Positions 1-64,000 of a stretch of 64,000 nucleotides of DNA are shown piece after piece. Position 1 is the first letter of the stretch. Each line of letters begins with the position of its first letter. Origin of the DNA: Acetobacter garciniae (GTDB lineage: Bacteria > Pseudomonadota > Alphaproteobacteria > Acetobacterales > Acetobacteraceae); contig NZ_JAFVMH010000013.1 in NCBI RefSeq assembly GCF_017377735.1, positions 1-64,000 of the forward strand, given 5' to 3'. The translations under genes and the position numbers were made by a program. The notes under the pieces are model-generated. The model ran no database searches. It saw only the letters and a program-made list of their open reading frames with translations, and was not told where the DNA came from.

Positions 1-184
1 TTCAGGTGTTTCCTCAAGATCGGGCCTGCGGGTCGTCACTCCCATGCCGGGCCTCGGCAGGCGTTCATTTCGTTTCGTGGTTAGCACATCTTGCTGGACG
101 TGCCGGCAGCCTGCTGTATAGCAGGCAGAACCGTTGGATGGTGTCTTACAGCTTTCCGGGCGACGCTGACAGGAGAAAAAATAC

Positions 185-1642
185 ATGGAGCAAAACCCTG
201 CCCCCTCGGCAGTCTCGGCCTTTACGCGCTGCCTGCCACTGGACAAGCTTCAGGCGGCGCAGGGTTTGAAACGGGTCCTGGGACCGGGCAGCCTGATCGC
301 CCTTGGGGTCGGCACCACCATCGGGGCGGGCCTTTTCTCACTGACCGGCATTGCCGCGGCTGAAAACGCGGGGCCCGCTGTTGTCCTGTCCTTTATCATC
401 GCGGGGATCGCCTGCGGATTCGCAGGGCTGTGCTACAGCGAACTGGCCAGCATGATCCCCATTGCGGGCAGTGCGTATACCTATGCCTATGTCACGCTGG
501 GTGAACTGATGGCCTGGATCATCGGGTGGGACCTGGTGCTGGAATACGCGGTGGGGGCCGCGACTGTCGCGGTAAGCTGGTCGCGCTATGTGGCTTCCCT
601 GCTGGGCACATGGGGGATCGTGCTGCCCCCCCGGCTGACCGCATCCCCGTTCGAGACCGTGCAACTGGCCGATGGCTCCATGGCCCACGGGCTGGCCAAC
701 CTGCCCGCCATGGTGGTGATCTGCGCCATATCGTGGGTGCTGATCCGGGGCATTTCGCAGTCCGCCATCGTCAGTATCGTGATCGTCACGATCAAGCTGC
801 TGGTCATTCTGGCCTTTATCGGCTTCGGGCTGGGCTACATCAATCCCGCCAACTACCATCCGTTCATTCCCCCCAATGAGGGAACATTCGGCCATTACGG
901 CATTTCCGGCGTCATGCGCGCGGCGGGCACGATCTTTTTCGCCTATGTGGGGTTCGACGCCGTGTCCACCACCGCGCAGGAGACCAAGAACCCCGCCCGC
1001 GACATGCCGATCGGCCTGCTGGGCAGCCTGCTGATCTGCACCCTGGCCTATGTCGCGTTTTCCTTTGTCATGACCGGGCTGGTCAATTACCGCGACATGA
1101 TGGGCGATGCCGCCCCCGTGGCCACCGCCATCAACCACACGCCCTATCACTGGCTGCAACTGGCGGTCAAAATCGGCATTATCTGCGGGTTTACCTCCGT
1201 GCTGCTGGGGGTGCTGCTGGGGCAGAGCCGCGTATTCTTCGCCATGTCGCGCGACGGGCTTCTGCCGCCGCTGTTCAGCATTACCCACCCGCGCTACCAG
1301 ACACCGTGGCTGTCCAACCTGTTCTTCATGGTGCTGACCAGCCTGCTCAGCGCGTTCCTGCCCATATCGGATTTGGGACATATGGCGTCCATCGGCACGT
1401 TGCTGGCCTTTGTGCTGGTCTGCGCGGGCGTGATCGTGCTGCGGCGCAAGGCCCCCGACGCACCCCGCGCCTTCCGCGTGCCGGGCGGGGTTATCATACC
1501 CATTCTGGGTATTTTAAGCTGCGGGTCGGTCATGATCTTTCTCGACCACCTGACCTGGCTGCGCCTGATCGGCTGGCTGGCCCTGGGCATGATCATCTAC
1601 ATGGCCTATGGCCGCAAGCACAGCAAGCTGGCCCAGCCCTGA
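185..1642 (+). CDS. APC-superfamily amino acid permease (YfnA/CAT type)
   Basis: Inner-membrane transporter of about 485 residues, the usual length for the cationic-amino-acid-transporter branch of the APC superfamily, which imports amino acids by proton symport or exchange. Residues 41-55 carry the TM1 signature GVGTTIGAGLFSLTG (the IGAG/F substrate-binding break), and hydrophobic segments continue to the C-terminus, consistent with about 12 helices. FFAYVGFDAVSTTAQE around residue 255 matches the conserved TM6 region. An AGGAG sits nine bases before the ATG, supporting this start. It stands alone in front of hemB on the same strand with about 220 bp between them. Family assignment is firm; the substrate (basic, branched or other amino acids) cannot be read from sequence. 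Confidence 0.9.
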   Translation: MEQNPAPSAVSAFTRCLPLDKLQAAQGLKRVLGPGSLIALGVGTTIGAGLFSLTGIAAAENAGPAVVLSFIIAGIACGFAGLCYSELASMIPIAGSAYTYAYVTLGELMAWIIGWDLVLEYAVGAATVAVSWSRYVASLLGTWGIVLPPRLTASPFETVQLADGSMAHGLANLPAMVVICAISWVLIRGISQSAIVSIVIVTIKLLVILAFIGFGLGYINPANYHPFIPPNEGTFGHYGISGVMRAAGTIFFAYVGFDAVSTTAQETKNPARDMPIGLLGSLLICTLAYVAFSFVMTGLVNYRDMMGDAAPVATAINHTPYHWLQLAVKIGIICGFTSVLLGVLLGQSRVFFAMSRDGLLPPLFSITHPRYQTPWLSNLFFMVLTSLLSAFLPISDLGHMASIGTLLAFVLVCAGVIVLRRKAPDAPRAFRVPGGVIIPILGILSCGSVMIFLDHLTWLRLIGWLALGMIIYMAYGRKHSKLAQP

Positions 1643-1746
1643 CGCGCCAGATATTCCGGCCCGTGTAATTACAGGGCTGGATCGGGGCAAGGCCGCACCA
1701 GAAATGGCCAGCGCAGTTCTGGGCAGACGCGCGCGATCTTGCATAA

Positions 1747-2865
<1,119 letters not shown>

Positions 2866-2918
2866 CCGGCCATGGACCGGCGTGGGGCCGGTCCCTTTTG
2901 TTCTCCAGGCACCAGAAC

Positions 2919-3692
2919 ATGAAATCCTCGCTGCGTGGGCCACAATTTTTCTATACTTCGGCGCCGCAGCAGTGCCCCTACCTTCCTGAGCGGACGGAAC
3001 GCAAGGTTCTGGCCGACCTGGCCGTGCCCGATGCCGACGCCCTGCACAGCCGCCTGTCCCGCGCGGGGTTCCGGCGCAGCCATACCCTGGCCTATGCGCC
3101 ACTTTGCTCGGGGTGTTCGGCGTGCATTCCCATCCGCCTGCCGGTGGCCCTTTTCACGCCCGATCGCACGCAGCGCCGCACCTGCAAGCGCAATGCGGAT
3201 CTGAATGCGACCCTCCTGCCCCCGGCCGCGACACTGGAACAATACGACCTGTTCCACCGCTACCTGAAGCACCGCCATGCCGATGGCGACATGGCCAGCA
3301 TGAGCCAGCGCGACTATATTGCCATGGTGGAGGAAACACCGGTCGATACACGGATTATCGAATTCCGTGACCCGCAGGGAACCCTTGTCGCGGTCAGCCT
3401 GACCGATGTTCTCGAAGACGGGCTTTCGGCCGTGTACAGCTTCTACAACCCCGACCTGCCGCAGCGGTCATTGGGCAGCTATGCCGTTTTGTTTCTGATC
3501 CAGCAGACACACCTGCTCGACCGGCCTTATCTCTACCTTGGCTACTGGGTGCCCGGCAGCCCGAAAATGGCCTATAAAAGCCGCTACCACCCCGCCGAAA
3601 TCCTGCGTGACGATACGTGGCAGCCGCTCGATCCCGCGCAAGCGGTCTTTACCGGCCGCACGGATATCTTCCCTGCCGCCCCGCTTTTCTGA
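2919..3692 (+). CDS. bpt: Aminoacyl-tRNA-protein transferase (Bpt/Ate family)
   Basis: N-degron enzyme: members move leucine (Bpt) or arginine (Ate) from charged tRNA to proteins with acidic N-terminal residues, marking them for ClpAP degradation. The 257-residue product has the family's N-terminal cysteine region (CPYLPER with C19, then CSGCSAC with C63, C66 and C69) and the C-terminal acyltransferase core, including FRDPQGTLVAV, SVYSFYNPD-like and LGYWVPGSPKMAYK segments. The ATG at 2919 starts the conserved N-terminus; the open frame extends to a TTG at 2898, but nothing there looks conserved. It follows hemB by 53 bp on the same strand. Bacterial length and residues favour the aspartate/glutamate leucyltransferase, though substrate choice is inferred from the family. 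Confidence 0.93.
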   Translation: MKSSLRGPQFFYTSAPQQCPYLPERTERKVLADLAVPDADALHSRLSRAGFRRSHTLAYAPLCSGCSACIPIRLPVALFTPDRTQRRTCKRNADLNATLLPPAATLEQYDLFHRYLKHRHADGDMASMSQRDYIAMVEETPVDTRIIEFRDPQGTLVAVSLTDVLEDGLSAVYSFYNPDLPQRSLGSYAVLFLIQQTHLLDRPYLYLGYWVPGSPKMAYKSRYHPAEILRDDTWQPLDPAQAVFTGRTDIFPAAPLF

Positions 3693-3712
3693 CCCGTTTG
3701 GAAAACAGGATA

Positions 3713-3792
3713 AAAACTTTTGGGGGCTAATTTTTTTCAAAAAAGTGACGTTCCCCTGAAGCTTTTTGAAAAAATCTTCACCAAAAACTTTT
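3713..3792. repeat. Two degenerate inverted copies of a short palindromic repeat
   Basis: Just past the bpt stop lie two AT-rich units in opposite orientation, at about 3713-3749 and 3758-3792. Read on the minus strand, the second matches the unit at 52752-52786 in about 30 of 35 positions; its core is GAAG, a T-run, an A-run and CTTC, so it can fold on itself. Composition differs sharply from the GC-rich genes around it. It may serve as a transcription end between convergent bpt and parC, but copies elsewhere suggest a dispersed repeat family. Confidence 0.6.
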
Positions 3793-3896
3793 AAAAATTT
3801 ACCGAATACTCGCCCAGGACCGGCTTTGGGAACACTCTCTCAATCAGGTGTCGCTTTTTGGGTCGCCGGCCCTTTTGTGGAGTTCTGCTTCCTTTC

Positions 3897-6104
3897 TCAG
3901 CCCTTTCGGGTGGCCCAGGGTGGGGCGGGCTTGCCGGTGGCGGCGCGTTTGCCCTGCCATTCCTTGAGGTCGGCCATGGCGCGGGGCCTGACACTGCCGG
4001 GCCAGAACAAACCCTGCTCCTGCGCGAACACGACCGCCTGTTTCAGCCCGCCGTCGCTATATTTCTGCAAGGCCACGCCAAGCCCGCGTGTCATGACCGG
4101 CAGTTGGTCGAGCGGGAAAATGAGCAACCGCCGGTTGTCACCCAGCACGGCCACATGGTCCCCTTCCGCCGGAACGCAGAGCTGCGCGGATTCGCCTTCC
4201 TTGAGGTTGAGCACCTGCCGCCCCGAGCGTTTTTCGGCCACCAGCGCCTCGTCCTCCACCAGCATGCCCCGGCCCGAGCTTGACGCCACCAGCCGCCTGC
4301 CGCCGTCCTTGAGGACAAACACCGCCACCAGGTCCTCGTTATTGGGCAGGTCGACCATCAGGCGCACGGGCTGGCCGTCGCCCCGGCCGCGCGGCAGGTC
4401 AGCCCCTTTGACGGTAAAGGCCCTGCCATCGGTCGCGAAAAAGCACAGCCGGTCCGTGCTCTGGCACGGCAAGGCGAGCTTGAGGGCATCCCCTTCCTTG
4501 AACTTCTGGTTTTCCAGGTCGACGTTATGGCCCTTGATCGCCCGCACCCATCCGTTCTGGGACAGGATAAAGGTCAGCGGTTCGCGTTCGACCGTTTCCA
4601 CCACCGAAATATCCACCGCCTTGGGGGCAGACAGGATGGTACTGCGCCGTGGCCCCGTGCGACCTTTTGCGAAGGTCTTGGCCATGCGTTCAAGCTCGGT
4701 GCCGATCTGCTTCCAGCGCAGTGCCTCGTCCCCCAGAAGGGCCAGCAGGGTGGCTTTTTCGGCACACAGCGCGTCATGTTCGCGGCGGATTTCCATTTCC
4801 TCAAGCCTGCGCAGGCTGCGCAGCCGCATGTTCAGCACCGATTCCGCCTGCATGTCCGTCAGGCTGAACGTGGCGATCAGACTGGCCTTGGCGTCGTCCT
4901 CCTCCCGGATGATGCGGATCACCTCATCAAGGTTGAGGTACACGATCAGGAAGCCGGCCAGAATTTCCAGCCTGCGCTCCACGGCGGCCAGCCGGTGGCG
5001 GCTGCGCCGTTCCAGCACCTCGTGCCGGTGGTCGAGCCAGGCGCGCAGAACCTGTTTGAGACCCATGACGCCGGGCGAACGGTCCGCGCCCAGCACATTC
5101 ATGTTCAGGGCGAAGCGGCTTTCAAGCGGGGTGGCGCGGAACAGGGTTTCCATCAGCACTTCGGGCTCGACCCCGCGCGACTTGGGTTCTAGCACAAGCC
5201 TGATCTCATCCGTGCTTTCGTCGCGGATATCGCCCAGAAGCGGCAGTTTTTTCTGTTCCAGCAGATCGGCCACCTGTTCGATCAGCCGGGATTTCTGGAC
5301 CTGGTAGGGAATTTCCGACACCACGATGTGCCATGTACCAAAACGGCCCTGCTCCACAGCCCAGCGCGCGCGCATGCGAAAGCCGCCGCGCCCGGTCTCG
5401 TAGGCCAGCAAGATGGCGTCGGCATCTTCCATGATCAGCCCGCCGGTGGGGAAATCCGGCCCGGGCATGAGGGCGAGCAGGTCCTTCGTCTCGGCCCCGG
5501 GCTTGCGCACCAGCAATGCGGCGGCCGCACAGACCTCCGCCGCGTTATGGGGGGGAATGCTGGTGGCCATGCCCACGGCAATACCCGCGGCCCCATTAGC
5601 CAGAAGGTTGGGGAACGCCGCCGGCAGCACGACGGGTTCGTGTTCTTCCCCATCGTATGTGGGGCGGAAATCGACAGCGTCGTCCTCGATCCCGTCAAGC
5701 AGGGCGACCGCGACATCCGTCAGCCGGGCTTCCGTATACCGCATGGCCGCGGCGTTATCGCCGTCGATGGAGCCGAAATTGCCCTGGCCTTCCACCAGCG
5801 GGTAGCGCGCGGCGAAATCCTGCGCCAGCCGCACCAGCGCTTCATAGACCGAGGCATCGCCATGGGGGTGGAACTTACCGATGACATCGCCCACCACGCG
5901 CGCGCATTTCTTGAAGCCCGAAGCCGGGTCCAGCTTGAGTTGGTGCATCGCGTAGACCAGCCGCCGATGCACGGGCTTGAGCCCGTCGCGCACATCGGGC
6001 AGCGAGCGGGACATGATCGTGGACAGCGCATAGGCCAGATAACGCTCGCTCAGCGCATCCGCCAGTTTGGTCTCCTCGATATGGCCTTCGGCTGTGTCTG
6101 TCAT
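3897..6104 (-). CDS. parC: DNA topoisomerase IV subunit A
   Basis: Catalytic subunit of topoisomerase IV, which decatenates chromosomes with ParE. The 735-residue product has the DNA-cleavage winged-helix domain with catalytic Tyr123 in [12 protein letters not shown], the [15 protein letters not shown] quinolone-pocket region near residues 77-90, a coiled-coil gate, and a C-terminal beta-pinwheel. Its short pinwheel and the [16 protein letters not shown]-terminus favour ParC over GyrA. The position equivalent to E. coli ParC Ser80 is Ala84, with Glu88 retained. I chose the ATG at 6104 because GGAG lies six bases upstream; a GTG four codons earlier is also possible. parE is not in this window. 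Confidence 0.94.
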
Positions 6105-6459
6105 CGTCTGCTCCACGCCCCAATGCGTACCCGATCTGTCGCGCGCCCAGACATACCGCCCCCGCGAAGGTTATGAAAGCCTTGAACGCCCCAAGCCTGA
6201 CACGGCCGGTGCAAAAGCCCGAATGCAGCGACCTTTTTCAAACCGAAGTATCCTTTTCGACGGACCCGCCAATGCAGGGCCCTGCCCTTTGTCAGGAACC
6301 GCCCGCCCCCTGCTACGCTCGCAATGGCCGCCTGGCGGGATCGCGTGTGGGAAAAGGTGAGGAAATATCGGGGCAAGCAGGTGTGAACCAGCGTGGGTGG
6401 GGAGCGCGTCGGAAAAGACCCTGCGGGGGCGGAAGGGCCGCAGGGCGGCATAGCACGAC
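6105..6459. other. Intergenic region between recO and parC
   Basis: About 355 bases without a convincing gene. Short open frames here lack ribosome-binding sites and family resemblance. The only structure I can support is the hairpin at 6413-6445, listed separately. The promoter of parC should lie in the part next to 6104, but I cannot point to clear -35/-10 boxes. Confidence 0.5.
6413..6445 (-). terminator. Probable intrinsic terminator after recO
   Basis: Reading the minus strand away from the recO stop, CCCTGCGG pairs with CCGCAGGG (stem arms 6438-6445 and 6419-6426, 11-base loop), followed by a short T-rich stretch from the AAAA at 6412-6416. Stem and placement fit a rho-independent terminator; the T-run is only four long. 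Confidence 0.45.
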
Positions 6460-7281
6460 CTAAGGCGTGTCTCCTTCTGGCTTCGGGCCATCCGTCTCGT
6501 CCGGCGGTTCATGCGCCCCGTTCGGATTGGGGCCAGCCGTCAGGTTTTCCACCCGTTCGACAAGGCGTTGCCGGGCGGCGGGCATGGGCAGGTGCCGCTG
6601 CCCGAAGGCGTCACGCGCCAGAAAATGCCCGCTCAGCCGCAGGCCCAGAGCCCAGTCATGCGGGGTGCCGGTTTCATCCGTGTCGCGCAGGAAGGATGGC
6701 AGGGGCAGCAGGCGTTCTTTCCACGGCCCGGCCGCATCCACGTTGACGGCACGCCCGGTGCGGGGGGAAACATAGGCCAGCCCTTCCCGCAGGCCGGTCA
6801 GCGCGCACATATCCAGATCGAGCCCAAAACCCAGCGTGCGCAGCAGGGACAACTCCCACCTTATGTAATGGGGCATGCCTTCGCGCTCGGCCACGCCGGG
6901 ATCGTAACCCAGGAAGGTCAGAAGCCGCACCGTCTCGCCAAACAGGGCTGGGCAGGGTTCGCGTTCGGGCAGGGTGGCATCGGCCAGCGCGCAGGTGGAC
7001 ACCACCATGGCCATGGCCAGCGGGGCGGAAAACAGCCGGGCCGCGCAGCCATACAGCACCTCACCCGACAGGCGGCACGGGCTGGCGTCACCCCGGCGCT
7101 GCATACGGGTCTTCACCACATTGCCAAGCTGCCATACCCCGCGTCCCGCGCGGCTGGCGCCGCCATAGGCCACGCCGCGCACAAGGCCATCGGCTTCGGT
7201 CAGCACATGCACGCGCGCACTGCTTTCGCCCATCGGGCCCACAAAAACGACAAGGGCGGGAGCCTCCGTATCCGGAGACAT
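6460..7281 (-). CDS. recO: DNA repair protein RecO
   Basis: RecFOR-pathway mediator that loads RecA on SSB-coated DNA and anneals single strands. The 273-residue product begins with the OB-fold pattern VVFVGPMGESSARVHVLTE followed by GLVRGVAYGGASRAGRG, and has the helical C-terminal domain with IRWELSLLRTLGFGLDL and LTGLREGLAYVSPRTGRAV, the region that in other RecOs is often zinc-binding. Only some cysteines remain, as is common in alphaproteobacteria. The ATG at 7281 is preceded by GAGGGCGGG; in-frame GTG and ATG codons up to 7302 are alternatives. The tail (about 25 residues) is rich in Pro, Asn and Glu. The gene starts 39 bp after the tsf stop, so it may be cotranscribed with rpsB-tsf. 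Confidence 0.9.
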   Translation of the reverse strand: MSPDTEAPALVVFVGPMGESSARVHVLTEADGLVRGVAYGGASRAGRGVWQLGNVVKTRMQRRGDASPCRLSGEVLYGCAARLFSAPLAMAMVVSTCALADATLPEREPCPALFGETVRLLTFLGYDPGVAEREGMPHYIRWELSLLRTLGFGLDLDMCALTGLREGLAYVSPRTGRAVNVDAAGPWKERLLPLPSFLRDTDETGTPHDWALGLRLSGHFLARDAFGQRHLPMPAARQRLVERVENLTAGPNPNGAHEPPDETDGPKPEGDTP

Positions 7282-7320
7282 CCCGCCCTCGCGCATCGTC
7301 ACTGCAAATCCGCCCAGGAC

Positions 7321-8226
7321 TTACACGCCAGCGACCTTGGCAACTTCAGCCGCGAAATCGTCCACGGTCTTTTCAATGCCTTCGCCAAGCTGGAAACGGT
7401 CGAAGCCGGCCAGCTTCACGCCCGCCTTCTTGACCACGTCCTTCACGCGGCTTTCGCCATCATGCACCCAGACCTGTTCCAGAAGTACGACTTCTTCATA
7501 GAACTTGCGGATACGGCCTTCGACCATCTTTTCGATAATGTTCTCGGGCTTGCCGGATGCGCGGGACTGTTCGACCAGCACGGCGCGTTCGCGCTCGATT
7601 TCGGCCGGGTCCAGGCTGTCCGTATCCAGCGAAGACGGGCGGGTGGCGGCAACATGCATGCCCACCTGGCGGCCCAGCGTCTCGATCGCGTCCGACGTGT
7701 TCGGCGCTTCGATAGCGGCCAGAACGCCGATCTTGCCCAGGCCCGGACGCAGCGCGCCATGCACATAGGTGGCCACAACGCCCGACGGCACGGTGAACAC
7801 GCGTGCGCGGCGCAGGGACATGTTCTCACCGATCGTGGCGATCAGGTGCGTCAGTTCCTCAGCCACGGTGCGGCCGGTATCCAGGGTGGCGGCCTTGATG
7901 GCTTCAAGGTCTTCACCGACCTTGAGCGCGACCTTGGCGGTGGCTTCGACAAAGTTCTGGAACGCTTCGTTACGGGCGACAAAGTCGGTTTCGGCGTTCA
8001 CTTCGACCATGGCGGCAGATTTGTCGCCAGAGGCCACGGCCACCAGGCCTTCAGCAGCGACACGACCGGACTTCTTGGCCGCAGCGGCAAGGCCCTTCTT
8101 GCGCAGCCAGTCGATGGCGGCTTCGATATCGCCATTGGCTTCGTTCAGGGCCTTCTTGCAGTCCATCATGCCCGCGCCGGTTTTCTCGCGCAGATCCTTG
8201 ACCAGTGCCGCGGTAATTTCCGCCAT
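7321..8226 (-). CDS. tsf: Translation elongation factor Ts
   Basis: Guanine-nucleotide exchange factor for EF-Tu. The 301-residue product opens with [19 protein letters not shown] and [18 protein letters not shown], the EF-Ts UBA-like N-terminus, and has the core motif [13 protein letters not shown] that contacts EF-Tu. It follows rpsB on the minus strand with a 131 bp gap that holds a strong GC hairpin, the classic rpsB-tsf order. A ribosome-binding site (GAGGGAG) precedes the ATG. Confidence 0.98.
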
Positions 8227-8318
8227 GCTTCATACTCCCTCTAAAACCGGAACGCGCCCCATGTCAGGGGCGCGCCGGCCTGTTCGCCCACCCGCGTTGC
8301 GGGTTGTCATATGTGTAA

Positions 8319-8344
8319 ACGGCCCGGCGATCAGGCCGGGCCGT
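8319..8344 (-). terminator. GC-rich hairpin between rpsB and tsf
   Basis: A 10-bp perfect stem (ACGGCCCGGC at 8319-8328 with its complement at 8335-8344, 6-base loop) lies 13 bases past the rpsB stop. The sequence after it on the minus strand is only weakly T-rich (TTTACAC), so it is better read as an attenuator or RNA-stability element that lowers tsf transcription or protects the rpsB message than as a full terminator. Confidence 0.45.
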
Positions 8345-8357
8345 TCCATCAAAAGGC

Positions 8358-9140
8358 TCAGTTCGCCGCCGGGGCTTCCACCGGGGCTGCTTCCAGCGCC
8401 GGTTCGACCGGCAGTTCCTCGGACGCACCCACGTCAGCGCCGGATGCACCCAGCTCGGCCGAGATCCCGTCCAGAACGGAGGCGGACACCAGGTCGCAAT
8501 ACAGGCCAATGGCGCGAATCGCGTCATCATTGCCCGGCACCGGATAGGTCACGCCACGCGGGTCGGAATTGCTGTCCAGGATCGCCACAACCGGGATACC
8601 CAGCTTGTTGGCTTCTTCAATGGCCAGCTTTTCCTTGTTCGTGTCGATCACGAACAGGATGTCGGGCAGGCCACCCATTTCCTTGATACCGCCGAGCGAG
8701 CGTTCCAGCTTGTCGCGCTGGCGGGTCAGGTCCAGGATTTCCTTCTTGGTCAGGCCGGAGGTGCCGCCTTCAAGCGTTTCCTCGATCTGGCGCAGGCGCT
8801 TGATGGAGCCCTGGATGGTCTTCCAGTTGGTGAGCATGCCGCCCAGCCAGCGATGGTTGACATAATACTGGCCGCAGCGACGGGCCGCTTCGGCGATCGG
8901 GTCCTGGGCTGCGCGCTTGGTGCCCACGAACAGAACGCGGCCACCACCGGCCACGCCATCGCGAATCGCCTTCAGGGCGCGGTCGAGCAGGCCGACCGTC
9001 TGCTGCAGGTCGATAATGTGAACCTGGTTGCGCACGCCGAACAGATACGGCGCCATGCGGGGGTTCCAGCGGCGTGTGTGGTGACCAAAGTGAACACCGG
9101 CTTCAAGGAGCTGGCGCAGAGTGAAATCGGGCATCGCCAT
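8358..9140 (-). CDS. rpsB: 30S ribosomal protein S2
   Basis: Small-subunit ribosomal protein S2, 260 residues. The N-terminus [19 protein letters not shown] and the motifs [39 protein letters not shown] and [14 protein letters not shown] are diagnostic. The C-terminal tail from about residue 232 is an Ala/Pro/Glu-rich extension typical of alphaproteobacterial S2. The ATG at 9140 has AGGAAACG upstream; the frame runs further upstream without conserved sequence. It heads the rpsB-tsf transcription unit. In E. coli, S2 represses its own leader; no leader motif could be verified here. Confidence 0.98.
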
Positions 9141-9329
9141 GGGGGCGTTTCCTACCTGTTCTGGTTGATCCTCCGCGAGGCGCTGCCCGGCCTTGCAGCC
9201 GGACACCAGAGGCGGAATGGCCTCGCGTGCGTCGTCCCGGCCTGTGCCGAGCGGCGCCTATATGGCTTTTTTTGTCCGTTCAGGCAAGACTAAAAACCAG
9301 TCCCGCCTGCATGGCCGACACCCGGCCCA

Positions 9330-9350
9330 CCGGCAGGCCCACCCTGCCGG
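9330..9350 (-). terminator. Stem-loop after the Rieske oxygenase gene
   Basis: CCGGCAGG (9330-9337) pairs with CCTGCCGG (9343-9350) over a five-base loop, 31 bases past the stop at 9381. There is no T-run, so function as a terminator is uncertain. Confidence 0.3.
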
Positions 9351-9380
9351 GCATAGCACCTGCGCCTCGGCCGAACGGTC

Positions 9381-10490
9381 CTACGCTACGGGAAGCACCG
9401 CTTTATTGGGCACCCCGCTTGCCGCCAGCAGGGCGCGCAGTTTCCGAACGACGGGGAACACCTCCACATTGTGGTCCCCACCCAGTTCGCGCCAGGCATT
9501 CTGCTCCATTTCCACGATTTCGCGGTCTTCCTCGAAGATACGGTGCGTGAACAGCCCCAGCGCCGGCCAGGCGAGATCGAGCAGGAACGCCCATTTGGGC
9601 TTCTTGACCGAAAGCAGCCCGAAAGCCTGCGTAACCTGCTGGGCTTCGCCCAAGGGCAGGTAGCACGCCCACAGATCCATGATCAGGTCGCCATCCTTGT
9701 CGTGGATTTTCAGCGTCTGGTAGGGATAGGTGGTGCGGATGGAGACGACTTCCTCCACCGGTTGCTCGCGGCCTTGCAGGTCATGGTGCCTGCCAAAGAT
9801 CAGCGCTTCGGCCAGCGGCTGGTTCCCGCCCTTGCGGGCAAAGCTGTAGCGTGCCTCCAGAAAGCCCTCGCCTTCGTCCTGGCCCAGGAAACGCGCGGTA
9901 ATGGAGCCCATCTGGCGGCGGTGCAGGAATTGATGGTTCATGTCCATCAGGTTTTCATGCATGAAAGTATAGTGGCATTTCAGCCTGGGGCTGAAGGTAC
10001 GGGTCTTGAACTCCGGGTTGCCGACCTGGGCCACGTCGGGCACGGGCACATGATCGGCCAATGCGGCATCACCGGGGAAAATGAAGATCAGCCCGTCCTT
10101 TTCGCGGCAGGGATAGGCGCGCACGGGCCGCCCTACGCCTTCGCGGTTCAGGTAGGGCACGGTCACGCATTTGCCCTGACGGTCGAACGCCCAGCCGTGA
10201 TAGCAGCATTTGACGCAACCTTCCTCGTCCACCACCCCTTTGCTCAGCGGCACCTGCCGGTGGGCGCAGCGGTCTTCCAGCGCGTAGACGGGGCCGTGTT
10301 CGGGCCGGATCAGGGCAATGGGGTGACCCGCGTACCGCGCCGCGAACGCCTTGCCCGGCCTGACCTTGCGCGACCATGCGACGGGGTACCAGAAATTGGG
10401 GTCGCAATCGACGCGGCGCAGATCAACGCTGCCCCCTGCCGCCGCCCCGCCTGTACCTGCCGTATTCTGCGCTAGTGTGTCCGCCTGCAT
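9381..10490 (-). CDS. Rieske non-heme iron oxygenase, alpha subunit
   Basis: Soluble oxygenase component of the aromatic-ring-hydroxylating or demethylating type, 369 residues. The Rieske [2Fe-2S] ligands are clear: C75 and H77 in CAHRQVPLSKG, C95 and H98 in CCYHGW. The mononuclear iron site is visible as HENLMDMNHQFLH with D183, H186 and H190. AGGAGATCCCC precedes the ATG at 10490, which settles the start although the frame is open for 39 more codons. No ferredoxin or reductase partner lies nearby, so the electron donor is encoded elsewhere. Architecture resembles vanillate O-demethylase, pheophorbide oxygenase and related single-subunit enzymes; the substrate is unknown. It follows pabC on the same strand after about 200 bp. 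Confidence 0.85.
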   Translation of the reverse strand: MQADTLAQNTAGTGGAAAGGSVDLRRVDCDPNFWYPVAWSRKVRPGKAFAARYAGHPIALIRPEHGPVYALEDRCAHRQVPLSKGVVDEEGCVKCCYHGWAFDRQGKCVTVPYLNREGVGRPVRAYPCREKDGLIFIFPGDAALADHVPVPDVAQVGNPEFKTRTFSPRLKCHYTFMHENLMDMNHQFLHRRQMGSITARFLGQDEGEGFLEARYSFARKGGNQPLAEALIFGRHHDLQGREQPVEEVVSIRTTYPYQTLKIHDKDGDLIMDLWACYLPLGEAQQVTQAFGLLSVKKPKWAFLLDLAWPALGLFTHRIFEEDREIVEMEQNAWRELGGDHNVEVFPVVRKLRALLAASGVPNKAVLPVA

Positions 10491-10698
10491 GGGGATCTCC
10501 TTTTTCTGCAAGATCACAGGCCGATCAGAGACTTGCGCGCCGGGCCTGCTAATGCCAACGCGCACGATTACGCTCCCACACCCGCCAGGCAAGCCCCCTG
10601 GCTGCATGCCAGATCACCCCTTGTACGAACACGCGGCCCTATGGGACGGGGGCATGATACATCGCCCGGGCCTAAGCCTGCGGTACTTTATATGGTCT

Positions 10699-11505
10699 TT
10701 ATTCGCCGTGTTGCAGGCATTCCGCGATCTGGCGGGTTATGTCCGCATCCTGCGCCATGACCTGAACGTCCAGCCGGGTGATGGTCTTCAGGGACAGCGT
10801 GTTCACCAGCCACGCCCCATGTGCCCATAAAATCTGTTCCGTATCGAGCGGATGTTCGCGCAGCAGGCCCTTGGCCATCAGAACCCCACGGGCAACGCCG
10901 GGCAGCGCGCCCTCGGCCACCGGTGGGGTCAGCAACCCGTCATCCCCCGCAATGACAAGGGTGCCGACCGTGCTTTCGGCAACCCGGCCGGCCAGATTGA
11001 GGATCAGCGCGTCATCCGCACCCGCGCGCTCGGCCTCCTGCCGGGCGAGGATGGATGGCAGGTAATTCAGGCTCTTGATCCGCGACAGGGGCGATGTCTC
11101 GTCCCGCCGGATCAGGCGCGAGGTCATGACGCGCACCTGCGCCGTGGCGAAGCCGCCCGCGCTTGCCACCAGTGTCATGGTGGGCGTGCCCGATTGCGGG
11201 GGCAGCAGGCCGCGCGGGCTTTCACCGCGCGTGACGGTCAGGCGCATGGACCCTTCCACCAGCCCCGTGGCCTCCGCCAGGTCGGCCGCCGCCTGGCGCA
11301 CGGTCGCCGTATCGGGCACGGCCAGGTTCAGCACCCGCCCGCCTTCGGCCAGCCGGCGCATATGGGCATACAGGTTCATGACACAGCCCGCACGCACGCG
11401 CATGGTCTCGAACAGGCCATCGCCCAGCGTGTAGCCCCGGTCCATGGGGCTGATACGCGCCTGTTCCAGCGGGCAGAGCACGCCGTTATGCCAGATGATG
11501 CTCAT
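10699..11505 (-). CDS. pabC: Class IV aminotransferase, probable aminodeoxychorismate lyase
   Basis: PLP enzyme of the branched-chain aminotransferase/4-amino-4-deoxychorismate lyase fold, 268 residues. MDRGYTLGDGLFETMRV, RIKSLNYLPSILARQEA (catalytic Lys) and LILNLAGRVAESTVGTL are the family blocks. Its ATG (11505-11503) overlaps the TGA of pabB in an ATGA junction, pointing to translational coupling. This context makes formation of p-aminobenzoate from aminodeoxychorismate, for folate, the likely role; class IV enzymes of D-amino-acid or branched-chain metabolism look similar, so function rests on the neighbour. Confidence 0.85.
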   Translation of the reverse strand: MSIIWHNGVLCPLEQARISPMDRGYTLGDGLFETMRVRAGCVMNLYAHMRRLAEGGRVLNLAVPDTATVRQAAADLAEATGLVEGSMRLTVTRGESPRGLLPPQSGTPTMTLVASAGGFATAQVRVMTSRLIRRDETSPLSRIKSLNYLPSILARQEAERAGADDALILNLAGRVAESTVGTLVIAGDDGLLTPPVAEGALPGVARGVLMAKGLLREHPLDTEQILWAHGAWLVNTLSLKTITRLDVQVMAQDADITRQIAECLQHGE

Positions 11506-12890
11506 GCCTGCTGCGCGAACGCCAGGAAGGGAGCCAGCTTCAGACACATTTCCTCATATTCCTTTTGTGGATCTGACAAAATCGTAATACCCCCGCCGGT
11601 GTCGATGCGCAGCATGGTTCCCTCACGCGCAAAGCTGCGGATAATGACCGAACTGTCCATGCCGCCATCGCACCCGATCCGAAACACCGTGCCGCAATAC
11701 GCCCCCCTGGGCGAAGCCTCCAGCGCGTCAATAATTTCCACGGCGCGGTGCTTGGGCGCACCGGTGACGGAACCCGGCGGCAGGGTGGCCGCCAGCAGGT
11801 CGAACACGTCGCGCCCCGGCGCCAGCATGGCCCGCACTTCGGAAACCAGATGATGTACATGGGCAAAACGCTCCACATGCAGGAATTCGGGCACGCGCAC
11901 GCTGCCGATTTCAGCCACGCGGCCAATATCGTGGCGCATGAGATCGACGATCATCAAATTTTCGGCGCGTTCCTTGTCATTTTCGGCAAGCCAGCGCAAC
12001 AGGCGCTCATCCTCCGCCGCCGTCGCCCCACGCGGCGCGGTGCCCTTGATCGGGCGCGAGGCGATCTCCCCTGCGGGCGTGACACTAAGAAAACGCTCGG
12101 GCGAGCAGGAAAGCAGCGCGAAATCCGGCCCGCAGGACAGATAGGCCCCGAAGGGGGCTGGCACCTGCTGGCGCAAATGCCGGTACAGATCGACCCCGCA
12201 CAGGCCGGGCGGCAGGCAGGCCGTATGCCGCCCCGTAATGTTGACCTGAAAAATATCGCCCGCGGCAATATAATCCCGCGCCTGTGTCACCATCTGGCAA
12301 TAAGCCTGCCTGTCCTGGTCGGCTGTCAGGGTCAGGGCGGGCAAGGCTGGCAGGTCCATGGCCCAGGTCGGCAGGTCGCACCATTGGGCAAAGGCCTGCG
12401 CCCGTGCGGGTTCGTCCAGGCCGTTTATGGAAAAACCGGCCAGGTAACAGCGCTTTTCCTGCCTGTCCCATAAAAAGGCATGGTCATACAGCGCTGCGGC
12501 CAGCCAGGGACTGCCTGCTTCATCGTGGCACGAGACCACCTCTTCCAGCCCCAGGCCAAAACCGTAGCTGGCAAAACCCACCAGCCCACCCGCAAAGGAA
12601 ATATCTACCCTCTCTGACCCGAGGGTTTCAAAACTCTCCCCATCGGGCGCAAGTTTTCTCAAACAATCCAGAATTTCCAGCGGCGTCTTGCAACCAAGGG
12701 ACACGCCATCGCACTGGACGTGGGTAGGCCACGCAGTCAGGACATGGCGGGGCTTGTGGCAGAATATCCGCCACCGGCTGCGTTCTTCCACCGCACCGCC
12801 GCTATCGAGCAGCGCGCACCAGGGGTCACGCCCCCAGAGCGCCAGAACCGTATCGGGTTCGCGCCAGGGCAGGTCCTGCACCCATGTCAC
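11502..12890 (-). CDS. pabB: Aminodeoxychorismate synthase component I
   Basis: Chorismate-binding enzyme that with a PabA glutaminase makes 4-amino-4-deoxychorismate for folate. The 462-residue product has the C-terminal chorismate domain with SRPIKGTAPRG, AENLMIVDLMRHDIGRV, LPPGSVTGAPKHRAVEII and GAYCGTVFRIG. The usual RNDLGRV block reads RHDIGRV here. It begins three bases after the dnaE stop and overlaps pabC by four, so dnaE-pabB-pabC appear cotranscribed. Anthranilate synthase TrpE is the main alternative; the pabC neighbour and PIKGT motif favour PabB. No pabA-like glutaminase is in the window. Confidence 0.92.
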   Translation of the reverse strand: MTWVQDLPWREPDTVLALWGRDPWCALLDSGGAVEERSRWRIFCHKPRHVLTAWPTHVQCDGVSLGCKTPLEILDCLRKLAPDGESFETLGSERVDISFAGGLVGFASYGFGLGLEEVVSCHDEAGSPWLAAALYDHAFLWDRQEKRCYLAGFSINGLDEPARAQAFAQWCDLPTWAMDLPALPALTLTADQDRQAYCQMVTQARDYIAAGDIFQVNITGRHTACLPPGLCGVDLYRHLRQQVPAPFGAYLSCGPDFALLSCSPERFLSVTPAGEIASRPIKGTAPRGATAAEDERLLRWLAENDKERAENLMIVDLMRHDIGRVAEIGSVRVPEFLHVERFAHVHHLVSEVRAMLAPGRDVFDLLAATLPPGSVTGAPKHRAVEIIDALEASPRGAYCGTVFRIGCDGGMDSSVIIRSFAREGTMLRIDTGGGITILSDPQKEYEEMCLKLAPFLAFAQQA

Positions 12891-12893
12891 GGA

Positions 12894-15800
12894 TCAGACC
12901 TGCTCCACCCTTGAAATACCGGGCAGCGTACGCAGCTTCTGCCCCAGCAAAGGGGTTACCCGGTAGCCCCCGCGCAGGCGAATTTCGACATCGCAGCTAT
13001 CGGTCACACCCGGAAGCAGCACAATGCGCCCTGCCCCACCTTTCTGGTCCTGCAAGGCGGTTTGCAAATGCGGCAGCGCGTCTTCACGCTCCAGCCAGAT
13101 GCGCAGTTCGCTCTGCCTCTGGGCTGCGGCCTGTTCCAGTTCCACAATGTCGGAAGCCGTAATGCGCAGGGCTTCGCCTTCGAGCTTGAGTTCGGCTGTC
13201 ACCAGCACGGCCGCCCCCGCCACCAGGCATTCGCGCACACGGCCAAGCACTTCGGAAAAGACCGTAACCTCGCACCCGCCAGACGCATCGGACAGGCGCA
13301 CCCAGGCCATTTTATTGCCTGTGCGCGTGGGCCGTTCCTTGCGATCGACCACACAGCCTGCGATCTTCACGCGGCTGACCCCCGCCTCCGCCACCACAGG
13401 CAGTTGCGATGACCGCGTCACCCCCAGCTTGCGCAGCACCATGGCGTAGGAATCGAGCGGGTGGGCCGTCATGTGAAAGCCCACGGCTTCGGCCTCCATG
13501 GCCAGGCGTTCGAATTCCGGCCAGTCGGGCCCGGTATCCAGCCGAAGGGGCTCCTTCTCCCCCCCGCCGCCGAACAGCCCGATCTGGCCCGATGCCGCCT
13601 CCTGCGCCTGGGCATGTGCGCGGCGCAGGATGACATCGGCCGAGTTGAACAGACGCGCGCGATTGGGTTCGATACATTCGAACGCCCCCGCCTTGGCCAG
13701 GTTTTCCATCTGCATGCGGTTGATCTGGCGCGGATCGATGCGGGTTGCGAAATCTACCGGGTCGGTAAAGGGTTTTCCACCGCGTGCGGCCACCAGCGCC
13801 TCCATGGCGCTGAAACCCACTTTCTTGATCGCGGCCAGCGCGTAGCGAATGGCGTAGGTGCCGTCCTCCTGCCGCTCGACCGAGAAATCGGCCTCGGACC
13901 GGTTGATGTCGGGGGGCAGGACCGCAATGCCCATGCGTTCGGCTTCCTGCCGCAGGGCGGCCAGCTTTTCCGTTTTTTCCCGCGCGAGCGACATGCACGC
14001 GGCCAGGAAGGCCACGGGGTGGTTCGCCTTCATCCACGCGGTCTGGTAGGACACCAGCGCATAGGCTGCCGCATGCGATTTGTTGAAGCCATAATCGGCG
14101 AATTTGGCCATCAGGTCGAACACCTCGACAGCCTTGTCCTTGGGAATGCCGCGCCCCATCGCCCCATCGGTAAAGATGGCGCGCTGATGGTCCATTTCCG
14201 AGCGGATCTTCTTGCCCATGGCGCGCCGCAGCAGGTCGGCGGCCCCCAGGCTGTAGCCCGCCATTTTCTGGGCGATCTGCATCACCTGTTCCTGATAGAC
14301 CATGATGCCATAGGTCTCTTCCAGGATATCGCGTATTTCCTCGTGCGGGGGTTCCCATGCCTCCCCGTGCTTGCGGCGGCAGTAATCGGGAATATTCGCC
14401 ATGGGGCCGGGGCGGTACAGGGCCACCGCGGCAATCAGGTCTTCCAGCCGGGTGGGGCGCATCTGCTTGAGCACGTCGCGCATGCCCGCACCTTCGAACT
14501 GGAAGACGCCCGCCGTATCGCCCCGGCTGAGCATGTCATAGGTCGCGGGATCGTTCAGCGGAATACTGCTCAGATCGACTTTCTCGCCCATCCGGCTGAT
14601 GAAATCGACCCCGCGCCGCAGGATCGTCAGTGTCGTCAGGCCCAGGAAGTCGAACTTGACCAGACCGGCCTGTTCGACAAACTTCATGTTGTACTGCGTG
14701 ACCAGCGTGTCACTTTTCGGATCGCGGTAGAGCGGCACAAGATCCACCAGCGGGCGGTCCCCGATCACCACACCGGCGGCGTGGGTGCTGGCGTGGCGGT
14801 ACAGCCCTTCCAACTGCTGGGCAATTTCCATGAGCCTGCGCATGGCTTCATCACCATCGCGCATTTCCTGCAACTTGGGTTCCCCCGCGATTGCCTCCTT
14901 CAGTGTTACGGGCTTGGCGGGGTTGTTGGGAATAAGCTCGGCCACGCGGTTGACCATGCCGTAAGGCAGGCCAAGCACACGCCCCACGTCACGCACAGCG
15001 GCACGGGCCTGCAACTTACCGAAGGTGATGATCTGGGCCACGCGATCCGCGCCATATTCGCGCCGGACATAGGCTATGACCTCGTCCCGCCGGTCCTGGC
15101 AGAAATCGATATCAAAATCCGGCATGGACACGCGTTCGGGGTTCAGAAACCGTTCGAACAGCAGGTTGAACGGCAGGGGGTCGATATCGGTAATGGTCAG
15201 CGCCCAGGCCGCCAGCGATCCTGCCCCTGACCCACGGCCAGGCCCCACGGGAATGTCATGCGCCTTGGCCCATTGGATGAAGTCGGCCACGATCATGAAA
15301 TAGCCCGGAAAACCCATCCTGGCGATGATATCAAGCTCGAAGGCAAGGCGTTCGCGGTAGCGCGCCTGTGTGGCGTCATCCGCCTTCATGGCGGCAAAGC
15401 GCCGTTCCAGCCCTTCGCGCGCCATGGCACGCAGGGTTTCATCCTCCGTCGCCCCTTCGCGCACCTTGGGGCAGACCGGCAGCAGGGGCTTGCGCGTTTC
15501 CACCTTGATGGCGCAGCGCCGGGCAATTTCAAGCGTGTTGTCGCAGGCTTCGGGCAGGTCGGCAAACAGGGCCCGCATCATTTCGGGCGGCTTGAACCAG
15601 TGTTCGGGGGTGACGCGAAACCGGTCCTTTTCGGCCATGGTGCGGCCCTGGGCGATGCAGATCAGCGCATCATGGGCCTCGTACATGTCGGGCTTGGGGA
15701 AAAAACATTCATTTGTCGCAACCAAAGGCAGGCCGAACCTGTCGGCCAGGGCCAGCACGCCGGGTTCCACCGCCTTTTCCACCGCCAGGCCATGGCGGTG

Positions 15801-16313
15801 CAGTTCCACCACCAGCCTGTCGCCATAGGCTTCGTGCAGCCGGGCCAGCCAGCGTTCGGCCTCGTCCTTCTGGCCGTCGGCCAGCATCTGGAACAGCGGG
15901 CCACGCGTGCCACCGCTGAGCAGTATCAGCCCTTCGGAGCGTTCGCATAGCAGGTCGAGGCTGACGAACGGGTCCGCCGGGTCGGAAGTCTGGAACCCGG
16001 CCGAGGACAGGAATTGCAGGTTGGCGAGCCCGGTCTCGTTCTGGGCCAGCAGGGCCACGGGTTCGGCTGGCGCACCGGGCTTGTCGTTGCGGGCGGGCAG
16101 GCCGATCTGGCAGCCGATGATCGGCTGGATACCGCTTTTGGCGCAATATTGCGAGAATTCCAGCGCCCCGAACAGATTGCCCGAATCCGTAATGGCCACG
16201 GCGGGCATACGCATCTCGCTCGCAAGGGAGGCGATATCCGCAACGCGGATCGCCCCCTGGCTGAGGGAATAGGCGGAGTGAACACGCAGGTGAACGAAAT
16301 CGGCATGGGACAT
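12894..16313 (-). CDS. dnaE: DNA polymerase III alpha subunit
   Basis: Replicative polymerase catalytic subunit, about 1139 residues, normal for DnaE1. The N-terminal PHP domain starts FVHLRVHSAYSLSQGA; the C-family palm has the catalytic motif PDFDIDFCQDRRDEVI near residues 396-411 and VGPGRGSGAGSLAAW before it; tandem helix-hairpin-helix and an OB-fold (VKIAGCVVDRKERPTRTG) follow near the C-terminus. The chosen ATG opens at MSHADFVHL. An ATG four codons earlier at 16325 has a somewhat better Shine-Dalgarno (CAGG, 7 bases) and is a real alternative. It heads a minus-strand run into pabB and pabC and is divergent from panC. Confidence 0.97.
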   Translation of the reverse strand: MSHADFVHLRVHSAYSLSQGAIRVADIASLASEMRMPAVAITDSGNLFGALEFSQYCAKSGIQPIIGCQIGLPARNDKPGAPAEPVALLAQNETGLANLQFLSSAGFQTSDPADPFVSLDLLCERSEGLILLSGGTRGPLFQMLADGQKDEAERWLARLHEAYGDRLVVELHRHGLAVEKAVEPGVLALADRFGLPLVATNECFFPKPDMYEAHDALICIAQGRTMAEKDRFRVTPEHWFKPPEMMRALFADLPEACDNTLEIARRCAIKVETRKPLLPVCPKVREGATEDETLRAMAREGLERRFAAMKADDATQARYRERLAFELDIIARMGFPGYFMIVADFIQWAKAHDIPVGPGRGSGAGSLAAWALTITDIDPLPFNLLFERFLNPERVSMPDFDIDFCQDRRDEVIAYVRREYGADRVAQIITFGKLQARAAVRDVGRVLGLPYGMVNRVAELIPNNPAKPVTLKEAIAGEPKLQEMRDGDEAMRRLMEIAQQLEGLYRHASTHAAGVVIGDRPLVDLVPLYRDPKSDTLVTQYNMKFVEQAGLVKFDFLGLTTLTILRRGVDFISRMGEKVDLSSIPLNDPATYDMLSRGDTAGVFQFEGAGMRDVLKQMRPTRLEDLIAAVALYRPGPMANIPDYCRRKHGEAWEPPHEEIRDILEETYGIMVYQEQVMQIAQKMAGYSLGAADLLRRAMGKKIRSEMDHQRAIFTDGAMGRGIPKDKAVEVFDLMAKFADYGFNKSHAAAYALVSYQTAWMKANHPVAFLAACMSLAREKTEKLAALRQEAERMGIAVLPPDINRSEADFSVERQEDGTYAIRYALAAIKKVGFSAMEALVAARGGKPFTDPVDFATRIDPRQINRMQMENLAKAGAFECIEPNRARLFNSADVILRRAHAQAQEAASGQIGLFGGGGEKEPLRLDTGPDWPEFERLAMEAEAVGFHMTAHPLDSYAMVLRKLGVTRSSQLPVVAEAGVSRVKIAGCVVDRKERPTRTGNKMAWVRLSDASGGCEVTVFSEVLGRVRECLVAGAAVLVTAELKLEGEALRITASDIVELEQAAAQRQSELRIWLEREDALPHLQTALQDQKGGAGRIVLLPGVTDSCDVEIRLRGGYRVTPLLGQKLRTLPGISRVEQV

Positions 16314-16538
16314 GGCATGCACCATAGCACAGCCTGCCCGTTTCTTCACGACCGCATGAGCAAAACACGCCCCCAGCCCCACCAAGCCGCCACTGCGTAA
16401 GGACCTCGGCCCCCTATGGTGCCGCACCCCTGCCCTGTCTTGCTGGAATCCGGGGCCGATCGGCGCTAAACCGCTGGCATGCCGTGCTGGCGCCAAGGGG
16501 TGCCGGCACTTTCGTCTTTCGCTTTTTCAAGGCCTTTC

Positions 16539-17378
16539 ATGCATATCGTCAGAACCAGGACCGAACTGCGCGAGCTTGTCACGCGCTGGCACGCGGGGGG
16601 GGATACAATTGGCGTGGTGCCCACCATGGGCTCGCTCCATGACGGGCATCTGGCCCTTGTCCGCGCCCTTGACGGCAAGGCCACCCGCAGGATCGTGAGC
16701 GTTTTCGTCAACCCGATCCAGTTCAACAATGCCGAGGATTTCAGCCTCTACCCGCGCGGGCTGGAGGCAGATGCCGCCCTGCTGGAACAGACCGGCAGGG
16801 TAGATGTGCTCTACGCCCCGGGCGAGGGCGAAATGTACCCCCCCGGCTTTTCCACCCGTGTGCTTGTGCAGGGGCTGGACAAGGTGCTGTGCGGCGCGGA
16901 CCGGCCGGGGCATTTCGATGGCGTGGCAACGGTCGTGACCAAGCTTCTGCTCCAGACCGGTGCGGATATCGCAGCCTTTGGCGAAAAGGACTACCAGCAG
17001 TTGGGCATTATCCACCGGCTGGTGGCGGACCTGAACCTGCCTGTCACCATCCTGCCGGTGCCCACCGTGCGCGATGCGGACGGGCTGGCCCTGTCGTCGC
17101 GCAACCGGCGGCTGAGCCCGGCCGCGCGCCAGCAGGCCGCAATACTGCCCGCAACGCTGAAGACCTGCCTTGCCGCCATGAAAGCGGGCCAGACCGTGGC
17201 GGCAAGCCTTGAACAATGCCGCACTACGTTACGCCAGGCCGGCTTTGACGTGCATTACCTTGAACTGCGGCATGAAGACACGCTTCTTCCCGCAACACAG
17301 GCGGGCCCGGGCACGCGCCTGTTTGTCGCAGCAAGCCTGGATGGCATCCGCCTGATCGACAACATGCCCGTCACCTGA
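16539..17378 (+). CDS. panC: Pantothenate synthetase
   Basis: ATP-dependent ligase joining pantoate and beta-alanine, the last step to pantothenate (coenzyme A precursor). The 279-residue product has PTMGSLHDGHLALVR (nucleotide-binding HxGH region at 34-37), VSVFVNPIQF, the pantoate-binding FGEKDYQQL and the KMSKS-like LALSSRNRRLS. The ATG at 16539 begins at the conserved first strand and has AAGG upstream. It is divergent from dnaE. panB and panD are not adjacent. Confidence 0.97.
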   Translation: MHIVRTRTELRELVTRWHAGGDTIGVVPTMGSLHDGHLALVRALDGKATRRIVSVFVNPIQFNNAEDFSLYPRGLEADAALLEQTGRVDVLYAPGEGEMYPPGFSTRVLVQGLDKVLCGADRPGHFDGVATVVTKLLLQTGADIAAFGEKDYQQLGIIHRLVADLNLPVTILPVPTVRDADGLALSSRNRRLSPAARQQAAILPATLKTCLAAMKAGQTVAASLEQCRTTLRQAGFDVHYLELRHEDTLLPATQAGPGTRLFVAASLDGIRLIDNMPVT

Positions 17379-17422
17379 AAAGATCGGGCCTTCTTTTTTT
17401 CAAAAAACGAAAGGATTGGACT

Positions 17423-17776
17423 ATGAGCATCACCCGCCTTGAACCCGAGGAACGCCTGAGCGGCGCTGTCATCTATAACGGGCTGATTCACCTGGCAGGC
17501 CAGGTCGCGGATGACCCGAGCTTGGATGCGCAGGGCCAGATGGAAGATATCCTGCGCCAGGTCGATGCCCTGCTGGCCCAGGCCGGCACCGATAAAAGCC
17601 GCATGATTTCGGTACAGATTTTCCTCGCCGACATGAACGATATGGCAGGCATGAACCGGGCGTGGGATGCGTGGCTGGACCGCGCGAACAAGCCCGCCCG
17701 TGCAACGGTGGAGGCCCGCCTGGCCAACCCCGCCTGGCGCGTGGAACTGACCGGTATTGCCGCGTTGGCCAAATAA
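17423..17776 (+). CDS. RidA/YjgF-family protein
   Basis: Small cytoplasmic protein of 117 residues from the YjgF/YER057c/UK114 superfamily. The archetype RidA hydrolyses reactive enamines/imines released by PLP enzymes. Here the family strands are clear: YNGLIHLAGQVADD, DILRQVDALLAQAGTDKSR and PARATVEARLA, where the arginine corresponds to the catalytic Arg of active members, although the surrounding block is not the exact RidA1 consensus. It belongs to one of the less studied RidA subgroups, so imine hydrolysis is only probable. It follows panC by 44 bp on the same strand. Confidence 0.85.
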   Translation: MSITRLEPEERLSGAVIYNGLIHLAGQVADDPSLDAQGQMEDILRQVDALLAQAGTDKSRMISVQIFLADMNDMAGMNRAWDAWLDRANKPARATVEARLANPAWRVELTGIAALAK

Positions 17777-18101
17777 CGCCAAAGCCGCGCCAGACTCCGC
17801 CACGCCATGCCGGGGCCGATCCGCTACAGGGCGGAACCCGGGCATGGTCCGGCGGGGCTGGGCCCAAGCCAAGCAGGCTGGCGCAGACACCGCACAAGGC
17901 AGGGCCGAAACCGCAGGGGGGCACGCCCCGGGGCTTGCAGGCAGGCTTTGAAAGCGATGGATGGGCAAGCGCCCGTAACACCGTGGGGGATCAATGAACC
18001 CGTGGATACAGGGCACTACGCCACGCACGAAGCCTGTCGCACGACCGGCCATGAAGTATGACCGTGCGTGGAAATCTGCTTGATTTTCAAGGAAGAAAGG
18101 C
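17777..18101. other. Intergenic region with no visible gene
   Basis: About 325 GC-rich bases between the RidA gene and tRNA-Asn. Open frames here have no family resemblance or convincing ribosome-binding site. A small imperfect hairpin (TCCGC with GCGGA near 17819-17834) is the only structure noticed; no terminator with a T-run is evident. Confidence 0.5.
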
Positions 18102-18177
18102 TGGCTCCCGAAGTAGGACTCGAACCTACGACCCAGCGATTAACAGTCGCTTGCTCTACCAACTGAGCTATTCGGGA
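18102..18177 (-). tRNA. tRNA-Asn (anticodon GTT)
   Basis: A 76-base cloverleaf read on the minus strand. Acceptor stem TCCCGAA/TTCGGGA is perfect, the D-arm has AGCTCAGTTGGTAGAGC, the anticodon loop is CTGTTAA giving GTT, the T-arm has GGTTCGAGTCC, and discriminator G with CCA is encoded in the DNA. Confidence 0.97.
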
Positions 18178-18296
18178 TCAGCGAGGCACCGTATAGCGAG
18201 CCACACTGAACGCGTAAAGCCCCCTTTTGGGATTTTTTTTCTTTTTCAGGCCTTAACGAGACGACACTTCAGTCCAAGTCGTAGTAAGCAGGGACC

Positions 18297-19340
18297 ATGA
18301 CCACCCGTGGCCCATCTTCAGTTCCCCGCCGCGCCCTCCTCTCAGCGGCATTGCTTGCCGTGGGAGGAACCGCCACAACCGTGCTGTTCGAACATAGCCG
18401 GCACGAACGCCACCCTGCGCACAAGCCCCCTGACGGGGTGTACCGCAAGCTGGTGGTGGGTTGGGCCGCGGCCGAACACTGCCCCGTTTATGTGGCGGCG
18501 GCCCAGAAAGGCTTTTTCGACCACTACAATCTCGATATCGACATCGCCCCCGCGACCAATGACGGGCACGATACGCTTGAAGCGCTGCAACACCGCGAAT
18601 TCGATTATGCCGTGGCCCCGGCGCTGACCTGGCTGCCCTACCTGCATGCGGGGCTTGCCGCCCATCTGGTCATGGGGGTGCAGCCCGGTTATTTCCGCCT
18701 GCTGGTGCGCCGCAGCAGCGGCATTACCCGGCTGGACCAGTTGATGGACCGCAATGTCGCCATGCCCGACATGAACGCGGCCGACAAATTGTTCTTCGCG
18801 ATCATGATGCGCCGCAAGGGGCTGGATGCGCTGACCCGCATCAACTGGGTGGACCTGCCCTTTACCGAAATAGCAGACAGTGCCCGTGCGCAGCGGATCG
18901 ACGCGGTGGTGGCGCATGACCCGTATGCCTGGCTGCTTTTGCAGACCGCACCCGACCTGTTCGTGGAACTGGCCAGCAGCAATACCGGGCATTACGCCGA
19001 ACGCACCAGCCTGGTGCTGGGGGTGGCCGACAGCGCCCTGCAGGCCGACCCGGACGCCGCGACATCGCTGGTGCTGGCGCTGAATACTGCGGCACGCTGG
19101 GCCAATACCCACCGAGACGACGCAGCAACCCTGATCGCGGGCAGCATGCCCGAACTCTCCCCCGCCAGCGCACGGGCCATGCTGCATAACGCGCCAGCCA
19201 TTCACCCGGTCCTGGGCCAGAGCCTGCGCGACCAGATCGCCCAGTACTGCGACGAACTCCAGCTTGTCGGGCTTCTGCCCGATGCCGAGAACACCACCCT
19301 GCTGGCCCAGAGCTACACCCGCAACGTGCTGCGCGAATAA
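18297..19340 (+). CDS. ABC-type solute-binding protein (NMT1/SsuA-like), orphan
   Basis: Exported periplasmic binding protein of 347 residues. The N-terminus has twin arginines (SVPRRALLSAALLAVGG), a possible Tat or Sec signal. The mature part follows the NMT1/THI5/SsuA pattern: LVVGWAAAEHCPVYVAAAQKG, then FFDHYNLDIDIAPATN, EFDYAVAPALTWLPY and a second lobe. Relatives bind sulfonates, nitrate, taurine or thiamine precursors. No permease or ATPase gene lies within 10 kb, so the partner transporter is elsewhere or the protein acts alone. AGCAGGGA precedes the ATG. Ligand unknown. Confidence 0.8.
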   Translation: MTTRGPSSVPRRALLSAALLAVGGTATTVLFEHSRHERHPAHKPPDGVYRKLVVGWAAAEHCPVYVAAAQKGFFDHYNLDIDIAPATNDGHDTLEALQHREFDYAVAPALTWLPYLHAGLAAHLVMGVQPGYFRLLVRRSSGITRLDQLMDRNVAMPDMNAADKLFFAIMMRRKGLDALTRINWVDLPFTEIADSARAQRIDAVVAHDPYAWLLLQTAPDLFVELASSNTGHYAERTSLVLGVADSALQADPDAATSLVLALNTAARWANTHRDDAATLIAGSMPELSPASARAMLHNAPAIHPVLGQSLRDQIAQYCDELQLVGLLPDAENTTLLAQSYTRNVLRE

Positions 19341-19353
19341 GCCTTGGGGCCAC

Positions 19354-19384
19354 ACCCACCCGGCATGCGCGATGCCGGGTGGGT
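19354..19384. terminator. Strong hairpin between convergent genes
   Basis: A 13-bp perfect stem (ACCCACCCGGCAT at 19354-19366 with its complement at 19372-19384) over a five-base loop sits between the solute-binding protein stop and the aminotransferase stop. It could end transcription from both sides, although neither strand has a T-run after it. Confidence 0.5.
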
Positions 19385-19392
19385 AGGACCGG

Positions 19393-20598
19393 CTACCTCA
19401 ACCCGCCGACAAAACGGGCAATGCGCGCGCAGGCATCCGCAAGGTCGGCATCGGACGTGGCGCAGGACAGGCGCAGATACGGGGAATAGCCAAAGGCGCT
19501 GCCCGGAACCGTTGCCACGAATTCCTCTTCCAGCAGGGCCATGGCGAAGTCATGGTCCGTATCCAGCACGCTCCCCCCCGCCGTTCTGCGCCCCAGGCAG
19601 GCCGCCACACCCGGATAGGCGTAGAACGCCCCTTCGGGCATGGCGCAGGTCAGGCCGGGAATGGCGCGCAGGGCCTCGACCACGCTGCGCCGCCTGCGGC
19701 TGTAGACCGCGACCATTTCATGCACCAGGTCGGGCGGGCCATCCAGTGCCGCCGCTGCCGCTGCCTGGGCTATGGAGCACACGCCCGAAGTGGCGTTCCC
19801 CTGCACCGTGCGCATGGCCGCGATCAGGTCCGCCGGGCCACCGGCAAAGCCCACGCGCCAGCCGGTCATGGCATAGGCCTTGGACACGCCGTTCAGCGTA
19901 ATGGTACGGGCTTTCAGGTCGGGCGCGATTGCAGCGATGGAAGCCGCCTGCGCCCCGTCGAAAACCAGATGTTCGTAGATTTCATCTGACAGAATCCACA
20001 CATCCGGATAGGCGCGCAGCACCTCAGCTATGGCCTGCATGTCCTCTGGCGTGCAGACCGCCCCCGTGGGGTTGGAGGGAAAGTTCAGCACCACCCAGCG
20101 TGTTGCAGGGGTCAGGACCGCGGCCAGTGCCTCCGCCTTGAGACGAAAACCGTCTTCCTCCCGGCAGGGCACATAGACCGGCTTTGCCCCGAACATGCGC
20201 GCGATCAGCGGGTAGCTGACCCAGTAGGGGGCGGGTACGACAACCTCATCCCCCGGGTTCAGCGTGGCCATGAAGGCGTTGAAAATGACCTGCTTGCCGC
20301 CGTTGGACACCATGATTTCCGACGGCGCGTAATCCAGTGCGTTATCGCGCGCGAACTTGCGGGCAATGGCGGATTTGAGCGCTGGCGTGCCATCGATCGG
20401 CGGGTATTTGGTCTGCCCGTCAAGGGCGGCCTTGTGGGCGGCCTCCACCACCGCGGGCGGGGTCGCGAAGTCGGGCTCCCCCAGGGCCAGGGAGATCACG
20501 GGCTTGCCATCCGCACGCAGGGCCCGCGCGCGGGTGGCCATTTCAATGGTGGCGGGGGCCGGCAGGCCTTGCAGGCATTTTGCGAAAACGCGTGACAT
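19393..20598 (-). CDS. Pyridoxal-phosphate aminotransferase, class I (second tandem copy)
   Basis: Fold-type I aminotransferase of 401 residues, close in sequence to the gene upstream. The PLP lysine is in [18 protein letters not shown]; other blocks are SLALGEPDFATPP, SNGGKQVIFNAFMATLNPGDEVVVPAPYWVSYP and NFPSNPTGAVCTPEDM. It begins four bases after the stop of the other copy, so the pair is one transcription unit. Family members are aspartate or prephenate/glutamate aminotransferases; which keto acid this copy prefers cannot be told. The ATG at 20598 is the first conserved start; the open frame continues upstream inside the neighbouring gene. Confidence 0.88.
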   Translation of the reverse strand: MSRVFAKCLQGLPAPATIEMATRARALRADGKPVISLALGEPDFATPPAVVEAAHKAALDGQTKYPPIDGTPALKSAIARKFARDNALDYAPSEIMVSNGGKQVIFNAFMATLNPGDEVVVPAPYWVSYPLIARMFGAKPVYVPCREEDGFRLKAEALAAVLTPATRWVVLNFPSNPTGAVCTPEDMQAIAEVLRAYPDVWILSDEIYEHLVFDGAQAASIAAIAPDLKARTITLNGVSKAYAMTGWRVGFAGGPADLIAAMRTVQGNATSGVCSIAQAAAAAALDGPPDLVHEMVAVYSRRRRSVVEALRAIPGLTCAMPEGAFYAYPGVAACLGRRTAGGSVLDTDHDFAMALLEEEFVATVPGSAFGYSPYLRLSCATSDADLADACARIARFVGGLR

Positions 20599-20602
20599 TC
20601 TC

Positions 20603-21811
<1,209 letters not shown>

Positions 21812-21960
21812 TTATCTTTCCGACACGGTTCCATCAGGCTTGCCACGGCAGCGGGGCACGACCCCGCCAACAAGACCAAAGCGGCTCGCCGTTCCGGGGC
21901 ACACACTAATCGTGTTCCATGTCGGGCGAAACCTGTGTTTTTTGCTTCCTCGCCCTTTTT

Positions 21961-23076
21961 TTAGCCCGATCGCCGACAAGTGCTTTGTAGCATATCAGGC
22001 ATGTCGCCCACCCCTGCACGGCGGAGGATCTGGGCCGGTGTCAGCCCGGCCTCCCGCATGGCCCGGACCGAAAGCGCACCATCACGCTTGGACAGGCGGC
22101 GCCCGCTTTCGTCACACAGGAGGGGGTGGAACGCATAGGCAGGGGTGGGCCAGCGCATAAGGGCCTGCAACAGGCGGTGCAGGTCGGTTGCGGGCCGCAG
22201 GTCCTCCCCGCGCGTGACCAGGGTAACGGTCTGGGCGGCGTCATCATGGGTGACGCACAGATGGTAGGAAACCGGCACGTCGCGCCGGGCCAGAACGACA
22301 TCGCCGAACAGTTCGGGCCGGCAGGCCACCACACCGCGATCAAGATCGCGATAGGTGAGCGGCCAGGCCGCGCCTTTTCCTTGCCCAGCGCCATGATTCG
22401 CGCCCCGATCCGGCCCGCAATCCCCCATCTGACCGTGACCGTGACCGTGACCGTGACCGTGACCGTGACCGTGACCGTGACCGTGACCGTGACCGTGACC
22501 GTGACCGTGACCGTGACCGTGACCGTGACCGTGACCGTGACCGTGACCGTGACCGTGACGCACGTGTTCGAGTGCTCGCGCCATGTCCAGCCGCAGCACG
22601 TAAGGCTGGCCCTGCGCCATACGCCGTTCCCGCTCCGCGTCGGACAAATGGCGGCACCGACCGGAATACAGCAGCCCGCCATCGGGGGCGGTATGCGGGG
22701 CCGAGAACATGGCAGCACTCTCGCGCGCGATATCCGCACGGGTGCAAAAGCACGGATACAGCACCCCAAGCCCGGCCAACCGGGCCAGCGTGCGCTTGTA
22801 GGCGGGCATGTTCTCGGACTGGCGCAGCACCAGGCCGTCGGGCACCAGGCCCAGCCAGGCCAGGTCATCCAGTGCCGCACGGGCGAATTCCGGCTTGCAA
22901 CGCTGGGGGTCTATGTCTTCAAGCCGGAGCAGCCACGCGCCATCGGGCCGGGAATACGCCCAGCCATGAAAGGCGGAGGCGACATGGCCCAGATGCAAAA
23001 GCCCCGTCGGGCTGGGGGCAAACCGCGTGCGCCATGCCGGGGCGTGCAAGATGTTGGAATGTAATGGAAACTTCAT
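21961..23076 (-). CDS. gluQ: Glutamyl-Q tRNA(Asp) synthetase with internal (His-Gly)21 tract
   Basis: Paralogue of glutamyl-tRNA synthetase lacking the anticodon-binding domain; the family attaches glutamate to queuosine in tRNA-Asp. Of 371 residues, the Rossmann core is intact: [14 protein letters not shown] with HLGH at 28-31, zinc ligands C109, C111, Y137 and C141, [10 protein letters not shown], and the KMSKS-like RRLSKRDGA. The odd part is residues 174-215, 21 consecutive His-Gly pairs encoded by perfect hexamers, inserted after [10 protein letters not shown] and before the returning strand [11 protein letters not shown]. Without this tract and its linker the length is about 300, normal for GluQ. 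The insertion lies in a loop of the family, so the enzyme may still work. Confidence 0.88.
22431..22556. repeat. Perfect hexanucleotide microsatellite, 21 copies of GACCGT
   Basis: 126 bases of uninterrupted GACCGT units, counted directly. The gluQ frame reads CAC GGT (His-Gly) on the minus strand. Because the unit is six bases, gain or loss of units never shifts the frame. All six frames stay open across it, which explains long spurious frames encoding Val-Thr or Arg-Ser repeats. Confidence 0.97.
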
Positions 23077-23274
23077 GACTATACGATCACCTGTGCCGCG
23101 GCACGCGAGTACATTATGGTATTTATATTAATTCTTTCCTGTTTCTTGCCACCTTCTTGCGTGTCTGCAATACTCCGGGCGGTACTTATCTCGACGACGC
23201 ACTTCCCCGGCGGTCGGCTGTGAGTTTCATGACCCCGGAAAGCGGCGTTCTCGTGACCGATGAGGAGGCACGCC

Positions 23275-23838
23275 TTGGCGGATGGCAGTATACTGAATTT
23301 CCCGGCTCTGGTCCTCAATGCCGATTTCCGGCCGCTATCCTATTTCCCGCTCTCTCTATGGTCCTGGCAGGATGCGATCAAGGCGGTCTGCCTGGACCGC
23401 GTAAGCGTGCTGGACGAATATGACGTGGAAGTTCATTCCCCCCGGCAGACATTCCGCCTGCCCAGCGTGATCGCGCTGAAGGATTTTATTCCCGCGGCCC
23501 GCAAGCCCGCCTTTACGCGCTTCAACGTCTTCCTGCGCGACAATTTTTCCTGCCAGTATTGCGGAGAACGCCACCCCACGCAGGAACTGACCTTCGACCA
23601 TGTCATTCCCCGTTGCAAAGGCGGGCGCACAAGCTGGGAAAACGTCGTGACCGCGTGCGGGTGCTGCAACCTGCGCAAGGGCCCACATATGCCCAAGCAG
23701 ATCGGCATGATCCCGCGCCGCCCGCCGGGCCGCCCCACATCATGGGAATTGCAGGAAAACGGGCGGGCCTTCCCGCCCAACCACCTGCATAAAAGCTGGT
23801 GCGACTACCTGTACTGGGACACCGAACTGGAAAGCTGA
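23275..23838 (+). CDS. HNH endonuclease family protein
   Basis: Compact nuclease-fold protein of 187 residues. Its N-terminal region, LNADFRPLSYFPLSLWSWQ then DAIKAVCLDRVSVLDEYD, is shared by a conserved proteobacterial HNH group. The nuclease core has two CxxC pairs framing DH and N: CQYCGERH, LTFDHVIPRCKGGRTSWENVV and CGCCNLRKG. I place the start at TTG 23275 because GAGGAGG at 23262-23268 lies six to seven bases before it; the in-frame ATG at 23260 overlaps that ribosome-binding site. It is divergent from gluQ and not next to a methylase or phage genes, so a restriction or homing role is not suggested. Biological role unknown. Confidence 0.88.
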   Translation: MADGSILNFPALVLNADFRPLSYFPLSLWSWQDAIKAVCLDRVSVLDEYDVEVHSPRQTFRLPSVIALKDFIPAARKPAFTRFNVFLRDNFSCQYCGERHPTQELTFDHVIPRCKGGRTSWENVVTACGCCNLRKGPHMPKQIGMIPRRPPGRPTSWELQENGRAFPPNHLHKSWCDYLYWDTELES

Positions 23839-23917
23839 TCCATCGGGGGGGCACGGCTTGGCTCGCACGTAAAGCACGAGCCCCAAGCGCCGTTACGGGG
23901 AGTGTGAAGCTTCGGCT

Positions 23918-24208
23918 TTAGCGCGTGTAGCTGTAGCCGTGTTCATCCGCCATTTGCTGGAGGTCGGGCGCGCCCTTCAGGTTCAGCGGAATGGGCCTGG
24001 CGTTCTTTTCGGTCAGGACAAAGCCGTTATTGGTCATGCGCGCGCAGGTATTCGCGGCCAGCGGAAAGCTGAGAAACATCGGCCCCGCCATTTGCTTGCG
24101 CAGGCAGGAAACATCGCTCTGGGTCGGGATTCGCCCGATTTCGGACGAACAGCCGCCAAGTGCCACGCCGCCGACTGCCAGCAGCCCCAGGCCCAATCTT
24201 TTGATCAT
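23918..24208 (-). CDS. Small predicted lipoprotein
   Basis: A 96-residue protein with a lipoprotein signal: MIKRLGLGLLAVGGVALGGC, where the lipobox ALGGC predicts lipidation of Cys20. The mature part has two further cysteines (VSCLRKQMAG and ANTCARMTNNG) and ends in ADEHGYSYTR. I do not recognise the family. The frame remains open upstream, but the signal peptide fixes the start at 24208. A weak stem-loop lies downstream at 23857-23887. Confidence 0.7.
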   Translation of the reverse strand: MIKRLGLGLLAVGGVALGGCSSEIGRIPTQSDVSCLRKQMAGPMFLSFPLAANTCARMTNNGFVLTEKNARPIPLNLKGAPDLQQMADEHGYSYTR

Positions 24209-24473
24209 ATGCGTCACCGACCCGCGTACCTTGTTTTTAGCTCTTGCCATGCCGCCAGCCGCCGCCGCCGCCGGACCTGAAGCCGATCCGCGCAGCGCCA
24301 CGGTTGTCATGGCAGCGATTTATCGTGCCACGTCCGGCCTGCGCCGACTAGGGAGCCTGTAACACGCCCCCGTTCCGCGTAACGCATGGCAGCACGTATT
24401 AGCACGCACGCCGCATGCCCTCCCGGCATGCAGCCCGCATGGACCAGCCGCCCTTGCTGCGGCACGCGCCTGT

Positions 24474-24686
24474 TCAGCCGACTTCGTAGCCCGCACCACG
24501 GATGGCGTTGCGAAGGGAGGAAATGCCCGCCCGGGCAGGATCGTATGTGACCTTGACCTCGTTGACCGCCAGATTCACGTCCGTGTTTTCAACACCGTCG
24601 ATCGCGGCAAGGGCGCGTTTCACGGCGGATACACACCCGTCGCATGTCATGCCGTCAACCATAAAGCTTGCCGTAGTCAAGGCCAT
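24474..24686 (-). CDS. Heavy-metal-associated (CopZ-like) protein
   Basis: A 70-residue single HMA-domain protein. The metal site GMTCDGC (MxCxxC) is at residues 12-18, and the ferredoxin-like fold is complete (ASFMVDG, VKRALAAIDGVENTDVNL, EVKVTYDPA, AIRGAGYEVG). Such proteins carry Cu(I) to P1B-type ATPases. An excellent AAGGAGG lies nine bases before the ATG. No copper ATPase or CueR-type regulator is adjacent, so its partner is elsewhere. Confidence 0.93.
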   Translation of the reverse strand: MALTTASFMVDGMTCDGCVSAVKRALAAIDGVENTDVNLAVNEVKVTYDPARAGISSLRNAIRGAGYEVG

Positions 24687-24840
24687 TACGTGTGCCTCCT
24701 TTGTATGGAATAAACCAGCGGATTATCGTTCCGTACCCGCTTGGACCGGGCTTTTCAGTCTTTCATAGCGCATCCGTGTTCCCTTACGAAACCCTGAAAT
24801 ACCTGCCCCGCATAGAAGTGGCGCGTGATATAAGCACGCC

Positions 24841-25554
24841 ATGAGCCCAGTTTGCACGCCACCCAGCCCCGTCAGCACCTGGCAGGATACGCCCCTGCAC
24901 AGGCTGATGCTGACCGCCCTGATCAACCAGTTCGAAAACAGGCTGCTGAGCAGCAACAGCGCGACCCTGACAATCGAGCAATGGCTGCTCGACAACGGAT
25001 TGCGCGCCTCCCTGCCCCTGCGGGCCGAACGGTACGAAACCCCGCCGCGCCCCTGCCCCGCCCCCTATCTGGCAGCACTGGGACTGGACGGATCAAACGC
25101 AAACCCACCGGCCCAAATGCAACCGGACCCGGGGGATGGGCATCAGGGCTATTCCCCTGCCAGCACCCTGCGCCACCGCACCATAAGGCTTGCGGCGGAC
25201 GGGCGTGTCTTTTCCCAGGCGGAAAACTGGTACCGGCCCGATCTGCTGAGCGAGGTCATGCGCCACCAGCTCGATACGACCGATATTCCCTTTGGCCATA
25301 TCGTGCGGCCGCTGGCGTTTTCGCGGCAGTTGCTGCTGCGCGAGGGCCTGTGGTCGCCCCTGCCCGATGGCTGGCAACATGGGGCGTTCCCACCGGAAAC
25401 GGGCCAAGCGCTGGACCTGCCGCCCTATCTGTTCCGCCATGTGGCGGTGCTGCGCACGGGGGGCGGCGTTCCTTTCAGCGTGGTGGTGGAAACCTACACG
25501 CCCGAGACCATGCGCTTCGCACCCCCGGTGCTACCGGCCTGCGCTATGCGGTAA
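24841..25554 (+). CDS. Chorismate-lyase/UTRA-fold-like protein of unknown function
   Basis: A 237-residue protein. The segment TALINQFENRLLSSNSATLT followed by an RHRTIRLAADGRVFSQAENW block, DTTDIPFGHIVRPLAF and FSVVVETYTPETM resembles a family of small proteins sharing the chorismate-lyase (UbiC)/UTRA fold. UbiC makes 4-hydroxybenzoate for ubiquinone, but the usual UbiC catalytic context is not fully recognisable, so I do not assign that activity. It lies tail to tail with hpnR (gap about 50 bp). A Pro-rich linker of about 40 residues (70-110) separates the N-terminal helix from the core. Confidence 0.6.
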   Translation: MSPVCTPPSPVSTWQDTPLHRLMLTALINQFENRLLSSNSATLTIEQWLLDNGLRASLPLRAERYETPPRPCPAPYLAALGLDGSNANPPAQMQPDPGDGHQGYSPASTLRHRTIRLAADGRVFSQAENWYRPDLLSEVMRHQLDTTDIPFGHIVRPLAFSRQLLLREGLWSPLPDGWQHGAFPPETGQALDLPPYLFRHVAVLRTGGGVPFSVVVETYTPETMRFAPPVLPACAMR

Positions 25555-25602
25555 AGGGCATAGCCGCCGGATTACCAGCGGCAACTCAGGGCCCAGGGTG
25601 TC

Positions 25603-27144
25603 TCAGACCTCCGCCCCCATGCGGGTTTTATCGACAAACTGTTCCGTATCGTCATCCAGCGCACGGGACCGCCGCCCGCCCGGGCCGTGGACATACAGAT
25701 CCTTGCGGTCGATCGAGGCCACGACATCGGGCTGCATGGGCATGAGATAGCGGGCGGGACGCTGGTGGTCGGCCAGTTGCAGGTCGGGGTTGAACACCGA
25801 ATTGAACTTCCACAGCATCTTGACGAAATTGGTCTGGCCGTTGCGCAGCAGCCGGGCGGCGATACCCGCCGTATCCTTGAGCGCCTGCCAGCCCATATGC
25901 TTGGTGTTTAGCACCTGCTGGGTTTTCACCAGTTCCTCGTAAAATTCGGGCAGGGGCAGCTTGGTGGGCAGTACGGCGTGCTGGATATCGAACAGGCGAT
26001 AATCGCGCGTGGTCAGGCGGCGCGCTTCCTTGTGCCAGATTTCCGTGCCCGGATAGGGGGTGGTGACCGACAGATTGACGATTTCGGGAATTTCCAGGCA
26101 CCATTTGCGGATGGTCTCGAACCGCTCGCGGTCCCAGGACGGGTCGGCAATGATGTTGATGGCCACGATCAGCCCCAGCGAGCGCGCGTAATCCAGTGCT
26201 TCGAAATTCTTGTCGGCCGAGACACGCTTGCGGAACTGCTTGAGCCCTTCCTCATCCACCGCTTCCATGCCGATAAAGATGTAGGACAGGCCGATCTCGC
26301 TCCAGACCTTGAACACCTCCTTGTTGCGCAGCAGCACATCGGCCCGGGTTTCAAGGTAGTATTCCTTCTTGATCCCGCGCTTCTTGATCTCGTTGGCAAT
26401 GGCCATGCCGTGTTCTTCATGCACGAAGGCCACGTCATCGACGATGAAGATCCCCGGCTCGGTGATTTCTTCCAGTTCGTCCGCGATCACCTGCGGGCTG
26501 GCTGTACGGTAGGACCGGCCATAGAATGTCCAGGCGGAACAGAAGGTGCAGTCCCACGGGCAGCCGCGTGCGAATTCGATGGAGGCGGCGGGGTCGAGCG
26601 TGCCGATGAAATACTTGTTGCGGTGGCGCAGCAGGTCGCGCGCGGGCCGCACGGTATCGAGCGATTCCACAAAGATGGGGGATGGGCCTTCGCCCGCCAG
26701 CGTCACCACGCCGGGCACTTCCAGAATGTCACCGCCCGCCTGCATGGTGTCGAGCAGAAGGCCGATCGAGGCATCGCCCTCCCCCTTGAGGATGCAGGTA
26801 ATCGTGCCTTCGGCCAGTTCCAGCACGTCCCTGGCAATGAAGGAGACGGAATGCCCGCCCACAACCTGGCGGATGGTAGGCATGCGGTAATGCGTGGCCC
26901 GGCACAGATCAAGGATTTCGGGCACGTTGGCCAGGTAGTTGCCGCCATAGCAGACCACGTCGGGCTGGAAATCCTCCAGCATGCTCCAGTAGTCGTCATG
27001 CGTTTCGACCTGCAGATCGATCATCCGCACATCGTGCCCCGCCTGCCGCGCAGCCCCTGCCACCAGTTCCAGGCCCAGGGGCTCCAGCCGCAGGAACACC
27101 TTGGTGTACATCAGGGCACTTGGGTGAACCGCCAGAACTTTCAT
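25603..27144 (-). CDS. hpnR: Hopanoid C-3 methylase (B12-binding radical SAM)
   Basis: Adds a methyl group at C-3 of hopanoids, membrane triterpenoids abundant in acetic acid bacteria. The 513-residue product has an N-terminal cobalamin-binding Rossmann domain (MKVLAVHPSALMYTKVFLRL, VGGHSVSFIARDVLELAEG), a radical-SAM core with the [4Fe-4S] motif CPWDCTFC (C195, C199, C202), and a C-terminal segment with DYRLFDIQHAVLPTKLPLPE. Start supported by AAGG seven bases upstream. Length and blocks match HpnR rather than HpnJ or BchE. No other hopanoid genes are in the window, as is usual for hpnR, which often lies apart from the hpn cluster. Confidence 0.9.
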   Translation of the reverse strand: MKVLAVHPSALMYTKVFLRLEPLGLELVAGAARQAGHDVRMIDLQVETHDDYWSMLEDFQPDVVCYGGNYLANVPEILDLCRATHYRMPTIRQVVGGHSVSFIARDVLELAEGTITCILKGEGDASIGLLLDTMQAGGDILEVPGVVTLAGEGPSPIFVESLDTVRPARDLLRHRNKYFIGTLDPAASIEFARGCPWDCTFCSAWTFYGRSYRTASPQVIADELEEITEPGIFIVDDVAFVHEEHGMAIANEIKKRGIKKEYYLETRADVLLRNKEVFKVWSEIGLSYIFIGMEAVDEEGLKQFRKRVSADKNFEALDYARSLGLIVAINIIADPSWDRERFETIRKWCLEIPEIVNLSVTTPYPGTEIWHKEARRLTTRDYRLFDIQHAVLPTKLPLPEFYEELVKTQQVLNTKHMGWQALKDTAGIAARLLRNGQTNFVKMLWKFNSVFNPDLQLADHQRPARYLMPMQPDVVASIDRKDLYVHGPGGRRSRALDDDTEQFVDKTRMGAEV

Positions 27145-27345
27145 GACATTGCCTTTCTACCTGCGCAGACGGGCCGGACAGGTTCGGGTCGTGTCGGATA
27201 CCGTGCGCATTATAGTCCTTATTTGCGACAATTATATTAAGAATTCGCCAGCTTTGTCCTGCCCGGTCAGGCGGCACCACCCATGCATGCCCCCGCCACC
27301 CCGCGCCCGCAGCGGGGGAAAACAGCCGCAAATGCCGCCGCGCAT

Positions 27346-27380
27346 AAAAAAAGGGCGTCACCTGCATGGCAGGGACGCCC
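27346..27380 (-). terminator. Intrinsic terminator after ndk
   Basis: On the minus strand GGGCGTC (27374-27380) pairs with GACGCCC (27353-27359) over a 14-base loop, immediately followed by seven T. It starts about 30 bases past the ndk stop: a textbook rho-independent terminator. Confidence 0.9.
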
Positions 27381-27408
27381 GAACCGCACCTTGAGGGAAC
27401 GGTGTGAC

Positions 27409-27831
27409 TTACGGCAGAATTTCGGTTTCGGCGAAAAAGAAGCTGATTTCGTTCGCCGCGTTTTCAGCGCTGTCGGAACCGTGAACCGAATTCGCTTCGA
27501 TGCTTTCGGCAAACTGCGCACGAATGGTGTGGGCTTCGGCCTTCTTGGGGTCGGTCGCACCCATGACGTCACGGTTCTTGGCAACCGCGTTTTCACCTTC
27601 GAGAACCTGCACGACAACGGGGCCGGAGATCATGAAGGACACCAGGTCGTTATAGAACGGGCGTTCCTTGTGCACGGCGTAGAACGCACCGGCCTGCGCG
27701 GGGGTCAGCTGCATGCGCTTCTGCGCGACAATGCTCAGCCCGGCATCTTCGAACACGGCGTTGATCTTGCCGGTCAGGTTGCGGCGGGTCGCGTCGGGCT
27801 TGATAATGGACAGTGTACGTTCTTTTGCCAC
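27409..27831 (-). CDS. ndk: Nucleoside diphosphate kinase
   Basis: Transfers the gamma-phosphate between NTPs and NDPs through phospho-His117 in NSVHGSD. 140 residues, standard length; starts [18 protein letters not shown] and has [15 protein letters not shown] and [24 protein letters not shown] lies before the ATG. It is followed by a strong terminator, so it is monocistronic, and it is divergent from the ABC-F gene. Confidence 0.98.
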
Positions 27832-27966
27832 GGGGGGCTCCTTTTATTGACTGGTCTGCCCGCCTTGGAACGGCGGAGGATCACGCCCCATCTAGAGCAT
27901 ATCGGCGCGGGCTGGTAGGTACTTGGCTGCATGTAATGCACGATTCCATCAGAAACGAGAGTTGCG

Positions 27967-29859
27967 TTGAGCCTACTTGTCATCTCAGACCTGACCCTGC
28001 GCATGGCAGGCCGCCTTTTACTGGACCATGCCAGCCTGTCGGTGGAGCCGGGCCGCAAGATCGGGCTTGTGGGCCGCAACGGGGCGGGTAAATCCACGCT
28101 GCTGGCCGCCATTGCGGGCGATATCGCACCCGATGGGGGCGAAATCCGCCTGTCGTCGCGCGCGCGCATGGCCCGCGTGAAGCAGGAAGCCCCGGCCGAT
28201 GGCGCGTCCCTGCTGCAAACCGTGCTGGCGGGCGATACGGAACGCACATCCCTGCTGGCGGAGGCCGAACACGCAACGGACCCGCAGCGCATTGGCGAAA
28301 TTCACGAACGCCTGCGCGCCATCCAGGCCGACAGCGCGCCCGCCCGCGCGGGTTCCGTGCTGGCGGGGCTGGGTTTCAGTGCCGAGGCGCAGGCCCGCCC
28401 GGTGTCGGATTTTTCGGGCGGGTGGCGCATGCGTGTCTCGCTGGCCACGGCGCTGTTCCTCGAACCCGACCTGCTGCTGCTGGATGAGCCGACCAACCAT
28501 CTCGACCTTGAAGCCACACTCTGGCTGGAAGACTGGCTGCGCCGATTCGCAGGAGCAGCGCTGATCGTCAGCCATGATCGCGGGCTGCTGGATTCCTGCG
28601 TGGACGCCATCGCCCATCTGGATCGCGGCAAGCTGAGCCTGACCCCGGGCGGGTACGAGAATTTTGTGCGTATCCGCACGGAGCAGGCTCTCCAGCAGGC
28701 GCGGCATGCCGAAAAGATCGCAACACAGCGGGCCCATATGCAATCCTTCGTGGACCGCTTCCGCGCCAAGGCCACCAAGGCCCGCCAGGCCCAGGCACGG
28801 CTGAAGGCGCTGGAAAAACTGCCCGTTATCGAAGCGGTGGTGGAAGATGCGGCGACCCAGTTCGCCTTTCCCCAGCCCGATCCGCTGCCCCCGCCGATCC
28901 TGAGCATGAACCAGGCCAGCGTGGGGTATGACGGGCGCACCGTGCTGGCCAACCTGTCCCTGCGGCTGGACATGGAAGACCGCATCGCGCTGCTGGGGGC
29001 CAACGGCAACGGCAAATCCACCCTGGTCAAACTGCTGGCCGGGCGGCTGGCCCCCATGACCGGCACGGTGGAACACAACCCCAGGCTGAAAGTCGGCTAT
29101 TTCGCCCAGCACCAGGCGGAGGAACTGCGGCTGGCCGAAACCCCGATCGACCACATGGCCCGCGCCCTGCCCCGCGCAACGCCCCCGGTGGTGCGCGCCC
29201 AGCTTGCCCGCTTCGGGCTGGACGCCGATCGGGCGGAAACGCCGGTGCGCGACCTCTCGGGCGGGGAAAAGGCCCGCCTGCTGCTGGCCCTGGCCACGCG
29301 CGATGCCCCGCAACTGCTGCTGCTGGACGAACCGACCAACCACCTGGACCTGGACGCGCGTGACGCCCTTATTCGTGCTTTGGCCGATTTCGAAGGAGCC
29401 GTGGTGCTGATCAGCCACGACCCGCACCTGGTGGAACTGGTGGCGGACAGGCTGTGGCTGGTGGGCGATGGCAAGGTCACCCCCTTCGAGGGTGACATGG
29501 TGGAATACAGAAGCTGGCTGATCGAACATAACCGTGCGGCCAACCGCCCCAAAACCGATGCTACCAGCCCGCTCAGCCGCAAGGATGACCGGCGTGAACG
29601 GGCCGAGGCCCGCAAGGCGCTGGCCCCGTTGCGCAAGATCGTCAAGGATGCCGAAGCCCAGATGGCCAGGCTGGCAGACGAACGCCGGAAACTGGAGGCC
29701 GCGCTGGCAGACCCCAAGCTGTATGAACAGGGCAAGGCGGCCGAGGTCACGCGGTTGAACACGCGGCTGGCCGCGATCAGCCGCGAACAGGCGGAGGTGG
29801 AAGAACGCTGGCTGGCCGCCGAAACCGAAATGGAAGAAGCGCGCGAGGGCGAAGGCTGA
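27967..29859 (+). CDS. ABC-F family ATPase (Uup/YheS-like)
   Basis: Soluble tandem-ATPase protein of 630 residues without membrane segments; ABC-F proteins act on ribosomes to resolve stalls. Domain 1 has GRNGAGKST, FSGGWRMRVSLA and LLLLDEPTNHLD; domain 2 has GANGNGKST, LSGGEKARLLLAL and LLLLDEPTNHLD. A linker rich in charged residues lies between them (MQSFVDRFRAKATKARQAQA), and the last 90 residues are a coiled coil (from RKALAPLRKIVKDAEAQ). The start is TTG at 27967, preceded by GAGAG; there is no ATG before the first Walker A except at 28003. Whether it is Uup (DNA-binding coiled coil) or another housekeeping ABC-F is not resolved. Confidence 0.92.
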   Translation: MSLLVISDLTLRMAGRLLLDHASLSVEPGRKIGLVGRNGAGKSTLLAAIAGDIAPDGGEIRLSSRARMARVKQEAPADGASLLQTVLAGDTERTSLLAEAEHATDPQRIGEIHERLRAIQADSAPARAGSVLAGLGFSAEAQARPVSDFSGGWRMRVSLATALFLEPDLLLLDEPTNHLDLEATLWLEDWLRRFAGAALIVSHDRGLLDSCVDAIAHLDRGKLSLTPGGYENFVRIRTEQALQQARHAEKIATQRAHMQSFVDRFRAKATKARQAQARLKALEKLPVIEAVVEDAATQFAFPQPDPLPPPILSMNQASVGYDGRTVLANLSLRLDMEDRIALLGANGNGKSTLVKLLAGRLAPMTGTVEHNPRLKVGYFAQHQAEELRLAETPIDHMARALPRATPPVVRAQLARFGLDADRAETPVRDLSGGEKARLLLALATRDAPQLLLLDEPTNHLDLDARDALIRALADFEGAVVLISHDPHLVELVADRLWLVGDGKVTPFEGDMVEYRSWLIEHNRAANRPKTDATSPLSRKDDRRERAEARKALAPLRKIVKDAEAQMARLADERRKLEAALADPKLYEQGKAAEVTRLNTRLAAISREQAEVEERWLAAETEMEEAREGEG

Positions 29860-29885
29860 ACGCAGGCGGGCCGGGAATTCTCTTT

Positions 29886-29904
29886 CCCCGCCGCAAAGGC
29901 GGGG
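29886..29904 (+). terminator. GC hairpin after the ABC-F gene
   Basis: CCCCGCC and GGCGGGG flank a five-base loop, 27 bases past the stop. No T-run follows, so it is a possible but unproven terminator. Confidence 0.35.
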
Positions 29905-30017
29905 GATAAGACTCTGTAAAAGATTGTTCCGATATAAAGATTATCTGGCCCCGCACGCTACCGGGCACGGCGTGCAGCCGTTATACAGCATGTCTGTTTG
30001 TGAAAGAATTTTCCCGC

Positions 30018-31145
30018 ATGGCTTCCGACACTCGTGCCGCTTCCTCCCCCAGCCCATCTACGCCCCCTGGCAAATCCTCCGCCAGTCCGGACAGCGAAAC
30101 AGCGATACAGGCCCATTTCCTGCGCATTTTACGCCTGACACTGGGCGCGCTTGCCATTGGCATGCTCGTCTGGCTGCTGGGCGACGTGCTGATGGTCATT
30201 TTTGCCTCCGTACTCTGCGCGGTGGTGCTGCATGGGCTGGCGCGCATTCTGGTGCGCCATCTTGGCCTGCCCCATGGCTGGGCGCTGTCGATTGTGGTGG
30301 TGACCATTCTTGGCATTGCAGCCCTTCTGGCCTGGAACAGCGGCCCCGCCATCGCCAACGAGGCCGTGCGCCTGCAAGAGGCCCTGCGCCAGCAGGAAAC
30401 CGCCTTGCGGGGCAGTTTGCAGAATTCACCCATGGGGCAGGTTATCCTGAAATACCTGCCTGCATCCCTGGGCGGACAGCAGACGGGGGGTGATAACAGC
30501 CTGGCCTCGCTTGGCTCACGCATTGCCGGGTCCATGACCGGCATACTGGGCTCGGCCTTCGGGGCGATCGGCACGATCGTGGTGGTGCTGATCGCGGGGC
30601 TGTATTTCGCCATGTCTCCGGCCAGCTATGCGAACGGGCTTTTGCGCCTGGTCCCGCAGGATAACCGCCCCAAGGTGCGCGGCCTGCTGCTGCGTGCGGG
30701 CCGGACGCTATGGGCCTGGGTCGCGGGACAGGCGCTGGACATGCTGGTAGTGGGCACGCTTTCGGGGATCGGGCTGTGGTTTATCGGCGTGCCGCTGGCC
30801 CTGGCATTGGGCGTGCTGGCGGGGCTTTGCAACTTCGTGCCTTATATCGGCGCGATCATGGGGGCCGTGCCCGCCCTGCTGCTGGCCCTGTCCCTGGGCA
30901 CGCGCGAGACCATCATGGTAGCGGCCCTTTACGGCGTCATCCAGTTCCTTGAAGGGAATGTGCTGGCCCCGTTCATCCAGCGCCACGCCGTGCAGATGCC
31001 CCCTGCCCTGACCGTGCTGTCCCAGACCCTGTTCGGCGCCATTCTGGGCTTTCCGGGGCTTATTCTGGCGTCCCCGCTTACGGCCGTACTGCTGGCCATT
31101 CTGGACGGGCTGACCCGGCCTTTGTCCGAAACGGACCGGCTATGA
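30018..31145 (+). CDS. AI-2E family (DUF20) membrane transporter
   Basis: Polytopic inner-membrane protein of 375 residues of the PerM/TqsA family, whose members export autoinducer-2 or act as sodium/proton antiporters; specificity varies and cannot be read here. After a Ser/Pro-rich cytosolic head of about 40 residues come paired helices (LGALAIGMLVWLLGDVLMV), a helical soluble loop (EAVRLQEALRQQET), and the conserved C-terminal block with LAGLCNFVPYIGAIMGAVPA and LEGNVLAPFIQRHAVQMPP. The start is uncertain: ATG at 30018 and GTG at 30000 are both possible. It precedes an orphan response regulator by 83 bp, which may or may not be functional linkage. Confidence 0.87.
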   Translation: MASDTRAASSPSPSTPPGKSSASPDSETAIQAHFLRILRLTLGALAIGMLVWLLGDVLMVIFASVLCAVVLHGLARILVRHLGLPHGWALSIVVVTILGIAALLAWNSGPAIANEAVRLQEALRQQETALRGSLQNSPMGQVILKYLPASLGGQQTGGDNSLASLGSRIAGSMTGILGSAFGAIGTIVVVLIAGLYFAMSPASYANGLLRLVPQDNRPKVRGLLLRAGRTLWAWVAGQALDMLVVGTLSGIGLWFIGVPLALALGVLAGLCNFVPYIGAIMGAVPALLLALSLGTRETIMVAALYGVIQFLEGNVLAPFIQRHAVQMPPALTVLSQTLFGAILGFPGLILASPLTAVLLAILDGLTRPLSETDRL

Positions 31146-31228
31146 TCCGGCCGACATAGAGGTCGTGACAACAAAGTAGGGATACCGTAAGGTTTTCGTA
31201 ACACTAAGGGAGTTCTAGAGGACGATGT

Positions 31229-31906
31229 ATGCGTGTTCTTCTGGTTGAAGATGACCAAACCGTTCGGAATTTCATAGCAAAAGGCCTGACCGAGGCCGGT
31301 CATCTGGTCGAACAGGCGCCCGACGGCAAACAGGGCCTGGCCTTGGCCACCACCGAAAAATTCGATGTCATCGTTCTGGACCGCCTGCTGCCCGGCGGGG
31401 TGGACGGGCTGCATATCCTGGCGACCCTGCGCAATAGCGGCCACAACACTCCCATCCTGCTGCTTTCAGCCCTGACGGATGTGGAGGACAAGGTGGCCGG
31501 GCTGAAAGCGGGGGCGGACGACTACGTCACCAAGCCGTTCTCCTTCGTGGAACTGCAAGCCCGGCTGGAAGCACTGGTCCGTCGCAACCGCAACGAAGCC
31601 CAGCCCCAGACCCGCCTTGCGGTAAGCGACCTGGAAATAGACCTGCTGTCGCGCAGCGTGCTGCGGGCGGGCCGCAAGATCGACCTGCAACCGCGCGAAT
31701 TCCGGCTGCTGGAATTTCTCATGCGCCATACGGGGCAGGTGGTTACCCGCACCATGCTGCTTGAAGGGGTCTGGGATTACCATTTCGACCCGCAGACCAA
31801 TGTGATCGACGTGCATATTTCGCGCCTGCGGCAGAAAATCGACAAATCCTTCGACCGGCCCCTGGTCCATACCGTGCGCAATGCGGGGTATATCCTCCAG
31901 GAGTGA
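31229..31906 (+). CDS. OmpR/PhoB-family response regulator, no kinase adjacent
   Basis: Two-component transcription factor of 225 residues. The receiver domain has MRVLLVEDDQTVRNF, the phosphoacceptor D51 in VIVLDRLLPGG and the switch lysine in ADDYVTKPFSF. The C-terminal winged helix has PREFRLLEFLMRHTGQVVTR and SRLRQKIDKSFDRPLVHTVR. GAGGACG precedes the ATG. Unlike most OmpR-type regulators, no histidine kinase gene follows; the next gene is 430 bp away and unrelated. Upstream lies AACCTTACGG-like sequence with the imperfect inverted pair GTAAGG/GTTTTCGTAAC, a possible autoregulatory site. Confidence 0.93.
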   Translation: MRVLLVEDDQTVRNFIAKGLTEAGHLVEQAPDGKQGLALATTEKFDVIVLDRLLPGGVDGLHILATLRNSGHNTPILLLSALTDVEDKVAGLKAGADDYVTKPFSFVELQARLEALVRRNRNEAQPQTRLAVSDLEIDLLSRSVLRAGRKIDLQPREFRLLEFLMRHTGQVVTRTMLLEGVWDYHFDPQTNVIDVHISRLRQKIDKSFDRPLVHTVRNAGYILQE

Positions 31907-32338
31907 CGCAGCGCCCCTTACCCCAAGCAGCCTCCCCCTGCTTTGCCCGGCCCTTGAGATGCAAAGGCGCCGGCCCCAGGCGGGGCCGCTGAAACCCCGG
32001 CAGGGCGGGGCGCGTCAAAAAAACGTCAAAATTCCGCTTTAGTGTCAAGGACATGCGACAGGCCGTTGTGTCAGGCGTTGGATCTGCGCATGTCATGTCC
32101 CTCAGCCGGGCTGGGGGTGAAAGACTATCGGTGCACCAACCGGCAATACGGTTGGCCGTGGCGCGGGACTGTGTGGTGGAACAGGTGAGCAGGACATAGT
32201 GCCGAGCGTGCCATTTCCCCTGGCTGAGCCCACCCGCCTGCGGAGCGGCATTTGTCGATCATGCGGGCGGTATGGGGTGTGAGAAGATCTGCACGCCCGC
32301 GAATGCGCCGATCGTCTGCAATAAGGAATAATGAACTG
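31907..32338. other. Long intergenic region with folded elements
   Basis: About 430 bases without a convincing gene. It contains a 7-bp GC hairpin (CGGCCCC 31971-31977 with GGGGCCG 31982-31988) soon after the response regulator, likely part of its transcription end, and a larger folded element at about 32095-32197 reported separately. The last 15 bases hold AAGGA, the likely ribosome-binding site of the next gene. Confidence 0.6.
32095..32197 (+). ncRNA. Candidate structured RNA or cis-acting leader, family unknown
   Basis: ATGTCC-CTCA (32095-32104) can pair with TGAG-CA-GGACAT (32186-32197), enclosing about 80 bases that include the perfect hairpin CCAACCG-GCAATA-CGGTTGG (32136-32155), which can be extended by a GTGC/GCGC helix. 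The layout, a closing helix around nested hairpins 140 bases before a gene, resembles a riboswitch or small RNA. I compared it by eye with cobalamin, FMN, TPP, SRP and 6S consensus motifs and none fits. Strand is assumed from the downstream gene; the pairing is equally possible on the minus strand. Confidence 0.35.
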
Positions 32339-33064
32339 ATGTTTCAGACCCGCCCTCTTTCAAAACGCTTTTTCACTTTCACGCTTATGGCCCCCATGTT
32401 GCTGGCGGGAGCCCATGCGGGGCTTGCGCACGCACAGACCGCCCCCGCGACCACCAAGCTGGAGATCAGCGCGCAGGGAAGCGTTGAAGCACCCCCTGAC
32501 CGCCTGACCGCGACATTCCGCGCCCAGGCGCAGGACAAGAACGTGGCCACCGCCCAGCAGGCTGTGAACGCCCAGATCCACCAGGCGACGGAACAGGCCA
32601 GCAAGGCCGAAGGGGTGAGCAGTGCGGTGCTGGTTTACGGGGTTTCCGAAACGCGGCCCGACAAGAACACCACGCTGTGGACCGCGCGGCAGGTCTTTAC
32701 GTTGACGGCGGCAAACGGCAAGACCCTGCTCCCACTTGCGGGGCAGTTGCAGGGGAACGGGCTTATTCTGGAACAGCTCGACTGGTCGCTATCCCCCGCC
32801 CAGCGGCAGACATTGTTCTTGCAGGCCGAAAAGAACGCCATTGCGGATCTGAAAAAACAGGCCGAGGCAATGGCTGCCTCGCTGGGGCTGCATGTGCTCC
32901 GCTTCGAGCATGTCAGCGTATCGGAAGAAAATTCTCCCCGGCCGATGCCTGTCATGTTCATGGCGGCCCGTGCGGCGGATGGACCCGCGACGCCGCCATC
33001 CAGCACGGCTGAAACCCAGACCGTCCGGGCTGGCGCTACCGCCACGGTCCTGCTTGCGCCGTAA
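32339..33064 (+). CDS. SIMPL-domain (DUF541) periplasmic protein
   Basis: Exported protein of 241 residues. A Sec signal peptide is clear (KRFFTFTLMAPMLLAGAHA, cleavage likely near AHAQ around residue 30). The mature protein is a SIMPL/DUF541 domain: LEISAQGSVEAPPDRLTATF, then VNAQIHQATEQASKAEGV, LDWSLSPAQRQTLFLQAEK and EKNAIADLKKQAEAMAASLG. Relatives (E. coli YggE, Brucella BP26) form oligomeric channels or influence oxidative stress, but the biochemical role is unclear. Start chosen at the ATG that begins the signal peptide; the frame is open further upstream without signal features. Confidence 0.85.
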   Translation: MFQTRPLSKRFFTFTLMAPMLLAGAHAGLAHAQTAPATTKLEISAQGSVEAPPDRLTATFRAQAQDKNVATAQQAVNAQIHQATEQASKAEGVSSAVLVYGVSETRPDKNTTLWTARQVFTLTAANGKTLLPLAGQLQGNGLILEQLDWSLSPAQRQTLFLQAEKNAIADLKKQAEAMAASLGLHVLRFEHVSVSEENSPRPMPVMFMAARAADGPATPPSSTAETQTVRAGATATVLLAP

Positions 33065-33066
33065 AC

Positions 33067-33105
33067 AAAAAAAACCGCTTTCCAGCCTTGGGCCGGAAAG
33101 CGGTT
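33067..33105 (-). terminator. Intrinsic terminator after infC
   Basis: An 11-bp perfect stem (AACCGCTTTCC 33073-33083 with its complement 33095-33105, 11-base loop) followed on the minus strand by eight T. It ends the infC message and could also stop plus-strand transcripts leaving the SIMPL gene. Confidence 0.88.
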
Positions 33106-33190
33106 GCATGACGCCCGCAGACAAGACGGGTGCCGCCCAAGCCAGACCTGCCGGGCTTGACCCGGCAGGTAAAGCCCGAAAGGCCCGATA

Positions 33191-33727
33191 TCAGCGGGGT
33201 GCGAGCACCATGATCATCTGCCGGTTTTCAAGACGCGGCATCTGTTCGACCTTGGCCTGTTCGTCCATTTCTGTCCGAATCCGCTCCAGAACCTTGATCC
33301 CGAGTTCCTGGTGGGCCATTTCACGCCCACGGAAGCGCAGCGTGACCTTGACCTTGTCACCTTCGCCAATGAAGTTTTTGACCGCACGCATTTTGACCTG
33401 GTAGTCGTTCTCGTCGATATTCGGACGAACCTTGACTTCCTTGATCTCGATGACTTTCTGCTTTTTCTTGGCTTCGTTGCGCTTTTTCTGCTGTTCGTAC
33501 TTGAACTTGCCGTAATCAAGAATTTTTACGACCGGGGGCTCGGCGTTGGGGCTGATTTCCAGCAGGTCCAGGCCCACGCTGTAAGCACGCATCAACGCAT
33601 CGCGCACGGTCATGACACCGGCCATCTCGCCTGTTTCATCAATCAGGCGGACCTGTGGCACACGGATTTCTTCATTGACTCGCGGCCCTTCACGGCTGGG
33701 CGGCGCGGGGAACGGGGATCTGGCTAT
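33191..33727 (-). CDS. infC: Translation initiation factor IF-3, ATA start
   Basis: IF-3 binds the 30S subunit and proofreads start codons. With the start at ATA (33727-33725) the product is 178 residues and begins [20 protein letters not shown], where GPRVNEEI is the conserved IF-3 N-terminus. AGGAG at 33734-33738 lies six bases before the ATA. The first ordinary start codon is GTG at 33661, inside the conserved N-terminal domain and lacking a ribosome-binding site, so it would delete the GPRVNEEI block. Non-canonical start codons are the known basis of IF-3 autoregulation in E. coli (AUU). Other motifs: [28 protein letters not shown] and [18 protein letters not shown]. It lies 160 bp after thrS. 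Confidence 0.95.
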
Positions 33728-33733
33728 GGTCAG

Positions 33734-33738
33734 CTCCT
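33734..33738 (-). promoter_or_regulatory. Shine-Dalgarno AGGAG that fixes the ATA start of infC
   Basis: AGGAG on the minus strand, six bases before ATA at 33727. It is the only good ribosome-binding site in front of the conserved IF-3 N-terminus. Confidence 0.85.
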
Positions 33739-33749
33739 GTGACTGATTA

Positions 33750-33781
33750 CAAAAACAAACAGAAGCACCAAAGGGTGCTTC
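33750..33781 (-). terminator. Hairpin with T-rich tail just ahead of infC
   Basis: GAAGCACC and GGTGCTTC (33762-33769 and 33774-33781) form an 8-bp stem, followed on the minus strand by a T-rich stretch. It ends 12 bases before the infC Shine-Dalgarno, so besides terminating thrS read-through it could act as an attenuator of infC. Confidence 0.55.
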
Positions 33782-33831
33782 CGCTTAACGCTATTATGTG
33801 CGCAATTTTCCGCCGCTTATCAAGCAGCGTG

Positions 33832-33875
33832 AAAGAAAAACCCAGTCATTGCAGCAATGCCACAGTGCTGCAATG
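33832..33875 (-). terminator. Probable intrinsic terminator after thrS
   Basis: A 10-bp stem (CATTGCAGCA 33847-33856 with TGCTGCAATG 33866-33875, 9-base loop) followed on the minus strand by GGGTTTTTCTTTC. It begins 12 bases after the thrS stop. Confidence 0.65.
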
Positions 33876-33886
33876 CGACAGCACGC

Positions 33887-35833
33887 TTACACATTTTCGC
33901 GCAAAGGGGCTTCACGCAGGTCGGGCGGGGTGGCTTCGGCCGCCAGCAGGGTTGCGGCTTCGGCCAGGGTCAGGTTCGTCTGGTCCTGGCTGCCCAGCCT
34001 GCGCATGGCCACTGTTTTTTCCTCTGCCTCGCGGCGGCCCACAACCAGGATGACCGGCACGCGGGCAAGGGAATGTTCGCGCACCTTGGCGTTGATCTTG
34101 TCGTTGCGCACGTCCGCTTCCGCCACCAGCCCCTTCGCGCGCAGCGCTTCTGCCACTTCCTGCGCATAGGGGGCGGCATCGCTGACGATGGAGGCAACCA
34201 CGACCTGCACGGGTGCGAGCCAGAGCGGGAAGCGTCCGGCATGCTGCTCGATCAGGATCCCCAGGAAGCGTTCGAAAGAGCCCAGAATGGCGCGGTGCAG
34301 CATGACCGGACGGTGCTTGGCCGAATCCTCGGCCACGTAGCTGGCATCCAGCCGTTCGGGCAACACCAGGTCCACCTGCAGGGTGCCGCACTGCCAGTCC
34401 CGCCCGATGGCGTCACGCAGCACGAATTCCAGCTTGGGGCCGTAGAAAGCCCCTTCGCCGGGGTTGTGCTCGTATTCCACGCCAGCCACGGCGCAGGCTT
34501 CCTTCAGGGCGGTTTCGGCCTTGTCCCAGACCTCCTCGCTGCCGGCGCGCTGCTCCGGGCGGTCGGCGAATTTCACCCGCACATGCTCGAAGCCCAGGTC
34601 CTTGTAGACATCGTGCAGCATCTGCACGAAGCGCACGGTTTCATCCGCGATCTGGTTTTCGGTGCAGAAAATATGCGCGTCATCCTGCGTGAAGCCGCGC
34701 ACGCGCATGAGCCCGTGCAAAGCACCCGACGGTTCGTAGCGATGGCAGGCCCCGAATTCCGCCATGCGCAGCGGCAGTTCACGGTAGGACCGCAGGCCGT
34801 GGCGGAAAATCTGCACGTGGCACGGGCAGTTCATGGGCTTGAGGGCAAGGGTCTTGTCCTCGTCCTCCACCGTGGCGATGAACATGTGGTGGCGGTATTT
34901 GTCCCAGTGACCCGATGCCTCCCACAATGCGCGGTCCACAAGCTGGGGGGTGCGCACTTCCTGGTAGCCGTGGCGGGTCTGCATGCGGCGCATGTAGTCC
35001 TGCAACACGGTGTAAATGCGCCAGCCCTTGTGGTGCCAGAACACTTGGCCCACGGCTTCTTCCTGGAAATGGAACAGCCCCATTTCACGCCCGATGCGAC
35101 GGTGGTCGCGCTTTTCGGCTTCCTCCAACTGGTGCAGATGCGCGTCCAGTTCCTTCTGGTCGCGCCAGGCGGTGCCATACACGCGGGTCAGCATGGGGTT
35201 GCGATGATCGCCCCGCCAGTAGGCCCCGGCCACCTTCATCAGCTTGAAGGCCGTGCCCACGTCCTTGGTGGTGCGCAGATGCGGGCCGCGGCACAGGTCG
35301 AGCCAGCGACCCTGCCGGTAGATCGAGATCTCCTCGCTTTCGGGCAGGTCACGGATCAGTTCGGCCTTGAAGGATTCGCCACGGTCCTCGAAAAACCTGA
35401 TGGCTTCGGCACGCGGCCACACTTCGCGCGCGAACGGTTCGGCACGGGCCACGATCTCGCGCATTTTCGCCTCGATGGCCGCGAAATCCTCGGGCGTGAA
35501 AGGCTCGGCACGGTAGAAATCGTAATAGAAGCCGTTTTCGATGGACGGGCCGATCGTCACCTGCGTGCCGGGGAACAGGTCCTGCACCGCTTCGGCCAGC
35601 ACATGGGCCGCATCATGGCGGATCAGTTCCAGGGCTTCGGGGTCCTTGCGGGTAATGAAACGCAGGGCCGCGTCACGGTCGATGCTCTGGCGGATGTCGC
35701 ACAGCCTGCCATCGACCTCCATGGCCAGGGCCGCCTTGGCAAGACCGGGGCCGATCGCTTCCGCCACCGTCGTACCTGTCACCGGTCCGTCAAAACTGCG
35801 AACAGAACCGTCAGGTAAAGTGATAGCGGGCAT
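33887..35833 (-). CDS. thrS: Threonyl-tRNA synthetase
   Basis: Class II aminoacyl-tRNA synthetase, 648 residues, standard length. Domains in order: N-terminal TGS ([16 protein letters not shown]), editing domain ([16 protein letters not shown], then [20 protein letters not shown]), catalytic core with [12 protein letters not shown] (zinc cysteine), [20 protein letters not shown] and motif 3 [17 protein letters not shown], and a C-terminal anticodon-binding domain ([12 protein letters not shown] onward). GGAG lies nine bases before the ATG at 35833. It precedes infC as in many bacteria, with two hairpins between them. Confidence 0.97.
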
Positions 35834-35888
35834 CAGATATGGCTCCGGGCAAAAAGAGGGAACGAGAAAACGAACCTGCTTAATGGCG

Positions 35889-36854
35889 CTACCAGAGCGC
35901 GGCTGCAACCCTCTGTACGGGCAGGAGCGCCAAATCGCGCACCCACAGCACCCTGACCTGCCCCGGCTCGCGCCCCATGGGGGCAGCCAGGGCGGGGTCT
36001 CCCAGCCGGGAAAACAGGGCCAGACAGCGGCAGCCCATCATGGCGGCAAGGTGCAGTGGGCCCGTATCGTTGCCCACCGCCGCCCAGGCATGGGCCGCAA
36101 GCCCGGCAAGGTCTGGCAGGGTGGTACGCCCGACCAGGTCCAGCGCTTGCGGGCAAATGGCCTGGATTTCCGCCGCCAGGGGTTTTTCAGCATTGGTGCC
36201 TACGATCACGGGCCGGATACCGCGTGCGTGCAGGATACGGGCCAGTTCCCCATAGCAATGGGCGGGCCAGCGCTTGGCAGCCCACTGGACGGAGGCCCCC
36301 GGAACAAGCAGGGCATAAGGCTGGGGAAGGGTCACGCTGGCATGCGCCGCCAGCCAGTCCATGTCGGGTTCGGGCACGTGCCCGAGTCCGGCCATGCGAA
36401 GCTGGTCGCGCTGGCGGGCATGGGTGTGCATATCGTTGCGCCACGGATTGGCATGGGCAAGGGATGCGCCCGCCACATGCCCAGACCAGCCCGCGGGCCG
36501 CCCCGCCAGCCTGAAATACCGCGCCGTGCGGCCCGAGGTCTGCAGGTCGAAAACCCTGTCATAGCCGCGCAGCCTGCGGCGCAGGGACAGCAGGCCGCGC
36601 CAGTCCAGCCAGCGGGGGCGGGTATCTTCCTCCACCGTGTCGAACCAGGGCGACAGGCGGGCCAGTTCCATGAAAGGACGGGTTGTCAGCAAGGTGATCC
36701 GGGCCTGCGGATAGGCCCGCCGGATAGCCTGGAACGGCCCGAAACTGTGAACGAAATCCCCCAAGGCCCCCAGGCGGATCACAAGAATGCGCCGCACCGG
36801 GTGCCGAGCATCCACCGCCCCAGCACCTTGCTCCGCCGCATGGACGGCGGTCAT
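35889..36854 (-). CDS. Glycosyltransferase family 9 (heptosyltransferase-like)
   Basis: GT-B fold enzyme of 321 residues. [22 protein letters not shown] is the GT9 N-terminal Rossmann signature; [19 protein letters not shown] and [19 protein letters not shown] are the C-terminal donor-site blocks. Members add heptoses or similar sugars to lipopolysaccharide cores. Its ATG overlaps the stop of the upstream TPR gene by the ATGA arrangement, so the two are translated together. Donor and acceptor are not predictable; an LPS or exopolysaccharide role is inferred from family and the divergent GT4 gene. Confidence 0.88.
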
Positions 36855-37693
36855 GGCGAATCCGGATCGGCGGCCATGACGGCCAGGTCCTGGCGGGCCA
36901 GGTCGCCTTCATGGCTGTCGGGGGCCAGGTCCAGCACCTGCTGCCAGTCCTTGCGCGCGCCCACCGGGTCGGCCTTGCGTTCGCGGATAATGCCGCGTTC
37001 GAGCAGGGCGGCAGGATTGTTCGGCTCGATCTCCAGCGCGTGGCTGACGGATTGCAACGCGGCGTCCAACTGCCCCAACTGGCGCTGGGCCGAAGCCAGC
37101 AGCACATAAGCGCGCGGATCGGCATTGGGGGCATGCGCAAGCAGGGCCAGAAGGCCGGCGGCTGCCTTCTCGGCCTGGTTTTGCGCCAGCAGGGCGCGGG
37201 CCCGGGCGATAAGCAGGGTTTCATCCTGCGGGGTAAGTGTCAGGCCGTATTCCGCACTGGCCAGCGCGCGCCCCGCCTGACCGACGGAAAGCCAGGCCTG
37301 CGCCGCTTCTTCGGCCAGCATGCCACGCAGGGCGGGGGTGGCCAGTTCGGCATGGCTGTCGGCAGGGGCATGGGCCAGATCGTCAAGTTCCTGGGCGGCG
37401 GTGTCTTCCTCCCCCACGTTCAGCAGGGCCAAAGCATGGCAGTGCCGGGCATCGCGCCCGCCGCCCCCGCCCAGCCAGTCCTGCGCGTAGTCACGCGCGC
37501 CAAACGGGTCTTCGCCCACCATGGCCATGCATGCAGCCATGGACCAGTTGCGGTTCTTGCCACCCGCCCCCCCATGCCCGCGCGGCACCGCCAGCGCGGA
37601 GGATGCCTGCGCGAACAGCGCCGTCCCGGCCATGATACCCTTGATGGCCAATGAGAGCGAAAGTGTTGAACGGGGGAGCAGGCGGCGGCACAT
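36851..37693 (-). CDS. Exported tetratricopeptide-repeat protein
   Basis: A 280-residue protein. An N-terminal signal-like segment (RRLLPRSTLSLSLAIKG to TALFAQASSALA) suggests export to the periplasm. The rest is helical TPR: AWLSVGQAGRALASAEYGLT, LIARARALLAQNQAEKAAAG, AYVLLASAQRQLGQLDAALQ and LLERGIIRERKADPVGARKD. TPR proteins scaffold complexes, often in envelope assembly. Its stop overlaps the GT9 start, linking it to that glycosyltransferase. Start is uncertain: ATG at 37693 is used, with an in-frame start at 37720 also possible; ribosome-binding sites are weak for both. Confidence 0.75.
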   Translation of the reverse strand: MCRRLLPRSTLSLSLAIKGIMAGTALFAQASSALAVPRGHGGAGGKNRNWSMAACMAMVGEDPFGARDYAQDWLGGGGGRDARHCHALALLNVGEEDTAAQELDDLAHAPADSHAELATPALRGMLAEEAAQAWLSVGQAGRALASAEYGLTLTPQDETLLIARARALLAQNQAEKAAAGLLALLAHAPNADPRAYVLLASAQRQLGQLDAALQSVSHALEIEPNNPAALLERGIIRERKADPVGARKDWQQVLDLAPDSHEGDLARQDLAVMAADPDSP

Positions 37694-37817
37694 ACCGCAT
37701 CCATAGCAGAAAGCAGGCAATGTAGGTCAAGCTGGGTCGGGCGGCCCGCCCCATTCGCAGCGCCCCGGGCCCGGCACCTGTGGTGCAAGGGCCCAAAAAC
37801 GTGATAGGTTGGCGGGC

Positions 37818-39131
37818 ATGAGCAGTTCACCTGACCGAGCGGTCATTTTGCAAATCCTTCCAGCGCTGGAACAAGGCGGCGTGGAACGCGGAACGCTGGA
37901 AATGGCCGATGCAATAACCCTGGCCGGGGGCAGGGCCATGGTGGTCAGCGCGGGCGGGCGGCTGGAACCGCATCTGCGCCGGGTGGGGGCCGAACATATC
38001 ACGCTGCCCCATTGCGGCAGCCGCAATCCGCTGCGCATGCTCGGCAATGCCCGCACCCTGGCCCGCATCATGGATACGCATGGTGTCAGCCTTGTGCATG
38101 CGCGTTCGCGCGCACCCGCCTGGGTGGCCCGGCTGGCCTGCCGCAAGCGCCGCGCGTGGGGTGGGCGCACACCGCTGATCACCACATGGCATGGGGTGCA
38201 TGCCAGTAGCTGGCCGGGCAAGCGGTTCTACAACGCCGTACTGGCCAGCGGCACCAGGGTGATCGCCATCAGCCGGCACATCGCCCAGAGACTGGCGGCG
38301 GATTATCATGTCGGGCCCGACCGGCTGCGCACCATCCCGCGCGGGGCGGACGTCCAGCAGTTCGACCCGGCCGCCGTGTCGGGGCAACGCCAGCACCTTC
38401 TGGCCGAACAATGGGACATACCGCCCGACATGCCGGTCATTCTCATGCCCGGCAGGCTGACGCACTGGAAAGGCCAGGGGCTGGTGCTGCAAGCCCTGGC
38501 CCTGCTGGCCCGCACCCACCCGGCGCTGAAATGGTGCTGCGTGTTCGCGGGGTCCGAAACCGGCAGCGCACGCTACGCCCAGGACCTGGCAGCACAGGCG
38601 GCCCAGCTTGGCCTGACGGATGTCATACGGTTTGGCGGGCATTGCGATGACATGCCCGCCGCCATGGCGCTGGCCGCCATGGTGGTCGTCCCTTCGCTGC
38701 GCCCCGAACCGTTCGGCCGCGTGGTTGTGGAAGCCCAGGCCATGGGCCGCCCGGTTCTTGCCGCCCATCATGGCGCCGCAGCCGAAACGGTGGAGCACGG
38801 CGTCACCGGCCTGTGTGTGCCGCCCAACAATGCCCAGGCCCTGGCGGAGGCCATTCATGCCATATTGAGCATGCCCTCCGCCGGGCTGGAAGCCATGGGC
38901 CAGGCCGCCCGGCAGATGGTGCTGGCGCGCTACACCACCCAGGCCATGCAGCACGCCACGCTGGCGGTCTATGACGAAGTGCTGCATACAGCACTGGCTC
39001 CGGCCTTCGCCCGGACGCTGGAGGACAGGCAGGTAGCCCGCATGGCCGCCCAGCCCGCCCACCCCGCCGATATCGCACCCGACACCCGGCCCGCGCCGCT
39101 TTTTTGCCAGGACCATCATCTTGCGGGATAA
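37818..39131 (+). CDS. Glycosyltransferase family 4
   Basis: GT-B fold enzyme of 437 residues: N-terminal acceptor domain starting [35 protein letters not shown] and [11 protein letters not shown]-terminal nucleotide-sugar domain with [16 protein letters not shown] and the EX7E motif in [17 protein letters not shown]. The pattern fits LPS core or O-antigen transferases. The ATG at 37818 follows GGCGGG; a TTG at 37809 is in frame. The last 30 residues are a Pro/Ala-rich tail whose end overlaps the start of the NAD kinase gene, suggesting coupling. It is divergent from the TPR-GT9 pair, making this a small envelope-sugar cluster. Confidence 0.9.
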
Positions 39132-39939
39132 CACCACAGGCACCCCTGCCCCACCGCTGTTCAACCATCCGGTGCGACACCTGGCCTTCATGGCCGCCCC
39201 CACGGAAACCGCCCGCGCGGAGCTTGACCGGCTGGTGGCCCGTTACGGGAACTGCCACCCGGGCGACGCCGAGGTGATCGTATGCCTGGGCGGGGATGGC
39301 TTCATGCTGGAGACATTGCGCGTGGTGCTGGAGGCGGGGTTTACGACGCCGGTCTACGGCATGAACTGCGGTTCGGTCGGGTTTTTGATGAACCCCACGA
39401 ACGAGGAAACCCTGCCCGAACGGCTCAGCCACGCCCAGGCCGCGACCCTGCACCCGTTGCGCATGACGGCCACAGCCGCCCATGGCGAGGTTTTCGAAGC
39501 CCTGGCCCTGAACGATGTCTATCTCTTTCGCCAGACCCGCCAGGCCGCCAAGCTGCGGATCGATGTGGATGAGCATGTGCGCCTGCCCGAACTGATCTGT
39601 GACGGCGCACTTCTGGCCACCCCGGCGGGTTCGACCGCCTATAACCTGTCCGCGCATGGGCCGATCGTCCCGCTCTCGGGCAATCTGCTGCCGCTGACAC
39701 CGATCTGCGCCTTCAGGCCGCGCCGCTGGCGGGGGGCCTTGCTGCCTTCTTCGGCCCATGTGGCGTTCACCGTGCTCGAGCATGAGAAACGCCCGGTGGC
39801 GGCCGTGGCCGATTCGATGGAGATCCGCAATGTGGTCTCGGTCCAGGTGCGCGAGGACCGCAGCCTGAGTGTGACGCTCCTGTTCGACCCGGGGCAGACG
39901 CTATCCGAACGGATCGTGTCCGAACAGTTCAGCGCCTAG
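39121..39939 (+). CDS. nadK: NAD kinase
   Basis: ATP-dependent kinase making NADP from NAD; 272 residues. [12 protein letters not shown] (GGDG at 57-60) is the catalytic loop and [18 protein letters not shown] the NAD-binding loop, both diagnostic. [16 protein letters not shown] is the first strand, so the start must lie before residue 20; the TTG at 39121 has AGGA eight bases upstream and overlaps the last codons of the GT4 gene. This is the compact alphaproteobacterial form. Confidence 0.93.
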
Positions 39940-40010
39940 CCCATGCCATGCGCTGGGGCACGAATTTGCCCATTCCACCTCTAACGCTTTCTGGGCTAGG
40001 CTGCGGCACG

Positions 40011-41015
40011 ATGCACAAACTCTTCTTTTTTTCGCGCCGGATGTCCCTGCTTTGCGGGGCGGTCATCCTGAGCATGGCCACGGCGCAGGCGCAGGTTTCC
40101 ACCAGCAGCGAAGCGCTCGACCACCTTCAAAGTGCGACCCCGTCCATACCCGCCACAGGCAAGCCCCAGTCGGGCAGCACGACCGAACAAGCCCCGGCCC
40201 GCCCGCGCAGACCCGCACAGACCCGCACACCCGCAGCACCCTCCGCCCCGGCCGCCACGCAATCGGGCAGGCAGGCGCCCACGGCCACACCGGCTGGCAA
40301 CACCCCCGCAGCGCAGGGACAGGGCACGGCACAGTCCAGCCCCACAGGGACCGCCCCCGCACGGAACAACGCGGCCCAGAGCACCACAAGCCCAGGCACC
40401 GCAAGCCAGGGCACCACGGGCCAGGGCACGGCGGCCCAGGGCAACGCGGCTGGAAGCAATGCCGCGCCAGGCGGCCAGAATGGGGGCAACCAGACCACCG
40501 GCACCCCGAAAGCCGCCCCGCCGGCCAGCACGCAGCCGCAGCGCCCGGCACCACCGCCGACCATCCCGCCCGCGCCCCCGCCCGAGCCGCAACTGACCCC
40601 GGCCCCACCGGATGTGGAAATTCACCCCTTCCCCATTCCGGCCCAGCCTGCAGTCGAACTTCAGGCGCAGGGCACTGTCACGGCCATTCCCGGCGGGGTG
40701 CGCCTGACCTTCGCGCCCGGATCGGCCGCCCTGAACCCGGAGACACACCAGGCCATTCTGGCCTTCGGGCAGCGCCTGTCCGACAAGCCGCATATCCGCG
40801 CCATGATCGACGCCTACAGTTCGGGAGCTGCGAACGATCCCTCCCTGCCGCGCCGCATGGCGCTGGCGCGGGGCCTGGCCGCGCGCAGCGTGCTTATGAA
40901 CGGGGGCACCCCGTCCACACGGATTTACCTGCGCGTGATCGGTGAACCGCCAGAATCCAAGCCGGGCGAGACACAGGATTACATCACCATTTATGAATCG
41001 GATGTCATGCCGTAA
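40011..41015 (+). CDS. OmpA-like secreted or outer-membrane protein with Pro/Ala/Thr-rich linker
   Basis: A 334-residue exported protein. Signal peptide: MHKLFFFSRRMSLLCGAVIL to ATAQAQ, cleavage near residue 28. Residues about 45-200 are a low-complexity stretch dominated by Pro, Ala, Thr, Gly and Gln, with repeated short units such as TGQGTAAQGN. The C-terminal 110 residues have an OmpA-C-like pattern: VRLTFAPGSAALNPETHQAI and RRMALARGLAARSVLMNGG (the RxxxxRA peptidoglycan-binding helix). OmpA-C domains bind peptidoglycan, and the linker would span the periplasm. The frame is open upstream, but the signal peptide fixes the ATG at 40011. Ligand binding is inferred. Confidence 0.75.
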   Translation: MHKLFFFSRRMSLLCGAVILSMATAQAQVSTSSEALDHLQSATPSIPATGKPQSGSTTEQAPARPRRPAQTRTPAAPSAPAATQSGRQAPTATPAGNTPAAQGQGTAQSSPTGTAPARNNAAQSTTSPGTASQGTTGQGTAAQGNAAGSNAAPGGQNGGNQTTGTPKAAPPASTQPQRPAPPPTIPPAPPPEPQLTPAPPDVEIHPFPIPAQPAVELQAQGTVTAIPGGVRLTFAPGSAALNPETHQAILAFGQRLSDKPHIRAMIDAYSSGAANDPSLPRRMALARGLAARSVLMNGGTPSTRIYLRVIGEPPESKPGETQDYITIYESDVMP

Positions 41016-41179
41016 ACATCCGCGCCTGCGCTACCCGGGATACGGGCAGCGCGGGCGATACGGAATGCCGGGGTAAACGACAAAGCTGAATACGGGCGGC
41101 AAGCCAAAGGCGGGCTTTCTTTCCGTGGTCCGCATGAAGGGCCATTGTCGGGCCGGTGGAGCGGGCCCGAGGGTGCTGC

Positions 41180-41806
41180 CTATCTGGACAGGGAGGCTTC
41201 CACCGCTTTGCGGGCATCCGTCGCCAACTGGTCCACCCGTTCGTTTTCCGGCACGCCGGAATGGCCCTTGACCCAGTGCCAGGACACGTCATGGCGCTTG
41301 GTGGCGTCCAGCAACCGCCGCCACAGGTCCATATTGGCCACGGGATCGCCCGACGCATTGCGCCAGTTGCGCCGCACCCAGCCGGTATGCCAGCGCGTGA
41401 TGCCGTTGCGGACATATTCGCTGTCCGTATGAAGGCTGACGATACAGGGCCGGGTCAGCGCCTCCAGCGCCTCGGCCGCGGCGGTCAGTTCCATGCGGTT
41501 GTTGGTGGTTGCTTCCTCGCCACCCGAAAGCTCGCGCTCCACGCCCTTGCAGCGTAGCAGAACGCCCCAGCCACCGGGGCCCGGGTTGGGCCTGCACCCG
41601 CCATCGGTCCAGACTTCCACGACTGTGCGCGCAGGACCGGCCGCCGGGTTTTCCCCATTCTCCTGCTCCCCTTCGGACAGGCTGTCGGCCAGGCCATCGC
41701 ACGCCTGCGCCGACGGGCTGCCTTGCACGGCCGTGCCCGCACTGCCCGCGGGGGCATCTGCGGTGCCTGGCTGGTCATGCTGCATGACGGGGTTTTCAGA
41801 ATCCAT
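41180..41806 (-). CDS. rnhA: Ribonuclease HI with N-terminal extension
   Basis: Endonuclease for RNA in RNA-DNA hybrids. The acidic active site is complete: Asp in [18 protein letters not shown], Glu in [14 protein letters not shown], Asp in [12 protein letters not shown] and Asp in [11 protein letters not shown], with the basic [15 protein letters not shown] region. The core is about 145 residues; about 60 extra N-terminal residues are Ala/Gly/Glu-rich and without known motif, so either an extension or a mis-set start (a TTG/GTG closer to VVEVWTDGG would give the usual length). With the ATG at 41806 it overlaps the last codons of thrB, fitting the ispH-thrB-rnhA unit. Confidence 0.92.
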
Positions 41807-42770
41807 AGCCACTGCTGCTCTTTGTCGCCATATGGAAGCGCAGACGTTTGAGATAGTCCAGCGGGTCCTTGGGGGTTACCAGCGCATCGGCCGGGGTGTT
41901 GATCCAGTCGTACAGCCGGGTCAGCAGGAAGCGCATGGCCGCCCCACGCGCCAGCAGGGGCATGCAGGCCCGCTCGGCGTCTTCCAGCGGGCGAATGCTC
42001 TCGTAGCCCTGCAAGATCTGGCGCGCGAAGGTGATGTTGAAGGAACCATCGATCGCGAAGCACCAGGCGTTCAGGCAGATCGCGATATCGTAGGCCAGGA
42101 AATCCGTGCAGGCGAAATAGAAATCGATCAGGCCCGAGAGTTTCTGGTCAAGGAAAAACACGTTGTCGGGGAACAGATCGGCATGGATCTGCCCGCGCGG
42201 CAGGCTGGGCGTCTGCCCCCGACCGGGCCAGTTGGGCACGATCTCGGCAAGGGCTGCCTGCAGTTCCGCCAGCAGGCCGGGCTGCACCGTATCGGCCCCC
42301 GCGCCGCAGCTTTGCAGCAGGGGGGGCCAGGCATCCGGCCCCAGCCCGTTCGCCCGTTCCTGCACGTAAGACCGGCCGGCCACATGCAATTGCGCCAGGG
42401 CCTGACCCAGCGGACGGCAATGTTCCAGCCGGATCACGCGCGGCCACACGCCGGGCAGGAAGGTGGTTACGGCCGCGGGGCGCCCGGCCAGGATTTTCAG
42501 CGACTGGCCCTGCCTGTCCGCCACGGGTTGCGGGCAGGTCACCCCTTCCCGCGCGAGGTGCTGCATAAGGCCTAGAAACCAAGGCAGGTCTTGCGCATTG
42601 ACCCGCTTTTCATACAGGGTGAGGATATAGTCACCCTGGGTGGTGCGAAGCTGGAAATTGCTGTTTTCGACCCCTTCGGCAATCCCGCGAAATGCCACCA
42701 GCGACCCGATGGCGAAATCGTCCAGGAAAGCACGAAGGGCGTCGTCACTGACGTCCGTGTAGACGGCCAT
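41796..42770 (-). CDS. thrB: Homoserine kinase (APH-fold type)
   Basis: Phosphorylates homoserine for threonine synthesis; this is the aminoglycoside-phosphotransferase-fold ThrB of alphaproteobacteria, unrelated to the GHMP-type ThrB of E. coli. 324 residues. Starts [19 protein letters not shown]; family blocks include [20 protein letters not shown], the catalytic loop [15 protein letters not shown] and [20 protein letters not shown]. It begins nine bases after ispH and overlaps rnhA. Confidence 0.95.
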
Positions 42771-42779
42771 AAACCACCT

Positions 42780-43832
42780 TCAGCCCAAGGGTGCGGGAAG
42801 GCGGAAGGTCACGTTTTCTTCCTTCACGATCCGTTCTTCTATGCACAGCGTGTAGCGCTTGGCCATTTCCGCCAGCATTTCCTGCACCAGCGCTTCGGGG
42901 GCGGACGCACCCGCCGTAATCCCCAGCGTGCTGACCCCTTCGAGCACCGACCAGTCCAGCGCGTCCAGCCGGGGGACGAGAAGCGCGCGCGGCGTGCCCG
43001 AACGTTCGGCCACTTCGCGCAGGCGCTGCGAGTTGGACGAATTGGGGGAGCCGATCACGATCACCAGGTCGCATTCGGGGGCGATGGTCTTGACCGCTTC
43101 CTGCCGGTTGGTGGTGGCGTAGCAGATATCCTCGCGCTTGGGGCCTTCGATCAGGGGAAAGCGCTCGCGCAGGATATCCACGATTTCAGCCGTATCGTCG
43201 ACCGAAAGCGTGGTCTGGGTAATGAACGCCAGGCGCGTGGGGTCTTCGGGCTGGACCGTGCGGGCTTCTTCCGCATCGTTGATCAGGGTCACCGCACCGG
43301 GGGGCAACTGGCCCATGGTGCCCACAACCTCGGGGTGGCCGGCATGGCCGATCATCAGGATATGGCGGCTTTCGGGGCCACCACCGGCGTAATGGCGTTC
43401 GGCCTCGCGGTGCACCTTGGACACCAGCGGGCATGTGGCATCCAGATAAAGCAGGTTACGGCGTTCGGCTTCGGCCGGGACGGTCTTGGGCACGCCATGG
43501 GCGGAAAACACGACATGGCCGTCAGGCGGCACTTCGTCCAGTTCCTCGACAAAAATGGCGCCCTGGGCTTCCAGCTCTTCCACCACCGTGCGGTTATGCA
43601 CGATTTCATGCCGCACATAGACAGGTGCGCCGTAGCGCCGGATGGCTTCCTCCACCACGCGGATGGCGCGGTCCACCCCGGCGCAAAAGCCACGCGGACC
43701 GGCCAGGAGCACCTTCAGCGACATGGCATCCGCACCTTTGGAAGCCCCGTTGGCACCGCCCTGCGGCGCAGCGTGGGACGCGCCGGGGGCAGGAGCGGTC
43801 GCGGGAGCTTTGGTTTGAGTTTGATCGGGCAT
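42780..43832 (-). CDS. ispH: 4-hydroxy-3-methylbut-2-enyl diphosphate reductase
   Basis: Last step of the MEP isoprenoid pathway, converting HMBPP to IPP and DMAPP with a [4Fe-4S] cluster. 350 residues with ligands C50 in GFCAGVDRA, Cys in [13 protein letters not shown] and Cys in [11 protein letters not shown]. The family usually starts near [12 protein letters not shown] (residue 37 here); the first 36 residues are Ala/Pro/Gly-rich, so the shorter start is possible, but GGGGA upstream of the ATG at 43832 supports the long form. It supplies precursors for hopanoids and ubiquinone and heads the ispH-thrB-rnhA unit. Confidence 0.96.
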
Positions 43833-44069
43833 GGTGTTCCCCAAAGTTGCGGCGGACTGTATAGAAGAAAACTGGCTATGAAGAAGCATATTGAAAACTG
43901 GCTCTGCCCGGAACCCGCTAGGGCGACGGAAATTGTGGCCTACGCAAAGGACGCAAGGGATGCAACCCGTTTTACGGCATCGAAGCCCTCAAAGATGCGC
44001 CTGTCAGTCTACACCACGCTTTTATGCCCTGTCTTGTCACCTGTCCTTCACATAAAGCCGGACCATTCC

Positions 44070-44660
44070 ATGCCCCACCCTGCTGCGCCTGCATTCCGCC
44101 TGTTTTTCCGCCCTGCCCCGTCGGGCCTGGCGGCGTTGGGACTATTGAGTGTCCTGAGCGGTTGCGGCCCTGACCAGAACGCATCCATGAGCTTTGCACC
44201 GGCCTGCCCCATTACGCATGTGCCGGGCGAAGCCGCCGATTATTACCTCTATAATGGCAAAAGCACGACATTCCCCGACCTGGTGGCGCGGGCGAGCATC
44301 GTCAAACTGCAAGGCGACTGCCAGTCCGGCGGCCCCAAGGACCTGAAAACCCGACTCGTGCTGCGCATGACGGTCGAGAAGGGTGCGGCGGCAACCGGCA
44401 CCACCGTGACCCTGCCCTGGTTCATTGCCGTGCTGCATGGCGACCGGATCGTGAACAAGCACGTCTTCCACCATGTGGTGACGTTCCCGCCCAATCTTTC
44501 CACCTTCGACAACGAAACCCGGCTCGTGACCGTCGACCTGCCCATTCCGCCGCGCAATGTGGATTCAGACTACCGTTTCGAAGTGGGGTTCCAGCTTACG
44601 AAAGAGCAGTTGCAATATAACCAGGAACATCTGCGCCGCCCGTCCTGGCAGTCTTACTGA
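44070..44660 (+). CDS. Predicted lipoprotein, unknown family
   Basis: A 196-residue protein with a lipoprotein signal: hydrophobic core AALGLLSVLSGC with lipobox LSGC. The mature part begins GPDQNASMSFAPACPITH and has strands such as KTRLVLRMTVEKG, TVTLPWFIAVLHGDRIVNK and RLVTVDLPIPPRN, suggesting an all-beta envelope domain. I do not recognise a named family. It is divergent from ispH. The frame is open far upstream, antisense to ispH and thrB, but the signal peptide marks the start at 44070. Confidence 0.75.
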   Translation: MPHPAAPAFRLFFRPAPSGLAALGLLSVLSGCGPDQNASMSFAPACPITHVPGEAADYYLYNGKSTTFPDLVARASIVKLQGDCQSGGPKDLKTRLVLRMTVEKGAAATGTTVTLPWFIAVLHGDRIVNKHVFHHVVTFPPNLSTFDNETRLVTVDLPIPPRNVDSDYRFEVGFQLTKEQLQYNQEHLRRPSWQSY

Positions 44661-44909
44661 ACCAGGGCAGCACCCCGCCCGCTGCCTTCAAGGCCGTTCT
44701 GCACAATGCGGAGAGGGGTCGGGGTGGCTCAGGCATGGCGGTAGCGCGCAGCCCGGTCATGGCTGACGCCGCCCCTGTTGCAGGCGCGGGGGCTGTCGCA
44801 CAGAGGCTCGTTATTCACGGGCTGTAGCCCGCACTGGCCGGCGCGAGCATGCCCACGCCGCTGCCGCTCGGGGCCGGTCGGAGCCGCGCGGAGTCTGCGG
44901 CAATGCCCT

Positions 44910-46274
44910 TCAGACTGCTGGGGGCACGTCGGGGGGGAAACTGGCGGCATCCACCGCCGCCTGCTGGCGCAGGGCCAGGGTATCCTTGTCGAAGCCTTCC
45001 ACGATTTCGTGGAACAGTTCGCTCCAGTTCATCTTGACCTTGAGCCGCATGAAGACCGAGCCCAGCCCGATGGCGGAGCGGTCCACCAGCACGAATTCGC
45101 GCGGCAGGCGCACGCCGCCGGCTTTTTGCAGCCCGTCATGCACGCGCGACAGCACTTCGCGCCCGCGCGAGGGGTCGTTGTCTTCCTGGATGTAGCGTTC
45201 GCGCTCATCCATGAGCGGGGCGAACAAAAGCCCCGCCCATTCGTTGAGCACCAGCACTTTCTCGCGCGTCAGGTCGCGAAAGCCCCATTCCTCATACGCA
45301 TGGGCCGCCAGATCGGTGTCCCCTGTGCGCAGGGCGTTATAGAGGTCGATATTGCCCTTGATGAAAGAGGGCCTGAAAATGCGAATCGCCCCGAAATCGA
45401 GCAGGTTCAGCCCGCCATCGTCACGCAGGGTGAAATTGCCCATATGTGGGTCGCCATGCACCACGCCGTAGCGGTACAGCGGCAGGTACCACGCACGGAA
45501 CAGGGCGCGGGCGATGGCTTTTTTCTCATCCTCCGCCAGCCCGTCCTTTATGGCGGTGTTCAGGTTGCGGCCAGCCACCCATTCCATGGTCAGCAGGCGG
45601 CGGGTGCAAAGCTCGTCCACCGGCAGGGGCACCGTAATGTCGGGGCATTCGCTCAGCATGCCGTTGTAAAGCCGCATGTTGGCGGCTTCGCGCCGGTAAT
45701 CCAGTTCCTCGCGCAGGCGTTCGGCCAGTTCCTCCACCACGTCATCCTGGCGGATGGCGTTGTCCAGCCGGTGATAGACACCGATCGCCATGCGGAATTG
45801 CCGCAGATCGGCCTCTACCGCCGCATTCATGTCGGGATATTGCAGCTTGCAGGCAACGACGCGGCCATCGGCCAGCACCGCCTTGTGGACCTGCCCCAGG
45901 CTGGCGGCAGCCGCTGCTTCGCGCCCGAAGGAGCGGAAATGCTTTTCCCAGCCCGGCCCAAGCTCCGCCGTCATGCGGCGACGCACGAAGTTCCACCCCA
46001 TGGGGGGCGCGTTGGACTGAAGCTGGGCCAGTTCCTCGGCGTATTCCTCGGGCAGGGCGCCGGGGATGGTGGCCAGAAGCTGGGCCGCCTTCATCAACGG
46101 GCCCTTGAGCCCGCCCAGCACGGATTTGAGGTCTTCCGCATGGGCGGCCCCACCTGAAAACAGGCCGATCTTGTGGCCGGCCAGGCGGGCGGCGATCCCG
46201 CCTACCGTGCCGGTTGTCTGCACCATGCGCCGGAATTCGCCGAAAACGCCGGAATTATCGAGGTCACGCGCCAT
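44910..46274 (-). CDS. ABC1/UbiB-family atypical kinase
   Basis: Protein-kinase-like fold of the ABC1/ADCK/UbiB family (454 residues), which supports ubiquinone synthesis or lipid handling, probably as an ATPase. The KxGQ-like element LKGPLMKAAQLLATIPG near residue 60, the Ala-rich loop AAAASLGQVHKA, HGDPHMGNF and LLDFGAIR are visible. UbiB proper carries two C-terminal transmembrane helices and is about 540 residues; these are missing, so this is an AarF-like paralogue of the ADCK3/4 type. It starts two bases after the pepF stop, so the pair is cotranscribed. Confidence 0.87.
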   Translation of the reverse strand: MARDLDNSGVFGEFRRMVQTTGTVGGIAARLAGHKIGLFSGGAAHAEDLKSVLGGLKGPLMKAAQLLATIPGALPEEYAEELAQLQSNAPPMGWNFVRRRMTAELGPGWEKHFRSFGREAAAAASLGQVHKAVLADGRVVACKLQYPDMNAAVEADLRQFRMAIGVYHRLDNAIRQDDVVEELAERLREELDYRREAANMRLYNGMLSECPDITVPLPVDELCTRRLLTMEWVAGRNLNTAIKDGLAEDEKKAIARALFRAWYLPLYRYGVVHGDPHMGNFTLRDDGGLNLLDFGAIRIFRPSFIKGNIDLYNALRTGDTDLAAHAYEEWGFRDLTREKVLVLNEWAGLLFAPLMDERERYIQEDNDPSRGREVLSRVHDGLQKAGGVRLPREFVLVDRSAIGLGSVFMRLKVKMNWSELFHEIVEGFDKDTLALRQQAAVDAASFPPDVPPAV

Positions 46275-46276
46275 GA

Positions 46277-48130
46277 TCAGCCCTGTTCCAACTCGTCAAT
46301 GAAACCGGAGATCACATCCAGCCCCTTGCGCCAGAAGGCGGGTTCGGACGCATCCAGCCCGAAGGGGGCCAGCAATTCGCGGTGGCGCAGCGTGCCGCCC
46401 GCTTCCAGCATGGCAACGTATTTATCCTGGAAACCGGGCGCTCCTTCGCGGAACACGCCGTAAAGCGCGTTCACCAGGCAGTCCCCGAACGCATAGGCGT
46501 AGACATAGAAGGGCGAATGGATGAAATGCGGAATATACGCCCAGAACACGTCGTAGTCGGGGGTGAAGTGAAAGGCCGGGCCCAGGCTTTCGGTCTGCAC
46601 GGCGCGCCAGATTTCGCCAATGCGTTCGGGCAGCAATTCGCCGCTGCGGCGTTCGTCATGCACGCGGGTTTCAAAATCGTAGAACGCGATCTGGCGCACT
46701 ACGGTGTTGAGCATGTCCTCCACCTTGGCGGCCAGCAGCAGGCGGCGGCGGGCGGGGTCTTTTTCCGCTTCCAGCAGGGACTGGAAGGTCAGCATCTCGC
46801 CGAACACGCTGGCGGTTTCGGCCAGGGTCAGCGGTGTGTCGGACATGAAATAACCCTGCCGCGCCGCCAGGACCTGGTGCACGCCGTGGCCCAGTTCATG
46901 GGCCAGCGTCATGACATCGCGAATGCGGCCATGATAGTTCAGCAGAATATACGGATGGGCCGATGGCACGGTGGGGTGGGCGAAAGCCCCGGGTGACTTG
47001 CCGGGGGCCGGGGGCACGTCAATCCACGGATTGGTCAGGAAGGTGTTGATGATCCTGCCAAGGCGCGGGTCAAACCCGTCATAGGCCTTCTGCACGATGG
47101 ATTTGGCTTCCGCCCAGGGAATTTCGCGGTCGTCGCTGCCGGGGGGCGGGGCGTTGCGGTCCCAGTGTTCGAGCTTTTCCAGCCCCATCCAGCGGGCCTT
47201 GAGCGCGTAGTAGCGGTGCGACAGGCGCGGATAATCGGCCTTTACGGCGGAGACCAGCGCATCCACCACATTGTCTTCGACCATGTTGGACAGGTTACGT
47301 GCCGAAGTCGGGCGCGCGTAATGGCGCAGGCCGTCGGCTATGGATTTGTCCTTGGCCAGGGTGTTGGTAATGAGCGAGAACAACCGCACATTCTCGCCGA
47401 ATACGGCACCCACGGCCTGGCCCGCGCGCGCGCGCGTGTCGCGGTTGGTGTCGGACAGGCGGTTGAGCGCTTCGCCCACCGTCATTTCCCGGCCATCGAG
47501 CGTGACACGCAGGGCGGCTATGGTTTCATCGAACAGGCGGCACCAGGACTGCGCCCCGGTAACGGATTTTTCCAGCAGGACCTTTTCAACCTCGTCCGAC
47601 AACTGGTGCGGGCGGTACATCCGCACATCGCGCAGGTAAGGCTGCCAGCGCGCCAGAGCCGGGTCGGCCAGCCGGGCCTGCAAGGCGTCTTCCTCCAGCC
47701 GGTTCAGTTCCAGCGTGAAAAACAGCAGATCGGTGGAGATCGCCGTCAGCCGTTCGTTCATGGACTGGTTGAAACGGCTGATCGCGGGATCTGACGAATC
47801 CGCCGCGAACAGCAAGGAGGCATAAGAGCCCGCCTGCCCCAGTTTTTCCTCGATCGCCTCGAACTCGGCCAGCGCCGTCGCCAGTTCATGCCCGGACAGG
47901 CCCGCAAGCCTGCCCTGATAGCGCTGGGCAAAATCCCTGGCCTGTTCGGTGGCACCCGCCAGATCGGCTTCCAGCTTGGGGTCGTCCATGCCCGCATACA
48001 GGGCGGACAGGTCCCACCGGGGGAGCGCGCCCTCCCCTGCCGTTGCGGGCGCGCCAGAGGATCGATCGCTGACCGGGGCGGTGAAATGGGGAGTATGCCG
48101 GGGATTGGGGGCGTGCGTGGTCTGTTCCAT
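46277..48130 (-). CDS. pepF: Oligoendopeptidase F, M3 metallopeptidase
   Basis: Cytoplasmic zinc peptidase of 617 residues that cleaves short peptides. The zinc motif HELGH is in TLAHELGHGVHQVL near residue 408, with the third ligand Glu in LAETASVFGEMLTFQ. RWDLSALYAGMDDPKLEAD at the N-terminus and YVYAYAFGDCLVNALYGVF near the C-terminus are family blocks. It precedes the UbiB-like gene by two bases. An in-frame alternative start lies later, but MEQTTHAP at 48130 is accepted. Confidence 0.92.
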   Translation of the reverse strand: MEQTTHAPNPRHTPHFTAPVSDRSSGAPATAGEGALPRWDLSALYAGMDDPKLEADLAGATEQARDFAQRYQGRLAGLSGHELATALAEFEAIEEKLGQAGSYASLLFAADSSDPAISRFNQSMNERLTAISTDLLFFTLELNRLEEDALQARLADPALARWQPYLRDVRMYRPHQLSDEVEKVLLEKSVTGAQSWCRLFDETIAALRVTLDGREMTVGEALNRLSDTNRDTRARAGQAVGAVFGENVRLFSLITNTLAKDKSIADGLRHYARPTSARNLSNMVEDNVVDALVSAVKADYPRLSHRYYALKARWMGLEKLEHWDRNAPPPGSDDREIPWAEAKSIVQKAYDGFDPRLGRIINTFLTNPWIDVPPAPGKSPGAFAHPTVPSAHPYILLNYHGRIRDVMTLAHELGHGVHQVLAARQGYFMSDTPLTLAETASVFGEMLTFQSLLEAEKDPARRRLLLAAKVEDMLNTVVRQIAFYDFETRVHDERRSGELLPERIGEIWRAVQTESLGPAFHFTPDYDVFWAYIPHFIHSPFYVYAYAFGDCLVNALYGVFREGAPGFQDKYVAMLEAGGTLRHRELLAPFGLDASEPAFWRKGLDVISGFIDELEQG

Positions 48131-48435
48131 GCCCCTACTCTACCCTGCAAATGCGCCAGAGGCGAGAGCGCACGAACGCGAACGCCGCATGGCAAAAAAG
48201 CACAGCGGGCGAGAGATTGCCCCCTCGCCCGCCGGGTAACGTCTGCACACTGCTTCCATGGTCCACAGCGCCCGCCGCCACATGGACCGGGGCGGGGCAC
48301 ATCCCCACCATGGATATGGCGGCCGCACCGGACAGAACCGCCGCGCGCATGATCTTATTTTGCAGTGTCGCGACGTGTCGGAAACACGGCCCGCCCGGCA
48401 TTGCCGGACGAGCCACGGTCCTGTCTTTTACAGGA
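48131..48435. other. Intergenic region between autotransporter and pepF
   Basis: About 305 bases. It holds the terminator at 48192-48232 and should hold the pepF promoter. An open frame on the minus strand runs through, but it crosses the terminator and has no ribosome-binding site, so no gene is called. Confidence 0.55.
48192..48232 (-). terminator. Probable intrinsic terminator of the autotransporter unit
   Basis: A 9-bp stem (GCGGGCGAG 48205-48213 with CTCGCCCGC 48224-48232), then after five bases a run of six T on the minus strand. It lies about 200 bases past the autotransporter stop. Confidence 0.6.
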
Positions 48436-50148
48436 TCAGAACTTGAAGCGGAAATGCGCGCGGGCACCACTATCAACCGACTGGTCCCCGTATTGCCCGA
48501 TGAAGGAAAGACCGATGTCGATCCGGTCTGTCAGGCGTGCACTCAGCCCCGCATCGACAACGACCGCATTTGTGGACAATGCCACCCCGCCCACATCCAT
48601 GCCGCCATTCGTGGATGCGAATACCTGCCGCATGGTGGGTGTGGTCAGGCCGAAGGCATGACGGTAGGCCACCATGCCGTGGGGAACCAGCGTCAGCTTT
48701 CCGACCTGCACGGCCGAAGATGCACGGAAACCGAAGGGGGAGAACGTTACCCCTGTATCGGTCGCAGCACCCCGTACGGCCGACGGGCCGCCGTGTTCAT
48801 GATATCCATCGGTATGCAGATTGACGTAGGCGACATTGCCGAAGGGCTCAACAATCGTGTGCCCGGCGTGCAGTTTGTAGCTCAGTTCCCCAAAGCCCTG
48901 GGCGGTCCCGCCAAGATAATTGCTGTTCAGACGGTTTCCAAACCCGGGGAATGCCACGTTCCGACGGATACTGAGCATGTCCCACGTATAGGTAGCGCCC
49001 AGACGCAGGTTAAGATTACCCCAATGCGTGCCAGCGTAGCCGCCAACCGAAACATTGTTGCTGTGCCCGGATGAACTGCGTCCGCTGCCGATATCGAACA
49101 TGGACCGACCGTAGCTGAGCAGCCCGCCCACACGCCACGTGTCCAGCACCGGCGCATCGGCCCCCATTACGAACCCGGTCGTCGAATGCTGCATGGCCGC
49201 GGCATTGCCGTCGCCGGAATTATGGCCGAGGCTGCCATAGGCTTCCCCCCAAAAAACCGCCCGATCAGAATGACAACGCCCGTCATCGTGTTTCGTGCGT
49301 ACGTCCGCTGTACGGATCGTGCTGTCGACCTGGGCACTGTCGCAATCCGCGCCGTCCAGCCGGTCCAGAGCGGCCTGCCTGACAAAGAAGCTGTCCTGGA
49401 TCAGCGCCGTGCGGGCAGAAGCATGAATCTCGCCCGACAAGGCGTTGAACGCCGAACGGGCATTCGCCGCATTCAATTGTGAAACCGCCACAGCCACGCT
49501 GCTATTAGCCGGCAGGCGGTCCAACGCTCCCCCTACCGTGCTTTCGTTGCGGGTATTGGCTACCGAGGCAAAAGACACACCGTTCCGCTCATCCGTGACA
49601 TAGACATTCGTGCCATCGGTGGACAGGGACGGGGCAAGGAAGAGGTACGGATTCACAGCCGCGACAACATTGGAATTGTCGATGGTTACACCATCCGTTG
49701 CCGAAAAAAGCTCGTAAGCCTGGCCATATTTCAAGGGTGTTCCGGTCAGGGCTATGGTGCTGCCCGACAAAGTCAGGGCACCGTTGACCTTAACCTGATC
49801 GCTCTGGATCAGTTCATTCGTGGTGCCGTTGACCTGCACACTGGTGCCTGTATCGGTCCCCACGGCATTGGCCAGCAGGGTCGACCCCGCATCCATGCTC
49901 AGCGAACCGTTTGTCGTCAAAGTGCCGACCGGACCGTCCCCCGCGGCATCGCTGCCGGCGGGCGAGATAATACCGCCACTTTCGACCTCGGTTGCCCCCA
50001 CTATGCCAGAACCGGCCAGAACGCCGTTATTTTCCACCGTCACAGGAGAACTGGCGATCGAACCATCCACCGTCAGCGTACCGTTGGAGACCACCGTATT
50101 CCCGCTATAGGTATTGGTGCCCGAAAGGGTTTCGTTCCCGCCTGTCAC
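48436..50148 (-). CDS. Autotransporter, 3' part: passenger end and beta-barrel
   Basis: Downstream portion (about 570 residues) of a type V secreted protein whose 5' part is in the next frame. It begins with passenger sequence TGGNETLSGTNTYSGNTVVS, the type of autotransporter-associated repeat used in the 5' part, then a junction region and a C-terminal autotransporter beta-domain from about residue 290 (RAVFWGEAYGSLGHNSGDG, GFVMGADAPVLDTWRVGGLL, LGATYTWDMLSIRRNV) ending in the aromatic HFRFKF typical of outer-membrane barrels. It has no signal peptide and no good start site of its own; it would be made only if the frame is restored at the C5 tract 50155-50159. Called as coding sequence, but a pseudogene or sequencing error is possible. 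Confidence 0.75.
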   Translation of the reverse strand: MTGGNETLSGTNTYSGNTVVSNGTLTVDGSIASSPVTVENNGVLAGSGIVGATEVESGGIISPAGSDAAGDGPVGTLTTNGSLSMDAGSTLLANAVGTDTGTSVQVNGTTNELIQSDQVKVNGALTLSGSTIALTGTPLKYGQAYELFSATDGVTIDNSNVVAAVNPYLFLAPSLSTDGTNVYVTDERNGVSFASVANTRNESTVGGALDRLPANSSVAVAVSQLNAANARSAFNALSGEIHASARTALIQDSFFVRQAALDRLDGADCDSAQVDSTIRTADVRTKHDDGRCHSDRAVFWGEAYGSLGHNSGDGNAAAMQHSTTGFVMGADAPVLDTWRVGGLLSYGRSMFDIGSGRSSSGHSNNVSVGGYAGTHWGNLNLRLGATYTWDMLSIRRNVAFPGFGNRLNSNYLGGTAQGFGELSYKLHAGHTIVEPFGNVAYVNLHTDGYHEHGGPSAVRGAATDTGVTFSPFGFRASSAVQVGKLTLVPHGMVAYRHAFGLTTPTMRQVFASTNGGMDVGGVALSTNAVVVDAGLSARLTDRIDIGLSFIGQYGDQSVDSGARAHFRFKF

Positions 50149-50533
50149 GCTGAGCCCCCGGCACCGGTCATGCTGCCCGAATAGGTGCCGTCTGCATTGG
50201 TCACGTCCAGCGTGCCGTTCAGCAGACCATCCGCCCCGCCCGAAAGCGAACCGACCGTGGAGCCCACATCCGCCGAGCTTGCCCCCACCTGTGTGACGGT
50301 AAAGGTGCCGTCATTCGCAGCCAGCGTTCCCCCGATCGTGTTGCCATCCAGCGCCAGCGTGCCGCCATTATTCGTGACATCGCCCGTAACGGTATCACCC
50401 TGCCCAAGCGTAAGGTCCCCGGCGTTGGTCGCACTGGTGAACGTGCCGCCGGTCGCACTCAGGGTCGCACCTGCCGCGTTGTTGATGGCATCGCCACTGG
50501 TGTCGGTCAGGGTCGCCGTGCCGGCCTGGTTGT
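50106..50533 (-). repeat. Direct repeat copy A in the autotransporter passenger
   Basis: About 428 bases nearly identical to 50702-51130 at an offset of 596-597. Only a few substitutions are visible, plus the one-base C5/C6 difference that causes the frameshift. Confidence 0.85.
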
Positions 50534-52436
50534 CGATATCGTGCAGGGTCGCGCCATTTTCCGCCGTCAGTGTGCCGGTATTGGTGGTCGTCCCCGCAAC
50601 GGTGCCGCCGTTGATGTCGGTAACGCCATTATTCGCCAGCGCGCCGGCCAGCGAGCCAGGAAGGTCCAGAGCAGCCCCCTGATCGACTGTCGTCGTCCCG
50701 GTATAGGTATTGGTGCCCGAAAGGGTTTCGTTCCCGCCTGTCACGCTGAGCCCCCCGGCACCGGTCATACTGCCCGAATAGGTGCCGTCTGCATTGCTCA
50801 CGTCCAGCGTGCCGTTCAGCAGACCATCTGCCCCGCCCGAAAGCGAACCGACCGTGGAGCCCACATCCGCCGAGCTTGCCCCCACCTGTGTGACGGTAAA
50901 GGTGCCGTCATTCGCAGCCAGCGTTCCCCCGATCGTGTTGCCATCCAGCGCCAGCGTGCCGCCATTATTCGTGACATCGCCCGTAACGGTATCACCCTGC
51001 CCAAGCGTAAGGTCCCCGGCGTTGGTCGCACTGGTGAACGTGCCGCCGGTCGCACCCAGGGTCGCACCTGCCGCGTTGTTGATGGCATCCCCACTGGTAT
51101 CGGTCAGGGTCGCCGTGCCGGCCTGGTTGTCCAGATCGGCAAGCGTTGCACCGTCGGCCGACAGTGTGCCGGTATTGGTGGTGGTTCCAGCAACGGTATC
51201 GCCGTCCAGCGCCAGCGTGCCACCGTTATTCGCGACATCGCCCGCAATGGTATTGCCCTGCCCAAGCGTAAGGTCCCCGGCGTTGGTCGCACTGGTGAAC
51301 GTGCCGCCGGTCGCACCCAGGGTCGCACCTGCAGCGTTGTTGATGGCATCGCCACTGGTGTCGGTCAGGGTCGCCGTGCCGGCCTGATTGTCGATATCGT
51401 GCAGGGTCGCGCCATTTTCTGCCGTCAGCGTGCCGGTATTGGTGGTCGTCCCCGCAACGGTGCCGCCGTTGATGTCGGTAACGCCATTATTCGCCAGCGC
51501 GCCGGCCAGCGAGCCAGGAAGGTCCAGAGCAGCCCCCTGATCGACCGTCGTCGTCCCGGTATAGGTATTCGCACCCGCCAGGGTAAGGGCGCCACCGGTG
51601 CCTGAATCGGTAATGGTGAGGCCACCCGCTGTTCCAGCCTGGTAATTCGTGATCGGGTTGGTAATGGTGGCGTCATGCCCTGCAAGGTCGATCGTGCCGT
51701 TGTTGCCGGTGATCGAGAAGGTATTTCCAGAAATATCCGTTCCATCGAGCGCCAAGGTGCCCCCGTCGAAAATAGCGCTGGAAGATGACGATGGCAACGA
51801 TGACGCCGTTTGGGTTGTTGCGATAAATTCTGCCCCGCTCGCTACCGCAGCCGTTGCGGCAAGGCCATAAGGGTTATCTTCCGCATACGTATACGACATG
51901 GATGAACTGACATTATTATCGACAGGATAAAGCTCGTCAGTAACATCGGGCGTAAAATCCAGCATGATTTGCAAATCGTTAGCGGCAACAAGATGCAGTT
52001 CGGAATGAATAGTCGAGCCTTGCGTGTAGGTATTACCGTCAAATGTATACGTTGCTATAGTCTGGGTATCCCCGGTCCACTGATCGTACACCTGATCGTC
52101 TTCGGAAAAGTCAGTCGCCACAATTGCCGGATACCCCCCGACTCCCGGACTGGCCGTAACGTGCAGATCAGCGGATACCAGGGTTTCTGTTGTCCAGTCC
52201 CATGTAAATGTACCCCACACATAGGAGGTCGATACACCGCCCTGAAGAACATTGTACCAGGAATCCGCCGCCGTATTTGTCAGGTCATAATTAACGATTT
52301 CATCCGCCACCGCCTGCGCAACCGGTGCACCCATGCCGCCTGCCAGCAAGGCAAGAACGGAGACCGACCGCAAATAACGACACTTGAAAGATTTACCGAC
52401 TTTTTTAAATGCCGCCGTAAAATTATTCTTCTCCAC
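50145..52436 (-). CDS. Autotransporter, 5' part: signal peptide and repeat-rich passenger
   Basis: A 763-residue frame. Starts at GTG 52436 with GGAG seven bases upstream and a long signal peptide (MEKNNFTAAFKKVGKSFKCR, then SVSVLALLAGGMGAPVAQAVA). The passenger is Gly/Thr/Asn-rich beta-helix sequence with autotransporter-associated units such as LTLAGANTYTGTTTVDQGAA and NNGTLALDGNT-like blocks. It ends abruptly in GSMTGAGGSA and a TGA, where a second copy of the same unit continues GGLSVTGGNETLSG. Coding-strand G6 in that copy is G5 here, so one base is missing. If restored, the full protein would be about 1330 residues. Probable role: surface adhesin or biofilm factor, inferred. Confidence 0.8.
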   Translation of the reverse strand: MEKNNFTAAFKKVGKSFKCRYLRSVSVLALLAGGMGAPVAQAVADEIVNYDLTNTAADSWYNVLQGGVSTSYVWGTFTWDWTTETLVSADLHVTASPGVGGYPAIVATDFSEDDQVYDQWTGDTQTIATYTFDGNTYTQGSTIHSELHLVAANDLQIMLDFTPDVTDELYPVDNNVSSSMSYTYAEDNPYGLAATAAVASGAEFIATTQTASSLPSSSSSAIFDGGTLALDGTDISGNTFSITGNNGTIDLAGHDATITNPITNYQAGTAGGLTITDSGTGGALTLAGANTYTGTTTVDQGAALDLPGSLAGALANNGVTDINGGTVAGTTTNTGTLTAENGATLHDIDNQAGTATLTDTSGDAINNAAGATLGATGGTFTSATNAGDLTLGQGNTIAGDVANNGGTLALDGDTVAGTTTNTGTLSADGATLADLDNQAGTATLTDTSGDAINNAAGATLGATGGTFTSATNAGDLTLGQGDTVTGDVTNNGGTLALDGNTIGGTLAANDGTFTVTQVGASSADVGSTVGSLSGGADGLLNGTLDVSNADGTYSGSMTGAGGLSVTGGNETLSGTNTYTGTTTVDQGAALDLPGSLAGALANNGVTDINGGTVAGTTTNTGTLTAENGATLHDIDNQAGTATLTDTSGDAINNAAGATLSATGGTFTSATNAGDLTLGQGDTVTGDVTNNGGTLALDGNTIGGTLAANDGTFTVTQVGASSADVGSTVGSLSGGADGLLNGTLDVTNADGTYSGSMTGAGGSA
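50702..51130 (-). repeat. Direct repeat copy B in the autotransporter passenger
   Basis: Partner of 50106-50533. Here the C tract at 50751-50756 is six long and the reading frame is intact. Confidence 0.85.
51256..51570 (-). repeat. Third repeated passenger segment
   Basis: About 315 bases matching 50398-50712 at a constant offset of 858, encoding the TNTGTLTAENGATLHDIDNQ to TVDQGAALDLPGSLAG module. With copies A and B it shows that the passenger grew by shuffling of two or three modules. Confidence 0.8.
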
Positions 52437-52740
52437 CGAACCACTCCACCGTAGAAATACAGACAGTTACATGGTTCCAGTTTCGCATAGACAAACTGCG
52501 CATCTAAGCTCCCATTTGGGAGGGACTGCCAGCATTAAATGTTCGTCTTCTTTTTTCTTTTTGCACGAAGACTATAGTCTTACGGTATTACCTATAAACT
52601 TCGGCACATCCATAAAAACGCGACCATGTCATGCGTGCCTCATCGCGCGCGCATGATGTCAGGCCAGAATGACCCTCAGGCGGGATAATGCCCAGGCCCG
52701 CAGGATGCCTGCCCGGAGCAAGCCGGGCTGAGAAATATCT
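52437..52740. promoter_or_regulatory. AT-rich control region upstream of the autotransporter
   Basis: About 300 bases with clearly lower GC than the flanks and no gene. It contains the 14-base palindrome AAGACTATAGTCTT (52568-52581), a GTCTTC/GAAGAC inverted pair around a T-rich stretch (about 52546-52572), and a CTCCC-ATTT-GGGAG hairpin. The promoter of the minus-strand autotransporter is expected here. A symmetric site between a surface protein gene and a regulator remnant is a candidate operator; no protein is known to bind it. Confidence 0.45.
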
Positions 52741-52956
52741 ATGAATTTTCTGAAAGTTTTCGGCGAAGCTTTTTACAAAAAGCTTCGAGAAGCACGCACC
52801 CTACCACGAAAAACCGCGGATCTAATGGGAATGTCGGAGCAATACGCAGGAACCCAGCGCAAGGATATCTTCCGCAAAGCCGGCATCAGCAGCCAGAGCC
52901 AGCTTGCAATTCTTGTTGGAAATCCGTCAGATCGGGCGATCCATCGTGAGGCATGA
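52741..52956 (+). pseudogene. Truncated LuxR-type helix-turn-helix ORF fused to a dispersed repeat
   Basis: A 71-codon open frame. Residues about 23-62 (RKTADLMGMSEQYAGTQRKD, then IFRKAGISSQSQLAILVGN) match helices 2-4 of a LuxR/GerE DNA-binding domain; the first helix and any receiver or ligand domain are missing. Residues 1-17 (MNFLKVFGEAFYKKLRE) are encoded by the palindromic repeat at 52752-52786. The likely history is decay of a LuxR-family regulator with a repeat at its edge. A short functional HTH peptide is possible, but I see no good ribosome-binding site. Confidence 0.5.
52752..52786 (+). repeat. Palindromic repeat unit, copy at the LuxR-like ORF
   Basis: About 35 bases with the fold GAAGCTTTTT...AAAAAGCTTC. 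It matches the minus-strand unit at 3758-3792 in about 30 of 35 positions, 49 kb away, and more loosely 3713-3749. Confidence 0.7.
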
Positions 52957-53040
52957 AAAAATACCCGCCGCACCCTACTACAAACGACCTGTGAAAGAAC
53001 GCAGGACAACACAAACCCGGCGGCGGAATGCACCATAGGC

Positions 53041-53099
53041 CATCATGCACGTCGAACTGCGTGGCCCCGCAGGGAGCGGGTCAGCCAACGTGCATGATG
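53041..53099. repeat. 12-bp perfect inverted repeat around an inner hairpin
   Basis: CATCATGCACGT (53041-53052) is the exact inverted complement of ACGTGCATGATG (53088-53099). The 35 bases between contain CTGCG...CGCAG. Together they form a 59-base cruciform or hairpin past the LuxR-like ORF and the gltB stop. There is no T-run, so it is not a typical terminator. It may be a protein-binding site, a mobile-element end or an RNA stability element. Confidence 0.55.
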
Positions 53100-53235
53100 C
53101 TACCCCGCGAGACACGAACGGCCCAAACGAAAACAGGGGGGACGGATTTTTCATAACGTCCCTGTCATGGCACCCCTGTCATAGAAGCACCTTTGAAAAG
53201 ACCCGTCTCCCGCTGTGTTCTGTCGGCCTCCTGCT

Positions 53236-56200
53236 TCAGCCCGCGTGCTCCAGTTCGGCCTGGGGCACGGTAAAGCCGATAATACGCGCGTAATCGCGGG
53301 GCACGATCTGCCAGAACTGCGGCAGCACGTCGTCCCATTTATGCAGCAGCATGGCGGCGTAGGCGGAGCCTGTTTCCTCCACATGCCGTTCCACCAGGCC
53401 GCGCAATGTGGCCTCCCATTTCGGGTCCGTCACCCGGGTCCAGAGCAGGGATTCGGGGTTGATGCGTTCAGCGAAGTCCTGCGCCGTGTCAAGCACGAAG
53501 GCCATGCCGCCGGTAAAGCCCGCGCCGAAATTGTCGCCGACCTCACCCAGCACCACCACCGTGCCGCCGGTCATGTATTCGCAGCCGTTGGAACCGCAGC
53601 CTTCCACCACGGCCACAGCACCGGAATTGCGCACGGCAAAGCGTTCGCCCGCCTGCCCGGCCGCGAACAGCTCGCCCGAGGTCGCGCCATACAGCACCGT
53701 ATTGCCGATAATGGCGTTCTTGTTCGTCACCAGCGTGGAAGACGGCGACGGACGTACCGTAATGGTCGCCCCCGACAGGCCCTTGCCTACATAGTCGTTC
53801 GCATCGCCCAGCACTTCGAGCTTGAGCCCCTGCACCGCGAACGCCCCCAGCGACTGGCCGGTGGAACCGCGCAGCCTTACGGTCAGGTGGCCCGGAGCAA
53901 GCGTCTTCATGCCGAACTGCCGCACGATCAGCGATGAAATGCGCGTGCCGATAGCGCGCTGGGTGTTCTGCACGTTGTAGTGCAACTGCATTTTCTCGCC
54001 ATGTTCGAATAGGGGCCGGGCGTCGCCCACCATCTGCGCGTCCAGCGTGTCGGGCACTTCGTTGCGCCCTTCCAGCGTGCAGTAGCGCGCGAACGGCCCC
54101 GGGTCCGCCTGCGACAACAGGGAGTTCAGGTCCAAATCGTCCAGGTCGTCCGTCCCGCGCGAGACCTGGCGCAGCAGGTCGGTCCGGCCGATGACTTCGT
54201 TGAGCGAGCGGAAGCCGAGCGAGGCCAGGATATTGCGCACGTCCTCGGCAATGAAGGAGAACAGGTTGATCACCTTCTCGGGCGTGCCTTCGAACTTCGC
54301 GCGCATGGCCGGGTCCTGCGAACACACGCCGACCGGGCAGGTGTTGGAATGGCACTGCCGCACCATGATACAGCCCATGGCGACAAGGCTTGCCGTGCCG
54401 ATACCGAATTCCTCGGCCCCCAGCATGGCCGCGATCACCACGTCGCGCCCGGTCTTGATCCCGCCATCGGCGCGCAGGCGCACGCGGTGGCGCAGGCGGT
54501 TGAGCATGAGCACCTGGTGCGTTTCCGCCAGCCCCAGTTCCCACGGCAGGCCCGCATATTTGATGGAGCTGAGCGGGCTGGCCCCCGTGCCCCCGCTATG
54601 GCCCGAAATCAGGATCGCATCGGCCTTGGCCTTGGCTACACCCGCGGCAATGGTGCCAATGCCCGAACGCGCCACCAGCTTGACCGTAACCCGCGCATCC
54701 GGGTTGATCTGCTTGAGGTCGTAGATAAGCTGGGCCAGATCCTCGATGGAATAGATATCGTGGTGCGGCGGGGGCGAAATCAGGGTCACACCCGGTGTGG
54801 CATGGCGCAGCTTGGCGATCAGCTCCGTCACCTTGAAGCCGGGCAACTGCCCGCCTTCACCCGGCTTGGCACCCTGCGCCACCTTGATTTCAAGCTCGCG
54901 GCAATCGTTCAGGTACTGCGCGGTCACCCCGAACCGGCCGGACGCTACCTGCTTGATGGCAGAGGACGCGTTATCGCCATTGGGGCGGGGCTTGGCGCGG
55001 GACGGGTCTTCCCCGCCTTCACCGGAATCGGATTTCGCACCGATCCGGTTCATGGCGATGGAAAGTGTCTCATGCGCTTCGGGGCTGAGTGCGCCCAGGG
55101 AAATGGCAGGCGAGATCAGCCGCTTGCGCAACTGGGTGATGCTTTCCACCTCCTCCACCGGAATGGGGGTGCGCCCTTCGCGGAAGTCGAGCAGGTCGCG
55201 CAGGGCCACGGGGGGCTGCGCGCGCACGGCATCGGCATAGCGGCGGTAGATGGTAAAGCTGTCGGTGGCGACAGCGGTTTGCAGCATATGGATCAACTGG
55301 CCATCGAAGGCATGCTGTTCCGCACCGCGGCGCAGCTTGTACAGCCCGCCCACCGGCAGCGTCAGGGCGGAAGCAGACCCCCAGGCCCGCGCATGCAGGC
55401 TGAGCACGTTGCGCGCAATACCCGAAAGCCCGATACCCGAAATACGCGAAGGCATGCCGGGGAAGAATTCCGCCGTCAGGGCGCGTGAAAGGCCCACCGC
55501 CTCGAAATTACAGCCGCCACGATACGACGCCACGATGGAAATCCCCATCTTGGACATGATCTTGAGCAGGCCCTTATCCACCGCCTTGCGGTAACGTTCC
55601 ATGCATTCACGCAGGCTGCGGCTGCCGAACAGGCCCCGGCGGTGCCGGTCGGCAATGCTTTCCTGCGCCAGGTACGGGTTAACCGTGGTAGCACCCACGC
55701 CAATGGTCACCGCAATGGCATGCACATCCAGCGCGGAGGACGTGCGCACGTTCAGCGAAGTAAACGTACGCAAGGACGTGCGCACCAGATGGGTGTGGAC
55801 CGCACCCGTCGCCAGGATCATAGGAATGCAGGAACGGTCGGCGGACTGGGCCTCATCCGTCAGGAACAGATGGGTGCAGCCGCCGCGCACGCCGTCTTCG
55901 GCCTCATGCCGGATACGGGCAATGGCTTCACGCAGCCCGGCCTCCCCATCCTTGGCGGGGAAGGTGCAGTCGATCACGCAGCCCGAAGCGCCGCAGAACT
56001 GCCGCAGGGCCGCATATTCGCCCGATGTCAGCACGGGGCTGGGCAGTTGCAGCATGTCGCACTGTTCGGACGACTGGTCGAGGATATTGCCCAGGTTGCC
56101 CAGCCGGGTGGCCAGGCTCATCACCCGCGATTCGCGCAGGGAATCGATGGGCGGGTTCGTCACCTGGCTGAACATCTGGCGGAAATAATGCGACAGCCCC

Positions 56201-57789
56201 CGGTAATGGGGGGAGAGCACCGCAAGCGGGGTATCATCCCCCATGGAGCCGATGGCCTCGCTCGCATCTTCCACCATCGGGTGCAGGATGGCTTCAAGCT
56301 CTTCCAGCGTGGTGCCTACGGCCAACTGGCGGCGGCGCAGTTCATCGCCCTGGTAGCAAAGCGGTTCGGTCACATCCGCACGGACCAGATGGCCGATTTT
56401 CTGGGTGCGCTTGACCCATTCCGAAAAGTCCTGCCGGGCCGAGAGCACATCGAGCAGTTCGATATTGCTGTACAGCTTGGCTTCATCCAGATCGACGCCG
56501 ATCATCTCGCCCGGGCCAAGGCGCCCGCGGGCCAGAACGGCACTTTCGGGCACGCGCACCATGCCGGTCTCGGACCCCACGATCAGCAGCTTGTCGGTCG
56601 TGACCGTGTAGCGCAGCGGCCGCAGGCCGGACCGGTCGAGCCCGGCCACGACCCAGCGCCCGTCGGTGGCGCACAGGGCGGCCGGGCCGTCCCACGGTTC
56701 CATGACGGCGTTGCAATACATGAACATGTCGCGGTGTTCGGGCTTCATGCCCGTATGGCCGCCGACACTGGCGGGGATCATCAGCGCCTTGGCGGCCGGC
56801 GCGTCACGCCCAGCGAAGGTCAGCAGTTCGAACACGTTGTCCAAAGTCGCGGTATCGGACCCGCCCGCCTGCACCAGCGGCTTGATATCGGACATCCACG
56901 GGTCAAGATCAGGGTGGGAAAGCCGGGTCTCGTGGCTTTTCATCCAGTTGATGTTGCCCGAAATGGTGTTGATTTCACCATTATGCGCCAGACGGCGGAA
57001 AGGCTGCGCCAGCTTCCAGGTAGGGAAGGTGTTGGTGGAATAGCGCTGGTGGTAAATGGCGAAACGGCTGATGAAGCGCTCATCCAGCAGGTCCGGATAG
57101 AATTCGGTCAGATGCTCGGCCAGGAACATGCCCTTGTAGATCAGCGAACGGCATGACAGCGAACAGATATACAGGTCCACCTGGGCGGCAATGGCGGCCT
57201 TTTCGATCCGGCGGCGGATGACATACAGGTCGCGCTCGAACTCTGCTTCGGGCTTGCGCGGCAGGTTGCGGATCAGGATCTGTTCGATCTCGGGCCGGGT
57301 GGTGTTGGCTTTTTCACCGATGCAGGAGGTGTCGATGGGCACCTGCCGCCAGCCGTAAATGCCGTAGCCGAACGCGAGAATCTGGGTTTCGATGATCTGG
57401 CGGCACAGTTCCTGGGCCACGAAATCGGTCTTGGGCAGGAACACCTGCCCCACCGCGATCGGCCCATCGCTGGGCCGGTCACCCGTGCTGGTGATGGCAT
57501 CGGCAAAAAAGGCCTGGGGAATTTCGACATGAATGCCAGCGCCATCGCCGGTCTTGCCGTCGGCATCCACCGCACCACGATGCCAGATGGCCTTCAGCGC
57601 CGCAATACCGGCCGCCACCACGTCGCGCCGACGCTTGCCGTCCAGGGCCGCGACAAAGCCCACGCCACAGGAATCACGCTCATCCGCCGGGTCGTACAAC
57701 CCGTCCAGGGCTGCGACGTTGGCGTCCCATGCCTTGAAAAATTCTTCAGCACTTTCGCCAGTGTTCGGAAACTGCTCCATAGCCATCAT
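53236..57789 (-). CDS. gltB: Glutamate synthase (NADPH) large subunit
   Basis: Large subunit of GOGAT, which with GltD makes two glutamates from glutamine and 2-oxoglutarate. 1517 residues. The class II glutaminase domain starts at nucleophile C41 in RDSCGVGFVAALDG after a propeptide of about 40 residues. The FMN-binding synthase domain has GGTGASPLSSIKYAGLPWEL, and the 3Fe-4S cysteines are in CIMVRQCHSNTCPVGVC. The C-terminal GXGXG beta-helix domain (NDYVGKGLSGATITVRP, SNGCEYMTGGTVVVLG) is complete. Its ATG overlaps the gltD stop, so gltD is transcribed and translated first, the reverse of E. coli gltBD. Confidence 0.98.
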   Translation of the reverse strand: MMAMEQFPNTGESAEEFFKAWDANVAALDGLYDPADERDSCGVGFVAALDGKRRRDVVAAGIAALKAIWHRGAVDADGKTGDGAGIHVEIPQAFFADAITSTGDRPSDGPIAVGQVFLPKTDFVAQELCRQIIETQILAFGYGIYGWRQVPIDTSCIGEKANTTRPEIEQILIRNLPRKPEAEFERDLYVIRRRIEKAAIAAQVDLYICSLSCRSLIYKGMFLAEHLTEFYPDLLDERFISRFAIYHQRYSTNTFPTWKLAQPFRRLAHNGEINTISGNINWMKSHETRLSHPDLDPWMSDIKPLVQAGGSDTATLDNVFELLTFAGRDAPAAKALMIPASVGGHTGMKPEHRDMFMYCNAVMEPWDGPAALCATDGRWVVAGLDRSGLRPLRYTVTTDKLLIVGSETGMVRVPESAVLARGRLGPGEMIGVDLDEAKLYSNIELLDVLSARQDFSEWVKRTQKIGHLVRADVTEPLCYQGDELRRRQLAVGTTLEELEAILHPMVEDASEAIGSMGDDTPLAVLSPHYRGLSHYFRQMFSQVTNPPIDSLRESRVMSLATRLGNLGNILDQSSEQCDMLQLPSPVLTSGEYAALRQFCGASGCVIDCTFPAKDGEAGLREAIARIRHEAEDGVRGGCTHLFLTDEAQSADRSCIPMILATGAVHTHLVRTSLRTFTSLNVRTSSALDVHAIAVTIGVGATTVNPYLAQESIADRHRRGLFGSRSLRECMERYRKAVDKGLLKIMSKMGISIVASYRGGCNFEAVGLSRALTAEFFPGMPSRISGIGLSGIARNVLSLHARAWGSASALTLPVGGLYKLRRGAEQHAFDGQLIHMLQTAVATDSFTIYRRYADAVRAQPPVALRDLLDFREGRTPIPVEEVESITQLRKRLISPAISLGALSPEAHETLSIAMNRIGAKSDSGEGGEDPSRAKPRPNGDNASSAIKQVASGRFGVTAQYLNDCRELEIKVAQGAKPGEGGQLPGFKVTELIAKLRHATPGVTLISPPPHHDIYSIEDLAQLIYDLKQINPDARVTVKLVARSGIGTIAAGVAKAKADAILISGHSGGTGASPLSSIKYAGLPWELGLAETHQVLMLNRLRHRVRLRADGGIKTGRDVVIAAMLGAEEFGIGTASLVAMGCIMVRQCHSNTCPVGVCSQDPAMRAKFEGTPEKVINLFSFIAEDVRNILASLGFRSLNEVIGRTDLLRQVSRGTDDLDDLDLNSLLSQADPGPFARYCTLEGRNEVPDTLDAQMVGDARPLFEHGEKMQLHYNVQNTQRAIGTRISSLIVRQFGMKTLAPGHLTVRLRGSTGQSLGAFAVQGLKLEVLGDANDYVGKGLSGATITVRPSPSSTLVTNKNAIIGNTVLYGATSGELFAAGQAGERFAVRNSGAVAVVEGCGSNGCEYMTGGTVVVLGEVGDNFGAGFTGGMAFVLDTAQDFAERINPESLLWTRVTDPKWEATLRGLVERHVEETGSAYAAMLLHKWDDVLPQFWQIVPRDYARIIGFTVPQAELEHAG

Positions 57790-59234
57790 CCCTGCTCCGC
57801 CACGGCGGATGCCGTCTCATTTGCTTCAATCCACTGGTGAATGCTGGCCGCGGCATCCCGCCCGTCGCGAATGGCCCACACCACCAGGCTTGCACCCCGC
57901 ACAATATCCCCGGCAGCAAACACGCCGGGCAGCGAGGTCATGAAATCCTTTTGCCCCACCTTGAGCGTTCCCCAGCGCGACACTTCCAGCCCCGGCTGGT
58001 TCCACAACTGCGGCAAGGGTTCAGGGTCGAAGCCCAGCGCCTTGATGACCAGATCGGCCTCGAGCGTGAAGGACGAGCCTTCGAGCGGTTCGACCGACTG
58101 GCGGCCCGAAGCGTCGGGCAGGCCCAGCTTCATGCGCGTGGCGCGCACGCCCGTGACAGCGGCAGCGCCCAGAAAGGCTTCGGGTGCTGCCAGCCATTCG
58201 AAATGCACGCCTTCTTCCTCGGCATTTTTCACTTCGCGGGCGGAGCCGGGCATGTTGGCCTTGTCGCGCCGATACACACAGGTGACCGAACGCGCGCCCT
58301 GGCGAATGGCCGTGCGCAGGCAGTCCATGGCGGTGTCGCCCCCGCCCAGCACCACAACCGCCTTGCCCTGCGCATCCAGCGCTTCGGCCTCGGGCGGCAA
58401 TGTATCGCCCAGCGAGCGGCGGTTGGATGCGGTCAGGTAATCGAGCGCGCGTTCTATCCCCGCAAGCCCGGCACCCGGCCCGCCGATTTCGCGCGATTTG
58501 TACACGCCGGTCGCGATCAGCACCGCATGGTGGCGCGAACGCAGGACTTCGAACGGCAGGTCATCCGCACCACTCCCCACGCCCTGGCCGAGGTGGAACA
58601 CCACCCCGCTTTCCTCCAGCAGGGCATGACGGCGTGCAACAATATCCTTTTCCAGCTTGAAGCCGGGAATGCCGTAGACCAGCAACCCGCCCACGCGGTC
58701 ATACCGGTCATAGACATGCACCTGAAAGCCCTGCTCGCGCAGTTGGGCGGCGGCCGCCAGCCCACCGGGGCCCGCACCCACAATGCCTACGGACTGCGCG
58801 CGTTCGCGCATGGGGCGAATGGGCTGCACCCAGCCTTTCTCGAACGCCGTGTCGGTAATGTAGCGTTCCACAGCGCCGATGGTCACGCTCTCGAACCCCG
58901 GCTCGATCACGCAGTTGCCTTCGCACAGCCGGTCCTGCGGGCAGATGCGCCCGCAGATTTCGGGAAAACTGTTGGTGGCGGAGGATACGCCGTACGCTTC
59001 CTCCAGCCGCCCCTGTGCGGTCAGCATCAGCCAGTCGGGAATGTTGTTGCCCAGCGGGCAATGCACCGAACAGAACGGCACGCCGCACTGCGAACAGCGA
59101 CTGGCCTGCTCCCCCGCCGCCTGGGGGGAGTAATCCTCGTAGATTTCGTCAAAATCCGCGCGCCGGGCATCCGCCGTGCGTTTTTCCGGCTGCCTTTGCG
59201 GAACTGAGACAAATTTCAGCATTGTGTTCGCCAT
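57786..59234 (-). CDS. gltD: Glutamate synthase small subunit
   Basis: NADPH-binding flavoprotein partner of GltB, 482 residues. N-terminal Cys motifs CSQCGVPFCSVHCPLG and CGRICPQDRLCEGNC bind two [4Fe-4S] clusters; FAD fold GIVGAGPGGLAAA; NADPH fold VVVLGGGDTAMDC; final FAAGDIVRGASLVVWAI. The ATG at 59234 follows GGGGG and begins MANTMLKFVSVPQRQPEKR; the frame is open 18 codons further. The TGA overlaps the gltB ATG (ATGA), ensuring matched synthesis of the two subunits. Confidence 0.97.
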   Translation of the reverse strand: MANTMLKFVSVPQRQPEKRTADARRADFDEIYEDYSPQAAGEQASRCSQCGVPFCSVHCPLGNNIPDWLMLTAQGRLEEAYGVSSATNSFPEICGRICPQDRLCEGNCVIEPGFESVTIGAVERYITDTAFEKGWVQPIRPMRERAQSVGIVGAGPGGLAAAAQLREQGFQVHVYDRYDRVGGLLVYGIPGFKLEKDIVARRHALLEESGVVFHLGQGVGSGADDLPFEVLRSRHHAVLIATGVYKSREIGGPGAGLAGIERALDYLTASNRRSLGDTLPPEAEALDAQGKAVVVLGGGDTAMDCLRTAIRQGARSVTCVYRRDKANMPGSAREVKNAEEEGVHFEWLAAPEAFLGAAAVTGVRATRMKLGLPDASGRQSVEPLEGSSFTLEADLVIKALGFDPEPLPQLWNQPGLEVSRWGTLKVGQKDFMTSLPGVFAAGDIVRGASLVVWAIRDGRDAAASIHQWIEANETASAVAEQG

Positions 59235-59320
59235 GCGCGACCCCCGGAAAAACAGAGCGCGCCCAATGGACATCGCCCTCATCGTCAAGTGGGGCGGAAG
59301 GTGCTCTTTATCCTCGCAGA

Positions 59321-59347
59321 TAAAAAGACAGTATTGCTGTCGTTTTT
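59321..59347 (-). terminator. Intrinsic terminator after the NAD(P)-binding protein gene
   Basis: GACAG and CTGTC (59327-59331 and 59337-59341) around a five-base loop, extended by A/T pairs, followed on the minus strand by five T. It lies about 80 bases past the stop at 59427. The stem is short. Confidence 0.5.
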
Positions 59348-59426
59348 AGTTTTTTTTGCAGTTTCTCAACAGAAAATATCCACCCCCACCCGAATAAAGG
59401 TACCATTCCGGACCTATTAGGCCATT

Positions 59427-60383
59427 TCACAGCTCATCCACCGCCATTTCGGCCCGCTCACCCCCCGGGCGAAACCGGTCGAGATAAGCAGGCACGCAGG
59501 ACGCGACGCTGCGCGGGGTGATGCCAAAGGGCTCGAACCCCGATTCGGGCCCGGGCATGACGTTATCGCGGGAGAGCATAAGCAACTGGTCCCGCGTCAG
59601 CATCGCACCGGGCAGGCGTTCGAGCACGCCGGCCTGCAAGCGGGCCAGCCAGCGGGGCACCACAAGCACCGGCTTGCTGCGCCGCGTTTCGGCCAGCACG
59701 AAACGGGCGATCTGGCACATGGTCATGACATCCGGCCCGCCCAGGGGCCATACCCGACCGCCATAGCCATCCTGCGTGGCCAAGCGGGTGATCACCTGCG
59801 CCACGTCCCCCACATAGACCGGCTGTATGCGCGTATCGGGCTCGTAAACCGGCATGACAGGCAGGTAACGCGCCAGGGCCGCGAAACGGTTGAAGAAATG
59901 ATCCTCCCGCCCGAATATCAGCGACGGGCGGACAATGGCGGCATCGGGGCGGTGGCGCCTGACGGCGTCCTCCCCCGCGGCGCGGCTTCTGCCATAGGCG
60001 GACGGGGCCGTGGCCGAAGCCCCAAGGGCTGACATATGCACATAGCGCCCCACCCCGGCCTCTGCCGCGAATCTGGCGACCCGCCCCGCCCCGTCCACAT
60101 TCACCGCTTCCAGCCGCTGGCCACGGGTGGAAGACAGGACCCCGACCAGGTTGATGGCGACATCGGCATCGCGCATGACGCTGGCCACCGAATAATCATC
60201 CAGCACGGAGGCATAGAACGGCGCGATCTGCCCCACATCGCCCAGGCTACGCAGCAGGGCCCCCTGGTCGGGCCTGCGGTTGGCCACACGCACCATGTAG
60301 CCCGCCTGCGCCAGGCACTGCACGACGTAACGCCCGACAAAGCCACTGCCGCCGAACACGACGGCTGTTCCGTTTTCATACAT
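59427..60383 (-). CDS. NAD(P)-binding protein, complex I NDUFA9-like
   Basis: Atypical short-chain dehydrogenase/epimerase fold, 318 residues. TAVVFGGSGFVGRYVVQ has the GxxGxxG motif, and SALGASATAPSAYGRSRAAGE has the YxxxR/K region where the catalytic Lys is replaced by Arg. Blocks such as AINLVGVLSSTRGQRLEAVN and IVRPSLIFGREDHFFNRFA match the NDUFA9 group, which structurally supports NADH dehydrogenase in alphaproteobacteria and mitochondria. Dehydrogenase activity is doubtful. Start at 60383 after GCAGG; the frame is open further upstream. Confidence 0.82.
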   Translation of the reverse strand: MYENGTAVVFGGSGFVGRYVVQCLAQAGYMVRVANRRPDQGALLRSLGDVGQIAPFYASVLDDYSVASVMRDADVAINLVGVLSSTRGQRLEAVNVDGAGRVARFAAEAGVGRYVHMSALGASATAPSAYGRSRAAGEDAVRRHRPDAAIVRPSLIFGREDHFFNRFAALARYLPVMPVYEPDTRIQPVYVGDVAQVITRLATQDGYGGRVWPLGGPDVMTMCQIARFVLAETRRSKPVLVVPRWLARLQAGVLERLPGAMLTRDQLLMLSRDNVMPGPESGFEPFGITPRSVASCVPAYLDRFRPGGERAEMAVDEL

Positions 60384-60636
60384 GACCTGCACCCTCTGCC
60401 CGTAGACTTTGCCCGTAGCCTCTGGCCATGGCCGGCCAGCCCGACACCGCACCCGGCCGGCCCGCGCATACAGCATTCAAAGCGTTTGAATTCATTGTGG
60501 TTCCGCCCGGCAACCCGGGGGCGGCCACGCCCATGCACGAATTGTCAAAAAAAAATCAAAACGCCAGTTGACGACCCCCCGCCAGCGGGGTAAACGCCTC
60601 AACACCAGCCGGGACACGCTCCTGGTTGCCATTTGA

Positions 60637-60723
60637 GCCCAGATGGCGGAATTGGTAGACGCGCAGGTTTCAGGTACCTGTGGCCGAAAGGTCGTGGAAG
60701 TTCGAGTCTTCTTCTGGGCACCA
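60637..60723 (+). tRNA. tRNA-Leu (anticodon CAG)
   Basis: An 87-base cloverleaf with long variable arm. Acceptor GCCCAGA/TCTGGGC is perfect, the D-arm has TGGCGGAATTGGTAGACGC, the anticodon stem CAGGT/ACCTG encloses TTCAGGT giving CAG, the variable arm is GTGGCCGAAAGGTCGT, the T-arm has GTTCGAGTC, and CCA is encoded. Confidence 0.97.
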
Positions 60724-60874
60724 AACTCTCTCGAAAAATAAAGCGGATATCGCAAAGAGATACTCCCCTGCCGGGGCTCCCTGCCTCTCCTTGCCGCACG
60801 CCCGGGCACTTGCCTGCGCGAACGCGCCGCCATGCCAGACCAATCTTCACGCTGGCACAGCCCGGCCTGGTCTT

Positions 60875-61816
60875 CTACCCCGCAAGACCCGCGCCAGCGG
60901 CGGCAAAATAACGATCGACCGCGTTGCACATCGCCCCGGCCACCATGGCCCGGTGCCCCGCCTGCCGCAACGCGGCTTCATCCAGCCGGTTGGACATGAA
61001 CCCCATCTCCACCAGGACGGAGGGGATCTGGGCCGATTTCAGCACTGCGAAGGCAGCATGGCGCTGCGGGTGGGTCAGCAGCAGGATACGCGACTGAAAA
61101 GCCGAAACCACGGCCTGCGCCATATGCGCCGAGCCCTTGCGCGTTTCCTCCGTCACCAGGCTGGCAAGGATCTGCTGCACCTCGGGGGATGCCCCGTGCA
61201 CCAGCGGGCCGCCATAGCGGTCGGCACTGTTTTCCGTGCGCGCCAGATCCGCCGTCTGGCTGTCGGAGGCGCCCTGCGCATGGGTATAGACACTGGCCCC
61301 GCGCACGCCGGCATTGTGCAGCGCATCGGCATGCATGGAAATAAAGAGCGAGGCCCCGTGCTGCTGCGCAAGCTCCACCCGCCCGTCAAGCGGGATGAAC
61401 CGATCCGTGGTGCGGGTCCGGGCCACGCGGTACCGCCCCGTGGCCAGAAGCTGGCGTTCCAGTTCCGCCGCTGCGGCCTCCGCCACATGTTTTTCATACG
61501 TGCCCGACAGGCCGATCGCCCCGGGGTCCTTCCCGCCATGGCCGGGATCGAGCATGACAAGCGGGAGCGTGGGGGCCGCGCGCCCCACAATGGCCGGCGC
61601 GCGGGCGGCTGAATGGGGTGCCGCATGGGCAGGCGCATGCAGCACATGGCTGCCCGCCCCCCGCGCCACGGCCAGCGCAGGCCCGGCCAGAAGGGGAAGC
61701 GTTGCCCCCGCCAGCAGGGGTGACACAGCAAGCCCGGCCAGAATATCCCGCCTGGACGTGCCATCCTTTGGGTCCAGCCCCTGCCGTGTCATACGCCCGA
61801 TCCCGAACCCTGCCAT
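60875..61816 (-). CDS. amiC: N-acetylmuramoyl-L-alanine amidase, Tat-exported
   Basis: Zinc amidase of the Amidase_3 family, which cuts the peptide from peptidoglycan glycan strands during cell separation. 313 residues. A Tat signal is clear: SRRDILAGLAVSPLLAGATL to PALA. Zinc ligands are the His of LDPGHGGKDPGAIG, the Glu of YEKHVAEAAAAE and the His of SLFISMHADAL; the catalytic Glu is in SVLVEMGFMSN. It lacks an AMIN targeting domain before the catalytic core; E. coli AmiC is also Tat-exported but carries AMIN, so the symbol reflects family only. The ATG at 61816 follows GAGG; a GTG at 61831 is in frame. Divergent from rne. Confidence 0.88.
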   Translation of the reverse strand: MAGFGIGRMTRQGLDPKDGTSRRDILAGLAVSPLLAGATLPLLAGPALAVARGAGSHVLHAPAHAAPHSAARAPAIVGRAAPTLPLVMLDPGHGGKDPGAIGLSGTYEKHVAEAAAAELERQLLATGRYRVARTRTTDRFIPLDGRVELAQQHGASLFISMHADALHNAGVRGASVYTHAQGASDSQTADLARTENSADRYGGPLVHGASPEVQQILASLVTEETRKGSAHMAQAVVSAFQSRILLLTHPQRHAAFAVLKSAQIPSVLVEMGFMSNRLDEAALRQAGHRAMVAGAMCNAVDRYFAAAGAGLAG

Positions 61817-61831
61817 GACTTGCGCCCTCAC

Positions 61832-62340
61832 TCGCCACTTCGACCTTATTATCTGGCCTGCGCATCATGGCAAAATAATAACGCGCCTTGTAGCAGCATA
61901 CTGGCCGGTTTCAGGCCCGACAGGCACAATCGGCGCGACCCATGACGAATAACTTGCAGTCAACCCTCATTTGCGTCATGTTGGAACGAGTATGGGTTCA
62001 GGACAGAAATGTCCGCCATGCAAGCCGTTTCCCTTTTCTGTTTGCAGTGCCTCGGTCAGGACAAAGGCCGCTTGGCACCGGTACCGAAAGCGGGAAACAC
62101 CACCCGAAGGACACATGACGATCGCCCGCTCCACCGCCCCGACCATAACGGACAGACCGCAGGCCTTACACCGCCTGAGCGGCGCCGTTGCACGGGTTGC
62201 GGTCGGGTTCAGCGCCAGTGCCGTTCATTCCCGAGTTCATGCCTCTTTTTACCCGCTGGAAGCGCCCCCGCGCCCTGCGTCGCCCACCTGGCGGCCGCAC
62301 CGCGCGAGCTGGCCACCGGCGTATCGGAGTTTTTCTTTTT
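61832..62340. other. Long intergenic region and probable rne leader
   Basis: About 510 bases between divergent amiC and rne. A short open frame beginning at 62115 (ATG ACG ATC GCC) overlaps the rne start in another frame and has no recognisable product. Several GC stems are possible. In E. coli a long 5' UTR mediates RNase E autoregulation; a leader of similar length here would fit, but no conserved structure could be verified. Confidence 0.5.
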
Positions 62341-64000
62341 ATGTCAAAGCGGATGCTTATCGACGCGACACACGCGGAAGAAACGCGCGTGGTCGTGCTG
62401 GATGGAAACAAGCTTGAAGATTACGATGTCGAATCCGCTGCCAAAAAGCAGCTTAAAGGCAACATCTACCTCGCACGCGTCATACGGGTCGAGCCCAGCC
62501 TTCAGGCGGCTTTTGTCGAATATGGCGGCAACCGGCATGGTTTTCTCGCCTTCAGCGAAATCCACCCCGACTACTACCAGATCCCCGTAGCCGACCGGGA
62601 AAAGCTGCTCGCCCTCCAGGCCGAGGAAGAAAACCTAGTCGACAACGGCGCGGATGACGACGAAGACGACCAGATTGTCGCCGAGGCAACGGACGGCCAG
62701 GACAGCGCGCCCGCCGCAGCCGCCCCGGACGAGACCAGCGCCCTGGCAAACGGCGAGGAAGACGCCGAGACCGCCGAGCCTGAGCCCGAATATGTCAGTG
62801 GCGAGACCGATACGGGTGAGGAAGCGCTGATCCAGCGCCGCATTGCGCGCTTCCTGCGCAACTACCGGATTCAGGAAGTCATCCGCCGCCGCCAGATCCT
62901 GCTTGTGCAGGTCGTCAAGGACGAACGCGGCAACAAGGGTGCGGCGCTGACAACCTATATCTCGCTGGCGGGGCGGTATTGCGTGCTCATGCCCAACGCC
63001 CTGCGTGGCGGCGGCGTGTCGCGCAAGATCACGGCCGTATCCGACCGCCGTCGCCTGCGCGATATCATTTCCAGCCTGAACCTGCCGCGCGGCATGGCCA
63101 TGATCGTGCGCACCGCCGGCGCGCAGCGGCCCGGGCCCGAAATCACGCGCGATTGCGAATACCTGCTCCATCTGTGGGACAACATTCGCGAACACACCAT
63201 GCAGTCCATGGCGCCCGCGCTGATCTACGAGGAAGCCAGCCTGGTCAAGCGCGCGATCCGCGATGTGTATACCCGCGACGTGAGCGAAATCCTGGTGGAT
63301 GGCGAAAGCGGGTGGAAGGCAGCACGCGACTTCATGCGCATGCTCATGCCCCAGCACGCCGAAAAGGTGCGGCTGTGGAACAAGGACCAGCAGCCGCTTT
63401 TCACGCATTACCACGTGGAAGGCCATCTGGACGCCATGTTCTCCCCCGTCGTGCATCTGCGCTCGGGCGGGTATCTGGTCATCAACCAGACCGAGGCCCT
63501 TGTCGCCATCGACGTGAACTCGGGCAAGGCGACCGGCCAGCGCAATATCGAGGAAACGGCCTTCCGCACCAACCAGGAAGCCGCTGACGAAGTCGCCCGC
63601 CAACTGCGCCTGCGCGACCTGGCGGGGCTGGTTGTCATCGACTTCATCGACATGGAGTCCCGCCGCCATAACGTGACGATCGAACGCCGGCTCAAGGACG
63701 CGCTGCGCAACGACCGCGCGCGGATCCAGATCGGCTCCATCTCGCATTTCGGCCTGCTGGAAATGTCGCGCCAGCGCCTGCGCCCCTCCGTTGCGGAAGC
63801 AACCTTCGTGCCGTGCCCGCATTGCAGCGGCACCGGTATGACCCGCAGCGTGGAAAGTTCGTCCCTTCACGTTCTGCGCGCGGTGGAAGAAGAAGGCGCG
63901 CGCCGCCGGGCTTCGGCCATTACGGTGCATGTCGCCTCCGACATCGCGTTCTATATCCTCAACCACAAGCGCGACTGGCTGGAGCAGATCGAACAGCGCC
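62341..64000 (+). CDS. rne: Ribonuclease E/G, 5' part (runs off the window)
   Basis: Endoribonuclease of RNA decay and rRNA/tRNA processing. 553 codons are visible with no stop before the window edge. Starts MSKRMLIDATHAEETRVVVL. The S1 RNA-binding domain (GNIYLARVIRVEPSLQAAFV) is interrupted by an acidic Ala/Asp/Glu-rich insertion at about residues 94-160, as seen in alphaproteobacterial RNase E. Catalytic residues D391 (LVAIDVNSG) and D434 (VIDFIDM) and the zinc-link CPHC (C492, C495) are present with E. coli-like spacing. The C-terminal degradosome scaffold, if any, lies outside. Confidence 0.95.
   Translation, partial: MSKRMLIDATHAEETRVVVLDGNKLEDYDVESAAKKQLKGNIYLARVIRVEPSLQAAFVEYGGNRHGFLAFSEIHPDYYQIPVADREKLLALQAEEENLVDNGADDDEDDQIVAEATDGQDSAPAAAAPDETSALANGEEDAETAEPEPEYVSGETDTGEEALIQRRIARFLRNYRIQEVIRRRQILLVQVVKDERGNKGAALTTYISLAGRYCVLMPNALRGGGVSRKITAVSDRRRLRDIISSLNLPRGMAMIVRTAGAQRPGPEITRDCEYLLHLWDNIREHTMQSMAPALIYEEASLVKRAIRDVYTRDVSEILVDGESGWKAARDFMRMLMPQHAEKVRLWNKDQQPLFTHYHVEGHLDAMFSPVVHLRSGGYLVINQTEALVAIDVNSGKATGQRNIEETAFRTNQEAADEVARQLRLRDLAGLVVIDFIDMESRRHNVTIERRLKDALRNDRARIQIGSISHFGLLEMSRQRLRPSVAEATFVPCPHCSGTGMTRSVESSSLHVLRAVEEEGARRRASAITVHVASDIAFYILNHKRDWLEQIEQR

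Follow-up and report, generated by a model that had tools for sequence, protein, structure and literature searches.

The window analysed here, a stretch of 64 kb, is the beginning of contig 5 in the 43-contig draft genome of Acetobacter garciniae (3.81 Mb), and its minus strand carries a gene for a glutamyl-Q tRNA(Asp) synthetase (GluQ) that contains a long run of identical hexamers (Table 1). The gene had been identified as gluQ in the original prediction, made from the sequence letters, and this was upheld by the NCBIfam GluQRS equivalog, which the ORF matched with 294.9 bits against a cut-off of 250; the other GluQRS models listed (TIGR03838, NF004312, NF004313 and NF004314) all fell under their cut-offs. 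Pfam recognized the GluRS/GlnRS catalytic domain plus a sub-threshold match over the repeat, and nothing else, so that the protein consists of a catalytic domain without an anticodon-binding domain, the arrangement of a GluQRS. Pfam and NCBIfam identify an HNH protein, the hopanoid methylase HpnR and a pair of aspartate-aminotransferase-like genes as the neighbors of gluQ. The members of this pair are adjacent to each other and have the same best match, PRK06107, in both cases below the cut-off; they possibly represent a tandem duplication. Farther along the window lies a Ser/Thr/Gly-rich ORF that contains two tandem repeats of 261 bp (88% matches) and matches PATR below threshold; its product resembles a surface protein or the passenger of an autotransporter.

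Table 1. Features of the 64-kb window, with positions counted from its first letter
Feature	Position	Strand	Basis or remark
Aspartate-aminotransferase-like gene pair	19393..21805	minus	
gluQ, glutamyl-Q tRNA(Asp) synthetase, 371 aa + stop	21961..23076	minus	Pfam PF00749 9e-42, NCBIfam NF004315 5.5e-88
C-terminal part of catalytic fold, RLSKR signature, K330, R331	21964..22362	minus	alignment A1
Gly-rich irregular tail of insert, residues 216-238	22363..22431	minus	translation; pLDDT <50 for 178-233
21 perfect, uninterrupted hexamers (GACCGT on plus strand, ACGGTC on minus strand)	22431..22556	minus	(His-Gly)21 in gluQ
(CAC GGT)21 in frame, residues 174-215	22432..22557	minus	minus-strand reading of the array
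N-terminal part of catalytic fold, HLGH signature, C109, C111, Y137, C141	22558..23076	minus	alignment A1
763-aa Ser/Thr/Gly-rich ORF	50145..52436	minus	

The coordinates of the array, its count of 21 units and the residues it encodes were all right as originally given, and the period-6 match extends slightly beyond the perfect units, from 22430 to 22559. Positions six bases apart match at a rate of 0.291 in the window, and therefore only about 1e-60 period-6 runs of this length would be expected by chance in 3.8 Mb; the array is thus excluded as a chance product. The array consists of uninterrupted six-base tandem units within an ORF, which makes it a coding hexanucleotide microsatellite, and changes in copy number would leave the reading frame intact, as had been pointed out. 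The codon usage of the tract is also telling: GGT is used at 21 of 21 Gly positions, compared to 233 of 1663 Gly codons across 35 window ORFs (an uncurated set chosen by length, with the tract excluded). This uniformity favors copying of a DNA unit, since a His-Gly peptide under selection could be encoded without uniform codons. It supports the earlier view of a recent expansion, which also looks DNA-driven. A search for (ACGGTC)4 found no further occurrence in the A. garciniae genome and none in the 48 other genomes of the genus that were searched.

The enzyme surrounding the array is, judging from its sequence, an intact-looking GluQRS. HLGH, K330, R331, C109, C111, Y137 and C141 are invariant in an 18-row alignment from the genus that includes the A. 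garciniae protein (alignment A1). We take HLGH and RLSKR to be the class I synthetase signatures (HxGH-like and KxSKR-like), and C109, C111, Y137 and C141 are presumably the Cys/Tyr metal site of GluQRS. Genes for tgt and QueG, both over curated cut-offs, are found elsewhere in the genome, and the queuosine substrate of the enzyme can therefore probably be made. A narrow search of the open-licence literature found no paper joining glutamyl-Q tRNA with Acetobacter.

An AlphaFold2 model built with the 18-row alignment (mean pLDDT 72.9) places the insert in a region of very low confidence, with pLDDT below 50 at residues 178-233, while ten-residue means reach 92-94 at residues 141-170 and 90-92 at residues 241-260. 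The insert is thus most likely a disordered loop in the predicted structure. It had been placed between two conserved strands, and modelled strands do flank the region (residues 160-163 and 241-244); direct contact with the upstream strand does not hold, as a short helix (165-173) intervenes there. The Gly-rich residues downstream of the perfect repeat may be a decayed older repeat. Foldseek matched the model to GluRS structures and to E. coli GluQRS (YadB; PDB 4a91 and 1nzj at ranks 29 and 31), with which the window protein shares both family and fold, and phmmer also matched it to 1nzj.

The loop that holds the array differs in length from one species to the next. GluQ was matched at 1e-30 in 46 of 49 genomes of the genus and in none of the other three. 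Counted from LRLDM (or its counterpart) to FGD across these 46 orthologues, the loop measures 32-41 residues in 36, 49-64 residues in seven and 96 residues in A. garciniae. In the remaining two, from the sister species G033 and G047, contigs end inside a different array, (GAAGCA)n, which encodes (Glu-Ala)n. In G033, 114 nt of this array stand on the left contig and 41 nt on the right one, where a further 46 residues separate the array from WPLV; we infer that the two contigs adjoin. The GluQ loop arrays begin 8 and about 13 residues after LRLDM. Residues 174-238 of the A. garciniae protein are nearly all missing from its nearest tree neighbor (L007, from G048) in the 18-row alignment. From these sequences the loop appears hypervariable in the genus, Acetobacter included. 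Copy number itself can be compared across species only, as a difference in loop length, with the G033 and G047 arrays cut by contig ends.

A tree of the 46 GluQ rows, from which the loop was left out, groups G033 with G047 (100/100) and sets A. garciniae apart, weakly beside G048 (84/68). This tree requires two array changes, yet a single clade of A. garciniae with G033 and G047 stands at p-AU 0.239, and the tree alone therefore does not reject a common origin of the arrays. Such an origin is disfavored by the differing units (GACCGT versus GAAGCA), and it is for this reason, rather than because of the tree, that independent origins are the simpler reading of the sequences.

In a sample of 200 genomes of the family, a GluQ match was found in 199, the weak ones probably being GluRS. 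Among the 150 matches listed (a count made by eye), the 148 from outside the genus were each unbroken and without a long insert in the loop, and the largest excess over the query span seen among those listed was about 11 codons (G158); matches from the 49 other matched genomes, A. garciniae and G011 among them, lie outside this list. Beyond the family, a scan of 591 relatives kept 80 loci. Three of these, picked by eye and then aligned, have additional residues close to the loop that form no tandem repeat: L067 (Sphingomonas sp.), L073 (a Methylocystis MAG) and L102 (Sphingobium indicum). The idea that the loop has grown in this genus alone was dropped owing to these three, which argue that the region bears insertions elsewhere too and that loop growth need not stem from microsatellites alone. 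By resemblance, L073 and L102 might owe their extra residues to inserted palindromic elements.

The array in gluQ is not the only one of its kind in the A. garciniae genome, and this recurrence in genome and genus, the main explanation of the tract, was missed by the original prediction, sound as it was on the tract itself. A (His-Asp)n hexamer array of 128 nt lies in a PF01545 CDF cation-efflux protein (L195:2540-2667, on G000:C1), and an (Ala-Ser)n array of 99 nt lies close to the N-terminus of a PF01223 endonuclease; the period-6 match in gluQ measures 130 nt. A first sample of 438,580 bases from this genome held three hexamer arrays of at least 24 nt, a biased count because all three were known beforehand, and a second sample of 392,414 bases held none. 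In 400 kb of G048, the nearest genome in the GluQ tree, three were found (102, 65 and 76 nt): one encodes (AQ)n in a DUF4159 protein, another encodes (ST)n in a TonB receptor, and no clear gene covers the remaining one. In 400 kb each of G003 and G012 there was no hexamer array (G012 had one nonamer array), and none appeared in a sample of G092, a genome of another genus. The density of hexamer arrays is thus uneven, and the process behind them is judged uneven because the second A. garciniae sample and the G003 and G012 sequences lack them.

Particular hexamers are much more widespread. The pattern (CTGGCA)4, which arose as the backward-sequence control of the genome pattern search, occurs in 21 of the 49 genomes of the genus. 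On the GluQ tree, the part that includes A. garciniae has it in 20 of 30 rows and the other part in 0 of 16, the 21st genome (G042) being without a GluQ row; G048, G003 and G012 belong to the ten rows of the first part that lack it. The pattern (GAAGCA)4 occurs in eight of the 49 genomes, one of which (G020) lies in the other part of the tree. Eleven (CTGGCA) arrays were fetched by means of a pattern limited to a single phase. Six lie in ORFs with Pfam domains: four close to the beginning of oligopeptide-type ABC ATPases, one in a RodZ protein and one beside the HisKA match of a histidine kinase. One more lies in a scanned ORF without a Pfam match. The other four, one of them at a contig end, meet no ORF of more than 193 codons, the Pfam scan having covered the first seven. 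In G047, a (Gly-Thr)n hexamer array (L335:1502-1578) follows shortly after the HisKA match in a histidine kinase; this Pfam match covers no more than positions 2-30 of the 66 in HisKA, and the array may split the domain. That hexamers are scattered over unrelated genes, and over sites with no clear gene, fits a mutational process combined with selection against damage.

Repeats with other unit lengths accompany the hexamers. Heptamer and octamer arrays are present in the samples from A. garciniae and G048, including (CACCAGC)16 at G000:C1:269188-269300 (L245:19188-19300) in the former and (CACCAAG)18, a similar unit, at L234:15315-15441 in the latter. The A. garciniae genome also contains (CGAGCCAC)6.8 and (AGGGCAC)7.9 at G000:C1:118028-118081 and 121105-121159, and a run of 14 G at G000:C2:4720-4733. 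These last three have units not divisible by three and are possible phase-variation sites.

The gluQ tract is most likely a hexanucleotide microsatellite that grew by slippage and is tolerated as a disordered linker. A short HG-like seed would have been lengthened through replication slippage or unequal recombination, with gains and losses of six bases preserving the gluQ frame. The loop would leave the catalytic fold free, so that selection would limit its length only weakly, and GluQ carrying the tract would presumably still glutamylate queuosine on tRNA-Asp. Nothing in the tract need be required for catalysis, and the model calls for no function of the His-Gly tract itself. A tolerated loop insertion had been among the earlier suggestions, and it is consistent with both the structure model and the orthologue loops. 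The evidence for the microsatellite reading is cross-species, the species itself being sampled through a single strain.

Several candidate contributors to array growth were rejected. Expansion aided by a hairpin was set aside when shuffled sequences folded at least as well as the array in 200 of 200 cases for the plus strand and 199 of 200 for the minus strand. Loss of MutS does not account for the arrays, as MutS is over its cut-off in 47 of 49 genomes of the genus, A. garciniae included. The motif GATGGG lies within about 20 nt of the three A. garciniae hexamer arrays (GluQ, CDF/L195 and endonuclease/L044); it is absent from the 40-nt flanks of the other arrays listed, and its recurrence was taken as chance.

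It is possible, and compatible with slippage growth, that assembly has distorted the copy number in part, the true array having more or fewer units. The A. garciniae assembly, a draft in 43 contigs, has three arrays of about 100 nt or more, and the gluQ contigs of both G033 and G047 end inside the array. Contig ends made of (GAAGCA)n are seen in these two genomes (C71, C129 and C148 of G033; C153 and C209 of G047), and (GAAGCA) sites fall on four contigs of G033; hexamer arrays seem to break both assemblies. The gluQ array of A. garciniae is, however, spanned within one contig, and the three-contig genome G048 also has arrays of 65-127 nt. The exact count of 21 from the draft assembly is provisional.

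A broader proposal seems doubtful. It holds that one clade of the genus continually makes long six-base microsatellites that encode alternating dipeptides (HG, EA, HD, HE, AS, AQ, ST and GT) in disordered linkers of core proteins, whose length and charge would evolve by slippage; the GluQ loop would be a hot spot hit at least twice, the process would be driven by a clade-specific replication or repair trait, and the variants would possibly be adaptive.

It is unlikely that this lineage has no more need of GluQ, so that the gene is decaying and nothing restrains the array. The A. garciniae end branch in the 46-row tree is long (0.30 versus a median of 0.072) and might reflect relaxed constraint on the whole gene, and GluQ went unmatched in the three genomes noted above. 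The fold had also been called essential-type, a description that does not suit the GluQRS enzyme itself in E. coli according to an excerpt of PMC3542578. Against decay, the frame is open across 371 codons, the motif residues are kept in the 18-row alignment, and tgt and QueG are present in the genome.

Alternating His residues can bind metals, and the tract could in principle be a selected metal-binding (Zn, Ni or Cu) or acid-sensing tail that regulates GluQ; this is quite improbable. A parallel is offered by the CDF cation-efflux family, in which hexamers likewise encode alternating His dipeptides, (HD)n in A. garciniae and (HE)n in others. Hexamer arrays of at least 24 nt were found in 10 of the 30 cation-efflux loci read: the (HD)n array, (HE)n arrays of 30-83 nt in eight of the 29 other orthologues, and a 24-nt array in L218. 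A His-rich N-terminus is present in all 30 of these loci, whereas the His-Gly tract in GluQ is particular to this one genome, being absent from the 45 other orthologues of the genus (43 loops seen whole and two in part). The sole other His cluster that a pattern search detected in the GluQ loops is HQHTH in L008. The tract of the sister pair is Glu-Ala, and the codons of the His-Gly tract are uniform. Aligning the orthologue loops, as had been proposed, thus revealed the length variation of a tolerated loop without conservation of His-Gly. The suggestions of metal binding as a function of GluQ and of a device that tunes queuosine-tRNA glutamylation fail as the best reading, because conservation among the orthologues extends to neither the His tract nor the loop length. 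An in-frame contingency locus, in which array length tunes GluQ activity and hence the decoding of Asp codons, would find a parallel in the differently composed arrays of one loop in two lineages and is very improbable. A phase-variable switch demands a shift of the frame or of the promoter spacing, and six-base steps inside an ORF leave the frame unchanged. The occurrence of hexamer arrays in other, unrelated genes and at sites with no clear gene also speaks against it, being what a general mutational process would produce.

Tandem repeats in coding sequences have precedents in bacteria. Acetobacter pasteurianus IFO 3283 reportedly has tandem repeats that are hyper-mutable (Azuma et al. 2009). 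Repeats in genes of that strain are cited as hyper-mutable, a sign of genetic instability, in passages of PMC4686929 that also cite a strain stable over nine years; as described there, they resemble the gluQ array in being tandem repeats in genes, under the same genus name. In Haemophilus influenzae, the relevant portion of PMC2651432 reports that 87% of hexanucleotide simple sequence repeats lie inside ORFs, where they are frame-neutral, and that coding repeats compared among four genomes are conserved or altered in sequence, not length. As far as that portion goes, the two systems have in-frame six-base coding units in common and differ in that the arrays here reach about 100-130 nt and vary in length between species. 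A literature search found no paper linking bacterial in-frame hexanucleotide tandem repeats with a slipped-strand mechanism.

Among the readings considered, the best makes the His-Gly tract one of many repeats of this kind, which in this group probably lengthen by copying slips and are tolerated in loose parts of proteins; a novel functional device is not indicated. The tract, striking as it is in a synthetase-like enzyme, belongs to a wider mutational habit of the genus, and over-reading it as a metal site is unwarranted; its interest lies in the genus-wide pattern more than in GluQ. Arrays of this kind can break assemblies inside genes such as gluQ, and the acetic acid bacteria suggest themselves for measurements of how microsatellites change in frame within bacterial genes.
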